Source: Turicibacter bilis (GTDB lineage Bacteria > Bacillota_I > Bacilli_A > MOL361 > Turicibacteraceae). From it: 64,000 nucleotides of DNA. Numbering within the stretch: position 1 is the stretch's first letter; each line of letters starts with the position of its first letter. The notes beneath the pieces were generated by a model. That model did no database searches, was not told the origin of the DNA, and saw only the letters and a list, made by a program, of their open reading frames with translations. The position numbers and the translations under genes were made by a program. Below are positions 1 to 64,000 of the stretch, piece by piece. The stretch lies in the NCBI RefSeq assembly GCF_024499055.1, contig NZ_CP071249.1, positions 2,597,001 to 2,661,000 of the forward strand, given 5' to 3'.

Positions 1-75
1 ATTACTTGTGTCGGTTTATTCTTCTTTGCGGATCGTCAGATGATTCATGAGTTGAAGAAAAAATTTCATTATTAA
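1..75 (+). CDS. 3' end of an unidentified gene
   Basis: The first 24 codons from base 1 are open in frame 1 and end at TAA (73-75). The tail begins ITCVGLFFFADRQ, a hydrophobic stretch followed by a charged end (HELKKKFHY), which suggests the cytoplasmic C-terminus of an integral membrane protein. Too little is present to name a family. The next promoter starts about 40 bases downstream, so it is probably a separate transcription unit from the met operon. Confidence 0.5.
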   Translation: MTCVGLFFFADRQMIHELKKKFHY

Positions 76-116
76 TTAATATTTTTCATAAAAAATACAA
101 ATTATGTAAGAAAAGA

Positions 117-145
117 TTTACAAATAGAAAAATAGATGTTATAGT
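117..145 (+). promoter_or_regulatory. Promoter of the metNIQ operon
   Basis: TTTACA (117-122), a 17-base spacer and TATAGT (140-145) form a good vegetative-sigma promoter. Predicted transcription start is near 152, about 30 bases before the first SAM riboswitch, so both riboswitches lie in the leader. Confidence 0.65.
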
Positions 146-180
146 ATCCATAAGTTAAATAATTCCAATTGAATCGTGAT

Positions 181-283
181 TCCTTATAAAGAGAAGTGGA
201 GGGACAGGCCCGATGAAGCTTCAGCAACCAGTACAGATGTACAGTGGTGCTAAATCCGACAGAGCTATTCTGAAAGATGAGGA
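181..283 (+). promoter_or_regulatory. SAM-I (S-box) riboswitch, copy 1
   Basis: This matches the S-box aptamer: AGAGAAGTGGAGGGACAGGC, the GATGAAGC segment, CAGCAACC, then GGTGCTAAATCC and AGATGAGG. The closing P1 helix can form between TCCTTAT (181-187) and ATGAGGA (277-283). It binds S-adenosylmethionine and, when occupied, allows the following terminator to form. It differs from copy 2 almost only in the helix loop near 231-245 and in the P1 flanks. Confidence 0.93.
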
Positions 284-307
284 GAACAGGTTAGTATGCT
301 GATTTTA

Positions 308-354
308 AACTAAGGTGTTCTTCTGATTTCTCAGAAGGAATCCTTAGTTTTTTT
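308..354 (+). terminator. Riboswitch-1 expression-platform terminator
   Basis: A long hairpin pairs AACTAAGG (308-315) with CCTTAGTT (342-349), with an inner TTCT(T)CTGA/TCAGAA stem, and is followed by a run of T. Its position directly after aptamer 1 makes it the regulated terminator of that riboswitch. Confidence 0.85.
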
Positions 355-366
355 AATTGAATAATA

Positions 367-470
367 ATCCTTATCGAGAGAAGTGGAGGGACAGGCCCGA
401 TGAAGCTTCAGCAACCAGTACAATGTACAAAGGTGCTAAATCCGACAGAGCTATTCTGAAAGATGAGGGA
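367..470 (+). promoter_or_regulatory. SAM-I (S-box) riboswitch, copy 2
   Basis: Second complete S-box aptamer, 186 bases downstream of the first. P1 is CCTTAT (369-374) with ATGAGG (463-468). The core from GAGAAGTGG to CAACCAGTAC and from GGTGCTAAATCC to AGATGAGG is identical to copy 1. The only internal difference is a short hairpin arm (GTACAATGTACAAAG instead of GTACAGATGTACAGTG). The near-identity indicates recent duplication or gene conversion. Confidence 0.93.
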
Positions 471-495
471 GTGAGTGAGAATTTATTTAGATTTG

Positions 496-534
496 AACGG
501 ACTTCTTTCATCAGCATAAGGAGTCCGTTTTTAT
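496..534 (+). terminator. Riboswitch-2 expression-platform terminator
   Basis: AACGGACTTCTT (496-507) pairs with AAGGAGTCCGTT (518-529) over about 12 bp and is followed by TTTATTTT. It is independent of the first terminator, so transcripts must pass two SAM-controlled terminators before metN. Confidence 0.85.
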
Positions 535-563
535 TTTGGAAACAGCAAGAAAGGAGAGTCAAT

Positions 564-1607
564 ATGATTGAACTGAAGAATGTGAGTAAAACTTTTTCGC
601 TAAAGGGGAAGATTGTTGAAGCGGTTAAAGAGGTTAATTTGACAGTAGAAGCTGGTGAAATTTTTGGGATTATTGGATATAGTGGTGCAGGCAAGAGTAC
701 TTTAATTCGATGTTTAAATTTTTTAGAAGTTCCAACTGAAGGTGAAGTGATTGTTAATCGTCAAGTGCTAAATCAATTATCGCCCAAAGAATTAAGATTA
801 GCTCGTCACAAAATTGGGATGATTTTTCAGCACTTCAATTTATTAAAGACACGAACTGTTTTTGATAACGTTGCTTATCCGTTAAAATGTCAAAAAATTA
901 GTAAAGAAGAAAAGAAGGAAAAAGTACTACGTCTTTTGAATTTAGTGGGTCTAGAGGATAAAGCAGATGTGTATCCTTCCCAATTAAGTGGGGGACAAAA
1001 GCAACGTGTGGCCATTGCACGAGCATTGGCTAATGACCCTCAAGTTCTATTATGCGACGAGGCAACATCTGCACTTGATCCACAGACGACAAAGTCGATT
1101 TTAAAACTTCTTAAAGAAATTAATAAAGAGTTAGGATTAACGATTGTGTTAATTACGCATCAAATGGAAGTGGTTAAAGAGATTTGTCATAAAGTTGCGG
1201 TCATGGAGAAGGGCCGTATTATTGAACAAGGAAATATTGTTAGTGTCTTTTCAAATCCACAATCAGAGATTACAAAAGATTTTGTGTCCTCATTATTCCA
1301 AGATGAGAAAATCTTTGAGTTATTAGCAGAAAGAGCACCACTAGAAGAACTGAGTCACTTAGAGAAGCTAGTTAAAATCTCATTTGTTGGTCAGCAAACA
1401 GGACATGCCTTTATTTCGAAGTTATCAAAGCAATTTAATGTAGAGGCAAGTATTTTATTTGGAAGCATTGAGATTATTCAAAAGACCCCGATTGGTCATT
1501 TGATTGTTAGCTTCCATGGTAACAAAGAAGAAATCTTTAGTGCGATTAACTATTTAGAAAACTCAGATATTCAGGTGGAGGTGTTAAAGAATGAATCAGT
1601 TGCTTAA
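564..1607 (+). CDS. metN: Methionine ABC transporter ATP-binding protein MetN
   Basis: ATPase subunit of the D/L-methionine importer; acts at the inner face of the membrane with MetI and the lipoprotein MetQ. The 347-residue protein has a Walker A motif GYSGAGKST (about residues 38-46), the LSGGQKQRV signature, Walker B LLCDEATSALD and the H-loop ITHQ, then a C-terminal NIL-type domain (about 265-347) that in known MetN proteins binds methionine. The ATG at 564 is chosen because GAAAGGAGAG lies just upstream; the frame stays open back to 357 but that would read through riboswitch 2. It overlaps metI by 17 bases, indicating coupled translation. SAM riboswitches predict repression when methionine/SAM is plentiful. 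Confidence 0.95.
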   Translation: MIELKNVSKTFSLKGKIVEAVKEVNLTVEAGEIFGIIGYSGAGKSTLIRCLNFLEVPTEGEVIVNRQVLNQLSPKELRLARHKIGMIFQHFNLLKTRTVFDNVAYPLKCQKISKEEKKEKVLRLLNLVGLEDKADVYPSQLSGGQKQRVAIARALANDPQVLLCDEATSALDPQTTKSILKLLKEINKELGLTIVLITHQMEVVKEICHKVAVMEKGRIIEQGNIVSVFSNPQSEITKDFVSSLFQDEKIFELLAERAPLEELSHLEKLVKISFVGQQTGHAFISKLSKQFNVEASILFGSIEIIQKTPIGHLIVSFHGNKEEIFSAINYLENSDIQVEVLKNESVA

Positions 1608-2271
1608 TCAAATTTGTCCGAATGTCGTAGCGTATTTTCCAGAGTTAATTCAAGCGCTATGGGATACATTATTGATGGTGGTCATCTCGGGATTGTTTGC
1701 TGTGTTAATTGGTTTACCCATTGGAGTTGTTTTAGTCGTGACAAGACCGGGACATTTGTTAGAACAAAAAGCAGTTAATCTGATAGTGGGGAAGTTCATT
1801 AATGTTTTTCGCTCGATTCCATTTATTATTTTATTAGCATTTATTATGCCATTAACTCGAGCAATTGTCGGAACATCGATTGGATTAAAAGGGGCAATCG
1901 TTCCTTTAGTGGTAGGAACTGCGCCATTTGTTGCTAGACAAGTAGAATCAGCCTTATTAAATGTGGATCCTGGTGTGATTGAAGCTGCAAAGGCAATGGG
2001 ATCAACGCCATTTGAAATTATTTATCGTGTCCTACTTCGAGAAGGGCTAGGTGGAATTATTTATGGACTAACGATTACGACGGTTAGCTTAATTGGATTT
2101 TCGGCCATTGCTGGAAATGTCGGTGGTGGAGGTTTAGGAGACTTCGCTATTCGTTATGGGTATCAGTACTATAAGGGAGATATTATGGTAGTAACGGTCA
2201 TTATTATTATCATTTTAGTTTCAATCGTTCAAAGTGTTGGGGAAGCGCTTGAACGAAAGTTCAGTCATTAA
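1591..2271 (+). CDS. metI: Methionine ABC transporter permease MetI
   Basis: Membrane permease of the MetNIQ methionine importer, 226 residues, the usual size. Hydrophobic segments fit five transmembrane helices. The cytoplasmic EAA loop that docks on MetN is visible as EAAKAMGSTPFEIIYRVLL (about residues 131-149). The sequence around FRSIPFIILL is typical of the family. Its start lies inside the end of metN and metQ follows 34 bases after its stop, so all three are co-transcribed. Confidence 0.94.
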   Translation: MNQLLNQICPNVVAYFPELIQALWDTLLMVVISGLFAVLIGLPIGVVLVVTRPGHLLEQKAVNLIVGKFINVFRSIPFIILLAFIMPLTRAIVGTSIGLKGAIVPLVVGTAPFVARQVESALLNVDPGVIEAAKAMGSTPFEIIYRVLLREGLGGIIYGLTITTVSLIGFSAIAGNVGGGGLGDFAIRYGYQYYKGDIMVVTVIIIIILVSIVQSVGEALERKFSH

Positions 2272-2305
2272 TGAACAAAGAAAAAAATCAAAGGGAGAGA
2301 TAGAA

Positions 2306-3121
2306 ATGAAAAAGAAATTATTAAGTATTGTAACAACGATTTGTTTAGGAATTTTATTAGTAGCGTGTGGTGGACAATCAGGAGATACTGACAAAGTCAT
2401 CAAATTAGGGATTAATGGAGAAGTCAATCAGATTTGGAAAAGTGTTCAATCACGTTTAGCAGATGAAGGGATTGATTTACAATTTGTAACATTTAGTGAT
2501 TATAATTTACCGAATCAAGCATTAGCTGATGGCGAAATTGATGCAAACTCTTTCCAAACTATTGCGTTTTTCGAACAATTTATTAACGATCATAATTTAG
2601 ATTTAACATCAATTGGCTATACGGTTTTAGCTCCAATGGGAATCTATTCATCAAAAATTTCTGACTTAAATGAGTTACCAGATGATTCAACTGTTTTAAT
2701 TCCAAATGATGCATCAAATGGAGGACGCGCCTTATTATTATTACAAGATGCGGGTTTAATTAAATTAGCGGATGAAGTTGGAATTACACCAACTGTAAAG
2801 GATATTGTTGAAAATCCTAAGAATCTTGAAGTTGTTGAATTAGTCGCACAACAATTACCACTTTCATTAGCTGATGCAGAAATTGCAGTTATTAATAATG
2901 GAGTTGCCGTACAAGCTAACTTATCACCTTTAAATGATTCTATCTATATTGAAAATACAGAAAGTGAGTCTGTTGTAAATTATTATAATATTATTGCGGC
3001 TCGTACGGAGGATAAAGATAATCCAACATTAAAAAGATTAGTGGAAGTTTATCAAACAGAGGAAACGAAAAAAGCAATTGAAGAGGAATATAAAGGGGCA
3101 AGTATTCCAGTTTTTGAATAA
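2306..3121 (+). CDS. metQ: Methionine-binding lipoprotein MetQ
   Basis: Extracellular substrate-binding lipoprotein of the methionine importer, 271 residues. It has a lipoprotein signal peptide: MKKK, a hydrophobic core, then the lipobox LLVACGG, so Cys (about residue 21) is the lipidated N-terminus. The NlpA/MetQ body follows (KLGINGEVNQIWKSVQ, TSIGYTVLAPMGIYS). The ATG at 2306 is preceded by AAGGGAGAG and begins the signal peptide directly; an upstream in-frame start at 2234 would bury it. Last transporter gene of the met operon. Confidence 0.94.
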   Translation: MKKKLLSIVTTICLGILLVACGGQSGDTDKVIKLGINGEVNQIWKSVQSRLADEGIDLQFVTFSDYNLPNQALADGEIDANSFQTIAFFEQFINDHNLDLTSIGYTVLAPMGIYSSKISDLNELPDDSTVLIPNDASNGGRALLLLQDAGLIKLADEVGITPTVKDIVENPKNLEVVELVAQQLPLSLADAEIAVINNGVAVQANLSPLNDSIYIENTESESVVNYYNIIAARTEDKDNPTLKRLVEVYQTEETKKAIEEEYKGASIPVFE

Positions 3122-3141
3122 GAGTATAGGGGGAGATTATC

Positions 3142-4329
3142 ATGGAACAAAAAATTATTAAAGTACAAGATTATTTAAATAAACGTCGAGAAGATTTTAT
3201 TCAGATTAGTCATCAAATTCATGAACGTCCTGAGAGTGCAAACGAAGAATATTTTGCCTGTGAGTTATTAAGTGAGACATTACGCCAAGCCGGATTCGAT
3301 GTTACTGTGAATGTGGCAGGTCATGAAACAGGATTTGTGGCTCGTAAAGCATCCTCTAAACCAGGTCCGATTATTGGGATTTTAGCTGAATATGATGCTT
3401 TAGCTGGACTTGGTCATGGATGCGGACATAATATTATCGGGGCTAGTAGTGTAGCAGCCGGTTGTGCATTAGCTCAAGTGATTGAAGAAACGGGTGGGGA
3501 AGTCGTTGTATTTGGAACGCCTGCTGAAGAAGGGGGAGATAACGGAAGTGCAAAAGGATCATTTGTTCGCGAAGGATTATTTAAGGACGTTGATGTTTGT
3601 ATGATGATTCATCCAGGTAGCAAGACGACTATTACTGGACCTTCTCTTGCTAATCATCCAATTGAGTTTGAATTCTTTGGACGACCAGCTCATGCAGCGG
3701 GATGTCCAGAGAAAGGAATTAATGCCTTAGATGCGATGATTGTGTTCTACAATGCAGTAAATGCACTTCGTCAACAATTGACACCAGATGTTCGTATTCA
3801 TGGAATTATTACACATGGTGGGGATGCACCAAATATTATTCCTGAATATACAAAAGCAAGATTCTATATTCGTGCTAATACGATTCAAGTTTGCGAAGAA
3901 GTGACTGAACGTGTGATTAAAGCAGCAGAAGGAGCAGCTTTATCGACGGGATGTGAATTAAAATATACGACTTATCAAAATATTGTGGAAGATTTAATTG
4001 TTTATCCAAAGTTTAATGAATTATTTACAAAAGTGGCGACTGACCTTGGACTAGAAGTAGAGGAACTTGATCCGAATGCTTCACGTGGTTCAACAGATGC
4101 AGGAAATGTGAGTCAAGTGGTTCCAACGATTCATCCATCACTTAAAATTTGTGAACCTCATGTTGCTAGTCATACTAAAGAGTTCAAAGAGGCGGCGGCT
4201 TCTAAAAGAGGTGATCAAGCGGTTTTAGATAGTGCTGAAATTTTAGCACGTATTAGTTTAGAGTTACTGTTAGATTCTCAAAAATTAAAAGAAATTAAAG
4301 ATGAGTTTGCATTGTTAAAAGCTGAATAG
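3142..4329 (+). CDS. M20 family amidohydrolase (AbgB/PM20D2-like), met operon
   Basis: Metal-dependent amidase/peptidase of family M20, 395 residues. Metal-ligand motifs are visible: EYDALAGLGHGCGHN (about 88-102), GTPAEEGGD and MIHPGS, then the lid domain with RPAHAAG, and STDAGNVS near the C-terminus. These resemble the aminobenzoyl-glutamate hydrolase / PM20D2 subgroup, which removes acyl or aminoacyl groups. It starts 20 bases after metQ with a good RBS (AGGGGGAG), so it is under SAM-riboswitch control. I infer that it releases methionine or another sulfur amino acid from an imported conjugate; the substrate cannot be read from sequence. A paralogue lies at 14634-15860. Confidence 0.85.
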   Translation: MEQKIIKVQDYLNKRREDFIQISHQIHERPESANEEYFACELLSETLRQAGFDVTVNVAGHETGFVARKASSKPGPIIGILAEYDALAGLGHGCGHNIIGASSVAAGCALAQVIEETGGEVVVFGTPAEEGGDNGSAKGSFVREGLFKDVDVCMMIHPGSKTTITGPSLANHPIEFEFFGRPAHAAGCPEKGINALDAMIVFYNAVNALRQQLTPDVRIHGIITHGGDAPNIIPEYTKARFYIRANTIQVCEEVTERVIKAAEGAALSTGCELKYTTYQNIVEDLIVYPKFNELFTKVATDLGLEVEELDPNASRGSTDAGNVSQVVPTIHPSLKICEPHVASHTKEFKEAAASKRGDQAVLDSAEILARISLELLLDSQKLKEIKDEFALLKAE

Positions 4330-4337
4330 TCAAAGAC

Positions 4338-4370
4338 AAACGCATAGAGCAATCTATGTGTTTTCTTGTT
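4338..4370 (+). terminator. Probable terminator of the met operon
   Basis: AAACGCATAG and CTATGTGTTT form a hairpin with a six-base loop, followed by TCTTGTTTTT. It sits nine bases after the stop of the M20 gene. Confidence 0.6.
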
Positions 4371-4466
4371 TTTATCATTGTTATTTTGCTGAAGAAAACA
4401 TAAAGTGATGATTAGTGAATATAATGAAGTAATTTAATCAAAGCTGTTGGGATAGGAGGAGAAGAA

Positions 4467-4919
4467 ATGAATTCATTTTTTGAAGGACTTGGAAAGAAAG
4501 TTTCTCAAACAGGACAAGATGCGATGAAAAAAACGAAAGAACTAGCTGAGATGACAAAAATTAATTCGCAAATCGCTGAGGAAGAGAAGAAACTGAATAA
4601 ATTATATATGAAGTTGGGACAACTTTATTATCAGATGCATAAGAATAATCCGGAGTTAGTATATACGGATATTTGCCAAGGAATAGGTGGATGTTTACAG
4701 ACTATTGATCGATATGAAGTGATGTTAAACGAGTTAAAAGGGATTAAGCGATGTGAGAAGTGTAAAACGGAAATGCCGATTTCATCAACGTTTTGTCAAA
4801 CGTGTGGAAGTAAATTAAATGATGAACGAGAAACCATTGTTTCGACCATTTGCCCGGAATGCGGAATGGAAAATGGAGGGCATGCAACGACATGTATTAA
4901 ATGTGGAAAGTTACTATAA
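4467..4919 (+). CDS. Zinc-ribbon domain protein with coiled-coil N-terminus
   Basis: A 150-residue soluble protein of unknown role. Residues about 1-85 are charged and helical (repeated EEEKKLNKLYMKLGQLYYQ-type pattern), consistent with a coiled coil. The C-terminal half carries two CxxC...CxxC zinc ribbons: CEKCKTEM...CQTCGSKL and CPECGMEN...CIKCGKLL. The start is supported by TAGGAGGAGAAG just before ATG. It is a single-gene unit closed by a strong terminator. Zinc binding is a safe inference; a function is not. Confidence 0.7.
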   Translation: MNSFFEGLGKKVSQTGQDAMKKTKELAEMTKINSQIAEEEKKLNKLYMKLGQLYYQMHKNNPELVYTDICQGIGGCLQTIDRYEVMLNELKGIKRCEKCKTEMPISSTFCQTCGSKLNDERETIVSTICPECGMENGGHATTCIKCGKLL

Positions 4920-4921
4920 GA

Positions 4922-4957
4922 AAAAGCTGTTGATGTTTAAATCAACAGCTTTTTTAT
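4922..4957. terminator. Bidirectional terminator
   Basis: AAAAAGCTGTTGAT (from 4921) pairs with ATCAACAGCTTTTTT around a TTTAA loop. Runs of A on one side and T on the other let it serve both the zinc-ribbon gene and the convergent aspD. Confidence 0.8.
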
Positions 4958-5045
4958 AATTATCTATCTAGAGGGAGATAAGTTTTTACATAATGAAAAC
5001 CTTTGGTTTATAAAAGCAACTTTAGAAATCAGTTCTGTATAGTGA

Positions 5046-6689
5046 TTACCATTTAAATGCGTTCCAATCTTCTGCGTATTTAGCGAATAATTCATTAATA
5101 GCTTTACCGATTTCAGCATATTCTTCATCTTTTAAGTTAGCTAATGAAACACGAATTGACCAAGATGGTCCTTCAAATCCACTACCATTTAATAAGACAA
5201 TACTGTAACGATCAGCTAATTCAAATAAGAACTCTAATGAATTTCGTTCCTCTTTAAGGTATTCAACGAATTCCTCACCATATTTAAGTTTTGCCCAAAC
5301 CAGTAAATCAATTTCGTCATAGTATGACGTACTATAAGGATTTTCTTCTAAGGTCAGTTCATCAAGGTAAGTATGTAATAACTGTTTACGACGACGACAA
5401 ATTTCTTTTGTTTGATTTTTATACGTATCATTTTTATCTAGTAAAGCAAAGATTGAGAAAAATGCCATCTGTACTTGTTGTGGGGTCGATAATCCGGCCG
5501 TATGGTTAAGTGCGACTTGACGGCTATCTGCTACAATACGGTCGATAAATGGAATATGATCTGGATCAGTTGTTAAAGCACCATAACGTTCTCTTAAAAT
5601 ATCTTTTGCGTCCTCGGGTAATTGCTCGATTAAATGATTGTAGACATTATCTTTTGCTAAGGCAATGACGCCAAGACGCCAACCTGTTACACCAAAGTAT
5701 TTTGAGTAAGAATAAACGCCTAGTGTATTGTAAGGCATTGAACACATTAAAGATTGAAACTTATCTGCGAATGTCCCATAAACATCGTCGGTAACAATCA
5801 TTAAATCTGGATTTTTAGATTCAACAATATGTTTCAAGTAGAACATAGACTCTTCATTGATTGCCACTGAGGGTGGATTACTTGGATTAACGACGCAGGC
5901 TAATTTAATTTTAGTATCTGCTAATTTATCTAGTTGTTCTTTAGGATATTGCCACGTATGGCGTCCATTTTCATTAACCTCAGAAGCATAGATTTTAACA
6001 ATGTCGAAATGATAGCGAGGTAAGTTTGCAATTTCGACATAAGGTGTAAAGATTGGAACAAACAGAGCAATTTTATCACCTGGTGATAAAATACGGTTGG
6101 CGATTAATGAATCAAAGATATAGCACATAGCAGCAGTTCCACCTTCAACTGCATATAAATCATGAGTTGCTGTTTTAGGGTCACCTCCCATCTCTTTAAT
6201 GACATAGTCCTTAACTACTTTTTCAGTATGAATTAGCATACGATCAGGAACTGGATAATTATCACCAATAATAGCATCTGTTAATTCGAATACCCAACTA
6301 TCAGGATCAAAATCAGGTTCCTTAATTCCATATTCAATAATAGCTTTTAATAACTCAACACCAGGAGCATTAGAATTATGCTTTGTATACATTAAGAAGC
6401 GATCATAAATTCCTGCTTTCTCCGGCATTCCCGCTAAATCTTTATCAGACCATGTTCGTTGGGTTTCTTCTACGGCAAATTGTCCAAAAGTAAAGAATGC
6501 TTGACGAGGAGTAGCGGCTGTCCAGTTTGGGTTACCACGTCCAGCATTTAACATCATTCGAATGCCTTTTTGCTCTGATTTTTTAGCCATTTTAATCAGT
6601 TCATCTTTTAATTCGAATGGACTTAAGCTTTCAACCTTCTTAATCATATCTTGAATTTTTTTACGTCTATTTTCTTCGTGTGTTGTCAT
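5046..6689 (-). CDS. aspD: Aspartate 4-decarboxylase (bifunctional aminotransferase/decarboxylase)
   Basis: PLP-dependent fold-type I enzyme of 547 residues that converts L-aspartate to L-alanine and CO2. The length and motifs fit the L-aspartate beta-decarboxylase family: an early GRGNPNW motif, NPSNPPS, VTDDVYGTF and the Schiff-base lysine region SYSKYFGVTGWRLG, with a C-terminal SWSIRVSLA. It is 37 bases downstream of aspT on the same strand, and the pair forms the known aspartate-alanine proton-motive cycle: decarboxylation in the cytosol consumes a proton. The start has an AGGAAG site nine bases upstream. Confidence 0.93.
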   Translation of the reverse strand: MTTHEENRRKKIQDMIKKVESLSPFELKDELIKMAKKSEQKGIRMMLNAGRGNPNWTAATPRQAFFTFGQFAVEETQRTWSDKDLAGMPEKAGIYDRFLMYTKHNSNAPGVELLKAIIEYGIKEPDFDPDSWVFELTDAIIGDNYPVPDRMLIHTEKVVKDYVIKEMGGDPKTATHDLYAVEGGTAAMCYIFDSLIANRILSPGDKIALFVPIFTPYVEIANLPRYHFDIVKIYASEVNENGRHTWQYPKEQLDKLADTKIKLACVVNPSNPPSVAINEESMFYLKHIVESKNPDLMIVTDDVYGTFADKFQSLMCSMPYNTLGVYSYSKYFGVTGWRLGVIALAKDNVYNHLIEQLPEDAKDILRERYGALTTDPDHIPFIDRIVADSRQVALNHTAGLSTPQQVQMAFFSIFALLDKNDTYKNQTKEICRRRKQLLHTYLDELTLEENPYSTSYYDEIDLLVWAKLKYGEEFVEYLKEERNSLEFLFELADRYSIVLLNGSGFEGPSWSIRVSLANLKDEEYAEIGKAINELFAKYAEDWNAFKW

Positions 6690-6726
6690 ATAAAACTTCC
6701 TTTCAAACGTTCAAACTATTTTTAAA

Positions 6727-8412
6727 TTAGGAGAAGAAGATAATGACGATAGAACCCCAAACGGTTAATAAAATGTTACCAACCGCGTATGGGACAGTGT
6801 ATCCAAGTACAGGGGCATTACTTTTCGCCTTTTCACAGATAGCTCCAATAGCAGCAGTTGTTGTTAACGCTCCTGCAGTAGCACCAAGTGTAATGGGTGC
6901 CTTGAACTTAAAGACGTATTTCCCTAATAAAATTCCTGCCAATGTTGGAATGATAGTTACAATGACACCAGCTAAAAAGAAACTAATTCCAGATGTTTTT
7001 AATCCAGAAACAAAACCAGGTCCAGCATTAATTCCAACGACAGCAACGAATGCTGCTAGCCCTACATTACTTAAGAACCAGGCAGTACTTGAGGGAATAC
7101 GACCAATGGTTGGACGACGTGAGTGAAGTAGTCCAAAGATTAATCCCATAATCAGTGCCCCACCACTTGTTGATAAACTGATTCCTACTTTTCCAATCAT
7201 TAAAGCTGGAATCCCGATTAATCCACCAAGTAGAATCCCAAGGCCTACAAAAATCATATCTGTCTCATCAGAATTACGCGCTGGACGACCTAATTGATAA
7301 GCCAGTACTTCAACTTCATCTACCGGTCCAGTTAAGGTAAGAACATCATGATTTTGGACGATTGTATCATTTTGGTAAGGTACTTCTTCACCAGTACTTT
7401 GAAGTTTAGAAATAAATACTCCTCGAGTAAGTGTATGATGACGAATTTCTTTAATTGATTTACCAATAACCTTATCACTTTTAACGTAAACAGCTAGTGA
7501 TTCTGTTGGGAAGTTAATTAAGTGATAATCTGAGATTTCTTGTCCAATATCTAATAAGTTAATTTTTTCAACATCTCGTTCTTTAAAGGCGAAAGCGACA
7601 TGATCATTTTTTTGAATGACCTCATCACCGGCTGGCTTGAACACTTTATTTTCGCGTTTAATTCGAACAAGGAATAAACGAATACTATCTCGTGCCAGTT
7701 TTTTTTCAATAGTTGAAACTGATTGTCCAACATATTTGTCACTAATAATATATGCACGATAGTCTAAGTCACCCGCCCGTGAATTTTCTAAGCTATTTTC
7801 AAGTTTATCTTTTGAGATATTGTCAAGCTTTTTACTTTCTTCTTCAAGATCAACACCAAGTATTTTTGGTCCAACAGTGGCTAAAATAAAAGCACAACCA
7901 ATCGTTCCAAAGATATATGTTACGGCATAACCTACGGGCACAAAATCCATCATTGATTTTTTATCACTAGCAGCTATACTTAAGTTTGATATAGCATCTT
8001 GTGCAACACCAATAACTGCTGATTGAGTTAAAGCGCCTGCAGCTAAACCAGAGGCCTGACCAGCGTTGTATCCGAGAATTTTTCCGACTATAATCGTAGA
8101 AATTAAACCAATGACACAGACGATAACAGAAAAAATTACTTGAGGAATTCCTTCTTTTTTTAATCCTTTAAAAAATTGAGGTCCGGCATTATACCCTAAT
8201 GCAAATAAGAAAAGAAGGAAAAACACAGACTTAACAGTGTCGTCAATCGTAATATTTAATTGTCCAATAATAACACCTGTAATAAGTACACCAGTGACGG
8301 ATCCGACTTTAAATGATCCGATTTGAATTTTTCCAACTGCATATCCAATGGCCAATGTTAAAAATAAGGCAAGCTCTGGATGTGATTGGAGAGCATGTAC
8401 GAACCATGTCAT
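6727..8412 (-). CDS. aspT: Aspartate:alanine antiporter AspT
   Basis: Membrane exchanger of 561 residues, the usual size for AspT. It has two hydrophobic halves of about five helices each around a hydrophilic centre (about residues 185-375) containing two TrkA-C (RCK-C)-like modules, for example KYVGQSVSTIEKKL and DKVIGKSIKEIRHHT. Repeated glycine-rich motifs such as TQSAVIGVAQDA and LTTTAAIGAICEKA occupy matching places in the two halves. It exchanges external aspartate for internal alanine electrogenically. First gene of the aspT-aspD operon. Confidence 0.92.
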   Translation of the reverse strand: MTWFVHALQSHPELALFLTLAIGYAVGKIQIGSFKVGSVTGVLITGVIIGQLNITIDDTVKSVFFLLFLFALGYNAGPQFFKGLKKEGIPQVIFSVIVCVIGLISTIIVGKILGYNAGQASGLAAGALTQSAVIGVAQDAISNLSIAASDKKSMMDFVPVGYAVTYIFGTIGCAFILATVGPKILGVDLEEESKKLDNISKDKLENSLENSRAGDLDYRAYIISDKYVGQSVSTIEKKLARDSIRLFLVRIKRENKVFKPAGDEVIQKNDHVAFAFKERDVEKINLLDIGQEISDYHLINFPTESLAVYVKSDKVIGKSIKEIRHHTLTRGVFISKLQSTGEEVPYQNDTIVQNHDVLTLTGPVDEVEVLAYQLGRPARNSDETDMIFVGLGILLGGLIGIPALMIGKVGISLSTSGGALIMGLIFGLLHSRRPTIGRIPSSTAWFLSNVGLAAFVAVVGINAGPGFVSGLKTSGISFFLAGVIVTIIPTLAGILLGKYVFKFKAPITLGATAGALTTTAAIGAICEKAKSNAPVLGYTVPYAVGNILLTVWGSIVIIFFS

Positions 8413-8576
8413 AATAATTACCTCATTTTTTAAAATTTTTTAGCATCACTTACTTATTTTAAACATTTGTTTTTATCCTATACTTTTTAAAAGTGCACTT
8501 TATCTTGCTTAGATAAGAATATGAATAGTAAAAGGATATAAACTACTAAAGATAAAAAAAGAAATGAGGTGGAGAT

Positions 8577-9980
8577 TTGGAAGGTTACTATTTAATGCCG
8601 CATCCTCCAATAATTGTTCCCAATATAGGTAAAGGAGAAGAATTAAAGTTATATCAAACAAGTTTAGCTTGTTATGATATTGCACAAGAAATTGCAACTA
8701 AAGAACCTGAGACAATTATCATTGTAACTCCGCATGGACCGATGTTTTCAGATGCTATTTCCATTTCCGATGGAGAGGATATTAGTGGTGATTTTAGACG
8801 ATTTCAATGTTTTGATATAAAGGTGGATGTAAAGCTTGATATGGAATTTAATGAGGTTTTACTTAAACTATCCCAAGATGAACAAGTTCCTGTTGTCTCT
8901 GTTGATCGAGAATTATTACGAGCCTATGGACGTCCCTTTGAACTGGATCATGGAACATTGGTTCCTTTATATTTTGTGAATAAATATTATCAAAATTATA
9001 AATTAGTTCATATTACTTATGCTCCTTTAAGTGATCGAATGCTTTATAAATTTGGGATGCTTCTTCAACAAGTAGCTCAAAACCTTAATCGTAAATCGAT
9101 ACTGATTGCAAGTGGAGATTTATCTCATAAGTTAAGTACAAGTGGACCTTATGCTTATTCTCCGTACGGAGAACAATTTGATCGTCAGTTTTTAGCTAAG
9201 CTTTCATCCTCTCAACCATTAGATATTTTTGAGTTAGATTGTGAAATGATTGAAGAGGCTGCAGAGTGCGGTTTAAGATCGACGAAAATATTAATGGGAG
9301 CACTAGATGGAAAAGAGATAAAAGGAGAAGTGCTCGCTTATCAAAGTCCATTTGGTGTCGGCTATGGAGTGGTTAAATTTAACGAAGTCGGTGTTGGAAC
9401 CAAAGCACTAAAATATATTGGACGGAGGGAGCAAGGTATGACAGAAGTGTTACCGAAAGGAAGTAATCCGTATGTCCGATTAGCTAGAAAATGTTTAGAG
9501 GATTATTTCACACAAACTAAGACAATGATTGCGAAGGAAGAATTACCAGAAATTATGGTGGCTCATCGTCACGGCGTCTTTGTCTCCTTAAAGAAAGACG
9601 GACAATTACGTGGATGCATTGGAACCATCTTTCCAACAACGGATTGTGTTGCATCAGAAATTATTAGAAATGCGATTGCAGCAGCTACGGAAGATCCGCG
9701 ATTTATTCCTGTTCGATTTGAAGAATTAAAACAGATTCAAATCTCCGTAGATGTCCTTATGACACCAACATCAGCAAGTATTGAGGAACTCGACCCAAAA
9801 CGTTATGGTGTGATTGTAAGTAAAGGCATGCGTAAAGGGGTACTTTTACCTAATTTAGAAGGAGTCGAATCGGTAGATGATCAATTAGCGATTGTTTGTC
9901 AAAAAGCTGGCATTAATCCCGATGGAGATTTTGATATTGAAAAATTTGAAGTGATTCGTTATAAAGAAGGTGAGCGATAG
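8577..9980 (+). CDS. AmmeMemoRadiSam fusion: Memo-like plus AMMECR1 domains
   Basis: A 467-residue two-domain protein. Residues 1 to about 265 are Memo/class III extradiol-dioxygenase-like (PHPPIIVPNIGKGEE, VTPHGPMF, ASGDLSHKL). Residues about 285-460 are an AMMECR1 domain with the hallmark LRGCIG. Such proteins occur with the radical SAM enzyme encoded directly downstream; the biochemical product is not established. The start is TTG at 8577, placed after GAGGTGGAG; no in-frame ATG precedes the conserved region except an internal Met at residue 7. The stop overlaps the next start by one base. Confidence 0.9.
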   Translation: MEGYYLMPHPPIIVPNIGKGEELKLYQTSLACYDIAQEIATKEPETIIIVTPHGPMFSDAISISDGEDISGDFRRFQCFDIKVDVKLDMEFNEVLLKLSQDEQVPVVSVDRELLRAYGRPFELDHGTLVPLYFVNKYYQNYKLVHITYAPLSDRMLYKFGMLLQQVAQNLNRKSILIASGDLSHKLSTSGPYAYSPYGEQFDRQFLAKLSSSQPLDIFELDCEMIEEAAECGLRSTKILMGALDGKEIKGEVLAYQSPFGVGYGVVKFNEVGVGTKALKYIGRREQGMTEVLPKGSNPYVRLARKCLEDYFTQTKTMIAKEELPEIMVAHRHGVFVSLKKDGQLRGCIGTIFPTTDCVASEIIRNAIAAATEDPRFIPVRFEELKQIQISVDVLMTPTSASIEELDPKRYGVIVSKGMRKGVLLPNLEGVESVDDQLAIVCQKAGINPDGDFDIEKFEVIRYKEGER

Positions 9981-10966
9981 TGGATTATCCCGTTCCGTTT
10001 TTTGAACGAAAACAAGATCGTATTCAATGTTTAATATGTCCACATAAATGTCTGATTTCAGAAGGAAAAACAGGAATATGCCGAGTTCGAACTGTACAAA
10101 ATAATCAGCTAATGGTTATCAACTATGGCGAAGTTACCTCAGCAGCAGTTGATCCCATTGAGAAAAAGCCACTGTATCACTTTAAACCAGGAAAAAATAT
10201 TTTATCACTTGGGAGTTTTGGTTGTAATATGACTTGTAGTTTTTGTCAGAACTATGAGATTTCTCAACATCGTCCTAAAACAGACACACTATCGATTGAT
10301 GAATTAAGCGAGGTCTTAGCTTCGGTTGAGAATAATGCAGGAATAGCTTACACGTATAATGAGCCGCTAATGTGGTATGAATACGTTTATGATACGGCAA
10401 AAGAGTTAAAGCGTCGTAATCCTGACACGAGTGTTGTTATTGTCACAAATGGTTACATTAATAAAGAACCTTTAATGAAATTATTACCCTATGTTGATGC
10501 AATGAATATTGATTTAAAGGGGTACTCAAATCGTTACTATCAAAAGATTTGCGGCGCTCAACTAGATCCAGTTCTAGAGACGATTAGACGTGCTAATGAC
10601 TATATTCATATTGAAATTACCACGTTATTAGTCACAGATGAATTTGATGCTTTAGAAGAAGTAGAACAAATTGCCCAGTTTTTAGCGTCCATTAATCCAG
10701 ATATCCCGCTACATTTAAGTCGTTATTTCCCCCGTTATAAAATGAAAAATGAAGCTACAAATGTTGATATCATGGCTCAAGCTGTGGCGGTTGCTAAGAA
10801 ATATCTAAATTATGTCTATATCGGCAACGTTGCGGGTGCTGATACGAACACTTATTGTCCGAATTGTCATGAACGTTTAATTGAACGACATCAATATGAG
10901 ACACGTTGTTTAATTCATGAGTCAAAATGCCCAACTTGTCACATACCAATTCCCATTAAGCTATGA
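9980..10966 (+). CDS. AmmeMemoRadiSam system radical SAM enzyme
   Basis: Radical SAM protein of 328 residues. The cluster motif is CNMTCSFC (CxxxCxxC, about residues 80-87), preceded by an N-terminal CLICPHKC...GICRVR segment typical of the PflA-like branch. C-terminal CPNC and CPTC pairs suggest another metal site. It begins with GTG at 9980 overlapping the TAG of the Memo-AMMECR1 gene by one base, indicating translational coupling. The modified substrate is unknown. Confidence 0.9.
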   Translation: MDYPVPFFERKQDRIQCLICPHKCLISEGKTGICRVRTVQNNQLMVINYGEVTSAAVDPIEKKPLYHFKPGKNILSLGSFGCNMTCSFCQNYEISQHRPKTDTLSIDELSEVLASVENNAGIAYTYNEPLMWYEYVYDTAKELKRRNPDTSVVIVTNGYINKEPLMKLLPYVDAMNIDLKGYSNRYYQKICGAQLDPVLETIRRANDYIHIEITTLLVTDEFDALEEVEQIAQFLASINPDIPLHLSRYFPRYKMKNEATNVDIMAQAVAVAKKYLNYVYIGNVAGADTNTYCPNCHERLIERHQYETRCLIHESKCPTCHIPIPIKL

Positions 10967-11043
10967 TGTTAAAAGCAATGCATGAAATTTGACTTTAATT
11001 AAGAGTCCATGTACAATATCTCCTGTTGAAAAAGAGGAGATGA

Positions 11044-11466
11044 ATGATAATGAAAAAAATATCAAATACGGCATTTGTTTATACAATTGTTGCATTAGTA
11101 GCGGGTGTGGTGTATCGAGAGTATACGAAAGTTGTTGGTTTCTCAGGTAAAACGAATTTATCGTTATTACACACTCATTTATTTACTTTAGGTATGTTAT
11201 TTTTTTTAGTTGTGTTAGCATTAGAAGCAACATTAAAGTTAAGTGAACAAAAAATCTTTAATGGATTCTTTATGACTTATAATGTTGGTTTAATTTTAAC
11301 ATCACTAATGATGGCAGTTCGTGGATTTTTACAAATTCAAGGTGCTGAACTTTCTAAAGCAGTTGATGCCTCAGTTTCAGGAGTATCTGGTGTCGGTCAT
11401 ATTTTACTAGGAGTAGGACTTATCCTATTCTTTATGAATCTTAGACGTACGATTGCAACAAAATAA
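11044..11466 (+). CDS. DUF2871-like four-helix membrane protein
   Basis: A 140-residue integral membrane protein with about four hydrophobic helices (near residues 8-25, 42-65, 75-95, 115-133). Conserved-looking polar residues inside it include the HTHLFTLGM motif. It resembles the DUF2871 family, whose function is not known. Two start codons are possible: ATG at 11044 and ATG at 11050, both after AGAGGAG; the second has a more usual 10-base spacing. Confidence 0.7.
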   Translation: MIMKKISNTAFVYTIVALVAGVVYREYTKVVGFSGKTNLSLLHTHLFTLGMLFFLVVLALEATLKLSEQKIFNGFFMTYNVGLILTSLMMAVRGFLQIQGAELSKAVDASVSGVSGVGHILLGVGLILFFMNLRRTIATK

Positions 11467-11469
11467 TCA

Positions 11470-11508
11470 AAAGACGTATTGAGTGATGAGGCTCAATACG
11501 TCTTTTTT
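11470..11508. terminator. Bidirectional terminator
   Basis: AAAGACGTATTGAG (11470-11483) pairs perfectly with CTCAATACGTCTTT (11492-11505), followed by TTT. It lies between convergent genes and overlaps the stop of the minus-strand operon. Confidence 0.85.
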
Positions 11509-12565
11509 AGATTGAAATCATAGATTTTGATGGGGGAGTTGTCGATTGCTCTTTTGTTAAAAGGAGATGAACAATCAATGAGATAATTCCACTAATAATT
11601 AAAAAGGCATAAAAACTAATTCCACGACATAACAACATTGCTGGGACGATAAGGTTACTTGCAAAGAATAGTTTGAAAGCACTCATAAATGCATTTTCTG
11701 AAGCACCAACTGCCCCAGGAAGTGGGATGGATGAAACAGCTAATGAGACTAATGACTGAAGCGAGATGATTTGTAATAAAGTAAAGTCGTTAAGATGGAA
11801 TGCTTTATAAACAAAATAGGGCACTAGATAAGTAGAAGTTAATTGAATGGTTGTTGTACAAACGACACGCAGTAATAAAAGAGGTCGTGTTTTAAGGTAA
11901 TCTGCTCCTATCGTATACTCTTTTACTAGTGATTCTAGTTTAGATTGTGTCGCGGTTACATCTTTTATGATTCGAATAGCGCCTAACCATTTAGTAACTA
12001 AGTAGATTAATTGATAGATAAATTTTTTTGAAAACATCGCTAATAAAATACCAATCGTTAATAAAAGGTTAATTGTTACACTAAACATTAAGAAGTATTG
12101 AATTCCATGAAGATTAGTCATAATAAATTCATGGTTCAGAAGGAACATAATTCCAGCGTATGCCATCATGACCATTTGATAGACAACGGTAATAATTAAT
12201 AAATTTAAGGAAGAATAAGAAAGATTGATGTTAGCTTTGTTCATATAAAACATTTGAGCGGGTTGCCCACCAGAGGAAGAGGGAGTAATTGAACTAAAAT
12301 AGAAACCGATAAATGCAAATCCTAGACATTTTATGTAGGAAATCTTTTGTCCGAGGGCACGCATAATTGAGAATGTATTCATGGCTTCACACCCAACGAA
12401 GATAAACATCATACAAAGGCCTAATATAATATAGAATAAATTAACATCTTTTAATGTTTGAAGTAACGTAGGTAAAGATTGATCTTTAAAAATAAAATAG
12501 CTTGTAATTATGATTAGAGAAATCATAAATAAAAGGCTTACTGATGATTTTAGCTTATTATTCAT
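11507..12565 (-). CDS. Lysylphosphatidylglycerol synthase TM / flippase-like protein
   Basis: A 352-residue polytopic membrane protein with about eight hydrophobic segments. The motif SSITPSSSGGQPAQ (about residues 92-105) and the later SSIPLPGAVGASE match the UPF0104/MprF-flippase-like family. It lacks the soluble aminoacyl-transferase domain of full MprF. It is the last gene of a three-gene operon with a lipid glycosyltransferase and a polysaccharide deacetylase, so transfer of a glycolipid across the membrane is a reasonable but unproven role. Its start meets the stop of the deacetylase gene. Confidence 0.8.
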   Translation of the reverse strand: MNNKLKSSVSLLFMISLIIITSYFIFKDQSLPTLLQTLKDVNLFYIILGLCMMFIFVGCEAMNTFSIMRALGQKISYIKCLGFAFIGFYFSSITPSSSGGQPAQMFYMNKANINLSYSSLNLLIITVVYQMVMMAYAGIMFLLNHEFIMTNLHGIQYFLMFSVTINLLLTIGILLAMFSKKFIYQLIYLVTKWLGAIRIIKDVTATQSKLESLVKEYTIGADYLKTRPLLLLRVVCTTTIQLTSTYLVPYFVYKAFHLNDFTLLQIISLQSLVSLAVSSIPLPGAVGASENAFMSAFKLFFASNLIVPAMLLCRGISFYAFLIISGIISLIVHLLLTKEQSTTPPSKSMISI

Positions 12566-13251
12566 TACTGGCTCCTTTCTAGAGAAATGAATTTCAATCC
12601 TTTTATTTTTAATTGTGGGATGGCTAGTTCTAAGGCACCGATTGTATTTAAAGGGGCCCCGTAATCAGCGCCGCAATCATGACTAGAATCATGTAAACAG
12701 ATTATTGAATTTGAATGACACTGTTTAATCAATCGTTCTTTTAAGAGAGATTTAGATTGATTTTTCCAGTCTTGAATCATGACATTCCAAAGACAAAGTT
12801 TTAATTGATGTTTTTTCATGAAGTGATAAGTAAATAAATTCATATGTCCCCAGGGTGGACGATAAAGGTGACACGTTACATTTAATTGATTCATAATGTC
12901 GAGGCTTTGTTGAAAGTCTTTTTTTGTATAGAAATAACTATGTAAACATGCATTTTTATGTTCGAGTGAATGAAGACCGATTTCATGTCCTTCATCCATC
13001 ATACGTTTGATGAGATGAGGATATTTTTTAGCGTTCTTTGCAACAACAAAAAAGATAGCTTTTATATCGTGTTTGTTTAGGAGATCGAGAAGCTTCTCAG
13101 TATAGATTTCATCAGGTCCATCATCAAAGGTGAGAAGTATTCCTTGTTGTTGAGTATCGGTGATTGCATTTGAATTAAAGTGTTTATGGTAATAGGTTGG
13201 TAAAATTGAGTGGATGATAAACACACTTAGTGGTAATAATAAAAAAATCAT
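12565..13251 (-). CDS. Polysaccharide deacetylase family protein
   Basis: A NodB-type carbohydrate esterase (CE4-like) of 228 residues. Catalytic motifs are visible: TFDDGPD (metal-binding Asp), HSLEH (HSxxH), RPPWG, and CLHDS near the end. A hydrophobic N-terminus (residues 1-15) is a signal anchor, so the enzyme probably faces outside. It would remove N- or O-acetyl groups from a cell-surface glycan. It sits five bases downstream of the glycosyltransferase gene. Confidence 0.85.
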   Translation of the reverse strand: MIFLLLPLSVFIIHSILPTYYHKHFNSNAITDTQQQGILLTFDDGPDEIYTEKLLDLLNKHDIKAIFFVVAKNAKKYPHLIKRMMDEGHEIGLHSLEHKNACLHSYFYTKKDFQQSLDIMNQLNVTCHLYRPPWGHMNLFTYHFMKKHQLKLCLWNVMIQDWKNQSKSLLKERLIKQCHSNSIICLHDSSHDCGADYGAPLNTIGALELAIPQLKIKGLKFISLERSQ

Positions 13252-13256
13252 TAGTG

Positions 13257-14351
13257 TTAGGCTCCCAACTGACAGTTTTGATAAGACAGGATAATGGTAT
13301 CAAGTGTCGCATGATTGAGCTGCTGCTTAAGTGACTTCATATTTTGTCTCATTTCGTAGAGGTTCGTTTCATCATTTAAAATTTGAGAGAGATAGTGAAT
13401 ATTTATCAGTTGCTGTTTTGATATAATTCGACCGAGTCGATGGTAATTAATGAATTGAGCATTTTTCATTTCTTGTTGTAAAAAAGGTTCGATAATTAAC
13501 ATCGGTAGTTCGGAATGAATCGCTTCAAATATAGTGATTCCCCCTGGTTTAGAGATGATTAAATCAGCTTGTTGCATGTAGTTATAGACTTGATTAGTAA
13601 AACCAATGACATCGATGTTTTCATATTTTCCATGTAATTTCTGAAAAAGTTTTTTATTCCCTCCTGTAATCAGCGTTGTTTTTATATTTTTTAAGTTATT
13701 TAACTCTTTATAGAACTTTTTTGATTTTGGTAATAAACCTAGACCACCACCCATGATTAAAAGGTGTTTATTTTCTTGATGTAACTGAGGTAATACATGA
13801 TGGGATTTAAAGGCTAATTTGACTGGAATTCCAATTACATGAAGTTTATTTCGAGGAATTCCTTTTTCGATTAATTCTGACTGAAGAGAAGGACTTCCTA
13901 CTAAGTAACAGTCTGTTTGATCATTAATCCATTCTGAATGACTACTAATATCTGTAATACAAGTAATCAGTGGAATTTGACAACTAGATTTAGTTTTATA
14001 ATGAGAAACTAACTGAGAACAATAAGGAATGGTTGAAATAATCACTGTTGGTTTTGTAATTAAAAGTAATTGTTGTAGTGATTTATAGAAGTAATCGCCT
14101 AATATAGGTTTTGAAGTTTCGTTGCCATTTTCTGTATAGTTATAAAATATATTATAGCATATAGATGCTCGATTGATAAGGAGACTAAAGCTTCGGTAAA
14201 TGAGTTTTGAGATATGTGGCAGTGTATAGTCGAATATATCGACAATCGTAACATCTGAATTTTCAATGGTAGATTTAAGTTGTTCCTCTATTGAATAGGA
14301 TGCTGAGTAATGCCCCATTCCAAATTTCCCTGTTAAAATTAGAACTTTCAT
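13257..14351 (-). CDS. MGDG-synthase-type diacylglycerol glycosyltransferase (UgtP-like)
   Basis: A 364-residue glycosyltransferase with the N-terminal MGDG-synthase signature (TGKFGMGHYSAS, about 7-18) and the C-terminal GT28-like nucleotide-sugar site (LIMGGGLGLLPKS, then ISKPGGITIFEA). Relatives transfer glucose or galactose from UDP-sugar to diacylglycerol to make membrane glycolipids. First gene of the envelope operon, with an AGGAGG site before ATG at 14351. The sugar donor cannot be decided from sequence. Confidence 0.85.
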   Translation of the reverse strand: MKVLILTGKFGMGHYSASYSIEEQLKSTIENSDVTIVDIFDYTLPHISKLIYRSFSLLINRASICYNIFYNYTENGNETSKPILGDYFYKSLQQLLLITKPTVIISTIPYCSQLVSHYKTKSSCQIPLITCITDISSHSEWINDQTDCYLVGSPSLQSELIEKGIPRNKLHVIGIPVKLAFKSHHVLPQLHQENKHLLIMGGGLGLLPKSKKFYKELNNLKNIKTTLITGGNKKLFQKLHGKYENIDVIGFTNQVYNYMQQADLIISKPGGITIFEAIHSELPMLIIEPFLQQEMKNAQFINYHRLGRIISKQQLINIHYLSQILNDETNLYEMRQNMKSLKQQLNHATLDTIILSYQNCQLGA

Positions 14352-14633
14352 ATTATTTCCTCCTGTTTCCTATAGGTTTATTATAGAAATTAAATCTTTA
14401 GATTTGTTCTATAAAAATCTTAAGATTTTTTAAAGATTCTCTGAATAATACGTTAAGAAAATAATGGTATTTTAACTAACAAGGGAGTGTAAGTTTAAAC
14501 AATAACTGTTTTCTTACCCTGAATAATGAATATATTTGGATTAGGAGTATAACCGTGTCGATTAGGATAAATTAACATAATGTAGTAACAGCTAGAGTTT
14601 AGGAAAAATTATGGATCAGAAAAGGGGATTTAG

Positions 14634-15860
14634 ATGATGAATCAAGTAGAAAATTATTTTGAACGAGTGGCAAATGATATTAAAGAAAAAGCGCCATTAT
14701 ATTTGAAGATGAGTCATCAAATTCATGAAAAACCTGAATTAGGCAATGAGGAACAATTTGCGTGTCAATTACTGACTAATTTATTAAAAGAGGAAGGATT
14801 TGAGGTTGAGATTGATATTGCTACCCATCCAACAGGTTTTATTGCGCGTAAGAAAAGTCAGAAGGAAGGACCCTCAATTGGAATACTCGTTGAATATGAT
14901 GCATTAAGAGGCTTAGGGCATGCGTGTGGTCATAATATTATTGCTATGATGAGTATAGGTGCGTCTTTAGCTATTTCTTCAGTCCTTGATGAGTTAGGTG
15001 GAAAGGTAGTTGTTTACGGAACACCTGCTGAAGAGGGAGGACCACACGGGAATGCAAAGGAGAGTTATGTACAAGAGCATCTATTTGATGAAGTTGATGT
15101 CTGTATGATGATTCATCCGTTTCATACAACAGCCCCTACTCAACCAACCCTTGCGATTGTTAAACCTGAATTTGAGTTTTTTGGTCGTCCTTCTCACGCG
15201 GGAGCAGCACCTGAAAAAGGGATTAATGCCTTAGATGCTATGCTTCTATTTTATAGTGGGATTAATGCCATGCGGCAGCAAATGCCACCAAGGGTTTTAA
15301 TTCATGGAATTATTACAAATGGTGGTGAGGCGCCAAATATTATACCTGCATATACGAAAGCTAGCTTTTATATTCGAGCTCCTAAATCTGATTTATGTGA
15401 TATTTATAAAGAAAAAATTTTAAAAATTGGTCAAGGTGCTGCATTAGCAACAGGATGTAGGTTTAAATATGATGATTCACTTAACCGAGTGAGGGAAATG
15501 TTCATTATCCCAAGTTTCGAAAATCTTTTTATTGAGGAAGCCAATCGATTAGGGTTAGAGGTTAAAACGAAAGATTGTAAAAGCATTGGTTCAACCGATG
15601 CAGGAAATGTGAGCCAGGTGGTTCCAACGATTCATCCAACGATTAAAATTTGTAATGATTCTATTACGATTCATACGGAGGAATTTAAACAGGCAGCTAA
15701 ATCAGAAGCAGGTGATCAAGCTATTATTGATGGCGCAATCATTTTAGCGCGTATTGCAGTTCGCTTATTGACGGATGATGATTGTTTGAAAATGATTAAA
15801 GAAGAATTCCAAAAAATAAAAGAAGCTCATTTATCTGAAGTAATTGAAGAGAGGGGTTAA
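14634..15860 (+). CDS. M20 family amidohydrolase (AbgB/PM20D2-like), cysK-side paralogue
   Basis: Second M20 hydrolase in the window, 408 residues, clearly paralogous to the protein at 3142-4329. Shared segments include HQIHE(K/R)PE, EYDALRGLGHACGHN, YGTPAEEGG, MIHPF, GRPSHAG, and STDAGNVSQVVPTIHP. Metal ligands (His, Cys, Glu) are intact. It precedes cysteine synthase by 144 bases with a weak terminator between. The ~280-base upstream gap shows no S-box. Hydrolysis of an N-acyl or peptide conjugate of a sulfur amino acid is inferred from context only. Confidence 0.83.
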   Translation: MMNQVENYFERVANDIKEKAPLYLKMSHQIHEKPELGNEEQFACQLLTNLLKEEGFEVEIDIATHPTGFIARKKSQKEGPSIGILVEYDALRGLGHACGHNIIAMMSIGASLAISSVLDELGGKVVVYGTPAEEGGPHGNAKESYVQEHLFDEVDVCMMIHPFHTTAPTQPTLAIVKPEFEFFGRPSHAGAAPEKGINALDAMLLFYSGINAMRQQMPPRVLIHGIITNGGEAPNIIPAYTKASFYIRAPKSDLCDIYKEKILKIGQGAALATGCRFKYDDSLNRVREMFIIPSFENLFIEEANRLGLEVKTKDCKSIGSTDAGNVSQVVPTIHPTIKICNDSITIHTEEFKQAAKSEAGDQAIIDGAIILARIAVRLLTDDDCLKMIKEEFQKIKEAHLSEVIEERG

Positions 15861-15876
15861 AGAAGCCCTCTTTTTA
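15849..15876 (+). terminator. Probable terminator after the second M20 gene
   Basis: GAGGG and CCCTC form a short stem, extended by TT/AA across one mismatch, followed by TTTTTAT. The stem overlaps the stop codon. Confidence 0.55.
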
Positions 15877-16003
15877 TATGTTCTTCAACTAAGAGATACA
15901 TAAAGGGGCAAAAATATACATTAATGTATAATTTTTTAATGAACGGAAGAATATTTGAAGCGTACGAATAAATATAATGATTAATATAAAAGGAGGGGAA
16001 TAG

Positions 16004-16939
16004 ATGAGTTACATTGTGGATAGTTTAGTTGAACTAATCGGGAATACACCTTTATTGCGTTTAAACAAATATAGTCAGCAAGTAGGAGCAAAGGCAGAGT
16101 TAATTGCTAAGCTAGAGTATTTTAATCCAGCGGGAAGTGTAAAAGATCGAATTGCTTGTGCCATGATTAAAGCAGCTGAAAGCCAAGGGGTTTTAACGAA
16201 AGAATCGATGATTGTTGAACCGACGAGTGGAAATACGGGGATTGGCTTAGCCTTTGTTGCGGCAGCTAAAGGTTATCAATTAACGTTAGTGATGCCAGAC
16301 ACGATGAGTATCGAGCGTCGAAAGTTATTAAAAGCTCTTGGTGCCAACCTTGTTTTAACAGAAGGGGCGAAAGGGATGAAAGGTGCCATTGCTAAAGCTG
16401 AGGAACTTTGTCAAGAAATTCCGGGGGCGATAATGCTTCAGCAATTTGAGAACCCGGCTAATCCAGCTATTCATCGTTTGACGACAGCTGTTGAAATATG
16501 GAATGATACAGATGGATTAGTGGATATCTTTGTTGCTGGCGTTGGGACAGGTGGAACAATCACAGGAGTAGGAGAAGTATTAAAGGAATATAACCAAAAT
16601 GTGAAAGTAGTTGCAGTTGAACCAGCAACTTCACCCGTTTTATCAAAAGGGGTAGCCGGCCCTCATAAAATTCAAGGAATTGGTGCTGGATTTGTTCCGA
16701 ATGTTTTAAATTGCAATATTATTGATGAGATTATCTCTGTATCAAATGAAGATGCCTTTCAAACATCACGTCTATTAGCGGATGCAGAAGGTTTATTAGT
16801 GGGCATTTCTTCTGGAGCAGCGGTCTATGCTGCAACTGAGTTAGCTAAACGTGAAGAAAATGTAGGGAAACGAATTGTTGTGATTTGTCCAGATACAGGT
16901 GAACGCTATTTATCAACTGGATTATACAATGAAGACTAA
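16004..16939 (+). CDS. cysK: Cysteine synthase (O-acetylserine sulfhydrylase)
   Basis: PLP enzyme of 311 residues that makes L-cysteine from O-acetylserine and sulfide. The PLP lysine lies in NPAGSVKDR (about residues 41-49); the substrate loop is PTSGNTGIG and the phosphate loop [20 protein letters not shown] and the C-terminal [11 protein letters not shown] are typical of CysK rather than cystathionine beta-synthase. A strong AAAGGAGGGG site precedes ATG. A hairpin terminator closes the unit. Confidence 0.94.
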
Positions 16940-16942
16940 TGA

Positions 16943-16978
16943 AAAGGTGAGCATTTTAGCTCACCTTTAGTATTTTTA
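16943..16978. terminator. Terminator between cysK and hsp20
   Basis: AAAGGTGAGC and GCTCACCTTT form a perfect 10-bp stem with a six-base loop between convergent genes. T-rich sequence follows after AG on the plus side. Confidence 0.7.
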
Positions 16979-17404
16979 TAAAATATTAATTAGTCGACGA
17001 TTGATGACCATTGATTCTTTTTTTGGAAGAACAATGGTAAGTGTATCATTAGTTAAGTTGGCTGTAATTTTATCGGCATCAACGTCGTATAGACTGAAGC
17101 TTTGTGAAAAAGAACTACTTTGGTAAGCTTGTCCTGTTTCTTCATTTGCTTGAACAACTTGTTTTACTGTTAGGATTAAATTTTGATTTTCAACAGCTAA
17201 CTGGATATTTTCCCGTTTTAAATTTGGAAGTGTCAACGTGAAAATATATTCTGTTCCTTGATCATTAAAGGTTGTATTATTCATTGGTGTAAAAGCAGAT
17301 TGAAAAGTGTTTAACATCATCGTTTCCATATGATTAAAAATATCAAAAAAATTAACGGGTGCTAATGATTCATTTTTTCCGCCAAAGGGTGTTAAATTTG
17401 ACAT
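16976..17404 (-). CDS. Small heat-shock protein, Hsp20/alpha-crystallin family
   Basis: A 142-residue ATP-independent chaperone. The alpha-crystallin domain spans about residues 45-135 (YIFTLTLPNLKRENIQLAVE, then LTNDTLTIVLPK), and the C-terminal anchoring tail contains INRRLINIL, an I-x-I/L-type ending. Its N-terminus is typical (FDIFNHMETMM). GGAGGAGAT precedes the start. I saw no CIRCE inverted repeat upstream, so regulation is not evident. Confidence 0.88.
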   Translation of the reverse strand: MSNLTPFGGKNESLAPVNFFDIFNHMETMMLNTFQSAFTPMNNTTFNDQGTEYIFTLTLPNLKRENIQLAVENQNLILTVKQVVQANEETGQAYQSSSFSQSFSLYDVDADKITANLTNDTLTIVLPKKESMVINRRLINIL

Positions 17405-17535
17405 CCTATCTCCTCCTTATCTGAGATAAAAGTTATACAACATATCATATGCGATTGTCATATTTGAGTGTCTATTTTGGAGAGATTGCATGAATGAAAT
17501 GGGTATGATAAACTGATAATGAGAGGTGTGATACA

Positions 17536-18525
17536 ATGAATATAATTGAAATTGCGAAACTGGCAGGAGTATCAAAGTCAACCGTCTCTAGATATTTAAA
17601 TGATGGATATGTCAGCGAGGAAGCTAGCGAGAAAATAAAAGAAGTAATTGAACAAACGGGGTTTGTTCCAAGACGACAAGCTCAGGCTATGCGTTCACAA
17701 AAAACAAATTTAATTGGTATTATTGTTCCAAAAATTAGTACAGAAACAGCTGCTCGTGTCATTGAAGGAATTACTAATGAATTAAGTAACGCTGGGTATG
17801 AAGTACTAATCGGAAATACAAGTCAATCGATTGAAAAAGAATTCGATTACTTAAAAGTCTTTAAAAACCAAGTAGACGGAATTATTTTTATGGCTACTGA
17901 AATTACACCTAAACATTATGAGTTATTTGAGCAGTTACATATTCCGATTGTTGTTGTTGCTCAAAAAGTAAAGGATTATCCATGTATTGTTCATGATGAT
18001 TATCATGCATCTAAAGATGCCATTAACTATTTAATTGATAAAGGTCATCGTTCAATAGGATTTATTGGCGTTGGTGAATATGATGTTGCGGTTGGAATTG
18101 AGCGTAAAAAAGGGTATTTAGATGCTTTAGAAGAACAGAAAATTGAAGCTCAATCAGAGTATATTCAAATTGGGGATTTTAGTCATGAAAGTGGATTTAA
18201 CTTGACTAAGCATTTAATGTCGTTACCAAAACCACCAAGTGCAATTTTTGCCGTGACTGATAACTTAGCTATTGGATGTATGGAATATTTAAAAGAAAAT
18301 GGATATAAGATCCCTGACGATGTTGCAGTCATGGGGCTAGGTGATATAAAAATCGCTGCTTATATGACACCAGGGCTTACAACTGTTCATTATCATTTTC
18401 AGACGATGGGAGCTAAAAGTGCTAATCTTTTAATGCAGTTAATTCAATCAGGAAAAGAAAGCTCTAAAAATTATGAAAGCAATTTTATTTTTAATTATAG
18501 ACTTATAGAACGTGATAGTGTATAA
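17536..18525 (+). CDS. scrR: LacI-family sucrose operon repressor
   Basis: A 329-residue LacI/GalR regulator. The N-terminal helix-turn-helix is NIIEIAKLAGVSKSTVSRYL (residues 2-21), followed by the hinge helix RRQAQAMRSQKTN and a periplasmic-binding-protein-like effector domain. It is followed by two GGGAACGTTCCC palindromes and the sucrose PTS genes, so it most likely represses them until a sucrose-derived sugar phosphate binds. It has its own terminator; the downstream operon is therefore transcribed separately. Confidence 0.9.
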   Translation: MNIIEIAKLAGVSKSTVSRYLNDGYVSEEASEKIKEVIEQTGFVPRRQAQAMRSQKTNLIGIIVPKISTETAARVIEGITNELSNAGYEVLIGNTSQSIEKEFDYLKVFKNQVDGIIFMATEITPKHYELFEQLHIPIVVVAQKVKDYPCIVHDDYHASKDAINYLIDKGHRSIGFIGVGEYDVAVGIERKKGYLDALEEQKIEAQSEYIQIGDFSHESGFNLTKHLMSLPKPPSAIFAVTDNLAIGCMEYLKENGYKIPDDVAVMGLGDIKIAAYMTPGLTTVHYHFQTMGAKSANLLMQLIQSGKESSKNYESNFIFNYRLIERDSV

Positions 18526-18556
18526 TAATCTTCGTGATGAAGGTTATTATTTTTTT
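18522..18556 (+). terminator. Terminator of scrR
   Basis: AATAATCTTC (18524-18533) pairs with GAAGGTTATT (18539-18548) around GTGAT, followed by ATTTTTTT. Confidence 0.8.
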
Positions 18557-18565
18557 GAACCTGAT

Positions 18566-18577
18566 GGGAACGTTCCC
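18566..18577. promoter_or_regulatory. ScrR operator O1
   Basis: GGGAACGTTCCC is a perfect 12-bp palindrome with the central CG typical of LacI-family operators. It is the first of two identical copies between scrR and scrA. Confidence 0.8.
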
Positions 18578-18662
18578 GCAAAAATCTCATTAAGTAACCA
18601 TAAAAACCAATTATAAATACAGTCCAAAAAGAAAGCGTTAATTTATTTTTTTAGGACTTTGT

Positions 18663-18674
18663 GGGAACGTTCCC
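18663..18674. promoter_or_regulatory. ScrR operator O2
   Basis: Second GGGAACGTTCCC, flanked by TTTGT and TCAAAG. Centre-to-centre distance to O1 is 97 bp, about nine helical turns. About 180 bases of leader separate it from scrA; apart from the RBS AGGAGGAG I see no clear element there. Confidence 0.8.
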
Positions 18675-18856
18675 TCAAAGAAACTCAAAGTAGTAAACAT
18701 TGAAGTGAGAAAAATGGAAAACAATAATGGCGTTTAGAAGAAATAATAAGTCGTCAGCTCAATGAAACAATGTATCATCTTCAACTATATATTAGTCATC
18801 CTAAAATGATTAGTATATTTACTTGTAGACAGGATACTTAGGAGGAGTAAAAAGTT

Positions 18857-20230
18857 ATGACAAACCCAAATTATGCCGAAGTCGCTAAGGTTATTCTTGA
18901 AGCAATCGGTGGAAAAGATAATGTTGCTAGTGCTGCGCATTGTGCGACACGCTTACGTTTAGTTTTAAACGATGAGTCAAAAGTAAATAAAGCAGAAATT
19001 GAAAAAATGGATATTGTTAAAGGTGTATTTTCAACAGCGGGACAGTTCCAAATTATTATTGGACAAGGAACAGTTAATCGCGTGTATGCTGAATTAGCAG
19101 CACTTGCTGGAATTCAAGAGATGAGTACAGCAGATGTTAAAGATGCAGCAATGGAAAAATTAAATCCATTCCAACGCTTCTGTCGTATGCTATCAAACAT
19201 CTTTGTACCAATTATTCCTGCAATCGTTGCGGCAGGTTTATTAATGGGGATTTTAGGGGTCGTTGATAAAGTTGGTTTAGGACACTTAACTGATACTTGG
19301 TGGTTCATGTTATTAGATATGTTCTCATCTGCGGCATTTAATTTCTTACCAATCTTAATCGCAATTTCAGCCGCAAAGCAATTCAAATGTAATCCTTACT
19401 TAGCAGCCACAATTGGTGGAATTATGATTCACCCTGCATTACAAAATGCTTGGACATCAGGAACTGGTTATGAAACAGTTAATGTATTAGGAATCATTGA
19501 TATGCCTTTACTTGGATATCAAGGAACGGTATTACCAATTTTAATCGTTATCTTTGTAATGTCATATATTGAAAAATATACACGTAAATATATGCCTAAA
19601 ATGTTAGATATTTTATTAACGCCATTAATCACTGTATTAGTGACAGGATTCTTAGCGTTAGTTGTTATTGGACCAATTGCTAATACAGTAGGTTCAGCAA
19701 TTTCAACATTCTTTACATATGCCTTAAATAACTTCGGTATCTTCGCGGGATTATTATTAGGTGGATCTTATTCATCAATCGTAATCACTGGTATTCATCA
19801 TAGTTTCCATGCTGTTGAGTTAGAGTTAATTGGAAATACTGGATTTAACTCATTATTACCAATTTGGTCAATGGCAAACGTAGCACAAGGTGGGGCAGCA
19901 TTCGCTGTTTACTTCTTAGCTAAAAATAAAAAAACAAAAGCAATTGCTTTACCATCTGCCATTAGTTGTTTATTTGGTGTAACTGAAGCAGCAATTTTTG
20001 GGGTAAACATGAAGTATGGTCGTCCATTCATCGGAGCTGCAATTGGTGGGGCTTTAGGTGGAGCTTACATTGTATTCTCTAAAGTTGTATTTACAGCTGT
20101 TGGAGTAACTGGACTTCCGGCCTTAGCAATTTCTGCACCTGGAACAACATTAAACTATTTAATTGCAATGGGAATTGCAGTTGTAGGAGCTTTCATTGCG
20201 ACATGGATTCTTGGGATTAAAGAAGACTAA
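18857..20230 (+). CDS. scrA: Sucrose-specific PTS transporter, EIIBC
   Basis: Phosphotransferase permease of 457 residues that imports sucrose as sucrose 6-phosphate. The EIIB domain (about 1-90) carries the phosphorylated cysteine in AAHCATRLRL; the EIIC domain (about 105-455) has about ten membrane helices with GIHHSFHAVE and GVTEAAIFGVN, typical of the glucose-sucrose family. There is no EIIA domain, so it must borrow one encoded elsewhere. First gene of the scrAKB operon, with an AGGAGGAG site. Confidence 0.92.
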   Translation: MTNPNYAEVAKVILEAIGGKDNVASAAHCATRLRLVLNDESKVNKAEIEKMDIVKGVFSTAGQFQIIIGQGTVNRVYAELAALAGIQEMSTADVKDAAMEKLNPFQRFCRMLSNIFVPIIPAIVAAGLLMGILGVVDKVGLGHLTDTWWFMLLDMFSSAAFNFLPILIAISAAKQFKCNPYLAATIGGIMIHPALQNAWTSGTGYETVNVLGIIDMPLLGYQGTVLPILIVIFVMSYIEKYTRKYMPKMLDILLTPLITVLVTGFLALVVIGPIANTVGSAISTFFTYALNNFGIFAGLLLGGSYSSIVITGIHHSFHAVELELIGNTGFNSLLPIWSMANVAQGGAAFAVYFLAKNKKTKAIALPSAISCLFGVTEAAIFGVNMKYGRPFIGAAIGGALGGAYIVFSKVVFTAVGVTGLPALAISAPGTTLNYLIAMGIAVVGAFIATWILGIKED

Positions 20231-20252
20231 TTAAATAAATTCATAGATGGAA

Positions 20253-20287
20253 AATGGATAATGGGGGACTCTCCGTTATTCATTTTT
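20253..20287 (+). terminator. Intra-operon hairpin between scrA and scrK
   Basis: AATGGATAATGG (20253-20264) pairs with CCGTTATTCATT (20273-20284) over 12 bp (two G-T pairs) around an eight-base loop and is followed by a short T run, then C. It looks like a leaky terminator or a stabilising 3' hairpin that would make scrA mRNA more abundant than scrK-scrB. Confidence 0.65.
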
Positions 20288-20317
20288 CTGTATTATAGCA
20301 AAAAGGAGAACGGTATC

Positions 20318-21286
20318 ATGAAAAAAGTTATTTCAATTGGAGAAGCATTAATCGATTTCATTCCACAACAAAAAGGAGTAGCACTTAAAGATGTAGAAGG
20401 ATTTTTACGTGTGCCAGGTGGAGCTCCATTAAACGTTGCAGCAGCTGTCGCTAAATTAGGTGGAAAAGCACAAATGTTAACAAAATTAGGGATGGATGGA
20501 TTCGGAGATGCAATCTTAGAAGAAGTTAAGCCATTAGGTGTAGATGTTTCACGTGTAGGACGTACAAATCAAGCTAATACAGCATTAGCATTCGTTTCTT
20601 TAAAAGAAGATGGAGAGCGTGATTTCTCATTCTATCGTAATCCAAGTGCCGATATGTTATTAAGTGAAGATGAAATTCATGAAGAAGATTTTGAAAATGG
20701 ATCAATCTTACACTTCTGTTCTGTTAGCTTGATTGATGCACCAATTAAACAAGCTCATAAAAAAGCTATTGAGTATGCAACAAAATATAACGGAATCATC
20801 AGCTTTGATCCTAACGTTCGTTTACCATTATGGGAGTCACCAGAAGCTTGCCGTCAAGCTATTTTAGAATTTTTACCTTTATCAAATATTGTTAAAATTA
20901 GTGATGAAGAATTAGAATTCATTACTGGAATTAAAGATGAGCAAGAAGCATTAAAATCATTATTCGTTGGAAATGTAGAAGTTGTTATTTATACAAAAGG
21001 GACAAATGGATCAGACTTCATCACAAAAGAACGAAAAGTGACTGTTCCATCGTTTACAGTAAAAGCTGAAGATACAACAGGAGCAGGAGATTCATATATC
21101 GGTTCGTTCTTATATCAAGTTGCTCAAACAGTTAATACGTTAGAAGAGTTAGTTCAATTAGATGAAGTAAAAGTGACTGAAATCATGACATTTAGCGCAG
21201 CAACTGCAGCATTAACTGTTTCTAAAAAAGGTGCCATTGCAGCATTACCTACAAAAGAAGCAGTGATTGAAATGATGAATCGATAA
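20318..21286 (+). CDS. scrK: Fructokinase (PfkB family)
   Basis: ATP-dependent sugar kinase of 322 residues that phosphorylates the fructose released from sucrose 6-phosphate. The N-terminal ribokinase signature is GGAPLNVAAAVAKLGG (about 35-50); the C-terminal DTTGAGDSYIGSFL (about 250-263) contains the catalytic Asp. ATG at 20318 is chosen because AAAAGGAGAA lies just upstream; an earlier in-frame start falls inside the hairpin. Between scrA and scrB in the operon. Confidence 0.9.
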   Translation: MKKVISIGEALIDFIPQQKGVALKDVEGFLRVPGGAPLNVAAAVAKLGGKAQMLTKLGMDGFGDAILEEVKPLGVDVSRVGRTNQANTALAFVSLKEDGERDFSFYRNPSADMLLSEDEIHEEDFENGSILHFCSVSLIDAPIKQAHKKAIEYATKYNGIISFDPNVRLPLWESPEACRQAILEFLPLSNIVKISDEELEFITGIKDEQEALKSLFVGNVEVVIYTKGTNGSDFITKERKVTVPSFTVKAEDTTGAGDSYIGSFLYQVAQTVNTLEELVQLDEVKVTEIMTFSAATAALTVSKKGAIAALPTKEAVIEMMNR

Positions 21287-21305
21287 TTTTTAGGAGGATG
21301 TGAGG

Positions 21306-22736
21306 ATGATGACAAAACAACAGTTTATTAACCAAATTGCTGCAGAAAAAGCGAATCAGTTACCCATAGTTAATGGGGATGAGTGGCGTAATAAATTTCA
21401 TCTCATGGCACCTATTGGTTGGATTAATGATCCAAACGGATTATGTTATTTTAAAGGATTATATCATGTGTTTTATCAATATTCACCCCTAGATGCGAAA
21501 GGTGGATTAAAGTTCTGGGGACATTATACATCACCAGATATGGTAAACTGGACAGAGCATGAAGTAGCCTTATTCCCAGACATCGCTTCAGATGTAGATG
21601 GGGTTTATTCAGGATCTGCTTTAGTTCATAATGATGAAATGTATTTATTCTATACTGGAAATGTTAAACATAAAGGTGATCATGATTACATTTTAACGGG
21701 ACGAGAGCAAAATGTAATTATGGTTAAATCGACAGATGGGTTTAATTTCTCTGAAAAACAAATTTTATTAACTAATGAAGATTATCCTAAAAATATGGGA
21801 TTACATGTTCGTGATCCAAAGGTTTGGGAAGAAGATGGAATCTTCTACATGGTATTAGGTGCTCGTTCAGTAGATGATAAAGGATATGTCTTACTATATA
21901 AATCAACTAACTTAACTGATTGGGAATTAGTTAGTGTTCCAGCTGGTGGATTAGATGACATGGGGTATATGTGGGAATGTCCAGATACGTTCAAGTTAGA
22001 TGGAAAAGACATCTTCATGTTCTCTCCACAAGGAATGGATGCTAAAGGATTAAAGTATCATAATGTTTATCAAAGTGGATATGCTGTTGGATCATTTGAT
22101 GAAAATAAACAAATATTGTCATTAGGTGCTTTTGATGAATTAGATCGTGGCTTTGACTTTTATGCACCACAAACATTTAAAAATCATGATGGACGTATCA
22201 TTATGTATGGATGGGCTGGTGTACCTGATGCCGTTGAACACATCAATCCAACTATTGAAAAAGGATGGCAACATTGTTTAACGTTACCACGTGAATTAAT
22301 TTTAAAAGGTGAAAAATTATATCAAGTGCCAGTAGAAGAGTTAAAAGTACTGCGTAAACATGAAACAATCATTAAAGAGATTAATTTAGCTCAATCACAA
22401 GTATTCGAATTATTTGAAAATAATACATACGAATTAAACCTAGACTTCACAAATGTAACTACCTTTGAATTAGATTTCCGTGAAGATTGTCAATTAACAT
22501 TTAAAGATGGAATTTTTACATTATCATTAGGTGAAAGTGGATACGGACGTGATTACCGTCGTGTTGAGATTAAAGCTATCTCAAATGTACGTATCTATTC
22601 TGATAACTCAATCTTAGAGGTTTATTTAAATGAAGGGGCTGAAGTTTTCACTTCACGTATTTATAATAAAAGATTAGATAAAACATTAACTTTATCAGGA
22701 ACAGGTGACGTTACGTTAACTAAATGGTCATTGTAG
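21306..22736 (+). CDS. scrB: Sucrose-6-phosphate hydrolase (GH32)
   Basis: Glycoside hydrolase family 32 enzyme of 476 residues that splits sucrose 6-phosphate into glucose 6-phosphate and fructose. The nucleophile motif is WINDPNG (Asp), the RDP motif is HVRDPKVW and the acid/base glutamate lies in WECPDTF. The five-bladed propeller is followed by a C-terminal beta-sandwich (about 340-476). AGGAGG at 21292-21297 is eight bases from ATG 21306; an upstream GTG (21300) is too close to it. Confidence 0.93.
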   Translation: MMTKQQFINQIAAEKANQLPIVNGDEWRNKFHLMAPIGWINDPNGLCYFKGLYHVFYQYSPLDAKGGLKFWGHYTSPDMVNWTEHEVALFPDIASDVDGVYSGSALVHNDEMYLFYTGNVKHKGDHDYILTGREQNVIMVKSTDGFNFSEKQILLTNEDYPKNMGLHVRDPKVWEEDGIFYMVLGARSVDDKGYVLLYKSTNLTDWELVSVPAGGLDDMGYMWECPDTFKLDGKDIFMFSPQGMDAKGLKYHNVYQSGYAVGSFDENKQILSLGAFDELDRGFDFYAPQTFKNHDGRIIMYGWAGVPDAVEHINPTIEKGWQHCLTLPRELILKGEKLYQVPVEELKVLRKHETIIKEINLAQSQVFELFENNTYELNLDFTNVTTFELDFREDCQLTFKDGIFTLSLGESGYGRDYRRVEIKAISNVRIYSDNSILEVYLNEGAEVFTSRIYNKRLDKTLTLSGTGDVTLTKWSL

Positions 22737-22744
22737 TGTTAATG

Positions 22745-22776
22745 AAGGGGTAATCATTTTAGGTTATCCCTTTTTT
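22745..22776 (+). terminator. Terminator of the scr operon
   Basis: AAGGGGTAATC pairs with GGTTATCCCTT over 11 bp (two G-T pairs) around a loop of six bases, followed by a run of T. Confidence 0.8.
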
Positions 22777-22838
22777 GATGAAAGATATGGCGTTATAATT
22801 GTTGAAAAGATATAGGATTGAGAAGAAAAGCGATAAAT

Positions 22839-22864
22839 AAAAACACAGCATGGCTGTGTTTTTG
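22839..22864 (-). terminator. Terminator of the DEAD-box helicase gene
   Basis: AAAAACACAGC and GCTGTGTTTTT form an 11-bp stem with a three-base loop immediately beyond the stop of the minus-strand helicase; it could act in both directions. Confidence 0.75.
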
Positions 22865-23992
22865 TTATTTTGTTTTGCGTAATTCTTCCTTTAATTGACG
22901 CTTTGGTAAGTTGCGACGTAGTTTACGTTCAATCATATTAAATTCGAGATTATCTTTTGGTGCGACAAACATACATGTGTATCCATCTTCACCTGCACGA
23001 CCTGTACGCCCAATACGATGAATATAAATCTCAGGTGTTTCTGGAACATCATAGTTATAAATATGAGTCACACCACTAATATCAAGTCCACGTGAAGCAA
23101 CATCTGTTGCAATTAAGTATTGTAAATCTGCATCACGGAAGGATTTTAAGATACGTTCACGCTTATTTTGTGCAATATCACTATGAATGACTTGAACGTT
23201 AAATCCACGTTTTTTCATTTTAGCAAATAATTCATCGGCGCGACGCTTAGTACGAGCAAAGATAATGGCTAAGAATGGATTATCTTCTTCAAGAACTTGG
23301 CAAAGTGTATCTGCCTTCCAACGATCCGTTGTTTCAATTACTTCTTGACGAATCGTATCAATCGTCACCTTCTTAGGTTCAATCGTTACCATTGTTGGTG
23401 AGTAAGTATAGTGGTAAGCAAGTTTTTTAACATTTGGTGCCATCGTTGCAGAGAAACATAAGGTTTGGCGGTTACGTGGCGTCGCTCTTAAAATTTGATC
23501 AACTTCATTTCTAAATCCCATTAATAACATTTGATCTGCTTCATCAATGACGACTGTTTTAACTTTATTTAAATCTATTGTTCCACGTTCAATATGGTCA
23601 ATTAATCGTCCAGGAGTTGCAATGATTAAATGAATAGTACCTTTTAATTTATTTAGCTGAGAACCGATATTGCGTCCTCCGTAAGCTGCTAACACATTAA
23701 TAGCTTTTCCTTTAGCTAATTGATTAGCTTCTTCTGTAATTTGTAAAGCTAACTCTCGAGTAGGCGTGATAATTAATGCTTGAGTTGCACAGACATCAGG
23801 TGAAATATTTTCAAATAATGGTAATAAGAAAGCTAATGTTTTTCCGGTTCCTGTTTGAGCCTGAGCAATTACATCTTTATAGTCTTTAATTAATGGAATA
23901 CACTCTTCTTGAATTGAAGTAGGAGTTGTAATTCCTGATTTTTTTAAAACTTGAACCAATGGTTCACTAATCCCTAAATCTTTAAAATTCAT
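22865..23992 (-). CDS. DEAD-box RNA helicase (YfmL-like, compact)
   Basis: ATP-dependent RNA helicase of 375 residues with all core motifs: Q motif (TPTSIQEE), AQTGTGKT, PTRELA, VIDEADQM, SAT, and HRIGRTGRAG near the end. It consists of the two RecA-like domains and only a short basic tail (RRNLPKRQLKEELRKTK), so it lacks the long C-terminal extensions of CshA/DbpA-type enzymes; this size matches YfmL-like helicases. Role in ribosome assembly or mRNA turnover is inferred. Single-gene unit. Confidence 0.88.
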   Translation of the reverse strand: MNFKDLGISEPLVQVLKKSGITTPTSIQEECIPLIKDYKDVIAQAQTGTGKTLAFLLPLFENISPDVCATQALIITPTRELALQITEEANQLAKGKAINVLAAYGGRNIGSQLNKLKGTIHLIIATPGRLIDHIERGTIDLNKVKTVVIDEADQMLLMGFRNEVDQILRATPRNRQTLCFSATMAPNVKKLAYHYTYSPTMVTIEPKKVTIDTIRQEVIETTDRWKADTLCQVLEEDNPFLAIIFARTKRRADELFAKMKKRGFNVQVIHSDIAQNKRERILKSFRDADLQYLIATDVASRGLDISGVTHIYNYDVPETPEIYIHRIGRTGRAGEDGYTCMFVAPKDNLEFNMIERKLRRNLPKRQLKEELRKTK

Positions 23993-24345
23993 AATGACAT
24001 ACCTTTCGTTCTTGTATTCAATTAATCATACCATAGTCTATGCAAAAATACATGAGTAATTAATTTATAGTGATTTATAATTGATATACTGTGTTTACAA
24101 TTAAGATTGAAGTGACGTAATCCGTTGATTATAGTAATAAAATACTTGGTGATAAAAAGTAAAGGGGGAATTCTTTAGCAAAAGGAAACTAATAAAATAT
24201 TATTGTTAATAATGCTTTGCAGAAAAAAAGAACATATAGTGTATTTTTGTATTAAAAACTATATGAAAAGTCGATACATTTAATCTGTTATATGTTAGAA
24301 TTTAACTGACATAGGTAAAAACTGGGAAGGTGATGGAGGCTGAAA
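23993..24345. other. Intergenic region, no gene seen
   Basis: About 350 AT-rich bases between divergent genes. Apart from the GGAGG site at 24335-24339, only an 8-bp inverted repeat (CATATAGT at 24233 / ACTATATG at 24258) stands out. No known riboswitch, including the c-di-GMP types, could be recognised. Promoters for both flanking genes should be here but no clear -35/-10 pair was found. Confidence 0.5.
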
Positions 24346-26478
24346 CTGAATAACGTAAGTCCAAAAGTTAAATGTTTATACGATAAATTTTTTGAAACTG
24401 AATCAGATATAGAGAAGGTATTAACATTTGTTGCTGAACAGAGAAGGTGCAATGAAGTCTCTACAAGTGAGATTAAGCAATTAATTTCAATAATGAGAAG
24501 TCAGCAATTTAATCTTATTGCGGCTAAGTTGCTTAATATGTTAGGATATTTATTGCTTAATCAAGGGGAGACACAGGCGGCTATTGATTTGTGGGATGAG
24601 GCTATATCAATTTTTGAAAAAAATGAAGATGAAGCTGGGATAGTCCAAAGTTACAGTGGTTTAATGTGTGGTTATTTTAACCTTGGCCTATATGATGAGA
24701 GTATTGATTTTGGAGTGAAGGGACTAAGACTGGCACAGGAATCAGGGGATGATCAATTATTACTATTAACGTTAGGAAATATTGCATTTAATTATTATGC
24801 ATTAGAAAAATATGAGGAAGCAAAAGAAGCAGTAAAATTGATAAGATGTTTAAAAGAACCAGTCGTGGAGGGGAATAAAGTATCTTTAGATCAGTTAGAA
24901 GCTGGCATTTGTTTAGTCGATAATAATCTTGAGGAAGCTAAGTATTTGATTGATCGTGCTTATGAACGAGTACTTAACCTTAATCATCCGGCATTATTGT
25001 CAGAAACTTTACGTATGAGAGGAAAAGTTTATTATCAACTTGGTGATGATAAAGTATATGAGGAAAGCTTTGAAGAATCAATTCGTCTAGCACAGGAAGG
25101 AAATTTTTTAGAATACCTGGCACAAACGTATTATGAGTGGGGGAAAATCGAGTTAGCGAAGGATAATAAATTAAGAGGAGAGCTATTTCTGTTAGAAGCT
25201 AATCATTACGTTAAGCGTCTTGGAAGTCCATTACTATCTGTTAATATATGTAGGGTTTTAATTGAATTTTATAAATCATTAAATATTTTTGAACTTGCCT
25301 TGCATTATTATGAAAAATGTTCGGAAGTAGAAAGAAAGGCTCACCTAAAGCGTTCTGAGCTTTGGGAGAAGCGAATTAATCGAGAGAAATATATTAGTGA
25401 AGCAAAGATTTTTAAGTCACTCTATGATGAATTAGAAACTATTTCTCATATCGGTCGTTCGTTTACAGAAACATTAAGTTTGGAAAAATTAATCATTCAT
25501 GTTCATGAACAACTTTCTAAAATGATGGATACGACTGTATTAGCTATTACAGAGGTTAACGAAGAGAAAAATTGCTTAGACTATTTAATATATTTAGAAT
25601 CAGGTAATCGATTGAACTCTGGATATGTTAGCTTAGACGATGAGAATAGTTTAGGCGTTTATTGTATTAAACAAAAGGAAAATTTAATTATTAATAATTT
25701 AGATGAAGAATATGAACTATATCAGTTAAAAAAGGATGAAACGATTTCATTTCAAAAAGGTATTAAATCCATACTTTGTTGTCCTTTAATCATTCGTAAT
25801 GAAGTTAAAGGGTATATTACTGTTCAATCTTATGAAATTAACTCATACACTCAACGCGATTTAACTAAGTTAAGTGTTTTAGCTTCTTATATTATTATTG
25901 CTTTAGAAAATGCTAAGTTATATCGTCAAACAGCTTATTTGGCTCGCTATGATGGATTAACAAGTTTATATAATCGAGTAGAGGCACTAAAAAAAGGAGA
26001 AAAATTATATCGGCTAGCTAAACATAAAAATCCAATGAGTGTTATCATGATTGATATTGATCATTTTAAACTTATTAATGATACATATGGTCATCAAATA
26101 GGTGATCAAGTTATTCAACTATTTAGTAATTTATTGAAGACCAAGCGTAATCGTGATACGGTAATTGGGAGATATGGAGGAGAAGAGTTTATCATCTTTT
26201 TAAATCATCGGAATATTGATCAAGCTTGTGAATTTGCAGAACAATTAAGAGAAGAATTGAAGGAGCTTAGTTTTAGATTTAATCAATTAGGAATAAAAGA
26301 AGTGACAGCAAGTTTAGGCGTTCACGAGTATCGATTTAATGAAGATTTGTTAGACAATGGAATTTATGCAGCGGATCAAGCAATGTATCATTCAAAAACC
26401 AATGGACGTGATCAAGTGACAAGCTACAGGAGATTAAAATTAGAAAAATTAGCTCCCTCAAAAGTAAGTGAAAATTAA
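24346..26478 (+). CDS. TPR-GAF-GGDEF diguanylate cyclase, probable CTG start
   Basis: Predicted soluble sensor of about 710 residues. An N-terminal array of TPR-like helical repeats (to about 340) is followed by a GAF domain (about 370-520) and a C-terminal GGDEF domain with GRYGGEEFIIFL, the active GGEEF signature, so it can probably make c-di-GMP. The first ATG (24493) has no RBS. The frame is open and protein-like upstream to a TGA at 24331, and GGAGG (24335-24339) stands six bases before CTG at 24346, reading NNVSPKVKCLYDKFF. I therefore place the start at CTG. No EAL domain or other c-di-GMP gene is nearby. Single-gene unit. Confidence 0.78.
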   Translation: MNNVSPKVKCLYDKFFETESDIEKVLTFVAEQRRCNEVSTSEIKQLISIMRSQQFNLIAAKLLNMLGYLLLNQGETQAAIDLWDEAISIFEKNEDEAGIVQSYSGLMCGYFNLGLYDESIDFGVKGLRLAQESGDDQLLLLTLGNIAFNYYALEKYEEAKEAVKLIRCLKEPVVEGNKVSLDQLEAGICLVDNNLEEAKYLIDRAYERVLNLNHPALLSETLRMRGKVYYQLGDDKVYEESFEESIRLAQEGNFLEYLAQTYYEWGKIELAKDNKLRGELFLLEANHYVKRLGSPLLSVNICRVLIEFYKSLNIFELALHYYEKCSEVERKAHLKRSELWEKRINREKYISEAKIFKSLYDELETISHIGRSFTETLSLEKLIIHVHEQLSKMMDTTVLAITEVNEEKNCLDYLIYLESGNRLNSGYVSLDDENSLGVYCIKQKENLIINNLDEEYELYQLKKDETISFQKGIKSILCCPLIIRNEVKGYITVQSYEINSYTQRDLTKLSVLASYIIIALENAKLYRQTAYLARYDGLTSLYNRVEALKKGEKLYRLAKHKNPMSVIMIDIDHFKLINDTYGHQIGDQVIQLFSNLLKTKRNRDTVIGRYGGEEFIIFLNHRNIDQACEFAEQLREELKELSFRFNQLGIKEVTASLGVHEYRFNEDLLDNGIYAADQAMYHSKTNGRDQVTSYRRLKLEKLAPSKVSEN

Positions 26479-26485
26479 AGAATTA

Positions 26486-26535
26486 AAAAACCTGAGATAA
26501 TCGACCAAGTTGGTGTTATTTAATCAGGTTTTTCT
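26486..26535 (+). terminator. Terminator of the GGDEF gene
   Basis: AAAACCTGA (26487-26495) pairs with TCAGGTTTT (from 26524), with further GATAAT/GTTATT pairing inside, followed by TTCTTTTT. Confidence 0.75.
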
Positions 26536-26712
26536 TTTTGGGAAATGATTTTTAAGAGATTAATTTAAGGGTAGAGATTTTTTTATGACTCGTCTGTTTA
26601 AAAGGCTATTTTTTATTTGAATGAAATGATATTACGCTAAGATGAAACATACTATTTATTAGAAACCTTAAAGCTTGATGAGCAATATGGCAAAGAGTGA
26701 AAGAGGTGTCTT

Positions 26713-28476
26713 ATGAAGAAAATACAAGGGATTGATAAAGAAATTAAAAAACTTAAGGCGCACCTTACTCAACTAAAACTAAATGTTAAGACTAGGTCGA
26801 TGGGAGTATTATTAAATCAAGAAGCAACTATTCGGAAAAAAATGAAAGTTGTTCAATATTTATTGAATCAACTAGAAGAAACGAATGAGCAACAAATCTA
26901 TCAAGACTATTTAAGGTTACTAAATGACGCATCAGAACAAATTTTAAATTTATATAATGAGGAGAATGAAACTGAATATCGACTGGAAGAAGTGATTGAG
27001 GGATTTGAAGAAGAATACATGCAAAATGGAGTATTATATATTTTACTTAGTCGTTATTTACCAGGATTAATGAATTCTCCTCATTTTGCTATTTTACCGT
27101 CACATCCGAAAGATGAGTACCCTATAGCACGTCAGATGAAACGTAAGTTTTATTTACATTTAGGAGAGACGAATACAGGAAAAACCTATCATGCGATGAA
27201 GAAACTTGAATTAGGAGAGGATGGAATCTATTTAGCTCCACTTCGTTTATTGGCACTTGAAAATTACGAGAAAATGAACCAAGATGGCGTTAAGTGTCAT
27301 TTGTTAACAGGAGAAGAGGAGGTACTGATTGAAGGGGCTCATCATATTAGTTGTACGATCGAAAAGTTGGATTTAGAAAAAGAGTATCATGTCGCAGTCA
27401 TTGATGAGGTTCAATTGATTCAAGATAGTATTAGGGGGGCATCTTGGACACGTGCTATTTTAGGGATTTTAAGTCCAGAAATTCATTTATGTGGCGCACT
27501 TAATGTGAAGTCATTATTAATCCAAATGATTACTGAATGTGGGGATGAATACGAGTGTATCGAGTATTTCCGTAATATTCCCTTACAGTTTGAGTCTACT
27601 GCTTATCAATTAAATAAACCGATTAAAGGGGATGCTCTGATTGCATTTTCTAAAAAGAAAGTTTTAGAACTATCCAGATATTATCAAGATCGAGGGTTTA
27701 AGACGAGTATTATTTATGGAGATTTACCACCAGAAGTACGTCGGATTCAATATCAATCCTTTAGTGAGGGACAAAGTGAGTTACTCATTTCAACTGATGC
27801 CATTGGGATGGGAGTTAATTTACCAATTCGAAGAATTGTATTTGTTAGTGCTAAAAAGTTTGATGGGGAAGTCGTTCGTGAATTGACGTCACAAGAGGTA
27901 AAACAAATTGCTGGACGAGCAGGACGCAAAGGGATTTATGAAATCGGCTATGTCACATGCTTAGATGAGCATTTGGCATTTGTAAAAGAAAAGCTAGAAT
28001 GTAAAGATGAAGTCATTGAGCAGGCTATTATTGGTCCACATGAATCGATGCTTGAAATTAAAGGGATTCCTTTGATTGAGAAACTAATGATTTGGGAAAA
28101 TCATTATCAAGATATTCACCATTATAAAAAGATGGATATCGAGCGGTATTTGTTTGTATTGACTCAAATTAAACACTATAAGCTCTCGCAATGGGTACAA
28201 TGGAAAATTATGAAACTACCTGTAAATTTCATGCAAATGGATTTATTGAATTTATTATTACTCTATATCGAGGAACACTTTATCAATGGAAATAGTGAAT
28301 TAACGAAACCTCGTCTACATGCTGAAGATCTTGAAATACTTGAAATTCACTATCAAGAAGTTAATTTATATTACTCTTTTTCAAAAGTGTTCCATCTCGA
28401 ATTTGATATAAATTGGGTTTATCGTGAACGCTCTAAGGTTAGTAAAAAATTGAATTATTTATTACTGCGCCTCTAA
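26713..28476 (+). CDS. Suv3-type ATP-dependent RNA helicase
   Basis: A 587-residue superfamily 2 helicase. Motifs match the Suv3 (mitochondrial RNA degradosome helicase) branch: motif I GETNTGKTYHA (about 150-160), Walker B VIDEVQLI (DEVQ rather than DEAD), motif V STDAIGMGVNLPIRRIVF, and motif VI QIAGRAGRKG. An N-terminal 140-residue charged, coiled-coil-rich region precedes the core. Suv3 proteins unwind RNA ahead of an exoribonuclease; a 3'-5' exoribonuclease gene (yhaM) lies 5 kb away but not in the same operon. Single-gene unit. Confidence 0.82.
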   Translation: MKKIQGIDKEIKKLKAHLTQLKLNVKTRSMGVLLNQEATIRKKMKVVQYLLNQLEETNEQQIYQDYLRLLNDASEQILNLYNEENETEYRLEEVIEGFEEEYMQNGVLYILLSRYLPGLMNSPHFAILPSHPKDEYPIARQMKRKFYLHLGETNTGKTYHAMKKLELGEDGIYLAPLRLLALENYEKMNQDGVKCHLLTGEEEVLIEGAHHISCTIEKLDLEKEYHVAVIDEVQLIQDSIRGASWTRAILGILSPEIHLCGALNVKSLLIQMITECGDEYECIEYFRNIPLQFESTAYQLNKPIKGDALIAFSKKKVLELSRYYQDRGFKTSIIYGDLPPEVRRIQYQSFSEGQSELLISTDAIGMGVNLPIRRIVFVSAKKFDGEVVRELTSQEVKQIAGRAGRKGIYEIGYVTCLDEHLAFVKEKLECKDEVIEQAIIGPHESMLEIKGIPLIEKLMIWENHYQDIHHYKKMDIERYLFVLTQIKHYKLSQWVQWKIMKLPVNFMQMDLLNLLLLYIEEHFINGNSELTKPRLHAEDLEILEIHYQEVNLYYSFSKVFHLEFDINWVYRERSKVSKKLNYLLLRL

Positions 28477-28530
28477 ATGAAAGTTTTTAAATATAATGCA
28501 GTAAATATGTTTCTGTATATCCAAAATAAA

Positions 28531-28562
28531 AAAAAGCAACTTTTTAAAAGTTGCTTTTTTTT
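28531..28562. terminator. Bidirectional terminator
   Basis: AAAAAGCAACTTTT pairs with AAAAGTTGCTTTTT, flanked by A and T runs, after the Suv3-like gene and facing the minus-strand YczE gene. Confidence 0.8.
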
Positions 28563-28676
28563 ACTTATTAGGGATCTTGTGAATAAGCTGATATTAATAA
28601 ATTAATAGTTAATCTTTTTTCATTAGTATCATCCAAATAATAGCTGGATTACTTATTCAACTGAATATAATTTTAA

Positions 28677-29309
28677 TTAATTTGGAATAATTTTTTCTGC
28701 TTTTTTCTCGATAATTGGTAAGAAGTATTGGATACATGGTCCAATTAAAAGTGTTGTGATAATTGTTCCAAGTCCTAAAACTCCTCCTAAAGAGAAACCA
28801 ACTACAATGAAGATAACGTCCATTGTGATACGAACCCATTTGTATTGCCAGCTTGTTTTATCAACAATAATTAATGGTAATTGGTCAGTTGGAGCAACAC
28901 TTAATTCAGCTGATTTTAAAATTGAGAATCCAATTGCGATAACAACACAGCTAATAGCTACAATTAATAAACGAACAATTAATGGTAAAGCATCAATACC
29001 TACGTTATTTAATAAGTTATTAATTAAATCTAAGAATGGTCCTGCTGTAATAACAGCTAAGAATGTTCCTAAACGGATGTATTCACGAGTGAAGATTAAC
29101 ATACCAATAAATACAATTCCCATAACTAAAATATTAGCTTGGCCAACAGTAATGTGTAATAAATTTGCTAAACCTTGCATAAAGATTGTAAAAGAATCAA
29201 CCCCAGTATTTGATTTAATAAAGAATGCTACCCCCAACTGGATAATGAAACATCCTACTAAAAAGAACATGATTCGAACGATATAGTTTTTAATATTAAA
29301 TTTACTCAT
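28677..29309 (-). CDS. YczE/YitT-like membrane protein
   Basis: A 210-residue integral membrane protein with about five hydrophobic helices. The segment GVDSFTIFMQGLANLLHITVG and the later LSVAPTDQLPLI correspond to the YczE-like family (IncFII/YyaS relatives) of unknown function. An AGGAGGA site precedes ATG at 29309, and a strong promoter lies 60-85 bases upstream. Single-gene unit. Confidence 0.75.
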   Translation of the reverse strand: MSKFNIKNYIVRIMFFLVGCFIIQLGVAFFIKSNTGVDSFTIFMQGLANLLHITVGQANILVMGIVFIGMLIFTREYIRLGTFLAVITAGPFLDLINNLLNNVGIDALPLIVRLLIVAISCVVIAIGFSILKSAELSVAPTDQLPLIIVDKTSWQYKWVRITMDVIFIVVGFSLGGVLGLGTIITTLLIGPCIQYFLPIIEKKAEKIIPN

Positions 29310-29365
29310 TATAATCCTCCTATGAGACTGTAAAATAAATAGCCCTTACATTTGAAACTGTATAC

Positions 29366-29394
29366 ATAATATAAAAAAAATGATAAAAAGTCAA
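29366..29394 (-). promoter_or_regulatory. Promoter of the YczE-like gene
   Basis: On the minus strand TTGACT (29394-29389), a 17-base spacer and TATTAT (29371-29366) make a near-consensus vegetative promoter. Predicted start near 29358 gives a leader of about 50 bases. Confidence 0.7.
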
Positions 29395-29602
29395 CTACTA
29401 TATGTTATTTTGTCGTATTTATTTTTTTATATTCCATTAAAAGTCAGTTAAACTACTAAATGGAAAAAGCATATAATATAATTAGAATGAAATATTAGGG
29501 ATTTATTGTATGATAATGATTATTTTATCTAAGAAAAATCAATAATAGTAGGTGAAATACATAGAGAGATCACAAGAAGTTGAAGTGGGGAGGAGGTGTC
29601 TG

Positions 29603-31750
29603 ATGTTAATAACACAAGGTAGATATTCATCTTATTTAGATGAATATAATAAAATTACAATACTTGTTCCAAAAAGTTATTATAATGGAGAAATTGCTCC
29701 ATTTAAGCTTATCAATATGACGACATCAGAGGCTTATGAGTTAAAGGTAGAAGAGAAGTTTGATTTTGGTAACGAGTTAAAATATAGCTTATCTATCCAA
29801 GGATTTGTCACAGTAGGAACTGAATATCAAGTCATGGATTGTTATAAAAATACAAGCTATTTATTTTTAGGTTATATTGCGAGAACTGAAGAATTTGATA
29901 AACGGTTTTATTATAATGGTGATGATTTGGGGCCAAGTTACAGTAAGAACATGACAAGATTTAAACTATGGGCACCAACTGCTACACAAGTTCAATTAAT
30001 TTTATATGAAAATGATGTAACCCATTTTAGACGTATGAAGCGACTATCTAAGGGAATATGGGAACTGACTATTTATCAAGATTTAGAAGGGTGTCGTTAT
30101 CGATATGAGATTGTTAATAATTTAGTACGCCAAGAAACGATTGATCCTTATGCTATAGCTTCTACTGTAAATGCAGAATATAGTGTCGTTGTGGATCCGT
30201 TGAAATGTGTTAAAGTTAAACATGAGTTGAGACCTAAACTAAATAAGCCGACTGACGCCATTATTTACGAATTAAGTATTCGAGATTTTACGATTCATCC
30301 ATCTTCACGAGTTAAAAATCGTGGGAAATTTTTAGGGATAACAGAAGAGATAATAGATGAAAAAACAGGATATCACTATGGTCTGTCTTATTTAAAGGAA
30401 TTAGGTGTGACACATATTCAATTACTGCCTATTTTCGATTTTGCTGGTGTCGATGAAAACTTTCCAGAGCAATCTTATAACTGGGGATATAACCCAGTCC
30501 AGTATAATGTTCCAGAAGGAAGCTATGCTTTAAATCCGAAAGATCCTTATTCACGTATTAATGAATTAAGAACGATGGTTAACATCCTACATGAGCATGG
30601 GTTTGGTGTGATTATGGATGTGGTTTATAATCATGTTTATGAACGACGGACCTTCCCGTTTGATGCAATGGTTCCAACTTATTTTTATCGTTATGATTAT
30701 CAAGGAATGCCATCAGATGGAACAGGGTGTGGTAATGATTTGGCAACAGAACGACTCATGGTTCGTAAATATATTTTAGATTCAGTTAAGTTCTGGGTAG
30801 AAGAGTATGGAATCGATGGATTTCGCTTTGATTTGATGGGAATTATTGACGTTGATACGATGAATGAAATTCGTCAACTTTGTGAGGAACTTTATCCAAG
30901 TATTCTTCTTTATGGTGAGGGGTGGGATATGAATACCCCATTACCACAAGCTCAAAAGGCTGCTAAGTTTAATGCTTTTAAGCTACCACGAATTGGCCAT
31001 TTTAATGATGCGTTCCGGGATAATATTAAAGGACATACCTTTAATCATCAGGATCGAGGATTAGCGCTTGGAAATTTCGGATATGCGAATGCTGGAAAAC
31101 AGTTGCTAGCAGGTAGTTCAGGTTTGATCGAAGGCGAAACATATATGTTTTATGATCCTTCTCAAAGTATTAATTATGTCGAGTGTCATGATAATCATAC
31201 ATTATGGGATCGGATGAAATTATCGAATAGTGATGAAAATGATGAAACGCGTGAAAAACGTCAAATCTTAGCGGCAGCGATGGTGATTTTCGCTCAAGGA
31301 ATTCCGTTTATTCATTGTGGACAGGAATTTTTTAGAAGTAAGAATGGAATTGAAAATAGCTATAATGTCTCAGATGAAATTAATGCTATTCATTGGGATG
31401 AAGTTTATGAACATGAAAAGAGTATTAATTTGATTAAAGGCTACATCAAAATCCGTAAAGCTCACGGTGCTTTTCGTTTTTCAAATGCAATTCTTGTAAA
31501 AAAACATCTACGCATTTTTCAACATCATCATTCTGTGATAGAATATACATTGAAAAATGTTAAAGACTATGGGTGTTGGGACGAAATCCATATTTTCTTT
31601 AATACACAAAATCGTGAAGTAAATATTCCAATCGTCACAAATGATTTTATATTGATTGCTGATGAGCATCAAAGTGGAACGGAAGGTATTAAATCGATTG
31701 AAGGTGAATTGAAAATGGCACCGCTCAGTACGATAATTCTAGTGAAATGA
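29603..31750 (+). CDS. pulA: Type I pullulanase
   Basis: Debranching enzyme of 715 residues (GH13) that cleaves alpha-1,6 branches in glycogen, pullulan or limit dextrins. An N-terminal module (about 1-95) and a CBM48-like domain (FKLWAPTATQVQLILY) precede the barrel. Diagnostic motifs are YNWGYNPVQYNVPEG, VVYNHVY, the nucleophile in GFRFDLMG, the acid/base in YGEGWD and VECHDNHT. No signal peptide, so it acts inside the cell, likely on glycogen made by glgC-glgA. Start at ATG 29603 is fixed by GGGAGGAGG six bases upstream; an earlier GTG (29552) lacks one. Confidence 0.93.
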   Translation: MLITQGRYSSYLDEYNKITILVPKSYYNGEIAPFKLINMTTSEAYELKVEEKFDFGNELKYSLSIQGFVTVGTEYQVMDCYKNTSYLFLGYIARTEEFDKRFYYNGDDLGPSYSKNMTRFKLWAPTATQVQLILYENDVTHFRRMKRLSKGIWELTIYQDLEGCRYRYEIVNNLVRQETIDPYAIASTVNAEYSVVVDPLKCVKVKHELRPKLNKPTDAIIYELSIRDFTIHPSSRVKNRGKFLGITEEIIDEKTGYHYGLSYLKELGVTHIQLLPIFDFAGVDENFPEQSYNWGYNPVQYNVPEGSYALNPKDPYSRINELRTMVNILHEHGFGVIMDVVYNHVYERRTFPFDAMVPTYFYRYDYQGMPSDGTGCGNDLATERLMVRKYILDSVKFWVEEYGIDGFRFDLMGIIDVDTMNEIRQLCEELYPSILLYGEGWDMNTPLPQAQKAAKFNAFKLPRIGHFNDAFRDNIKGHTFNHQDRGLALGNFGYANAGKQLLAGSSGLIEGETYMFYDPSQSINYVECHDNHTLWDRMKLSNSDENDETREKRQILAAAMVIFAQGIPFIHCGQEFFRSKNGIENSYNVSDEINAIHWDEVYEHEKSINLIKGYIKIRKAHGAFRFSNAILVKKHLRIFQHHHSVIEYTLKNVKDYGCWDEIHIFFNTQNREVNIPIVTNDFILIADEHQSGTEGIKSIEGELKMAPLSTIILVK

Positions 31751-31821
31751 TTTGATCTTTGAATCAGTCGTCTCTTTCATTTGGTGATGAATGAACGCAA
31801 AAAAGATAAAAGTAGATAGTG

Positions 31822-31854
31822 AAAACTCCTTAGCACTGCTAAGGAGTTTTTGTT
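31822..31854 (+). terminator. Terminator of pulA
   Basis: AAAACTCCTTAGC and GCTAAGGAGTTTT form a perfect 13-bp stem with a three-base loop, followed by TGTTG after four T. Confidence 0.8.
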
Positions 31855-31873
31855 GAGAAATGGAGTGCACATC

Positions 31874-33352
31874 ATGACAGAAGTAGTGAATATTAAAGTA
31901 GAAGGCGTTGTTGATGAATTAATTCTCAATTCAATGCAAGTTTTAAACCAAGCATTCTATCAAGCTTCTGCAATCAACCAAGCAGACGAGTATGCATTAG
32001 TGTTTGAATTTCAAGAAGAGGTTGATGGTGATTATCTTGTGGTGACGGGAACCTTGAAAGATGATACGCAGACGATTAAGCGACAATTTGAAGTGAATGA
32101 ATCAAAGACACGTAAATATGCTTATTTAGCTGTTTATTTATTGTTATTACAACGTGAAACTGGACGTGTTCAATCATGGGGATTATTAAATGGGATGCGC
32201 CCAACAAAACTGGTTCATGGAATGAAAAAGCGTGGATTTACCGACCAAGAAATTAAAGATTATATGCAGGAAGAATATTTAGTTTCAGATGAGAAAATTA
32301 ATTTATTGCTAGAGGTTGCCAATCATCAATTAAAAGTGATTCCTGACCTACATACGATTCAAAATGAAGTGAGTATTTATATTGGGATTCCATTTTGTCC
32401 CACACGTTGTGCATACTGTACATTCCCAGCTTATGCTCATGGACCATTCAAAAAGTGGGTAGATCCATTTTTAGAAGCATTACTTGAAGAAATTAAAATC
32501 GTGGGTGCTTTTATTAAAGAACGTCAATTATCTGTCACTTCAATTTATTTTGGAGGAGGAACAGCAACGACGTTAACCGCAGAGCAGTTTGAAAAGTTAT
32601 TAATTACAGTTTATGAAAACATTGCAAATTCACAAGAGGTTCGTGAAATTACAGTAGAAGCGGGGCGTCCAGATACGATTACACCTGAGAAATTAGAGTT
32701 GTTAAAGCGATATAATATTCATCGTATTAGTATTAATCCGCAATCATTCCAACAAAAAACATTAGATGAAATTGGTCGTCACCATACAGTAGAAGATGTC
32801 ATTAAAAAATATTACATGGCTAAAGAACATGGATTTGATAATATTAATATGGATTTAATTGTTGGACTACCAAATGAAGGAAAAGAGGATTTAGCTTATA
32901 GTTTAGAGCAGATTGAAAAGCTACAACCTGAATCATTGACTGTTCATATGTTAGCCTTTAAACGAAGCTCGAAAATTACTCAAAATCGTGGATTGTATAC
33001 AACGGCCTCAAAAGAGGAATTACAAGAAATGGGGCAAATGACATATGATTTTGCTGCTGCTCATGATTATATCCCTTATTATTTATATCGACAAAAAAAT
33101 ATTTCAGGTAATATGGAGAATATCGGTTATTCAAAGGTGGGACAGGAAAGTATTTATAATATTTTAATCATGGAAGAAGCTCAAAATATTTTAGGACTTG
33201 GGGTCGGGGCTTCAAGTAAATATTTAATTGGAACATCGGTTCATAATCCAAAAGATTTAAAAACATATATTGATTCATATGAGACTTATGCACAAAAGAA
33301 AGTAGAAACACTCATTGAAAGTTTAGAAATAGGTGATACACATGCAAATTAA
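31874..33352 (+). CDS. hemZ: HemZ-type radical SAM coproporphyrinogen dehydrogenase-like protein
   Basis: Radical SAM protein of 492 residues. An N-terminal domain of about 165 residues precedes the cluster motif CPTRCAYC (CxxxCxxCx), followed by YFGGGTATTL and GLPNEGKED, as in the HemN/HemZ branch. The long N-terminus fits HemZ. No other haem gene is in the window, so a role in haem synthesis is not supported by context; related HemN-like proteins do other radical chemistry. ATG 31874 has GGAG at 31862-31865. The stop lies inside the start of yhaM. Confidence 0.82.
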   Translation: MTEVVNIKVEGVVDELILNSMQVLNQAFYQASAINQADEYALVFEFQEEVDGDYLVVTGTLKDDTQTIKRQFEVNESKTRKYAYLAVYLLLLQRETGRVQSWGLLNGMRPTKLVHGMKKRGFTDQEIKDYMQEEYLVSDEKINLLLEVANHQLKVIPDLHTIQNEVSIYIGIPFCPTRCAYCTFPAYAHGPFKKWVDPFLEALLEEIKIVGAFIKERQLSVTSIYFGGGTATTLTAEQFEKLLITVYENIANSQEVREITVEAGRPDTITPEKLELLKRYNIHRISINPQSFQQKTLDEIGRHHTVEDVIKKYYMAKEHGFDNINMDLIVGLPNEGKEDLAYSLEQIEKLQPESLTVHMLAFKRSSKITQNRGLYTTASKEELQEMGQMTYDFAAAHDYIPYYLYRQKNISGNMENIGYSKVGQESIYNILIMEEAQNILGLGVGASSKYLIGTSVHNPKDLKTYIDSYETYAQKKVETLIESLEIGDTHAN

Positions 33353-34271
33353 AGATTTAAAGGTTAAAGAAGTTTCAACGTTAACAGTTATGATTAAATC
33401 AGTCAATGTCGGGCGTACAACAGCTCAAAAGCCTTATTTAAAGTTTGAGTTTGTCGATCAAAGTGGTTCTATTTTCGCCAATAAATGGAGTTTAAAACCT
33501 GAAGAGTTAAATGCCTTTGAAGCAGGGCAAGTTGTAACTGTTAAAGGACTAGTACAGCTTTATAATGCTCAGAAGCAAATTAATATTGAGTCTGTCTCAT
33601 TGGTTGAAGGAGAGGTTGATTATTCTCAGTATGTAGAGTCTTCAAAATTTACAGTAGAGAATTTGAAGTCAGATATTACAGGATTTTTAGATGAAATGAA
33701 ACCTGGGTATTATAAAGATATTCTTAATTATTTTTTAACAAAATATGAGCAAGAGTTTTATCTTCATCCTGCCGCAAGTCGTATGCATCATGCTTTTATG
33801 TCAGGACTAGCCCAACATGTTTATGAAATGTTAAAAATGGGGGCAGCTTATTGTGATTTATATCCATTAGTTAATCGAGACCTTTTATATGCAGGGGTTA
33901 TATTACACGATCTTGGAAAATTATTTGAGATGAGCTATGAGCAATGTATTAAAACTGAGTATACACTTGAAGGATTAATGATTGGGCATATTAATATGAT
34001 GGTATCGATGATTGATGAGGCGTCAAAAGAATTAGGATATGATGGAGAAGAAGTGTTATTCTTAAAACATATGGTGATTGCTCATCATGGAAAATTAGAA
34101 TGGGGTTCACCAAAAGAGCCAATGATTATCGAAGCTGAGCTGTTACATTATCTCGATGTTGTTTCAGCCAAAATGACAGCCATTGAGGTTGCCCTTAGAC
34201 ATTGTGAAGAAGGGCAAATGAGTGACCGTATTCCAATGCTTGATAATCGTCGTTTTTATCATCATAAATAA
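33342..34271 (+). CDS. yhaM: 3'-5' exoribonuclease YhaM family
   Basis: A 309-residue protein with an N-terminal OB-fold nucleic-acid-binding domain (about 10-90; SVNVGRTTAQKPYLKFEF) and a C-terminal HD metal-dependent domain (HHAFMSGLAQH, then ILHDLGK). This matches the YhaM exoribonuclease family in size and order. Start at ATG 33342 follows AGGTG and overlaps the last 11 bases of hemZ, indicating translational coupling. A GTG at 33333 is a less likely start. Confidence 0.88.
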   Translation: MQIKDLKVKEVSTLTVMIKSVNVGRTTAQKPYLKFEFVDQSGSIFANKWSLKPEELNAFEAGQVVTVKGLVQLYNAQKQINIESVSLVEGEVDYSQYVESSKFTVENLKSDITGFLDEMKPGYYKDILNYFLTKYEQEFYLHPAASRMHHAFMSGLAQHVYEMLKMGAAYCDLYPLVNRDLLYAGVILHDLGKLFEMSYEQCIKTEYTLEGLMIGHINMMVSMIDEASKELGYDGEEVLFLKHMVIAHHGKLEWGSPKEPMIIEAELLHYLDVVSAKMTAIEVALRHCEEGQMSDRIPMLDNRRFYHHK

Positions 34272-34309
34272 AAAGAGTTAACGGCTCAACTGAGTCGTTA
34301 ACTCTTTTT
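34270..34309. terminator. Bidirectional terminator
   Basis: AAAAAGAGTTAACG pairs with CGTTAACTCTTTTT, with an inner CTCA/GAG, between convergent yhaM and the foldase gene. Confidence 0.85.
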
Positions 34310-34310
34310 A

Positions 34311-35849
34311 TTATTTTGCAGCTTCTTCTTGAGCAGCTGATTCTTGAGCAGCTGATTCTTCGATGTTTGCTACGATTGTTTCATAGCGTTTTTGTAAAAA
34401 TTCATCTGTAAATTTGAAATTAGCTTCTGAACGGAATTTAATTAATAGTGTTTCTAAACGTAATTGAGTATACTCTTGTTTCTTAGCAGTTTGTTCTAAC
34501 TCTTCCTTCATGTCTTCAAATGATGCTTTTTCATTTTCAGCATATTTATAGATAACGTGGTAACCAAATTGTGTTTTTACAGGTTCCGTAGAGTAGTGTC
34601 CGACTTCTAAGGCGTAAGCTGCATTTTCAAACTCAGCAACCATTTCTCCTTGACCGAATGTTCCTAAATCTCCACCATTTTCTTTTGTTCCATCTGTTCC
34701 ATATTCACCTGCTAATTCCTTGAATGTTGCTTCTTTATCTTCTGCAGCATCTAATTTAGCAATGATTTCTTTTGCAGTTTCTTCATCAGCAACTAAAATG
34801 TGGCGAGCGCTAATTTTAGGTAATGTTTCATCATATAATTTTTGTAACATTTCATCCGTAATAGGATATGCTTCAGCTAAAGCTGCATCTTGTAATTGTG
34901 CTAATTTGAAGTAATTATAAATTTCTTCATCTGTTTTTAATCCAGCAGATTCCATGGCTTGATAATAGTTAGTTCCGTAAGCAACTTTGAATTGATCAAT
35001 TAATTCTTTAACTTCTTTTTTATCAACTGGATATTTTTTCTCTAAAATTTGCTCATCAACTAATGAAATTCCATCTGATAATCCATATGCAGGAACTAAT
35101 TCATCATATAGTTGTTCAACTGTATATTCATGGTCAGTGATTTTAGCGATGATTGAAGAATTTGTTTCTTTTGATTCTTCGTATGTTGTTGAGATTTCCT
35201 TATATTGTGTTTCTAAGAAATCATTTGTTAAAACAAATCCAGCAGCTTCACGTTCAGTTGCTAGTGTAGCCACAATGAATTCATCTGTTAATTTATTTTG
35301 AATTAATGTTTCTGTTAATTCATCTTTTACTTCTTCAAGTGTTGGGATTTCCTTTGTTTCCTCACTGTTAGTTGACTCTGATTCTTCAGTTGATTCTGCT
35401 TCTTCATCTTTTTTGTATTTTTCATCATAAGCTGTTTGGATTTCTTCATCAGTTACTGTAACAGCAGCGCGTGCAGCAGCTTCACGATATAAGTTTAATT
35501 CTAAATATTGACGTAATGCCTCTTCATTTTTGAATCCTTGAGCTAATAAGAAATCTTCAAATTCAGGATGCATTTGTTTATACATATCGATCGCGCTATC
35601 TACTTTAGCTGTATCGATTTCATATTTTGTTGATAAGACGTCATAGTCTACTAAATCTAATAATGCAGATAACCCAGCATCGGTAACCATTTCATCAAAT
35701 ACTTGTTGTTTAGTTATGTTGGCCACATCAGATGTAATAAAATTGTCGTTTCCATTTGGTAATTTCATCCCGATTTCATCTTTATTTGAACAGGCACCAA
35801 GTAGTAGTGTTGTAGCAAGTGCAGCTGTTACTAGGAAGTACTTTTTCAT
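34311..35849 (-). CDS. PrsA-like foldase lipoprotein with duplicated architecture
   Basis: A 512-residue lipoprotein: signal peptide with lipobox LLLGACS, then two related halves. Each half has a SurA-like N-terminal helical region (DEMVTDAGLSALLDLVDYD... and DELVPAYGLSDGISLVDEQ...) and a similar ending (FVLTNDFLETQYKEI / FKFTDEFLQKRYETI). Only the second half has a parvulin peptidyl-prolyl isomerase domain (ARHILVADE ... GGDLGTFGQGEMVAEFE ... FGYHVIYK). In the first half that place is a Glu/Ser-rich linker. It probably helps fold exported proteins outside the membrane. The start at 35849 is supported by GAGGATG and by a promoter covering the more upstream start. Confidence 0.88.
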   Translation of the reverse strand: MKKYFLVTAALATTLLLGACSNKDEIGMKLPNGNDNFITSDVANITKQQVFDEMVTDAGLSALLDLVDYDVLSTKYEIDTAKVDSAIDMYKQMHPEFEDFLLAQGFKNEEALRQYLELNLYREAAARAAVTVTDEEIQTAYDEKYKKDEEAESTEESESTNSEETKEIPTLEEVKDELTETLIQNKLTDEFIVATLATEREAAGFVLTNDFLETQYKEISTTYEESKETNSSIIAKITDHEYTVEQLYDELVPAYGLSDGISLVDEQILEKKYPVDKKEVKELIDQFKVAYGTNYYQAMESAGLKTDEEIYNYFKLAQLQDAALAEAYPITDEMLQKLYDETLPKISARHILVADEETAKEIIAKLDAAEDKEATFKELAGEYGTDGTKENGGDLGTFGQGEMVAEFENAAYALEVGHYSTEPVKTQFGYHVIYKYAENEKASFEDMKEELEQTAKKQEYTQLRLETLLIKFRSEANFKFTDEFLQKRYETIVANIEESAAQESAAQEEAAK

Positions 35850-35889
35850 CACTTTCACATCCTCTTTTTTGTTTGATTTAACGTTTTTA

Positions 35890-35918
35890 ATCATATCATT
35901 TTTCAAATTTTGTAACAA
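35890..35918 (-). promoter_or_regulatory. Promoter of the PrsA-like gene
   Basis: On the minus strand TTGTTA (35918-35913), 17 bases, TATGAT (35895-35890). Start of transcription near 35883 leaves about 34 bases to the ATG at 35849 and excludes an upstream start at 35921. Confidence 0.65.
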
Positions 35919-36035
35919 CATATTTTTGGTAGGTTTTTGTGGAATTTAAGTAAAAACATAAACCAAATCGTGAAAAACTCATAGGATATATTAGCTCAGG
36001 AAACTGTGTGGAAAGGCTGGAAAGGAGTTGAGATT

Positions 36036-36128
36036 ATGTTCGGAAATAATTGTGCATTTATCTTAGTCTTATTTATCTTATTAGTCATTATCGGATGCTG
36101 CTGGGGATGCGGATCTAGTGCATGGTAG
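36036..36128 (+). CDS. Tiny cysteine-rich membrane peptide (YjcZ-like), copy 1
   Basis: A 30-residue peptide: MFGNNC, a hydrophobic helix (AFILVLFILLVIIG, about residues 7-20), then CCWGCGSSAW. The VLFILLVII core resembles YjcZ/YrxL-type small sporulation membrane peptides, but the four cysteines are unusual. AAAGGAG lies eight bases before ATG. The DNA of residues 3-19 is very similar to copy 2, pointing to tandem duplication. A real gene is supported by the RBS, the duplicate and the conserved peptide. Confidence 0.75.
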   Translation: MFGNNCAFILVLFILLVIIGCCWGCGSSAW

Positions 36129-36210
36129 GAAATGAATTGATTGGATATAGAAGAAAAATCTTATGCTCTGAAAAGAGCCTAAATAATAGTTAGTTAAGGA
36201 GCGAATTATT

Positions 36211-36297
36211 ATGTGTGGAAATAATTGTGCATTTATCTTAGTATTATTCATTTTATTAGTAATCATCAGCTGCTGCTGTGGTGGATTTGGTTTCTAA
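36211..36297 (+). CDS. Tiny cysteine-rich membrane peptide (YjcZ-like), copy 2
   Basis: A 28-residue peptide: MCGNNC, the same helix AFILVLFILLVIIS, then CCCGGFGF. Residues 3-19 are identical to copy 1, while the cysteine-rich tail differs. AAGGAG precedes the start by nine bases. A clear terminator follows about 90 bases later, so both peptides may be on one short transcript. Confidence 0.75.
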   Translation: MCGNNCAFILVLFILLVIISCCCGGFGF

Positions 36298-36384
36298 AAA
36301 TAACTTGAGTGATACGAGGAATCTTAGGTAATTGAACTCATGAGTGAATGTTTCAAAATATATTGCTCAAAATATGCTCGATTA

Positions 36385-36409
36385 AAAAGGACCGTTAGGT
36401 CCTTTTTTG
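36385..36409 (+). terminator. Terminator after the small peptide genes
   Basis: AAAAGGACC and GGTCCTTTT form a perfect 9-bp stem with a GTTA loop followed by T residues. Confidence 0.85.
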
Positions 36410-36595
36410 TGATTTAAGTCTAAATTTATAAGAATAGACATATATTTAAAAGGATGTGAAGAGATTAGAGTGGCGAAAAAGATCTTTTATTGTCTTTTAT
36501 GTCAATATTTAATCAGGGTTATAAATCAAATAAAAATGTCAATAAAATGAGAATAAAAGATGAAAATATACATATTATTCCAGGGTTAACTCGCA

Positions 36596-36601
36596 TATAA
36601 T
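36596..36601 (+). promoter_or_regulatory. Possible -10 of the hydrogenase operon
   Basis: TATAAT at 36596-36601, 35 bases before the NuoE-like start. No convincing -35 box is found 17 bases upstream, and I saw no clear Rex-type dyad. Confidence 0.35.
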
Positions 36602-36635
36602 CTCTTTGACTTTAATAATTAAGGGGGAGGTCACG

Positions 36636-37112
36636 ATGGGACATTCAAGCTTAACTCCAAAGAATTTTGAGAAGTTATTGTTGTTTATTGAGAATCATTC
36701 AGATAAGACGGATGGATTAATGCCTATTTTACATGAAGCACAAGATATTTTTGGTTATATTCCATTAGAAGTTCAAAAGTTTATTTCTGATAAAACAGGA
36801 GTTTCAGTTGCACGCATTCATGGTGTCGTTACATTTTATTCTCAGTTTTCTACAGAACCAAAAGGAGAACATGTTGTTGGAGTGTGCTTAGGAACAGCGT
36901 GCTATGTTAAAGGAGCACAAGCGATTTTACAGAAACTTAAAGAAGAGTTAGGAATTGAACCCGATCAAACTACATCAGATGGAAAATACTCATTAGTTGC
37001 GACCCGTTGTATTGGGGCGTGTGGATTAGCACCAGTCATTACAATTGATGACGATGTGTATGGGAAAGTCGATCCTACACAAGTATCATCAATTTTAAAT
37101 AAGTACAATTAG
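36636..37112 (+). CDS. hydC: Hydrogenase NuoE-like [2Fe-2S] subunit (HydC)
   Basis: A 158-residue thioredoxin-like ferredoxin subunit. The four cluster cysteines are visible as CLGTAC (CxxxxC) and CIGACG (CxxxC), with an N-terminal helical part containing LHEAQDIFGYIP. In trimeric hydrogenases it passes electrons between NADH-oxidising HydB and catalytic HydA. ATG 36636 follows GGGGGAGG. First gene of the hydrogenase operon; the next intact core subunit is 2 kb downstream after a partly decayed block. Confidence 0.9.
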   Translation: MGHSSLTPKNFEKLLLFIENHSDKTDGLMPILHEAQDIFGYIPLEVQKFISDKTGVSVARIHGVVTFYSQFSTEPKGEHVVGVCLGTACYVKGAQAILQKLKEELGIEPDQTTSDGKYSLVATRCIGACGLAPVITIDDDVYGKVDPTQVSSILNKYN

Positions 37113-37184
37113 TATATCTATGTGTGTAAGCGTTATCCCAACGATAGTGATTATCAACTTTCCTGATTGAGATTGAGGGGGACG

Positions 37185-37460
37185 TTGAAGATATCAACCA
37201 TTATTCATTTTTTAATCAGAATGTTTTATATTACGATCTGCTGATCAATTAGAATATGCATTGAAATTGCGTTTGCCTGTGATCTGATGAGCGATGTGTT
37301 AACTTACGTTAATTAAGAAGTGGTGTTGCATACACGATTAGCACATGTTAAATCATTACGAACCACAGAAATATTAGATATTAATTATTTACTTTTGGTG
37401 AGTGGGAAACGACTAAGTCCAATTATGTTAGAGTTAGCCGGAAAAATAAGACGTTGCTAG
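37185..37460 (+). pseudogene. Decayed DRTGG-domain gene
   Basis: After a good GAGGGGGACG site, TTG (37185) opens a frame (LKISTIIHFL) that is soon broken. Homology resumes in another frame as EIAFACDLMSDVLTYVN, interrupted by TAA (37314-37316), and continues in frame to TAG (37458) with LRTTEILDI and LVSGKRLSPIMLELAGK. The DLMSDVL, RTxExLDI and vxGKxxs pattern is that of the DRTGG proteins found beside [FeFe] hydrogenase genes. At least one frameshift and one stop make it non-functional. Confidence 0.75.
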
Positions 37461-37527
37461 AGGGTTAATACATGATACATCAAGTATTTGAGTCATTACA
37501 TGGTCTTAAATCATGCAGAAAGAGATG

Positions 37528-37860
37528 ATGAGTGTGAAGTTTAATGAAATCTTATATGACTCACGATTTCGAGTCCTAAGTAAGGGAGTTAATTTACATT
37601 CGGTAACGGTATCCGGCTTATATGTGGGGGATTTATTGAGCTTTGTCATGGCTAAAGCGAAACCAGGCCAAATATGGCTAACGATTCAAGCCCATCCTAA
37701 TGTGATTGCTGTTGCTTCGTTAATTAATTTGAGTGCTGTCATTGTCGTTGACGGGGTAGACATTCCACAGGAAACAATCGATGTGGCAAATGAAAGAGGA
37801 GTTGTTTTAATTTCATCCGTTCTAGATGCGGTTGACCTCGTCAAGTTAATCGAGGTATAA
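37528..37860 (+). CDS. DRTGG-domain protein
   Basis: An intact frame of about 110 residues that resembles the second DRTGG protein of hydrogenase operons: GLYVGDLLSFVMAKAKPGQIWLTIQAHPNVIAVASLINLSAVIVV, then a C-terminal helix. The DLLSxVM and IWxTIQxH signatures are conserved. Function unknown; such proteins are thought to be regulatory. The start is uncertain: ATGs at 37513, 37525 and 37528 are all available and none has a strong RBS (GAAAGAG is nearest). Its partners on both sides are pseudogenes, so it may itself be losing function. Confidence 0.65.
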   Translation: MSVKFNEILYDSRFRVLSKGVNLHSVTVSGLYVGDLLSFVMAKAKPGQIWLTIQAHPNVIAVASLINLSAVIVVDGVDIPQETIDVANERGVVLISSVLDAVDLVKLIEV

Positions 37861-37869
37861 GCGTTTATT

Positions 37870-38392
37870 ATGACTTACATATTTACTTCATCTTATCACC
37901 TTGTGCTGATGATTTTATGATACCTAATGATATTGTTTTAATGTGAAGTTTGAAACAGCTAGATATAATCGCGTTGACTCATCATAATAGCACAAGAAAT
38001 TGACGAGTAGTTTCCAAGGTAGATGAAGAGGTTGGGGTCCTATTTATTCCTGGGATTGAAATTGAAACGATAGAAGGTGTTGATTTATTGAGCTATTTTA
38101 AGTCATTAGAGATAGCTGATTATTTTGTAATATTGATTGAATCCCATTTAAATTTAATGAAAAGTAATGAAGAGTTATTTGGACATCAGTGGTGAATCAA
38201 TCATCACAATGAGGTAATTGAGAGTTTCCATGGTTACTCATTTAATTAATGAATTTGACCTGTGAAGATGTCATTTTCCAGGTTCATCGATTAGGTGGTA
38301 TGGTTGTTGTGGTACATCTCAATAAGTTAGCTTATAATAGTTTGATTAAGTTAGGATTTATTCCAGGAGCATTAATGATTGATGGAATTTAA
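37870..38392 (+). pseudogene. Decayed PHP-domain phosphoesterase gene
   Basis: Remnants of a PHP protein, the usual neighbour of DRTGG genes. After ATG 37870 the reading shifts; recognisable pieces are SPCADDFMIPNDIVLM, stop, DIIALTHHNS, stop, EVGVLFIPGIEIETIEGVDL, then several stops, and in another frame VHRLGGMVVVVHLN and LGFIPGA. The order of motifs follows the intact family (SPC-DD, LTDHN, PGxE, PAHxN), but the N-terminal HxH metal motif is lost and LTDHN has become LTHHN. Bases 38393-38515 may hold further remnants of its C-terminus. Confidence 0.75.
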
Positions 38393-38532
38393 TTAATTTC
38401 TTAATTTATGAATGGGGAGATAGGCAGGTTTCACCAGAGCTTTCATATATCCTTATCTAATGAACCCCTTTATTATTTGGAAGTTTCAAAGCGTAACCGA
38501 TTATTTTCTGATGATTTAAAGGGGGAGACCAA

Positions 38533-39078
38533 ATGAGGGACTTATCGTTATATATTCTGGATTTAACGATGAACTCGATACGAGCGCAGGCTACATTGGT
38601 TGAAATGAATGTGATTGAGCTCAAACAAAAAAGTCTCCTGATGATAAAGGTTAAAGATAATGGACAGGGGATGTCAGAAGAAATGATCGATCGAGTCAGA
38701 GATCCCTTTTTTACAACGCGGGCGACTCGTAAGGTTGGGTTGGGCATTCCTCTACTTACGGCAATGGCTAGTCGATGTGAGGGGGAAGTTTTCATTGATT
38801 CGAAGATAGGTGTGGGAACAACGGTAACGTTGAAAATAAGATTAGATCATATTGATCGACCACCCTTTGGCGATATTCATAACACATTAATTTCGCTAAT
38901 CTATTTAGAACCCATCATTGATTTTAATTACACTCATCGAAGTGAGGAGTGTGAATATAAATTTAAGACACAGTCTGTTAAAAAAGTAATTGGAGAAGTT
39001 CCAATTAATCATTCAGCTATTATAGAGTGGATTAAAAAAGAGTTAGAAGCGGGAGATTTTTCTTTTACATCTTATTAA
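38533..39078 (+). CDS. Histidine-kinase-like ATP-binding protein of the hydrogenase operon
   Basis: A 181-residue GHKL/HATPase_c protein without a sensor or dimerisation domain. The N box is LDLTMNSIRAQA (about 9-20), the G1 box KDNGQGM, and the G2-like region TRKVGLGIPLL; about 60 further residues follow the fold. Such stand-alone ATPases sit in many [FeFe] hydrogenase operons and are presumed regulatory. AAAGGGGGAGA precedes ATG 38533. It is intact, unlike the PHP gene just upstream. Confidence 0.82.
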   Translation: MRDLSLYILDLTMNSIRAQATLVEMNVIELKQKSLLMIKVKDNGQGMSEEMIDRVRDPFFTTRATRKVGLGIPLLTAMASRCEGEVFIDSKIGVGTTVTLKIRLDHIDRPPFGDIHNTLISLIYLEPIIDFNYTHRSEECEYKFKTQSVKKVIGEVPINHSAIIEWIKKELEAGDFSFTSY

Positions 39079-39101
39079 AGATGATTAGGAGGGGGTTTAT
39101 T

Positions 39102-39470
39102 TTGAAGACGTTAAAAGAGTTAGAACAGATTCGTGAACAAACTTTGAAAAATTTACAGTTAAGAAATCAAGAGCATTCAAAGTTAAGAGTTGTCGTCGGG
39201 ATGGGAACATGCGGAATTTCGGCTGGTGCACGATCTGTCTTAAATACATTAATTCAAGAGGTGAATAACTGTCATTTAGAAGAGGTAATGATCACTCAAA
39301 CGGGCTGTGTTGGCATGTGTGCGTATGAACCAATATTTGAGGTATATGATGAATCGGAGAAAACGACCTATGTTCATATGACGCCTGAAAAAACGAGACG
39401 TGTCGTATTAGAACATTTAGTGAATGGAAATGTCGTATCTGAATTTACTATTGATGCAAGCTTAAATTAA
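39102..39470 (+). CDS. (2Fe-2S) ferredoxin-like thioredoxin-fold protein
   Basis: A 122-residue protein resembling the thioredoxin-like [2Fe-2S] ferredoxin domain. Cluster cysteines are in GMGTCGISAGA and TGCVGMCAYEP. It precedes HydB, whose own N-terminus has a similar domain. The preferred start is TTG at 39102, six bases after AGGAGGGGG (39087-39095); the in-frame ATG at 39081 would place that RBS inside the gene. Electron transfer role inferred. Confidence 0.82.
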   Translation: MKTLKELEQIREQTLKNLQLRNQEHSKLRVVVGMGTCGISAGARSVLNTLIQEVNNCHLEEVMITQTGCVGMCAYEPIFEVYDESEKTTYVHMTPEKTRRVVLEHLVNGNVVSEFTIDASLN

Positions 39471-39497
39471 TACTTTTAAACAAAAGGAGGGGGATTC

Positions 39498-41318
39498 ATG
39501 TCATATTATCGTTCACACGTCTTGATTTGTGGGGGAACGGGCTGTACATCTTCTAAATCAAGAGAAATTAAAAAGGAATTGGAGTTACAGTTAGAGCGAC
39601 TAGGGCTTGAGCAGGAAGTTCAAGTGGTGATGACTGGATGTTTTGGCTTATGTGAAGCGGGACCGATTATGATTGTCTATCCAGAAGGAACTTTTTACTC
39701 AAAAGTTCAAGTAAGTGATGCAAAGAGAATTGCAGAGGAACATCTTTTAAAAGGACGAATCATTAAAGACTTATTATTTAAAGAAGCCATTGAAGATGGG
39801 GAGATTAAATCAGTTAATGAAGTAGAGTTTTATGCTAAACAAACGCGATTAGCTTTACGAAATTGTGGAAAAATTAATCCTGAAAATATTGATGAATATA
39901 TTGCGCATGATGGATATATGGCATTAGCTAAAGTCTTAACTGAGATGAAACCTGAAGAGGTCATTTCAGAAGTGAAAAAGTCCGGACTTCGTGGTCGCGG
40001 AGGCGGAGGTTTTACAACTGGATTAAAGTGGGAATTTACGTATAAGTCAAAGAGTGATAAAAAATATGTCGCTTGTAATGCCGATGAGGGAGATCCAGGT
40101 GCTTTTATGGATCGTTCGATTCTTGAAGGAGATCCTCATGCTGTTTTAGAAGCTATGACAATTGCTGGTTATGCCATTGGGGCAGATACAGGATATATTT
40201 ATGTTCGTGCAGAATACCCGATTGCTGTTAAGCGTTTGAGCATTGCCATTAAGCAAGCTCATGACTATGGATTGTTAGGAGAAAATATCTTTAATACAGG
40301 ATTTGATTTTGATATTGAATTACGTTTAGGAGCAGGAGCTTTTGTCTGTGGAGAAGAAACAGCTTTAATTGAGTCGATTGAAGGGAAACGAGGGATGCCA
40401 CGTCCACGTCCACCATTTCCAGCTGTTAAAGGGGTATGGGAAAAACCGACTTTATTAAATAATGTTGAAACGTATGCTAATATCCCACAAATTATCTTAA
40501 AAGGTGGAGATTGGTTTTCTAGTATTGGGACTGAGCGTTCAAAAGGAACGAAAGTATTTGCCTTAGGTGGGAAAATTAATAATACTGGATTAGTTGAGAT
40601 TCCGATGGGAACGACTCTAAAAGAAGTGATTTATGGTATTGGTGGAGGAATTCCAAATGGTAAGAAATTTAAAGCTGCTCAAACTGGAGGACCTTCAGGT
40701 GGTTGTTTAACAGAAGAATATTTAGATACAGAAATTGATTTCGATAATCTAGTGGCACTTGGTTCAATGATGGGATCAGGTGGAATGATTATTATGGATG
40801 AAGATAACTGCATGGTTGATATTGCACGCTTTTATTTAGATTTTACATGTGATGAATCATGTGGGAAATGTACACCTTGTCGTGAAGGAACAAAGCGTAT
40901 GATGGGAATTTTGAATAAGATTACAGAAGGAAAAGGTGAACTTTCGGACTTAGATGAATTAGAACAATTGGCAGATTACATTAAAGCTAATTCATTATGT
41001 GGTTTAGGTCAGACAGCACCCAATCCAGTTTTATCAACAATGCATCATTTTAAAGATGAATACTTGGCCCATGTTATTGATAAACGTTGTCCAGCTGGTG
41101 TTTGTTCAAAGTTATTAGAGTACTATATCACTGAAAAATGTATTGGGTGTGGAATGTGTGCTAAATCTTGTCCGGCTGCATGTATTAAGCCAATTGGAGA
41201 AGTCGTAAATGCCAAAACCGGCCGACGTCGTCATGTGATTAATAAAGTCGATTGTATTAAGTGTGGGGCATGTATGGCAACTTGTCCGACTAAAATTAGT
41301 GCGATTATTAAGCGATAG
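39498..41318 (+). CDS. hydB: Hydrogenase NuoF-like flavoprotein subunit (HydB)
   Basis: A 606-residue NADH/FMN/Fe-S subunit. Order: thioredoxin-like [2Fe-2S] domain (1-95; GGTGCTSS, TGCFGLCE), NuoF FMN and NADH site (GRGGGGFTTGLKW, NADEGDPGAFMDR), SLBB region, [4Fe-4S] motif CGKCTPCREGT, and a C-terminal ferredoxin domain with two [4Fe-4S] motifs (CIGCGMCAKSC, CIKCGACMATC). This is the arrangement of HydB in NAD-linked, often electron-bifurcating hydrogenases. AAAGGAGGGGG precedes ATG. Confidence 0.94.
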   Translation: MSYYRSHVLICGGTGCTSSKSREIKKELELQLERLGLEQEVQVVMTGCFGLCEAGPIMIVYPEGTFYSKVQVSDAKRIAEEHLLKGRIIKDLLFKEAIEDGEIKSVNEVEFYAKQTRLALRNCGKINPENIDEYIAHDGYMALAKVLTEMKPEEVISEVKKSGLRGRGGGGFTTGLKWEFTYKSKSDKKYVACNADEGDPGAFMDRSILEGDPHAVLEAMTIAGYAIGADTGYIYVRAEYPIAVKRLSIAIKQAHDYGLLGENIFNTGFDFDIELRLGAGAFVCGEETALIESIEGKRGMPRPRPPFPAVKGVWEKPTLLNNVETYANIPQIILKGGDWFSSIGTERSKGTKVFALGGKINNTGLVEIPMGTTLKEVIYGIGGGIPNGKKFKAAQTGGPSGGCLTEEYLDTEIDFDNLVALGSMMGSGGMIIMDEDNCMVDIARFYLDFTCDESCGKCTPCREGTKRMMGILNKITEGKGELSDLDELEQLADYIKANSLCGLGQTAPNPVLSTMHHFKDEYLAHVIDKRCPAGVCSKLLEYYITEKCIGCGMCAKSCPAACIKPIGEVVNAKTGRRRHVINKVDCIKCGACMATCPTKISAIIKR

Positions 41319-41329
41319 GAGGAGGAAAG

Positions 41330-43087
41330 ATGGGAGTAGTTCATATTACCTTAAATGGGATGCCATATGTTGTTCCAGATACATATACGATTTTAGAAGC
41401 AGCACGGGAAGTGGGAATTAAAATTCCAACACTTTGCTTTTTAAAAGATTTAAATGAGACGGGAGCATGTCGTGTTTGTGTTGTGGAAGTCAAAGGTGCT
41501 CGGTCATTAGTTACAGCATGTAATATGAAAGTTAGTGAGGGAATGGAAATCTTAACTCATTCTAAGCGAATTTTAAATGCGAGAAAGACAACGGTTGAAT
41601 TATTACTTGCGAACCATAATATTGAATGTACAACGTGTAATCGTAATCATAATTGTGAATTGAAACAACTTTCAAATGATTTAAACTGTAAGAGTGATCG
41701 ATTTGAAGGAGAGCGTCGTGAGACAATTTATCGTGATGATTCTTACTCAATTGTACGTGATACATCAAAGTGTATTTTATGTGGACGTTGTATCGCTGCT
41801 TGTCGTGAAAAAGCAGGAGTTGAAGTGTTAGCATTTAATCAACGCGGATTTAAGACATATATTGGGCCAGCATTTGAAATGGGTATGGATCAGGCTGGAT
41901 GTATCCATTGTGGACAATGTGTGAATGCTTGTCCAACAGCTGCTTTATCGGAACATTCAAATATTGAAGAAGTCATTCAAGCGATTAATGACCCAAATAA
42001 AATTGTCGTCTTTCAGGTGGCGCCTGCTGTACGTGCAGCACTTGGTGAAGAATTTGGATTACCATTTGGGACACGAGTAAATGGTAAAATCGCAGCTTCA
42101 CTTCGACGTATTGGTGGGCCAACGTGTAAAGTGTTTGATACGAACTTTGGTGCAGATTTAACTATTATGGAAGAAGCTTATGAGTTGATTGAACGTATTA
42201 ATAAGGATGGAGTACTTCCGATGATCACCTCTTGCTCACCAGGTTGGATTCGATTAGTGGAGCAATATCGACCAGAAATAATTCCGAATTTATCGTCATG
42301 TAAATCTCCTCAGCAAATGTTTGGTGCAATTTTAAAATCTTACTGGGCAGAGAAAAATAGTGTTAATCCAACTACTATTTACTGTGTGTCAGTTATGCCT
42401 TGTATTGCCAAAAAATCAGAGTTAAAACGAGAAGAGATGAACGTGAATGGCATTCAAGATGTAGATGCTTCAATTACAACACGTGAATTGGCAAGAATGA
42501 TTCGGATGTATGGGTTAGATTTTGTTAATTTACCAGATGAAGACTTTGATCATCCATTGGGTGAATATAGTGGAGCAGGAACTATTTTTGGGGCAACAGG
42601 CGGTGTAATGGAAGCTGCCTTGAGAACCGCTGCAGATGTTTTAAGTGGCCAATCGCTGGATGCGATTGAATATGAAGCTGTTCGAGGTGTAGCTAGTTTA
42701 AAAGAAGCAACGATTCAAATAGGTGAGTTAAGTTTGAACGTTGCGGTCGTTCATGGAGGAAAACAGGCACTTGATATTGTGGATCAAATTTTAAGTGGTG
42801 AAAAAAAATATCATTTTGTCGAAGTGATGGGATGTAGTGGTGGTTGTGTTGCAGGTGGTGGACAACCTCATGTTCCCGCTTATTTATATAATTCAGGTTT
42901 AGATATTCGTGCTGAACGTGCTAAAGCTCTTTATGAAGATGATGAAGCAAGACAAATTCGTAAATCTCATGAAAATCCTGTCATTAAAGCTATGTATGAA
43001 GAGTATCTTGGTACGCCAAATAGTCATAAAGCTCATCAATTATTACATACAACCTATCATAAAAAAGACGTGTATAGCTCACAATAA
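41330..43087 (+). CDS. hydA: [FeFe] hydrogenase catalytic subunit (HydA)
   Basis: A 585-residue hydrogenase that evolves or oxidises H2. It has an N-terminal [2Fe-2S] domain (CFLKDLNETGACRVC), a His-ligated cluster segment (CTTCNRNHNCELK), a two-cluster ferredoxin domain (CILCGRCIAAC, CIHCGQCVNAC) and the H-cluster domain with all three signatures: TSCSPGW, MPCIAKKSE and EVMGCSGGCVAGGGQP. It is 12 bases after hydB with AGGAGGA. Maturation proteins HydE, HydF, HydG are not in this window. I see no strong terminator after it. Confidence 0.95.
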   Translation: MGVVHITLNGMPYVVPDTYTILEAAREVGIKIPTLCFLKDLNETGACRVCVVEVKGARSLVTACNMKVSEGMEILTHSKRILNARKTTVELLLANHNIECTTCNRNHNCELKQLSNDLNCKSDRFEGERRETIYRDDSYSIVRDTSKCILCGRCIAACREKAGVEVLAFNQRGFKTYIGPAFEMGMDQAGCIHCGQCVNACPTAALSEHSNIEEVIQAINDPNKIVVFQVAPAVRAALGEEFGLPFGTRVNGKIAASLRRIGGPTCKVFDTNFGADLTIMEEAYELIERINKDGVLPMITSCSPGWIRLVEQYRPEIIPNLSSCKSPQQMFGAILKSYWAEKNSVNPTTIYCVSVMPCIAKKSELKREEMNVNGIQDVDASITTRELARMIRMYGLDFVNLPDEDFDHPLGEYSGAGTIFGATGGVMEAALRTAADVLSGQSLDAIEYEAVRGVASLKEATIQIGELSLNVAVVHGGKQALDIVDQILSGEKKYHFVEVMGCSGGCVAGGGQPHVPAYLYNSGLDIRAERAKALYEDDEARQIRKSHENPVIKAMYEEYLGTPNSHKAHQLLHTTYHKKDVYSSQ

Positions 43088-43601
43088 TACTTGAATCTTC
43101 TTCATTAAAAAATTAGGCTCATCACCAAAATAGTTTCTTGATTTTTTAAAAATATTTTCTCATTTAAAATGATGTTTAAATTATACGGGGACTAGTTAAT
43201 TTTAAGAATTGAGTGAATAGTTTCAATAGAAAGAAATTGTCAAACCCCATTTCTTTTGAAGATTCAAAAATTAAGAATAAAGATAAAATGGTTATAATGT
43301 TTAAAAATAAAAGCAAATGTCTTTGAGACTTTAAAAAGATTAGGTATACTGATAAAGTAGCAATCAAAAATGACCTAATTTAATAAGTTTAAATTAAAAG
43401 ATTATAAAGTTAGGCTAATTGATATTAAGATTATCTATACCTTTTAATAGAAGGGATAGGGGTAAAATTACAATTTGATTATAATGTTAAAAATTGCTAA
43501 AAATAGTTATAAAAGCATTTTACTATTATTGTTCCAATGAATGAGGTATAGTATAATGAAGATATTTCTATTTATACGATTTAATTAGGGAGGTTAATGT
43601 T
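43088..43601. other. AT-rich intergenic region before PFOR
   Basis: About 510 very AT-rich bases. Apart from the promoter at 43529-43557 and the PFOR ribosome binding site, I see no gene, RNA motif or clear terminator for hydA; short open frames here lack RBS and family resemblance. Confidence 0.5.
43529..43557 (+). promoter_or_regulatory. Promoter of the PFOR gene
   Basis: TTGTTC (43529-43534), a 17-base spacer and a consensus TATAAT (43552-43557). Predicted start near 43564 leaves a leader of about 38 bases. Confidence 0.7.
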
Positions 43602-46600
43602 ATGTCTAAAGTGTTCCAGTCAATGGACGGATGTCAGGCAGCAGCGTATGTTTCTTACGCATTTACAGAAGTAGCAGGGATTTATCCAATTACGCCTTCG
43701 ACTCCGATGGCAGAATATACAGACTTATGGGCTTCACAAGGTAAGAAAAATTTATTTGGAGCACCAGTAAAATTAGTTGAGATGCAATCTGAAGCAGGAG
43801 CTGCTGGGACAGTTCACGGTTCTTTACAAGCGGGTGCATTAACAACAACTTATACTGCATCACAAGGGTTATTATTAAAAGTACCTAACATGTATAAAAT
43901 TGCTGGAGAATTATTACCAGGTGTTATTCACGTATCTGCACGTGCGCTTGCGGCACAATCATTATCAATCTTTGGTGATCACCAAGATATTTATGCAGCA
44001 CGTCAAACTGGATTTGCTATGTTAGCAACGAGCTCAGTACAAGAAGTTATGGACTTAGGTGGGGTAGCTCACTTAGCTGCAATTAAATCAAGTGTTCCAT
44101 TCTTACACTTCTTCGATGGATTCCGTACATCACATGAAATTCAAAAAGTAGAAGTAATGGATTATGAAGATTTAGGAAAATTATTAGATTACGATAAAGT
44201 ACGTGAGTTCCGTGCACGTGCAATTAATCCAAATCACCCAGTAACAAAAGGGTCAGCACAAAATGATGATGTTTACTTCCAAACACGCGAAGTTCAAAAT
44301 AAATACTTTGATGCAGTACCTGCAATTGTAGCAGACTACATGGAAAAAATTACTGAAATCACAGGGCGTGAATACAAACCATTCATGTACTATGGTGCAG
44401 AAGATGCAACTGAAATCATCGTTGCAATGGGATCAATCACAGAAACAATTAAAGAAACCGTTGATTATTTAATTAAAAATGAAGGACGTAAAGTAGGGGT
44501 TATCACTGTTCACTTATATCGTCCATTCAGCTCAGAATACTTCTTCAACGTATTACCATCAACAGTAGAACGTATCGCTGTATTAGACCGTACAAAAGAA
44601 CCAGGAGCAACTAGTGAGCCATTATGCTTAGATATTCGCTCTATCTTCCACGGTCGTGAAAATGCACCGAAAATCATAGGTGGACGCTTCGGATTATCAT
44701 CAAAAGATACAACACCATCTCATATTGTTGCTGTTTATGATAACTTAGCTGGGGAAATGAAAGATGACTTTACAGTAGGTATCGTCGATGACGTAACATT
44801 CAAATCATTACCTGTAAATAATGAGGTAATGGTTTTAGGAGATGATGTAACAGAAGCATTATTCTTCGGATTAGGATCTGATGGAACAATCGGAGCTAAT
44901 AAAAACACAATCAAAATCATCGGTGAAAATACTGATTTATATGCACAAGCTTACTTTGCATACGATTCTAAAAAATCAGGTGGTTTAACACGTTCTAACT
45001 TACGTTTCGGTAAGGATGTTATCCGTGCACCATACTTAGTATCAACACCAAGCTTCGTATCATGTTCGATGGATACATATATTGGTAAATACGATATGAT
45101 TAGCGGTTTACGTCAAGGAGGAACATTCTTATTAAATACTGTTCACTCAGCAGAGGAAATTGTTAACCATATGCCAAATAGCTTCAAAAAGCAATTAGCA
45201 GAGAAAAATGCTAAGTTCTATATCATTGATGCCGTAACTTTAGCTAAAGAAATTGGATTAGGACGTCGTACTAATACAATTATGCAATCTGCATTCTTCA
45301 AATTAAATGAGCAAATCATGCCATATGAACGTGCTCAAGAATTAATGAAAAAATACGTGGAGAAATTATATTCACGTAAAGGAGAAGCAATTATCGCAAT
45401 GAACTTTGCTGCTATTGATAAAGGAGCTGAAGGTTTAATTGAGGTAACTGTTGATCCAGCATGGGCCAACTTAACACCAGAAGAAGCACATGTTAAAGAA
45501 GGCCGCCCTCACTTTGTTGAAACAATCGCTGATGTAATCAACCATAGTAAAGGTGACACATTACCAGTATCAGCATTCGTAGACTATGCAGATGGAACAA
45601 TGCCAAATGGTACGGCTGCGTATGAAAAACGTGGAATTGCTAACTTTGTACCAAAATGGATTGAAGAAAACTGTATCCAATGTAACCAATGTGCTTACGT
45701 ATGTCCTCATGCAGTTATCCGTCCATTCTTAGTAACAGAAGCTGAGAAGGAGCAAGCTCCAGAAGGAACACGTACATTAAAAGCAATTGGTAAAGGATTA
45801 GATGGATTAGAATATTGTATCCAAGTATCAACATTAGACTGTACAGGATGTGAAGTATGTGCGCATATCTGTCCAGGTAAAAAAGGAAACAAAGCATTAG
45901 TTATGGTTCCAATTAGTGAAGAATTAGAAGCAGGACAAGTCGATCGTGCTGAATACTTCTTCAACAACGTCACATACAAAGATGATTTAATGCCAAAAAC
46001 AACAGTTAAAGGTTCACAATTTGCTCAACCATTATTCGAATTCTCAGGAGCATGTGCTGGATGTGGGGAAACTCCATACATCACATTATTAACTCGTTTA
46101 TTCGGAGATCGTATGACAATTGCCAATGCAACTGGATGTTCATCAATCTATGGGGCATCATTCCCAGCTACACCTTATACAAAAAATGCTGAAGGAAATG
46201 GACCAGCATGGGCAAACTCATTATTCGAAGATAATGCTGAGTTTGGATTCGGTATGCATATTGCAGCTGAAACATTACGTAACCGTATTGGATTATTAAT
46301 GGAAGAAAATATGGATAAAGTTGAGGCTGAATTATCTGAATTATTCACTAAATGGTTACAAAACCGTCATAGTGGAGAAGTAACAAAAGCATTAGCACCT
46401 CAATTAGAAGTTGCCATTGCAAATTCTTCAAATGAAGCAGTTAAAGAAATTTTGGACTTAAAAGATTACATCGTTAAACAGTCTAACTGGATTATCGGTG
46501 GAGACGGATGGGCTTATGACATCGGATATGGTGGATTAGACCACGTTATCGCTAATAATGAAGATGTTAATATCTTAGTATTAGATACTGAGGTTTACTC

Positions 46601-47177
46601 AAATACAGGTGGACAATCATCTAAATCTTCACGTGCTGCATCAATCGCTAAGTTTACAGCAGCAGGTAAGAGTGGTAAGAAGAAAGACTTAGCAGCAATC
46701 GCAATGTCTTATGGACACGTCTATGTTGCTCAAGTTTCTCATGGTGCAAATCAAGCTCAAGTTATTAAAGCAATGATGGAAGCTGAAAAACACCAAGGTC
46801 CATCTATCGTTATCGCATACTCACCATGTATCGCTCACGGTATTAAAGGTGGATTAGCAAACTCAATGAGCCAAGCTAAATTAGCGACTGAATGTGGATA
46901 CTGGCCAACATACCGCTTCGATCCTAAATTATTAGAAGAAGGTAAAAACCCATTACAAATGGATTCTAAAGCACCAAACTGGGATAAATACCGAGACTTC
47001 TTAATGAGTGAAGCTCGTTATGCTCAAGTTACAAAAATTAACCCAGAGCATGCTGAAGAATTATTAGAAGCAAATCGTCGTGACTCACAACGTCGTTTCC
47101 GTCAATTACAACGTATGGCTGCATTAGATTTCTCTGATGAAGTAGAAGTTGTAGAAGAAAAAGAATCAGCAGAATAA
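43602..47177 (+). CDS. nifJ: Pyruvate:ferredoxin (flavodoxin) oxidoreductase
   Basis: Single-chain enzyme of 1191 residues that oxidises pyruvate with CoA to acetyl-CoA and CO2, reducing ferredoxin. N-terminal pyrimidine domain (YPITPSTPMAE), CoA/pyruvate site with the early TASQG motif, an inserted ferredoxin domain with two [4Fe-4S] sites (CIQCNQCAYVC, CTGCEVCAHIC), and the TPP domain (CAGCGETPY, GGDGWAYDIGYGGLDH, NTGGQSS). Codon use is strikingly uniform (TTA, CCA, GAA), as expected for a highly expressed gene. It supplies reduced ferredoxin for the hydrogenase encoded just upstream. Confidence 0.96.
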   Translation: MSKVFQSMDGCQAAAYVSYAFTEVAGIYPITPSTPMAEYTDLWASQGKKNLFGAPVKLVEMQSEAGAAGTVHGSLQAGALTTTYTASQGLLLKVPNMYKIAGELLPGVIHVSARALAAQSLSIFGDHQDIYAARQTGFAMLATSSVQEVMDLGGVAHLAAIKSSVPFLHFFDGFRTSHEIQKVEVMDYEDLGKLLDYDKVREFRARAINPNHPVTKGSAQNDDVYFQTREVQNKYFDAVPAIVADYMEKITEITGREYKPFMYYGAEDATEIIVAMGSITETIKETVDYLIKNEGRKVGVITVHLYRPFSSEYFFNVLPSTVERIAVLDRTKEPGATSEPLCLDIRSIFHGRENAPKIIGGRFGLSSKDTTPSHIVAVYDNLAGEMKDDFTVGIVDDVTFKSLPVNNEVMVLGDDVTEALFFGLGSDGTIGANKNTIKIIGENTDLYAQAYFAYDSKKSGGLTRSNLRFGKDVIRAPYLVSTPSFVSCSMDTYIGKYDMISGLRQGGTFLLNTVHSAEEIVNHMPNSFKKQLAEKNAKFYIIDAVTLAKEIGLGRRTNTIMQSAFFKLNEQIMPYERAQELMKKYVEKLYSRKGEAIIAMNFAAIDKGAEGLIEVTVDPAWANLTPEEAHVKEGRPHFVETIADVINHSKGDTLPVSAFVDYADGTMPNGTAAYEKRGIANFVPKWIEENCIQCNQCAYVCPHAVIRPFLVTEAEKEQAPEGTRTLKAIGKGLDGLEYCIQVSTLDCTGCEVCAHICPGKKGNKALVMVPISEELEAGQVDRAEYFFNNVTYKDDLMPKTTVKGSQFAQPLFEFSGACAGCGETPYITLLTRLFGDRMTIANATGCSSIYGASFPATPYTKNAEGNGPAWANSLFEDNAEFGFGMHIAAETLRNRIGLLMEENMDKVEAELSELFTKWLQNRHSGEVTKALAPQLEVAIANSSNEAVKEILDLKDYIVKQSNWIIGGDGWAYDIGYGGLDHVIANNEDVNILVLDTEVYSNTGGQSSKSSRAASIAKFTAAGKSGKKKDLAAIAMSYGHVYVAQVSHGANQAQVIKAMMEAEKHQGPSIVIAYSPCIAHGIKGGLANSMSQAKLATECGYWPTYRFDPKLLEEGKNPLQMDSKAPNWDKYRDFLMSEARYAQVTKINPEHAEELLEANRRDSQRRFRQLQRMAALDFSDEVEVVEEKESAE

Positions 47178-47503
47178 TTTTTAAAAAAGCTTATCGGATA
47201 AATCCGATAAGCTTTTTTTATTGATATGTGATGTGAAATGGCTTGAAAAAACAACTAATAACAACTCGACACAACATAACAAAAAGTGTCAAATCGTTTT
47301 AGAAATAATAGAAACTGGGATTAAATAACGCTTACACTCGGGGTGTTGTGTAACGGGTTACGATAAATCATAATTTTTGTGAACTATATGACAAAAGATG
47401 ATAAAAATACCAAATATCGCGTGATAGTATTAGAGTGTTCAAAAAAGTGTTGAATAAAATAAATCAATATACAGCTTAAAAGATAGAAGTGGGGGATTTT
47501 GGG
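47178..47503. other. Intergenic region before glgC
   Basis: About 325 bases with the PFOR terminator at the left and the glgC ribosome site at the right. A small dyad GTAACGGGTTAC (47350-47361) is the only other structure noted. No clear promoter could be fixed. Confidence 0.45.
47184..47220 (+). terminator. Terminator of the PFOR gene
   Basis: AAAAAAGCTTATCGGAT pairs with ATCCGATAAGCTTTTTT over about 17 bp with a two-base loop region. Confidence 0.9.
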
Positions 47504-48769
47504 ATGAAAACTTTAGCTATGATTTTAGCAGGTGGACGTGGATCACGTCTAGACATTTTATCACTTGGAAGAGCCAAGCCGAGTGTGCCTTTCGCAGGGA
47601 AATTTAGAATTATCGATTTCGTATTGAGTAATTGCTCAAATTCAGGAATATACGATATTGGAATTTTAACCCAATATTTACCATTATCATTAAATGAACA
47701 CATCGGATTAGGTCAAGCATGGGATTTTGATCGTAAAAATACGGGAGTAACGTTATTACAACCATGTGAAGGTCATTCATCAGATCAATGGTATACAGGA
47801 ACAGCAGATGCGATTTTACAAAATATTAGTTATATTAAACGTAAGAATCCGGACAACGTTTTAATTTTATCAGGGGATCATATTTATAAAATGGATTATC
47901 GTCCATTAATCCAACAACATATTGAGAAAGGTGCAGATGTAACAGTTTGTGCTCAAGAAGTTGAGTGGAGTGAAGCGTCTCGCTTTGGAATTTTAACAGA
48001 TGATGAAAATGGACGTATTGTAGAGTTCGCTGAGAAACCAGCAGAGCCTAAGAGTAATCTAGCATCGATGGGGATTTATGTGTTTAAAACGGATGTATTA
48101 ATTAATACGTTACAACATCTTAAAAAGGTTGGTTTAGATTTTGGAAGTGACGTTATTCCTCATTTAATTGAGAATGGACATGTTTATTCTTACCGCTTCC
48201 GTGATTACTGGAAAGATGTTGGAACATACGAGTCGTATTTAGAGGCTAATTTAGAATTAACAACAACAGTCGATAAAATTCAATTAGATATGTATGATAA
48301 AGATTGGGTTATTCATACAAAGAGTGAAGAAAAACCAACTGCTAAATTTGGTTCAAAGGCTCAAGTTTGTCAAAGCTTGATTTCAAATGGTTCAATTATT
48401 GCCGGATCTGTGACTAAATGCGTAGTAAGTCCAGGTGTTCATATTCATCCAAATGCTATTGTTCGTAATAGTATTATTATGAATGATACCATCATTGAAG
48501 AGGGATGTGTCATTGATGGAGCTATTATTGATAAAAACTGTGTTATTGGTAAAGGAAGTATCATTGGGCGTGGATCTAATGTTTGTCCAAATCAAGAAAA
48601 ACCAAAAGTATTATCAAGTGGCTTAAATGTTATTGGTAAAGGGGTACATATTCCTGAGGGAACAATTATTGAACGTAATGTTCGTATTTTTCCGCATGTT
48701 GCTGAGACAGACTTTAGTGACAAAATTATAGCTTGTGGTAGCACGGTTTATCCTGCAAAGGAGGCTTAA
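47504..48769 (+). CDS. glgC: Glucose-1-phosphate adenylyltransferase
   Basis: A 421-residue enzyme that makes ADP-glucose from ATP and glucose 1-phosphate, the committed step of glycogen synthesis. Nucleotide site: [11 protein letters not shown] (residues 6-16) with [15 protein letters not shown]; catalytic [10 protein letters not shown]; substrate FAEKP; C-terminal left-handed beta-helix from about 300. It starts at ATG 47504 following GGGGGA; an upstream GTG would add only five residues. glgA begins three bases after its stop. Confidence 0.93.
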
Positions 48770-48772
48770 ACC

Positions 48773-50164
48773 GTGAAGATTGCATTTGTTTCATCTGAAG
48801 TTTATCCATTTATTAAAACAGGAGGGCTAGCTGATGTAGCTTATGCCCTTCCAAAAGCACTAGTTAAACAAGGACATGATGTTCGTGTTATTTTACCAGG
48901 TTATAAACAAATCCCTGAGGGAATGTTAAAAGGTGCATATTGGGTAACCAATGTTGAGGTTATGGGCAAACTATTTTGGATTAATTGTGTTGAGTTAGAG
49001 GGGGTTAAATATTACTTAATATTTGAACCACTTTTTTCAAACCGACATTCTATTTATGAGTGTGAAGATCGCGATTATCAATTTGCTATGTTCTGTGAAG
49101 TTACCCTGCGCTTATTAAAGAATATTAATTTTCAGCCAAATATTATTCATACGAATGATTGGCAGACGGGGTTAATTCCATTTTTTATGGATCAGCGTTA
49201 TTATGCCGATCCGTTTTATTACAATACTAAAACAGTTTATACGATTCATAACTTACGTTTCCAAGGACAATTCACTTCACATGCCGTTCGCCATTTAGGC
49301 TATCGATTTGATGATATAAATATTAACTATATGCAGTTAGGGATTCAATATGCAAATAAGGTGACAACGGTTAGTGAGACATATGCTAAAGAAATTTTAA
49401 CGGATTTCTATGGGGAAAATTTAAATCATATTTTAAGTATGCGTCAATCTGATTTGAGTGGAATTGTTAATGGAATTGATACTGATATCTTTAATCCAGC
49501 GGTTGACACAGCACTTGTTTCACCTTACACCGAAGAGACATTAGAATTGAAACTTAAAAATAAAGAAGAATTACAGAGACGTTTTAATTTAGAAATCAAT
49601 GCTGATATTCCGTTGATTGGAATTGTCACACGATTAGATTCACAAAAAGGATTAGACTTAATTACTTGTGTTTTAGAAGAGTTATTAATTTACGATAATA
49701 TTCAATTTTTCTTGCTCGGATCTGGAGAGGCAAAGTATGAACAGTATTTCCAATGGATTCGAGATAAGTATCCGAAACAGGTGGGGATTTATTTAGGATA
49801 TAATGGAAAACTTGCAAACTTAGTTTATGGTGCAAGTGATATGTTCTTAATGCCATCATTATATGAGCCATGTGGTTTATCACAATTAATATCACTGCGA
49901 TACGGAACAGTTCCGATTGTTCGTGAAACAGGTGGATTAAATGATACGGTTCATTCCTATAATGAAGCTACTGGTGAAGGAAATGGATTTAGCTTTACCA
50001 ATTATAATGCGCATGATATGTTATATACCATTCGTCGAGCATTAGATTATTATCATCATAACAAAGAAGTTTGGCATCAATTAATGGTGACAGGAATGAC
50101 TGGAGATTACTCTTGGGAGCATTCGGCTCATCGTTATGTTGAACTCTACCAATCTATGTTTTAA
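48773..50164 (+). CDS. glgA: Glycogen (starch) synthase
   Basis: GT5 enzyme of 463 residues that elongates alpha-1,4-glucan from ADP-glucose. N-terminal KTGGLADVAYALPKAL binds ADP-glucose; C-terminal EPCGLSQLISLRYGTVPIVRETGGL is the GT-B catalytic site. It begins with GTG at 48773 after AAAGGAGGCTT, almost touching glgC, so the two are co-translated. Branching enzyme, glgD and phosphorylase are not in the window. Confidence 0.94.
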   Translation: MKIAFVSSEVYPFIKTGGLADVAYALPKALVKQGHDVRVILPGYKQIPEGMLKGAYWVTNVEVMGKLFWINCVELEGVKYYLIFEPLFSNRHSIYECEDRDYQFAMFCEVTLRLLKNINFQPNIIHTNDWQTGLIPFFMDQRYYADPFYYNTKTVYTIHNLRFQGQFTSHAVRHLGYRFDDININYMQLGIQYANKVTTVSETYAKEILTDFYGENLNHILSMRQSDLSGIVNGIDTDIFNPAVDTALVSPYTEETLELKLKNKEELQRRFNLEINADIPLIGIVTRLDSQKGLDLITCVLEELLIYDNIQFFLLGSGEAKYEQYFQWIRDKYPKQVGIYLGYNGKLANLVYGASDMFLMPSLYEPCGLSQLISLRYGTVPIVRETGGLNDTVHSYNEATGEGNGFSFTNYNAHDMLYTIRRALDYYHHNKEVWHQLMVTGMTGDYSWEHSAHRYVELYQSMF

Positions 50165-50173
50165 TACGACATT

Positions 50174-50213
50174 AAAAGCATAAAAGCAATCTATCTTGCT
50201 TTTATGCTTTTTT
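50174..50213 (+). terminator. Terminator of glgCA
   Basis: AAAAGCATAAAAGCAA and TTGCTTTTATGCTTTT form a perfect 16-bp stem followed by TT. Confidence 0.85.
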
Positions 50214-50371
50214 GTTACTTTTTTGATAACTTTAGGCATTTAGCAAAAACTAAAAAGTGGATGTGAAATATCTGTTTTTGCTTCTATATAAATAGCGAAA
50301 TATAGTTCATATTCTAACAATCAGGCTTAGTACGCAAGTCTTTTTGATAGAAAGGCGAACTAGGGTAGCGA

Positions 50372-50516
50372 TGGGTCACCTAGCGATTTCTGAAGAAATC
50401 CATTCCTTTACTGCTAGGACTGGGTCATCTGCCATTTTCGCAGAAAATGTATCCTCCATTGGCAGGGCTGGGTCACCTGCCATTTTCGCAGAAAATGTAT
50501 CCTCCATTGGCAGGGC
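50372..50516 (+). repeat. Three tandem 48/49-bp structured repeats
   Basis: Units at 50372-50420 (49 bp), 50421-50468 (48) and 50469-50516 (48), each starting TGGGTCA. Units 2 and 3 differ at one base; unit 1 is diverged. Each can fold as a nested hairpin: an outer stem (CTAGC/GCTAG in unit 1, CTGCC/GGCAG in 2 and 3), an inner stem (GATTTC/GAAATC versus ATTTTC/GAAAAT), and a bulge of about 12 bases on the 3' side. Base changes in the stems are paired, so structure is conserved. The last unit runs into GCTTTATTTTTT. No known family recognised; it lies between glgA and folE. Confidence 0.8.
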
Positions 50517-50695
50517 TTTATTTTTTACGTTATGAAAAACTTATTGGGGTTTATATATAGTTGGTCAGAATTAATGAAATTTTAAGGGGTGAAGTCTGAT
50601 ACTCTAAATGTAAAATATTAATCATTTTCAATATAGATTATGGTAAAATAGCATATATACTTAAATGTCGAATGATTATGTAAAAAGGTGATAAT

Positions 50696-51259
50696 ATGTC
50701 AGTGGATAAAAATAAAATTGAAACGGCCGTAAGAATGATTTTAGAAGCCGTTGGAGAAAATCCAGATCGAGAAGGAATAGTTGATACACCAGCACGTGTA
50801 GCACGTATGTATGAGGAAGTTTTCGGTGGATTACATGAAGATCCTTCAAAACATTTACAAGTTTATTTCAGTGAAGAATATGATCAATATGTCTTAGTAC
50901 AAGATATTGTCTTCCACTCAATGTGTGAACATCATTTATTACCGTTCTTTGGGAAAGTTCATGTGGCGTATTATCCTGAGAATAATGAGGTAGTGGGATT
51001 AAGTAAGATTGCTCGTGTAACAGATGTTGTTTCACGTCGACCACAACTTCAGGAGCGTATGGGAAAACAAATTGGGGATACGATTGCTAATGCGATTAAA
51101 TCAAAAGGTGTGATGGTTGTTATTGAAGCCGAGCATATGTGCATGGTAATGCGTGGCATTAAAAAACCGGGAGCTATGACCAAAACAATCTATAGCACTG
51201 GAATTTTTAAAGAAGATTTAGCAATGAGACAGGAAGTATTAAATTTAATTAAAGGATAG
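50696..51259 (+). CDS. folE: GTP cyclohydrolase I
   Basis: A 187-residue enzyme that converts GTP to dihydroneopterin triphosphate, first step of folate (and pterin) synthesis. Zinc and active-site motifs are [18 protein letters not shown] (about 76-93) and [12 protein letters not shown] with the second zinc Cys, so it is the zinc-dependent type I form. AAAAGGTGAT precedes ATG. It is 11 bases upstream of aroC and probably heads the folE-aroCBA operon; chorismate made by that pathway feeds p-aminobenzoate for folate. Confidence 0.94.
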
Positions 51260-51270
51260 GAGTCATCGAT

Positions 51271-52422
51271 ATGCGTTATTTAAGTAGTGGAGAATCACAT
51301 GGACCACAGCTAACAGCAATTATTGAAGGAGTCCCTGCAGGACTTACTTTAACAGCAGAGATGATTAATCAAGATTTAAGGATCCGTCAACAAGGATATG
51401 GACGTGGCGACCGTATGAAAATTGAAAGTGACCAAGTGCAGATTACAAGTGGTGTCCGTCATGGGGTTACGCTTGGATCCCCAATTACACTTGTCATTAA
51501 AAATAAGGATAATAAAAATTGGGGTCATGTCATGGCGATTGAGCCGATTGATGAGCATGATTATGAAATTAAAAAAGTGCCACGACCAGGCCATGCTGAT
51601 TTAGTTGGGGCAATGAAATACGGGCATCGAGATTTAAGAAATGTTTTAGAACGTTCATCTGCACGCGAAACAGCGATTCGTGTTGCAGTTGGAGCCGTTG
51701 CTAAACAGATTTTAAAAGCGTTAGATATTGAGGTTATTTCTCATGTTTTACAAATTGGGAAAGTATCAGTAACGAATTATCCAACAACAATTTCAACTAT
51801 TCAAGCTGCGATTGCTAATTCGCCTGTTCGTTGTGTTGATTCAGACCTTTCGATTCAAATGTGTCAACATATTGATGAAGCGAAACAGCAAGGTGATTCA
51901 GTCGGAGGGATTGTTCAAGTATTAGCTGAAAATGTACCGGCAGGTCTTGGTAGTTATGTTCAATTTGATCGAAAATTAGACGCTAAAATTGCCGCAGCCT
52001 TTATGGGGGTACAATCAGTTAAGGGGGTTTATTTTGGTGATGCGATGATGGCGAGTTCTCATTTTGGAAGTGAAGTCCATGATCAAATCTCATATGATCA
52101 AGGATTTACGCGAATGAGTAATCATTATGGTGGATTTGAAGGGGGTATGACGAATGGAATGCCAGTTGTGGTGCAGGCGATGATCAAACCAATTCCAACG
52201 TTATATCAGCCATTAAACTCGATTCATATTGATACGAAAGAAGTGGAGGAAAGTATGATTGAGCGCTCAGATAGTTGCGTGGTTCCCGCTGCGGGTGTCG
52301 TTTTAGAATCAGTTTTAGCCTTTGAACTAGCAAAGGAGATATTAGAAGAATTCCAATCTAACCAAATGTCATCTTTAATTAAAGCTGTAAAATGTCACCG
52401 TGAAGCAATGAGGGATTTTTAA
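51271..52422 (+). CDS. aroC: Chorismate synthase
   Basis: FMN-dependent enzyme of 383 residues that makes chorismate from EPSP. Signature segments: SSGESHGPQLTAIIEGVPAG at the N-terminus, RPGHADLVGAMKYGHRDLRN (about 109-128), and ARETAIRVAVGAVA. C-terminal SDSCVVPAAGVV is typical. Its TAA shares one base with the ATG of aroB. Confidence 0.95.
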   Translation: MRYLSSGESHGPQLTAIIEGVPAGLTLTAEMINQDLRIRQQGYGRGDRMKIESDQVQITSGVRHGVTLGSPITLVIKNKDNKNWGHVMAIEPIDEHDYEIKKVPRPGHADLVGAMKYGHRDLRNVLERSSARETAIRVAVGAVAKQILKALDIEVISHVLQIGKVSVTNYPTTISTIQAAIANSPVRCVDSDLSIQMCQHIDEAKQQGDSVGGIVQVLAENVPAGLGSYVQFDRKLDAKIAAAFMGVQSVKGVYFGDAMMASSHFGSEVHDQISYDQGFTRMSNHYGGFEGGMTNGMPVVVQAMIKPIPTLYQPLNSIHIDTKEVEESMIERSDSCVVPAAGVVLESVLAFELAKEILEEFQSNQMSSLIKAVKCHREAMRDF

Positions 52423-53501
52423 TGAAACAATTACAAGTTAAAACGCATCAAGGGGAGTATCCTATTTATATTGGTGATGGTTGTTTAAATGAGTTAACGC
52501 CATTCATCCAAAAAGCGACACAAGTAGTTGTCATTACAGATGAAACTGTCTATGAGTTACATTATCAAACGTTAGCGCATGTTTTATCAAAAGAGGCCTT
52601 AGTATATGTCATCAAACCAGGAGAAGCATCAAAAAGTTTCGAGGTGTATCATGCGATTCAAACGTTTCTGATTCAAAATCAAGTTGATCGTAAGGCGTTA
52701 ATATTAGCCTTTGGTGGTGGAGTCGTCGGTGATCTAGCTGGATTTGTTGCCGCAACGTATATGCGTGGAATTGATTTTATTCAAGTTCCGACCACCTTAC
52801 TGGCGCACGATAGTGCGGTCGGTGGAAAGGTCGCGATTAATCATGAGCTTGGAAAGAATTTAATTGGTGCCTTTTATCCACCGAAAGCTGTCATCTACGA
52901 ATTGCCATTGTTAGCAACGTTATCGGATAAAGAGTGGAGAAGTGGGTTAGCAGAGATGGTGAAGCATGGTTTCATTTCAGATGAGGTACTATTGAAGACG
53001 TTAATGTCGTTTCATACATTAGACCCACTGCAGGAAGAAATCTTTGCTGCTTTACTAATGCAAAGTCTGATGGTTAAAAAGAATGTGGTTGAAATGGATG
53101 AGTTTGAAAAAGGAAGTCGTGCTTTTTTAAACTTTGGCCATACGTTTGGCCATGCGATTGAACTCGATGAGAAAAGCTTATCACACGGTGAAGCTGTCGC
53201 TATTGGGATTATATTTGCGCTATATTTAAGTAAGAAAACATTTAAGATTGATTTAGCGATAGATGATTACATATCTTATTTAAAACAGCTTAACTTTCCC
53301 CTATTCTTAAAAGCAGATCGTGCAACACAATATATGAACTACATGTTACATGATAAAAAGAATGAACAACATCAGATCCGTTTTGTTTTATTAAAAGAGG
53401 TAGGCAATCCTGTTTTAGTAACATTTAGCGAAGAAGAATTAAAGCCAATGTTACAACAATTTTTAAATGAAATGACAAAAGAGGTGAGAGTATGTCATTA
53501 A
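52422..53501 (+). CDS. aroB: 3-dehydroquinate synthase
   Basis: NAD- and metal-dependent enzyme of 359 residues that forms 3-dehydroquinate, the second shikimate step. Motifs: LAFGGGVVGDLAGFVAATYMRG (about 91-112), QVPTTLLAHDSAVGGK, NLIGAFYPPK, and FGHTFGHAIE with the metal His. Overlaps aroC by one base and aroA by ten, giving tight coupling. Confidence 0.95.
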   Translation: MKQLQVKTHQGEYPIYIGDGCLNELTPFIQKATQVVVITDETVYELHYQTLAHVLSKEALVYVIKPGEASKSFEVYHAIQTFLIQNQVDRKALILAFGGGVVGDLAGFVAATYMRGIDFIQVPTTLLAHDSAVGGKVAINHELGKNLIGAFYPPKAVIYELPLLATLSDKEWRSGLAEMVKHGFISDEVLLKTLMSFHTLDPLQEEIFAALLMQSLMVKKNVVEMDEFEKGSRAFLNFGHTFGHAIELDEKSLSHGEAVAIGIIFALYLSKKTFKIDLAIDDYISYLKQLNFPLFLKADRATQYMNYMLHDKKNEQHQIRFVLLKEVGNPVLVTFSEEELKPMLQQFLNEMTKEVRVCH

Positions 53502-54763
53502 AGGGAAGCATTAAAGTAGCAGGAGATAAATCAATTACTCATCGTGCCATTATTTTTAGTAGTTTATCCAAAGGGACGACAAGAATTCACGAGCCATTAC
53601 TAGGAGCAGACTGTATTAGTACGCTAGAAATTTTTAAACAATTTGGTGTGAAGTCTGAATTAAGCAAGGATTGTTTAATAATTACGAGCCCGGGGTTAGA
53701 GAGTTTTTGTTATGATCAGTCAATTTTAGATGCCGGAAATTCTGGAACAACCGCACGCTTATTGATGGGCGTACTATCCAACTTACCTGCTACATTAACG
53801 TTAATTGGTGATGAATCATTATCGAAGCGCCCAATGAAACGAGTGACTCTCCCTCTTTCACAAATGGGGGCTAATATTACGCTAGAAAATGATGCTACAT
53901 TACCTGCTACAATTACTGGTCATCAGTTGACGGGAATTTCTTATGAGCTTCCCGTTGCAAGTGCCCAAGTGAAGTCTGCCATTATGTTAGCTGGGATGTT
54001 AGCTCAAGGTGTGACGACGATTCATGAACCAATTCCGACGCGTGATCATACGGAAAAAATGTTTGAGGATTTCCAAATTGCCTATAATAAAGTGAATCGA
54101 ATGATTACGGTTCAAGGACCACAGATGCCGATCACACCAGGGGAAGTCTTTGTACCGGGTGATATTTCCTCTGCAGCGTTCTTTGTCGTAGCGGCATTAA
54201 TGGTTCCAGGTAGTGATGTAATGATTGAAAATGTCGGAATTAATGAGACACGTTCAGGAATTATTGATGTGATTCGAGCGATGAATGGAAAGATTACATT
54301 AGTCAATGAACGTTATTTTGGTGGTGAACCAGTCGCTGATCTTCATATTCAATACACGAAAGACTTAGTTGCCACGACGATTGAAGGCGATATGATTCCA
54401 CGCTTAATTGATGAAATCCCTATTTTAGCGTTACTTGCCACACGTGCAAAAGGGATAACAGTCATTAAAGATGCTGAGGAGTTGAAGGTTAAAGAAACGA
54501 ACCGTATTGATGTGACCGTCAACCAGCTAAAAGCAATTGGCGCCGAAATAAAAAGTACTGATGATGGAATGATCATCACAGGACAGCCGGAAGGTTCGTT
54601 TAATCAGGCGTCAGTCTCAAGTCATAAAGATCATCGAATTGCGATGATGCTCTGTGTGGCTTCGTTATTAATCGATGAACCACTCATTATTGAAGATGTT
54701 GAGTCAATGGAGATTTCATATCCAGACTTCTTAAAACATCTAAATGTGTTATTAGGAAATTAG
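53492..54763 (+). CDS. aroA: EPSP synthase (3-phosphoshikimate 1-carboxyvinyltransferase)
   Basis: A 423-residue enzyme that joins PEP and shikimate 3-phosphate. Motifs: GDKSITHRAIIFSSL (about 12-26), DAGNSGTTARLLMGVL (about 81-96, with GNSGT), and SHKDHRIAMMLCV near the C-terminus. ATG 53492 lies inside the end of aroB with GAGGTGAGAG upstream. Steps aroD, aroE, aroK and the DAHP synthase are not in this window. Whether it is of the glyphosate-tolerant class cannot be judged by eye. Confidence 0.94.
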   Translation: MSLKGSIKVAGDKSITHRAIIFSSLSKGTTRIHEPLLGADCISTLEIFKQFGVKSELSKDCLIITSPGLESFCYDQSILDAGNSGTTARLLMGVLSNLPATLTLIGDESLSKRPMKRVTLPLSQMGANITLENDATLPATITGHQLTGISYELPVASAQVKSAIMLAGMLAQGVTTIHEPIPTRDHTEKMFEDFQIAYNKVNRMITVQGPQMPITPGEVFVPGDISSAAFFVVAALMVPGSDVMIENVGINETRSGIIDVIRAMNGKITLVNERYFGGEPVADLHIQYTKDLVATTIEGDMIPRLIDEIPILALLATRAKGITVIKDAEELKVKETNRIDVTVNQLKAIGAEIKSTDDGMIITGQPEGSFNQASVSSHKDHRIAMMLCVASLLIDEPLIIEDVESMEISYPDFLKHLNVLLGN

Positions 54764-54774
54764 AGGTGTTATAA

Positions 54775-56025
54775 ATGTCAATTGAATATTTTATTGAGTT
54801 ATATGAGAAAGGGCAACTGACAGAAGAGGCGATTGAGCAGATGCAACATTTTGCGTTTGATGCTAATGATGATGAAATCTTCATTATTGCTCAAATTTTC
54901 GCGGCGATTGCTCATGTCTCAAAAGCGATTGAGTTAGTTGAACCATTGTTAGTAAAATATCCAAATGAAGTCAACTTAAAAACATTCTTAGCGGATTTAT
55001 ATTTAGATTTAGCTGAGGATGAAAAAGCACTTGACTTATTAGCGGGTAGCGATGAAGAAACGAATGCGAGTGTTCTTTTACTCGAAGCAGATATGTACAT
55101 CGCTCAAGGATTATTTGAAGTCGCTGAAGATAAGTTAAAGAAAGCTATATCACTCGAACCTCATAACGATTTAATTAAACTAGCTTATGCTGAGTTTTAT
55201 CATCACATTGGAGAATTTGAAAAAGCATTAGATTTATACTTAGATTTAATTGAATGTGGATTAAACGCTGACATTAATGTGTATGACCGTTTAGCAACGT
55301 GCTACAGCCATATTGGAGAATTTGAGAAAGCATTAGAACAATTCGATTTATCAGAAAAATATTTTGGTAAGTTGAATACGGATCAACTTTTTAATAAAGG
55401 ATTCCTTGCTTATCAAGTCGACGATTACTCATTAGCTAAGCGCGTGTTTCATGATTTAAAAGAATTAGATTCAAGCTATGATACAATTTATCCATTGTTA
55501 GCAAAAATCTATCTAAAAGAAGAAGATTATGAAAAAGCACTTGAAATGATTCAAGAAGGGATAACACATAATGAATTCAATGCCGAGTTACACTACTTAA
55601 AAGGATTGGCTTTAGAGAAATTAAAAGATTTAGAAGGGGCGCGCGATGCTTATTATGAGGCCTTAAACTTAGATCCAGAAGATTTAGAAGCAGCACTTCG
55701 TAGTAACCGTATTTGCTTAGTGTTAGAAGACTTTGAAGAAGTCGTTCAAAATATTCAACATTATGAAGAAAACGGATTATTTGATGACCGATTTGATTGG
55801 GATTTAGCGATTGCTTTCTTAGAATTAGAGGAGTATGATGAAGCGGCTTCATACTTTGAGAAAGCATTCGTCAACTATGGAGAAAATGTTGATTTCTTAT
55901 TTGATTATGCGCAATTCTTAATGGAAGAAGGACGTCGTGAAGAGGCAGCGAAACAACTTGAGAAAATTTTAAATATTGATCCAAGTTTAACACCGGCTCG
56001 AGAGTTACTAGAGAATTTAATGTAA
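54775..56025 (+). CDS. TPR-repeat protein
   Basis: A 416-residue, acidic, all-helical protein with about ten tetratricopeptide repeats (for example ALDLYLDLIECGLNADINVYDRLATCY, split over repeats, and EKALEQFD, EKALEMIQEG). No signal peptide or membrane helix. It follows aroA by 11 bases with GAGGTG, so it is the last gene of the operon; a protein-protein scaffold role is likely, with no link to the shikimate pathway evident. Confidence 0.85.
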   Translation: MSIEYFIELYEKGQLTEEAIEQMQHFAFDANDDEIFIIAQIFAAIAHVSKAIELVEPLLVKYPNEVNLKTFLADLYLDLAEDEKALDLLAGSDEETNASVLLLEADMYIAQGLFEVAEDKLKKAISLEPHNDLIKLAYAEFYHHIGEFEKALDLYLDLIECGLNADINVYDRLATCYSHIGEFEKALEQFDLSEKYFGKLNTDQLFNKGFLAYQVDDYSLAKRVFHDLKELDSSYDTIYPLLAKIYLKEEDYEKALEMIQEGITHNEFNAELHYLKGLALEKLKDLEGARDAYYEALNLDPEDLEAALRSNRICLVLEDFEEVVQNIQHYEENGLFDDRFDWDLAIAFLELEEYDEAASYFEKAFVNYGENVDFLFDYAQFLMEEGRREEAAKQLEKILNIDPSLTPARELLENLM

Positions 56026-56126
56026 GAATTGTATAAAACTCAAAAAATGGTTTTTACAATCTGATGACAAAACCTTAAATGGTGTATAATACATCTTAAA
56101 GAAATTCTAGTAGAGGTGATTGAACA

Positions 56127-56855
56127 ATGTTCTTATATTATGGTGGATATTACGGTGGATATGGGATGCGTTTCGATTCATCGTATTTAATTTATTTATT
56201 GATAGCATTAATCGTCCCGATGTTAGCCCAAGGTTATTTATCATCGACGTTTAACCAATACTTACGTGTTCGCGCTTCATCAGGTTTAACTGGAGCGGAC
56301 GTGGCACGTCGTATCCTAGATCGAAATGGATTACAACATGTTCATTTGACAGAGGTTGGTGGTCGTTTGAGTGACCATTATGATCCAAGTCGTAAAACAG
56401 TTCGTTTATCACGTGATATTTATCATGGAACATCGATTGCTGCTTTAGCAGTTGCTGCTCATGAATGTGGACATGCGATTCAACATGCGAATGCCTATGC
56501 ACCACTTCAATTCCGTTCAGCAATGTTTCCAGTCGTAAATTTTGCCAATAAGTTTGGTTACTTAGCCATTCTTTTAGGATTTATTTTTGGTGGTTCATCA
56601 TTTTTATTACTTGGGATTATTTTAGTTGGCGTAACCGTGTTATTCCAAATTGTGACTTTACCTGTTGAGTTTAATGCATCAACTCGTGCAGTTGCTCAGT
56701 TATCAGAAATGAATATTTTATATGGTAACGAAGAAAAAGCAGGGGCACGTAAAGTGTTAACGGCGGCAGCATTAACGTATGTAGCGGGAGCTGTGGTGGC
56801 CATTGCCGAATTATTACGTTTAATCATGATTTTTAATTCACGCAATAACGATTAA
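56127..56855 (+). CDS. Zinc-dependent membrane metallopeptidase (YugP family)
   Basis: A 242-residue membrane protein. It starts with a Gly/Tyr-rich stretch (YYGGYYGGYG), has a first helix (about 18-38), a catalytic part with the zinc motif AAHECGHAIQH (HExxH, about 111-121), two helices near 145-180, and a C-terminal helix. ASTRAVAQL includes residues typical of the family. GAGGTGATT precedes ATG. The insertion sequence starts four bases after its stop codon and separates it from its terminator at 58362. Confidence 0.88.
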   Translation: MFLYYGGYYGGYGMRFDSSYLIYLLIALIVPMLAQGYLSSTFNQYLRVRASSGLTGADVARRILDRNGLQHVHLTEVGGRLSDHYDPSRKTVRLSRDIYHGTSIAALAVAAHECGHAIQHANAYAPLQFRSAMFPVVNFANKFGYLAILLGFIFGGSSFLLLGIILVGVTVLFQIVTLPVEFNASTRAVAQLSEMNILYGNEEKAGARKVLTAAALTYVAGAVVAIAELLRLIMIFNSRNND

Positions 56856-56859
56856 TTAA
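56852..56859. repeat. IS target-site duplication, left
   Basis: TTAATTAA immediately left of the IS, identical to 58356-58363. It overlaps the peptidase stop codon (56853-56855). The target is itself a palindrome. Confidence 0.85.
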
Positions 56860-58355
56860 GGCTCTTTGTCAACTGGTGTGGGTGAAGAAATTTTATACCT
56901 GTAATCGTGAGGGATTAAGCTGCTCATTGAGCAGTTTGATTCCTTTTATTTTTTTGTTCAAAGGTGTACTTATGGATAATCAAAATTCTAGCTTTGAAAT
57001 GATAGAAACTACGGTATCCAAAGGCCATGCGTTTAATCACTTTAATCTTGTTATTAATCCCTTCAAGCACTCCATTGGTATAAGATGTTTCAATCGTATT
57101 TTTGATATAATCTTGGTAGTTAGTTAATGTTTTTAAAGCTGTTTTCATTTCAGGTGAAAGTAAGTCAGAGGGGTTTTGAATGGCATGATGAAAAGCATCA
57201 AAGTTGCGAAGTTTGATGGCCTGTTTGATGGTTTGATAGAAGTCATAAGTGGCTTTTAATTCCGGATCTAAAGCGAGTAAAAAGTCGATGATTTCTTGTT
57301 GAGAAATCTGCTTTTTGAAACAGTTAGAATAGAAGTAGTGGGTAGAATGGATATCCTCTTGGGCTTTTAATAAAAGGCGCCAATAATGTTTGAATTTATT
57401 GTAGAATTCTTTGTTTTGGTTCATGAAGCGAATACGAGTTTTATTGAGGGCACGAGATAAAAGTTGAACGACGTGGAACTTATCTAAAACAATTTTAGCG
57501 TTGGGAAACACCTCTTTAATGAGTGTCATATACGGAGCATACATATCAATAACAACGTGAGTTACACCTTCACGGGCCTCCTTAGAAAATCGCATGAAAT
57601 AAGGTTTTAAAGTGCTTAGACGACGGTCTTCAACGATATCAATTAACTTCCCATTAGAAGCATCACAAAAAATGAATGACATAGCCCCTTCCGCTGATTT
57701 GACCGACTTAAACTCATCAAAACAAAGCACCTTTGGAAGAGAGTTAAAATGAAGGGGTTGTTCCTCGTACGATGTATGAATGATCCGATTGACCGTTGAA
57801 TGGGATACGTTGAGTTCACGGGCAATATCTGACTCGGATTTTTTATGGCTAGCCTCTAGGAAAATGGCTTGTTTAAGGGGATTAGAAAGGTAACAATTAG
57901 ATTCTACGAGAGAGGTTTTAAGCGTAAAGGTACGATCACAATGACGGCATTTATAGCGTTGCTTTTTTAAATCGAGATAGGTATCAAAGCCAGAGAGTTT
58001 CATCATCTTAATACGAGAGGTTTTGAAGCCGTGTTTAATGATTTGTGAGTCAAAGAGATGACCACAGTTGTAACAATGGGTCGGTTGAAAAGAGAGGATA
58101 CCAGAAATGACCTTAGAGCGGATCCCGTTAATCTGAACATCTTCCATCCAATTTTCTGAAAAAGTAATATTTTTATCTTTTAAATCGAGTAAAGTTAAGA
58201 TACAATTATTGTGAGACATAAACCCAATCCTTTCGTGTTTTTTTTGGTCAATTACATGGTATAGAATTTGGGACGTGATGTCTCTTTTTTTATACTTATT
58301 TTTTATTCCAAATAAAAGAAGTGTGGGAATCACCCACACCAAATATTATAGAACC
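56860..58355. mobile_element. ISL3-family insertion sequence (1496 bp)
   Basis: Bounded by imperfect inverted repeats that share GG(C/T)TCT and TGGTGTGGGTGA: left end GGCTCTTTGTCAACTGGTGT, right end (reverse strand) GGTTCTATAATATTTGGTGT. Flanked by an 8-bp direct repeat TTAATTAA, the duplication size usual for ISL3. It carries one full-length transposase gene on the minus strand and appears intact, hence possibly active. Removing it and one repeat copy rejoins the peptidase stop codon to the terminator. Confidence 0.9.
56924..58219 (-). CDS. ISL3-family transposase
   Basis: DDE transposase of 431 residues. N-terminal zinc-binding region (CYNCGHLF, CRHCDRTF), a helix-turn-helix (SDIARELNVSHSTVNRI, about 135-151), and the DDE domain with Asp in VIDMYAPY, Asp in VLDKFHVVQ and Glu in GVLEGINNKIKVIKR. 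No frameshift is seen. The start at 58219 (MSHNNC) follows AAAGGATT; the frame stays open to 58342 but that part lies in the terminal repeat region. Confidence 0.92.
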   Translation of the reverse strand: MSHNNCILTLLDLKDKNITFSENWMEDVQINGIRSKVISGILSFQPTHCYNCGHLFDSQIIKHGFKTSRIKMMKLSGFDTYLDLKKQRYKCRHCDRTFTLKTSLVESNCYLSNPLKQAIFLEASHKKSESDIARELNVSHSTVNRIIHTSYEEQPLHFNSLPKVLCFDEFKSVKSAEGAMSFIFCDASNGKLIDIVEDRRLSTLKPYFMRFSKEAREGVTHVVIDMYAPYMTLIKEVFPNAKIVLDKFHVVQLLSRALNKTRIRFMNQNKEFYNKFKHYWRLLLKAQEDIHSTHYFYSNCFKKQISQQEIIDFLLALDPELKATYDFYQTIKQAIKLRNFDAFHHAIQNPSDLLSPEMKTALKTLTNYQDYIKNTIETSYTNGVLEGINNKIKVIKRMAFGYRSFYHFKARILIIHKYTFEQKNKRNQTAQ

Positions 58356-58363
58356 TTAATTAA
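58356..58363. repeat. IS target-site duplication, right
   Basis: TTAATTAA directly right of the IS, the second copy of the 8-bp duplicated target. Confidence 0.85.
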
Positions 58364-58398
58364 AAAGTCATCAAACTTAACGTTTGATGACTTTTTTT
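58362..58398 (+). terminator. Terminator, formerly of the YugP-like gene
   Basis: AAAAAGTCATCAAAC and GTTTGATGACTTTTT form a 15-bp stem with a TTAAC loop and a T run. Before the IS arrived it would have been a few bases after the peptidase stop. Confidence 0.85.
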
Positions 58399-58480
58399 AT
58401 GTTGTAGTAAAATAAAATTAGTAAAATTTTGTAACGAATGAATGGTTTGAAAGTCTTATAGATGGAAGCGAGGTGATGGG

Positions 58481-58948
58481 GTGACAGAGTTTGAGAAGAT
58501 TTATGCGGAATATTTTCCAGATGTTTATAAGTATGTTTTATCATTATGTCATCACGAGGCAATGGCAGAAGATATTACGCAAGAGACTTTTTTAAAGGCC
58601 ATTAAAAATATTCATCGATTTAAGGGGGATTGTAAATTAAGAGTTTGGCTTTGCCATATTGCAAAGAATACGTATTTCACAAGTTATAAGAAGAGTAAAC
58701 GAACTGAGCAATTGCCAGAAGAAATTGCGATGGAGAGCTTTGAATCTAAGCTGATTCATAAAGAAAAAGCATTTGAAATTCATCGAGCTGTTCATCGATT
58801 AGAAGGCCCCTATAAAGAAGTGTTTAATTTACGGTTATTTGGAGAGCTATCATTTGCTCAAATTGGGGAATTATTTGGAAAGTCAGAAAGTTGGGCACGA
58901 GTCACGTTTCATCGAGCTAAACTCAAAGTAAAGGAGGACTTAAAATGA
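58481..58948 (+). CDS. ECF-type RNA polymerase sigma factor
   Basis: A 155-residue sigma-70 family factor with region 2 (YFPDVYKYVLSLCHHEAMAEDITQETFLKA, in two helices about 10-40) and region 4 (GPYKEVFNLRLFGELSFAQIGELFGKSESWARVTFHRAK, about 108-147) only. It starts at GTG 58481 with GAGGTGATG upstream, and its TGA overlaps the ATG of the anti-sigma gene by four bases. It probably directs a small regulon and its own operon, held inactive by its partner. Confidence 0.9.
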   Translation: MTEFEKIYAEYFPDVYKYVLSLCHHEAMAEDITQETFLKAIKNIHRFKGDCKLRVWLCHIAKNTYFTSYKKSKRTEQLPEEIAMESFESKLIHKEKAFEIHRAVHRLEGPYKEVFNLRLFGELSFAQIGELFGKSESWARVTFHRAKLKVKEDLK

Positions 58949-59652
58949 GGATTAGTTGTCAAATCATTGAAGATTTATTACCTCTTTATGTCGATGGGGT
59001 CTGTCAGGAGGACACGAAAGCTTTTATGAAGGAGCATTTGCAAACATGTGTTAAGTGTTCAGTAGCTTTAGATCAAATGAAACAGGATGAGTTTAAAGTG
59101 ATTAAATCAGTTAATATTGAAGAAGCACAAGTGCAGACATTACAATCATTACGACAAAAATTTATGAAAAATAAAATTACATTAATTTTGTTATCAGTCT
59201 TTAGCGCAATAGGAATTTGTATTGGAGGTTACTTTTTAATCTTCAGGTTAGAAGTTCCAATTCAGTATAATGAAAGGTTGATTGGAGTTCAAGCGATAGA
59301 AGATCGTATGATGGAGTTTAAATTTTTAGAAGATGACTTTTATAGATGCCATCATTTACAACGAACAGTAGAGATTGATGGACAGATGAAAAATATTCTT
59401 ATGATTTACTACACGAATACAATTTGGACAAAGCTATCCCCTAAGCAACAATTCATTTCTGATAGTGAAAATCTATTTACTGTAGAAGAGCATCAAAATC
59501 TCAGTGGATGGACCGAAGCTAATTGGGAGAAAGTTTATATTAATGGTAAGATTGATGCGGTTTATTATATGGTAGCTAATTATAATCATTTATTTGATAA
59601 ACCATTAGACTCTGTATTGGAAAAAGCAACATTACTTTGGGAGAGAGAATAA
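58945..59652 (+). CDS. Anti-sigma factor with zf-HC2 zinc finger
   Basis: A 235-residue single-pass membrane protein. The N-terminal cytoplasmic anti-sigma domain has HLQTCVKC (HxxxCxxC, about 30-37), one membrane helix follows (about 77-100, LILLSVFSAIGICIGGYF), and the outer domain of about 130 residues is of unknown type. Coupled to the sigma gene by ATGA overlap. The signal it senses cannot be read from the sequence. Confidence 0.85.
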   Translation: MRISCQIIEDLLPLYVDGVCQEDTKAFMKEHLQTCVKCSVALDQMKQDEFKVIKSVNIEEAQVQTLQSLRQKFMKNKITLILLSVFSAIGICIGGYFLIFRLEVPIQYNERLIGVQAIEDRMMEFKFLEDDFYRCHHLQRTVEIDGQMKNILMIYYTNTIWTKLSPKQQFISDSENLFTVEEHQNLSGWTEANWEKVYINGKIDAVYYMVANYNHLFDKPLDSVLEKATLLWERE

Positions 59653-59686
59653 AAAAAGGCGACTGAAGTTTTTCAGTCGCTTTTTG
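59653..59686. terminator. Bidirectional terminator
   Basis: AAAAAGGCGACTGAA pairs with TTCAGTCGCTTTTT (one bulged G) between the anti-sigma gene and the convergent yitT-like gene. Confidence 0.8.
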
Positions 59687-59687
59687 A

Positions 59688-60560
59688 TTAGTCGAAGTAT
59701 GGAATACCGTTAGCATCGAAGGTAAAACCTTCTCCTAGTGTTTCGTAAACGTGGCTGACACTTACGAAAGCTTGAGAATCAATTTGATAAATGATTTCTT
59801 TTAAGGAACTTAATTCACGTTTATTAATAATAGTTAGGATAATCATTTTATCGCTTTTGTTATATGAACCCATACCGTGAATATATGTCGCTCCACGATT
59901 CATTTTGTTATGAATAGCATCTGCAATCTCTTGATATTTATCAGAAATAATTAAGACTTTTTGTCCAGCACGGAATCCTTCTTGGAATTTGTCAATCAGT
60001 TGAGCTGCAATATATAATCCAATGATCGTGTAAATGGCATTGGTAAATGATAAGAAGATGATCATTGAAATTCCAATAACGATGGCATCAAAAGCAAACA
60101 TCGTACGTGCCATTGGAATACCGATTTTATCTTTGATAATTTTTGCGATGATATCAACACCACCTGTTGTTCCACCCGCATTGAAGATAATTCCCAATCC
60201 TGTTCCAACGCAAACTCCCATTCCGATAGCTGAAATCATCATATCATTTGGAAGTGGTGGAACAATATGTCCTAACGTTTCAAATAAACTTAAGAACACA
60301 GATAACATACATGTTCCAAAAATCGTTAACCAGAATCCTTTTTTACTGAATTGACGGTAACCGATGATTAACATCGGGATGTTTAATAATAAGTTACTAA
60401 CTCCAGTACTTAGTCCGAACAGATGGAACAAAATAATTGTGATTCCTGTAAAACCACCTTCAGCCATCTGATTGGTAACTGCAAAGTTGATGATTCCAAA
60501 GGCCATAATAGCTGTTCCAAGTGTAATTAACAATAGTTGTTTTAATAATTTTGTTGACAC
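59688..60560 (-). CDS. YitT family membrane protein (DUF2179)
   Basis: A 290-residue protein with about five or six membrane helices (1-185; TNQMAEGGFTGITIILFHLFG, GVSNLLLNIPMLIIGYR, GGTTGGVDIIAKI) and a C-terminal cytoplasmic DUF2179 domain (about 200-290; LIISDKYQEIADAIHNKMNRG, IDSQAFVSVSHVYETLG). Function unknown in general. It is divergent from dapB. Confidence 0.87.
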   Translation of the reverse strand: MSTKLLKQLLLITLGTAIMAFGIINFAVTNQMAEGGFTGITIILFHLFGLSTGVSNLLLNIPMLIIGYRQFSKKGFWLTIFGTCMLSVFLSLFETLGHIVPPLPNDMMISAIGMGVCVGTGLGIIFNAGGTTGGVDIIAKIIKDKIGIPMARTMFAFDAIVIGISMIIFLSFTNAIYTIIGLYIAAQLIDKFQEGFRAGQKVLIISDKYQEIADAIHNKMNRGATYIHGMGSYNKSDKMIILTIINKRELSSLKEIIYQIDSQAFVSVSHVYETLGEGFTFDANGIPYFD

Positions 60561-60665
60561 GCTGAACCTCCTAGATTTTTTTTCCTTTTATATCTTATTA
60601 TATCACGTTTAGTCGAAGTTAAAATAAAATAAACTATAAAGATAGGCAAATGGTGGAGGGATATA

Positions 60666-61376
60666 ATGAAAAAAATCGTTGTCGGTGGATTAGAAGGCAA
60701 AATGGGGAGTTTTCTTGTTGAAGCGATCAAGGCTGAAGAAGATATAGAGTTAGTTGCAGGGGTAAGTGAAGTTGAACAGTTAGATGGAGAGATTCCCATT
60801 TATAATGATATTCAAAAAGTTCTTGATGAAGTTGAGTTTGATGTTTATGTAGATTTCACAGTTTATCAGTTTGCCAAAATGGCGTCTGAGGTCATGTTAA
60901 AAGCAGGAAAAGCTATTGTCATTGGAACGACAGGTTTTAATAAAGAGGATTTAGATTATTTAAAAACAATAGCTAAAGAAAATGGCGGGAAAGGCGTCAT
61001 TGCTCCTAATTTTTCAATTGGTGCGATTTTGATTAATAAGTTTACTGAAATTTGTTCGCACTATTTTGATAACTTTGAAATTGTAGAATATCACCATGTG
61101 AATAAAAAAGATCAGCCATCTGGAACGGCTACTTATATTGCGAATACGCTAGATTGTGCGCTTAAACGTAAATTAACATCGACTCATGTTCATAGTGTTC
61201 GCATGCCAGGTGTTTTAGCGAAACATCAAGTCTTGGTGAGTGATGAATATCAGACGCTAGAACTTATTCATCAATCAAATAGCCGCCATTCCTTTGAAAA
61301 AGGAATTATTCTTGCCATTCGCAAGGTTAGTGAATTGGATGAACTAGTATATGGATTGCAACATTTACTTGATTAA
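60666..61376 (+). CDS. dapB: 4-hydroxy-tetrahydrodipicolinate reductase
   Basis: NAD(P)H-dependent enzyme of 236 residues in lysine and peptidoglycan (meso-DAP) synthesis. N-terminal dinucleotide motif GGLEGKMGS, then DFTVYQFA, GTTGF, and the active-site EYHHVNKKDQPSGTA (about 148-162). It is shorter than the 265-273 residues of well-known DapB, as in some Firmicutes. ATG follows GGAGGG. No other dap gene is next to it, but the dapB-cca neighbourhood is also known from Bacillus. Confidence 0.9.
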   Translation: MKKIVVGGLEGKMGSFLVEAIKAEEDIELVAGVSEVEQLDGEIPIYNDIQKVLDEVEFDVYVDFTVYQFAKMASEVMLKAGKAIVIGTTGFNKEDLDYLKTIAKENGGKGVIAPNFSIGAILINKFTEICSHYFDNFEIVEYHHVNKKDQPSGTATYIANTLDCALKRKLTSTHVHSVRMPGVLAKHQVLVSDEYQTLELIHQSNSRHSFEKGIILAIRKVSELDELVYGLQHLLD

Positions 61377-61400
61377 AGCCTTCATATCGAAGGTTTTTTT
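61376..61400 (+). terminator. Terminator of dapB
   Basis: AAGCCTTC and GAAGGTTTT form a short stem around ATATC, followed by TTTTT. Confidence 0.7.
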
Positions 61401-61487
61401 ATGATAAAAAAGTAGAGTATGAGTTGATTATCCACTTTAATGTTAAGTATAATAAGAAGAGTATAATTTTGAGATGGAGTGTTAATC

Positions 61488-62627
61488 ATGGAGTTACTTG
61501 CAACTGGAAAAATGGTTTTACAAACATTGAATGAAGCGGGATATGAAGCTTATTTTGTTGGTGGCATGGTTCGTGATCAACTAATTAATCTTCCGATTTA
61601 TGACATTGATATTACAACATCAGCTAAACCAGAAGTCGTGATGTCGCTGTTTGAAAAAACAATTGCCACAGGATTAGCACACGGAACTGTAACGGTAATC
61701 ATTAATAAAATTCCAATTGAAGTAACGACTTTTAGAGTAGAGACAGGCTATGCGGATTATCGCCATCCAAATGAAGTGATTTTTACAGCTTCTTTAGAAG
61801 ATGATTTAAAACGTCGGGACTTTACGATTAATGCCATTGCAAGAGATATTAATGATTGTTTATATGATCCCATGCAAGGGCTAAATGACCTTAACAATCA
61901 GTTATTAAAATGTGTAGGTGTACCGACCGAACGTTTTACAGAGGATCCACTTAGAATGCTTCGAGGTATCCGATTTGTTTCCAAGCTTGGGTTTTCATTA
62001 GATCACGAAACGTTAGAGGGGATTAAGAAGGTTAGTCCCTTGATTGCACATATCTCAAAAGAGCGTATTAAAAAGGAATTAGAAGGATTGATTCAGGGGA
62101 GCTCAAGGCAAGAGGCAATGCATTATTTATATGATACGCAGTTGTTAGAGGCGTTACCTGATTTAGCACCACTTTGTGAGTATCGAAGCTATAATTTTGA
62201 ATTGTTAACGCATCCGATTTTATTATTTGTACTTGCTAGTCTAAATTTAGAAGAGTTATCAAGGTATTTATCAGCTTGGCCTTTTTCTAAAGAAGAGAAA
62301 AAATGTATTCAAGTGCTACGTTCATGTGTTCATTCACCAGTTCCGATGCCTTACTTTACTTATCGTTATGGTGAAACTTGGGCACAACTGTATCATCAAC
62401 TGATTTGCTTTTTAAATCAGGAGATGAGACCATACGAAGTGATTGAATTACCTCTTCAAACGCGTAAACAATTAGCAATTGATGTAGCAACAATTACAAA
62501 AATAATTAATCGCCCAAAAGGGCCGTGGATTCAACAGTTACTAGAGGAGATTGAGTATCAAATTGTAATGAAGCAATTAGTCAATAATCGAGCCGTGCTT
62601 ATTGAATTTATAAAACAGTACCGATAA
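61488..62627 (+). CDS. cca: CCA tRNA nucleotidyltransferase
   Basis: A 379-residue class II enzyme that adds or repairs the 3' CCA of tRNAs. N-terminal FVGGMVRDQLINLPIYDIDITT holds the metal aspartates (DID), then RRDFTINAIA, and the RNA-binding tail begins after EDPLRMLRGIRF. ATG 61488 has GATGGAG eight bases upstream; a GTG nine bases earlier is less likely. ypmB follows 10 bases later. Confidence 0.92.
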   Translation: MELLATGKMVLQTLNEAGYEAYFVGGMVRDQLINLPIYDIDITTSAKPEVVMSLFEKTIATGLAHGTVTVIINKIPIEVTTFRVETGYADYRHPNEVIFTASLEDDLKRRDFTINAIARDINDCLYDPMQGLNDLNNQLLKCVGVPTERFTEDPLRMLRGIRFVSKLGFSLDHETLEGIKKVSPLIAHISKERIKKELEGLIQGSSRQEAMHYLYDTQLLEALPDLAPLCEYRSYNFELLTHPILLFVLASLNLEELSRYLSAWPFSKEEKKCIQVLRSCVHSPVPMPYFTYRYGETWAQLYHQLICFLNQEMRPYEVIELPLQTRKQLAIDVATITKIINRPKGPWIQQLLEEIEYQIVMKQLVNNRAVLIEFIKQYR

Positions 62628-62637
62628 GGAGTCAAAT

Positions 62638-63114
62638 ATGAATAAAAAAAATAAATGGTTAAAGCGTAGCGTCTTATTAATCATCGTTATTCTTTGTTCA
62701 GGTTTAATTTTATTAGCCTCGTATGTTTTACAATATAATAAGACCTTGATGACGTATCAAAAATCGTTAGCTAATTTGCCAGAAGTTTCTGAAGTTTTAG
62801 AAATAGCGGAGTATAGTGGTCAAGAGCAGTATTATGTGGCAAAAGTCTTGTTAACATCAAATAAAGAGTATTACTATTTTATTAAAGATAATACCGTTGA
62901 TTTTAGCTATCCTGTTGAAGAATTGATGACACCTGAGCAAGCCGCACAAAAAGCCCTGTCGCTGATAGGGCAAGGCATAGTAAAACACTATTACTTAGGA
63001 ATCTACGATGAAAAACCAGTCTATGAAGTATTAGTTTCTTTAGGAGATGAAGAGCATTATATCATTATTGATGCTAAAACTGGTGATGTATTATTACAAT
63101 TCGATATAAAGTAG
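62638..63114 (+). CDS. ypmB: YpmB-like PepSY-domain membrane protein
   Basis: A 158-residue protein with one N-terminal membrane helix (about 11-31) and an outer domain ending in a PepSY-like segment (YEVLVSLGDEEHYIIIDAKTGDVLLQF). Size and position fit B. subtilis YpmB, which also lies close to dnaD and nth. Role unknown. AAGGAG precedes ATG. Confidence 0.8.
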   Translation: MNKKNKWLKRSVLLIIVILCSGLILLASYVLQYNKTLMTYQKSLANLPEVSEVLEIAEYSGQEQYYVAKVLLTSNKEYYYFIKDNTVDFSYPVEELMTPEQAAQKALSLIGQGIVKHYYLGIYDEKPVYEVLVSLGDEEHYIIIDAKTGDVLLQFDIK

Positions 63115-63125
63115 GAGAGATTGTG

Positions 63126-63800
63126 ATGTACGAATTATGGAAAGAAAATTTATTAGACTTTAATACGTTATTATTAACAACTTATGGTGAGCTAGGTCTA
63201 AATGAACAAGAGTATGTCTTTTTAGTATTATTAGCTCGTTTACTTCAAACAAAGCCAGGAGGATGGACTTTTGCAGAGATTTCAACACATATGACCATTG
63301 ATGATGCAAATTGTTCATTATTATTTATTAGTCTTGTCGAACGCCAATACATTTCAGTAAGCAGTAAAACAGATTCATTTGGAAAACGATTTGAAGAATA
63401 TTCAATCTCACCATTATTTGAAAAATTAGAGCGACACTTAAAGCAGAAAAAAACACAGTCTCAATCCTCTCAACGTGAAGAAATTTTTAAAATGATTGAG
63501 CAAGAGTTCGGGATTTTAAGTCCACTTGATATTGAGACGATTCATTTATGGATGACAGAGGATAACTTTGATGCGGATTTAATTAAATTGGCTATTCAAG
63601 AAATGAACTCGTATCAAATTAAATCGATTCGCTATATTGATAAAATTTTATTAGATTGGAAAAAGAAAAATATTAAGACAGTCGAGGAAGCTAAACGTCA
63701 ATTAATTGCTTTCCGTCAACGAAAACAAACAGCAGCGACAACATCAACACAAGCCCCTGCTGTCGATCCAAACTTCTATTATGATTGGATGAATGAATAG
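63126..63800 (+). CDS. dnaD: DNA replication initiation protein DnaD
   Basis: A 224-residue primosome protein that helps load the replicative helicase in Firmicutes. N-terminal winged-helix domain (about 1-95; LLLTTYGELGLNEQEYVFL) and C-terminal DnaD domain (about 115-200; EQEFGILSPLDIETIHLWM, AIQEMNSYQIKSIRYIDKILLDW). The ATG at 63126 is seven bases after AGGAGA; GTG at 63123 is a less likely start. Followed by nth, as in Bacillus. Confidence 0.9.
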   Translation: MYELWKENLLDFNTLLLTTYGELGLNEQEYVFLVLLARLLQTKPGGWTFAEISTHMTIDDANCSLLFISLVERQYISVSSKTDSFGKRFEEYSISPLFEKLERHLKQKKTQSQSSQREEIFKMIEQEFGILSPLDIETIHLWMTEDNFDADLIKLAIQEMNSYQIKSIRYIDKILLDWKKKNIKTVEEAKRQLIAFRQRKQTAATTSTQAPAVDPNFYYDWMNE

Positions 63801-63815
63801 ATAGAGGAGAACATC

Positions 63816-64000
63816 ATGGTATCAAAGAAAAAAGCTGCAGAAATGATCGATGTAATGGAAGAATTATTTCCAGATGCACATTGTGAGTTAAATTTTAAAA
63901 ATGAATTTGAATTAGTATTAGCCGTTTTATTATCGGCACAAACAACAGATAAAAGTGTGAATAAATTAACAGCTACATTATTTGAGAAATATAAGACACC
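63816..64000 (+). CDS. nth: Endonuclease III, 5' part (cut by window end)
   Basis: First 61 codons of a DNA glycosylase/AP lyase for oxidised pyrimidines. MVSKKKAAEMIDVMEELFPDA and LVLAVLLSAQTTDKSVNK match the N-terminus of Nth (helices before the HhH motif). AGAGGAGA precedes ATG. The catalytic Lys, HhH and iron-sulfur cluster cysteines lie beyond the window. Confidence 0.88.
   Translation, partial: MVSKKKAAEMIDVMEELFPDAHCELNFKNEFELVLAVLLSAQTTDKSVNKLTATLFEKYKT

Follow-up and report, generated by a model that had tools for sequence, protein, structure and literature searches.

The stretch of DNA analyzed here, hereafter the window, covers 64,000 nucleotides (positions 2597001-2661000) of the 2.79-Mb single-contig genome of Turicibacter bilis (G000). 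Between glgA and folE lie three tandem repeats with periods of 49 and 48, which had been picked out in an initial annotation of the window and are indeed real; their exact limits are listed in Table 1 together with the neighboring features. A terminator-like hairpin after glgA separates the array from that gene. Elsewhere in the window, two tandem S-box SAM riboswitches were found (181-283 and 368-469), both well above the gathering score.

Table 1. Features of the glgA-folE region, in window coordinates.
Feature	Position	Strand	Remarks
Terminator-like hairpin after glgA	50174..50211	+	between glgA and the array
5' module of the outer 129-bp repeat (TATATA...)	50285..50372	+	diverged copy; placed by aligning the unit-free outer repeat locally to the window minus units
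Unit 1	50373..50419	+	47 nt; GGGTCA, outer stem CCTAGC/GCTAGG, inner hairpin GATTTC/GAAATC, 12-nt bulge; DNA fold z -2.4
Unit 2	50422..50467	+	46 nt; family hairpin with DNA parameters, z -1.7
Unit 3	50470..50515	+	46 nt; 1 base differs from unit 2; DNA fold z -2.65
3' module of the outer repeat (hairpin AAAAACTT... ending TATATATA)	50516..50559	+	84% identity, 37 nt, E = 3e-6
TAGATTATGGTAAAATAGCATATATAC, promoter-like block upstream of folE, downstream of the array	50634..50660	+	conserved in G001, G002 and G004 by synteny; putative promoter

Units 2 and 3 represent one member of the family and unit 1 another, and the paired changes reported between them are present both in the outer stem (CCTAGC/GCTAGG vs. 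CCTGCC/GGCAGG) and in the inner hairpin (GATTTC/GAAATC vs. CATTTTC/GAAAATG). Since units 2 and 3 are nearly the same sequence, these changes amount to one comparison between two family members. The selection on structure that had been argued from them is nonetheless borne out, its weight coming from covariation across the family and not from the three copies in the window. The nested hairpin ascribed to every unit stands for all three with DNA parameters and with those only; RNA parameters return it for unit 1 alone, while units 2 and 3 take other minimum-energy folds (z 0.0 and -0.9). It was also rightly judged that the array encodes no peptide and belongs to no known RNA family, there being no Rfam match up to E = 1 across 50200-50700.

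The window repeats are one array of a genus-wide Turicibacter family of hairpin DNA modules of ~45 bases. The genome-wide search that the initial annotation had called for found further copies, again with paired changes. A strict pattern recovered 69 units in G000 and none with its reversed control, so that the family exceeds chance in this genome; unit 3 of the window is one of the pattern matches (G000:C1:2647470-2647515). Units are present in all five Turicibacter species genomes (G000-G004), in which a looser pattern gave 111, 50, 20, 13, and 36 matches vs. 6, 17, 8, 7, and 4 for the controls. Among 84,980 named species, a search which may leave out records very near the window, the stricter pattern was found in Turicibacter only. 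Plasmid and phage collections gave no unit match, and viral contigs gave none to the strict pattern, their looser matches being attributable to chance by sequence and pairing. Outside Turicibacter, matches to the unit thus appear to be chance occurrences only.

All 145 distinct units share one architecture, made up of an outer stem, an inner hairpin stacked on it, and a fixed 12-nt bulge containing TCCTC. The unit begins with GGGTNN and ends with TAGGG followed by a 3-nt tail, and the consensus reads GGGTYM-CCTRS-N-[inner hairpin]-12-nt bulge with TCCTC-RSYAGG-G plus the tail, with an inner hairpin that varies in length and sequence. GGGT, CCT, and AGGG are invariant among the 145 units, but the same letters served to pick them. 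The TCCTCC noted earlier as complementary to a Shine-Dalgarno sequence is present in the bulge; however, its conservation throughout the family means that it belongs to the element and is nothing particular to folE. Covariation exceeded shuffled alignments both in the 46-nt class (30 distinct units; 0.368 vs. 0.150, 0 of 500 shuffles) and in the 48-nt class (26 distinct units; 0.348 vs. 0.161, 0 of 500), and was also greater than in slid controls. Outer pair 5 alternates between C-G (about 70 units) and G-C (about 60). No signal beyond the known stems was seen in the mutual information between GGGT and the bulge, where a pseudoknot or guide pairing was looked for.

One strand of the unit is the functional one. 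At outer pair 4, which played no part in picking units, there are 67 A-T, 64 G-T, and 6 G-C pairs and not a single A-C, and this wobble asymmetry indicates that the unit strand, and not its complement, has been selected to fold. The consensus fold was likewise reached by 57 of 125 units on the unit strand vs. 14 on the complement with RNA parameters, and by 57 vs. 30 with DNA parameters, the two parameter sets tying at 57 of 125 in ensemble folding. Inner loops are triloops in 107 of the 133 units that have a helix, with GNA triloops in 64 of 145 and a GNRA tetraloop in one of 145. Loops of the c(GNA)g type are known for very stable DNA mini-hairpins, and the excess of GNA triloops is a hint of folded DNA. 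Two variants deserve mention in their own right. In a subclass of inner hairpins (e.g., L108 and L084), tandem G-A mismatches replace Watson-Crick pairs midway along the stem and an NNA triloop closes it, as in GTGAAC-GCA-GTGAAC and GTGAGC-AAA-GCGAAC. Also found among units (after a unit at L043 and in an array at L155) is a short related element whose outer stem is CCCCAC/GTGGGG and which lacks the inner hairpin.

The array in the window lies inside a second, independent repeat of 129 bp (TATATAGAAACAG...GTCCAG^CTAAAAG...CTGGACTTATATATA), giving a BOX-like A-Bn-C composite. The outer repeat has TATATA at both ends and is itself dispersed, with 52 matches in G000, 49 in G004, and 27 in G002, some with and some without units. 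Where units are present they mostly lie at the marked point, between outer repeat positions 85 and 87, and positions 1-85 and 87-129 flank from 0 to 9 of them.

Given its position upstream of folE, its structure and the covariation across its family, the array could be imagined as a cis-regulatory RNA of that gene, either a riboswitch or a leader. The regulatory role is unsupported. The glgA-folE gap is syntenic in the related species G001, G002, and G004 and contains neither units nor the outer repeat there, whereas the promoter-like block is conserved in these genomes; because that block is downstream of the array, the array would fall outside the folE leader. Copies of the unit also lie beside unrelated genes, in many intergenic regions and inside insertion sequences (IS), and the lack of an Rfam match speaks against a known riboswitch class as well. 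We therefore regard a folE-specific RNA as extremely improbable. The window array would instead be a species-specific insertion of selfish repeats, with nothing to suggest control of folE, and an effect of the array on transcription read-through is possible.

Units without the outer repeat halves occur singly in ISL3, IS3, IS30, IS66, IS256, radC, and ssb. Host genes were typed by Pfam on their uninterrupted pieces (ISL3, IS256-type Mutator, IS3, the rve domain for IS30, IS66, RadC, SSB, and PD-(D/E)XK), and unit-free copies of them were found by searching with the joined flanks. Comparison of filled and empty sites gives a net insertion of the core plus 3 nt in IS3 orfA, IS3 orfB (two species), IS66 tnpB, IS66 tnpC, IS66 tnp, and radC, as well as in the ISL3 C-terminus and the N-terminal ISL3 site of G000; the core plus 2 nt was inserted in ISL3 of G001 and at two IS30 sites. 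Insertion in genes is thus precise, often after RAT and before G, with no strict target duplication and with the core-plus-2 exceptions. Most gene insertions have an AAT tail, whereas CTT, TAT, or CAC is found elsewhere, so that the exact unit ends given here are provisional. In G001, six ISL3 copies carry an identical unit and six have none, with identical or almost identical flanks near the site, and in five of the six with a unit the IS is shared over its full length, at different positions in the chromosome. Such filled and empty copies show that a unit was inserted recently and that the interrupted IS then spread, probably in trans with the help of intact copies.

Genes contain units on either strand. 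Counted by hand, the distinct gene insertions number about 18 in sense and 6 in antisense (two-sided binomial p about 0.02), a mild sense excess that may stem from selection or from units entering the coding strand while it is displaced. Antisense insertions are seen in IS66 tnpB (three copies), IS66 tnpC, an IS3 junction, and a Fic-domain gene. Several individual sites were also recorded. The radC genes of two species (L084 2161 in G000 and L244 2195 in G002) carry almost identical units at a matching position, with 12 codons of the gene left to follow. One IS3 copy (L083 2285, 3003, and 3240) carries a unit in orfA and two more in orfB, with frames otherwise open on both sides. In a prophage-like ssb (L250 1869-2423, G004), a 51-nt unit together with AAT keeps the frame and contains no stop, yielding an SSB with 18 extra residues. 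PD-(D/E)XK (Rpn-like) genes at L108 (G003) and at L093/L260, L096, and L097 (G001) have units at the same two internal sites, and the 60-nt exon between the units hardly differs between genes with a dS above 0.5 in their last exons. It looks as if this unit-exon-unit piece has recently been exchanged as a cassette among paralogs.

We consider it likely that the unit is a selfish miniature mobile DNA hairpin module, and that the window holds an array of three inside the outer repeat with no demonstrated role at folE. It measures 40-65 nt plus a 3-nt tail, is inserted precisely at numerous sites and forms tandem arrays with a period of unit plus 3, very often inside the outer repeat. Encoding nothing itself, it would be moved in trans by a putative host or IS enzyme that recognizes the hairpin on one single strand, and the covariation would be kept by selection for transposability and not for a job at folE. 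Movement as single-stranded DNA, as in IS200/IS605 or REP hairpins, is the leading though tentative extension, to which we give somewhat less than even chances. Y1 transposases (PF01797) are encoded in G000, G001, G003, and G004 and are candidate enzymes, although in unit-bearing G002 none reached the threshold of the search. Inspection of the flanks of the Y1 genes showed no sequence like the unit, and a link between the unit and IS200 ends was dropped.

Other accounts of the same observations have to be weighed against this mobile module. The composite may be an ordinary BOX-type intergenic repeat, moving as a whole in the manner of a MITE through a resident IS transposase, with unit number varying by tandem slippage only. 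Its A-Bn-C layout is that of the Streptococcus pneumoniae BOX (PMC3049150), the outer repeat is itself dispersed, and arrays are internally homogeneous, as slippage would have them. However, lone units free of outer halves sit precisely in genes for which the empty site is known, and the inner module therefore moves independently. The BOX-type account is therefore incomplete and, as a full explanation, unlikely, although it may hold for movement of the outer repeat. Mobility at the RNA level, in which the unit would enter transcripts and return to DNA by reverse transcription, would suit the sense excess in genes and the coincidence of the functional strand with the sense strand. Antisense insertions exist, however, and many insertions are in AT-rich intergenic repeats, making this route quite improbable.

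The remaining account places the function of the unit in translation. As a programmed bypassing element, the mRNA hairpin would be skipped by the ribosome, from GGG/GGU at the unit start to GGG at its end, and host genes would stay functional. GGG is invariant at both ends (letters also used in picking units), and reading frames are intact on both sides, with the phase restored by a Gly-to-Gly hop, in IS3 orfB, radC, Rpn-like genes, G001 ISL3, and IS30. ISL3 copies whose transposase gene carries a unit are found at several chromosomal places, and the last exons of unit-bearing PD-(D/E)XK genes have dN/dS of about 0.04-0.1. Reading phase at first fitted in five host genes; more sites brought mixed phases and antisense copies, and reading phase no longer favored the hop. 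By hand count of sense sites, 8 of 16 phases fit the hop (IS3 orfB twice, radC, SSB, two Rpn-like sites, G001 ISL3, and one IS30), whereas IS3 orfA twice, IS256, the ISL3 C-terminus, IS66, the second IS30, and more do not, and antisense insertions cannot use a hop at all. Intact IS copies of the same genome can supply the function in trans, housekeeping genes were not seen to carry units, and in the Rpn-like genes of G001 a ribosome would meet a stop just after landing. The PD-(D/E)XK units also look younger than their host genes: because units and intervening exon show much greater similarity than other parts of the gene, the low dN/dS may predate them. We hold bypassing to be very improbable; if true, it would mean that mobile 45-nt mRNA hairpins, being skipped by ribosomes, can reside in transposase genes and others and leave them working.

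If the unit is a mobile DNA module, as we favor, a sequence of ~45 nt that inserts precisely, and whose empty and filled sites can be compared between nearly identical IS copies within a single genome, would rank among the smallest mobile bacterial DNA units documented, and a mobile inner module would explain the variable number of inner modules in BOX-like composites. Covariation would then reflect selection for transposability, a caution that covariation upstream of a gene is not proof of a regulatory RNA.

Known systems share parts of this picture. In pneumococci, BOX elements are built as boxA-boxB(n)-boxC, with a varying number of boxB modules that fold largely on their own (PMC3049150). 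The Turicibacter composite resembles the BOX of S. pneumoniae and S. suis (PMC3049150) in layout, which is the level at which the two were compared, rather than in sequence: both have two flanking modules around a variable number of structured inner modules of ~45 nt that fold independently, and both are intergenic with some genes disrupted. The Turicibacter family is from another genus, however, and its inner units also insert alone in genes, with precise empty sites and in both orientations. With REP/REPIN elements and their RAYT, and with IS200/IS605 ends, the unit shares a short, imperfect, dispersed hairpin of which one strand is selected, and the proposed movement in trans. It differs from these in being a single hairpin with a fixed 12-nt bulge and a tandem period of unit plus 3, in having neither a GTAG-type foot nor a linked RAYT, and in that no Y1 protein was found in unit-bearing G002. 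Like the byps of yeast mitochondria and the gap of phage T4 gene 60, the units are short hairpin inserts in open reading frames with glycine codons (GGG/GGU) at their ends, but they occur in mixed phases, with antisense copies and in non-essential hosts. Finally, they recall the Rickettsia palindromic elements as palindromic repeats in genes, one of them read in frame (in the SSB gene at L250), although the Turicibacter unit is shorter and does not keep the frame as a rule.
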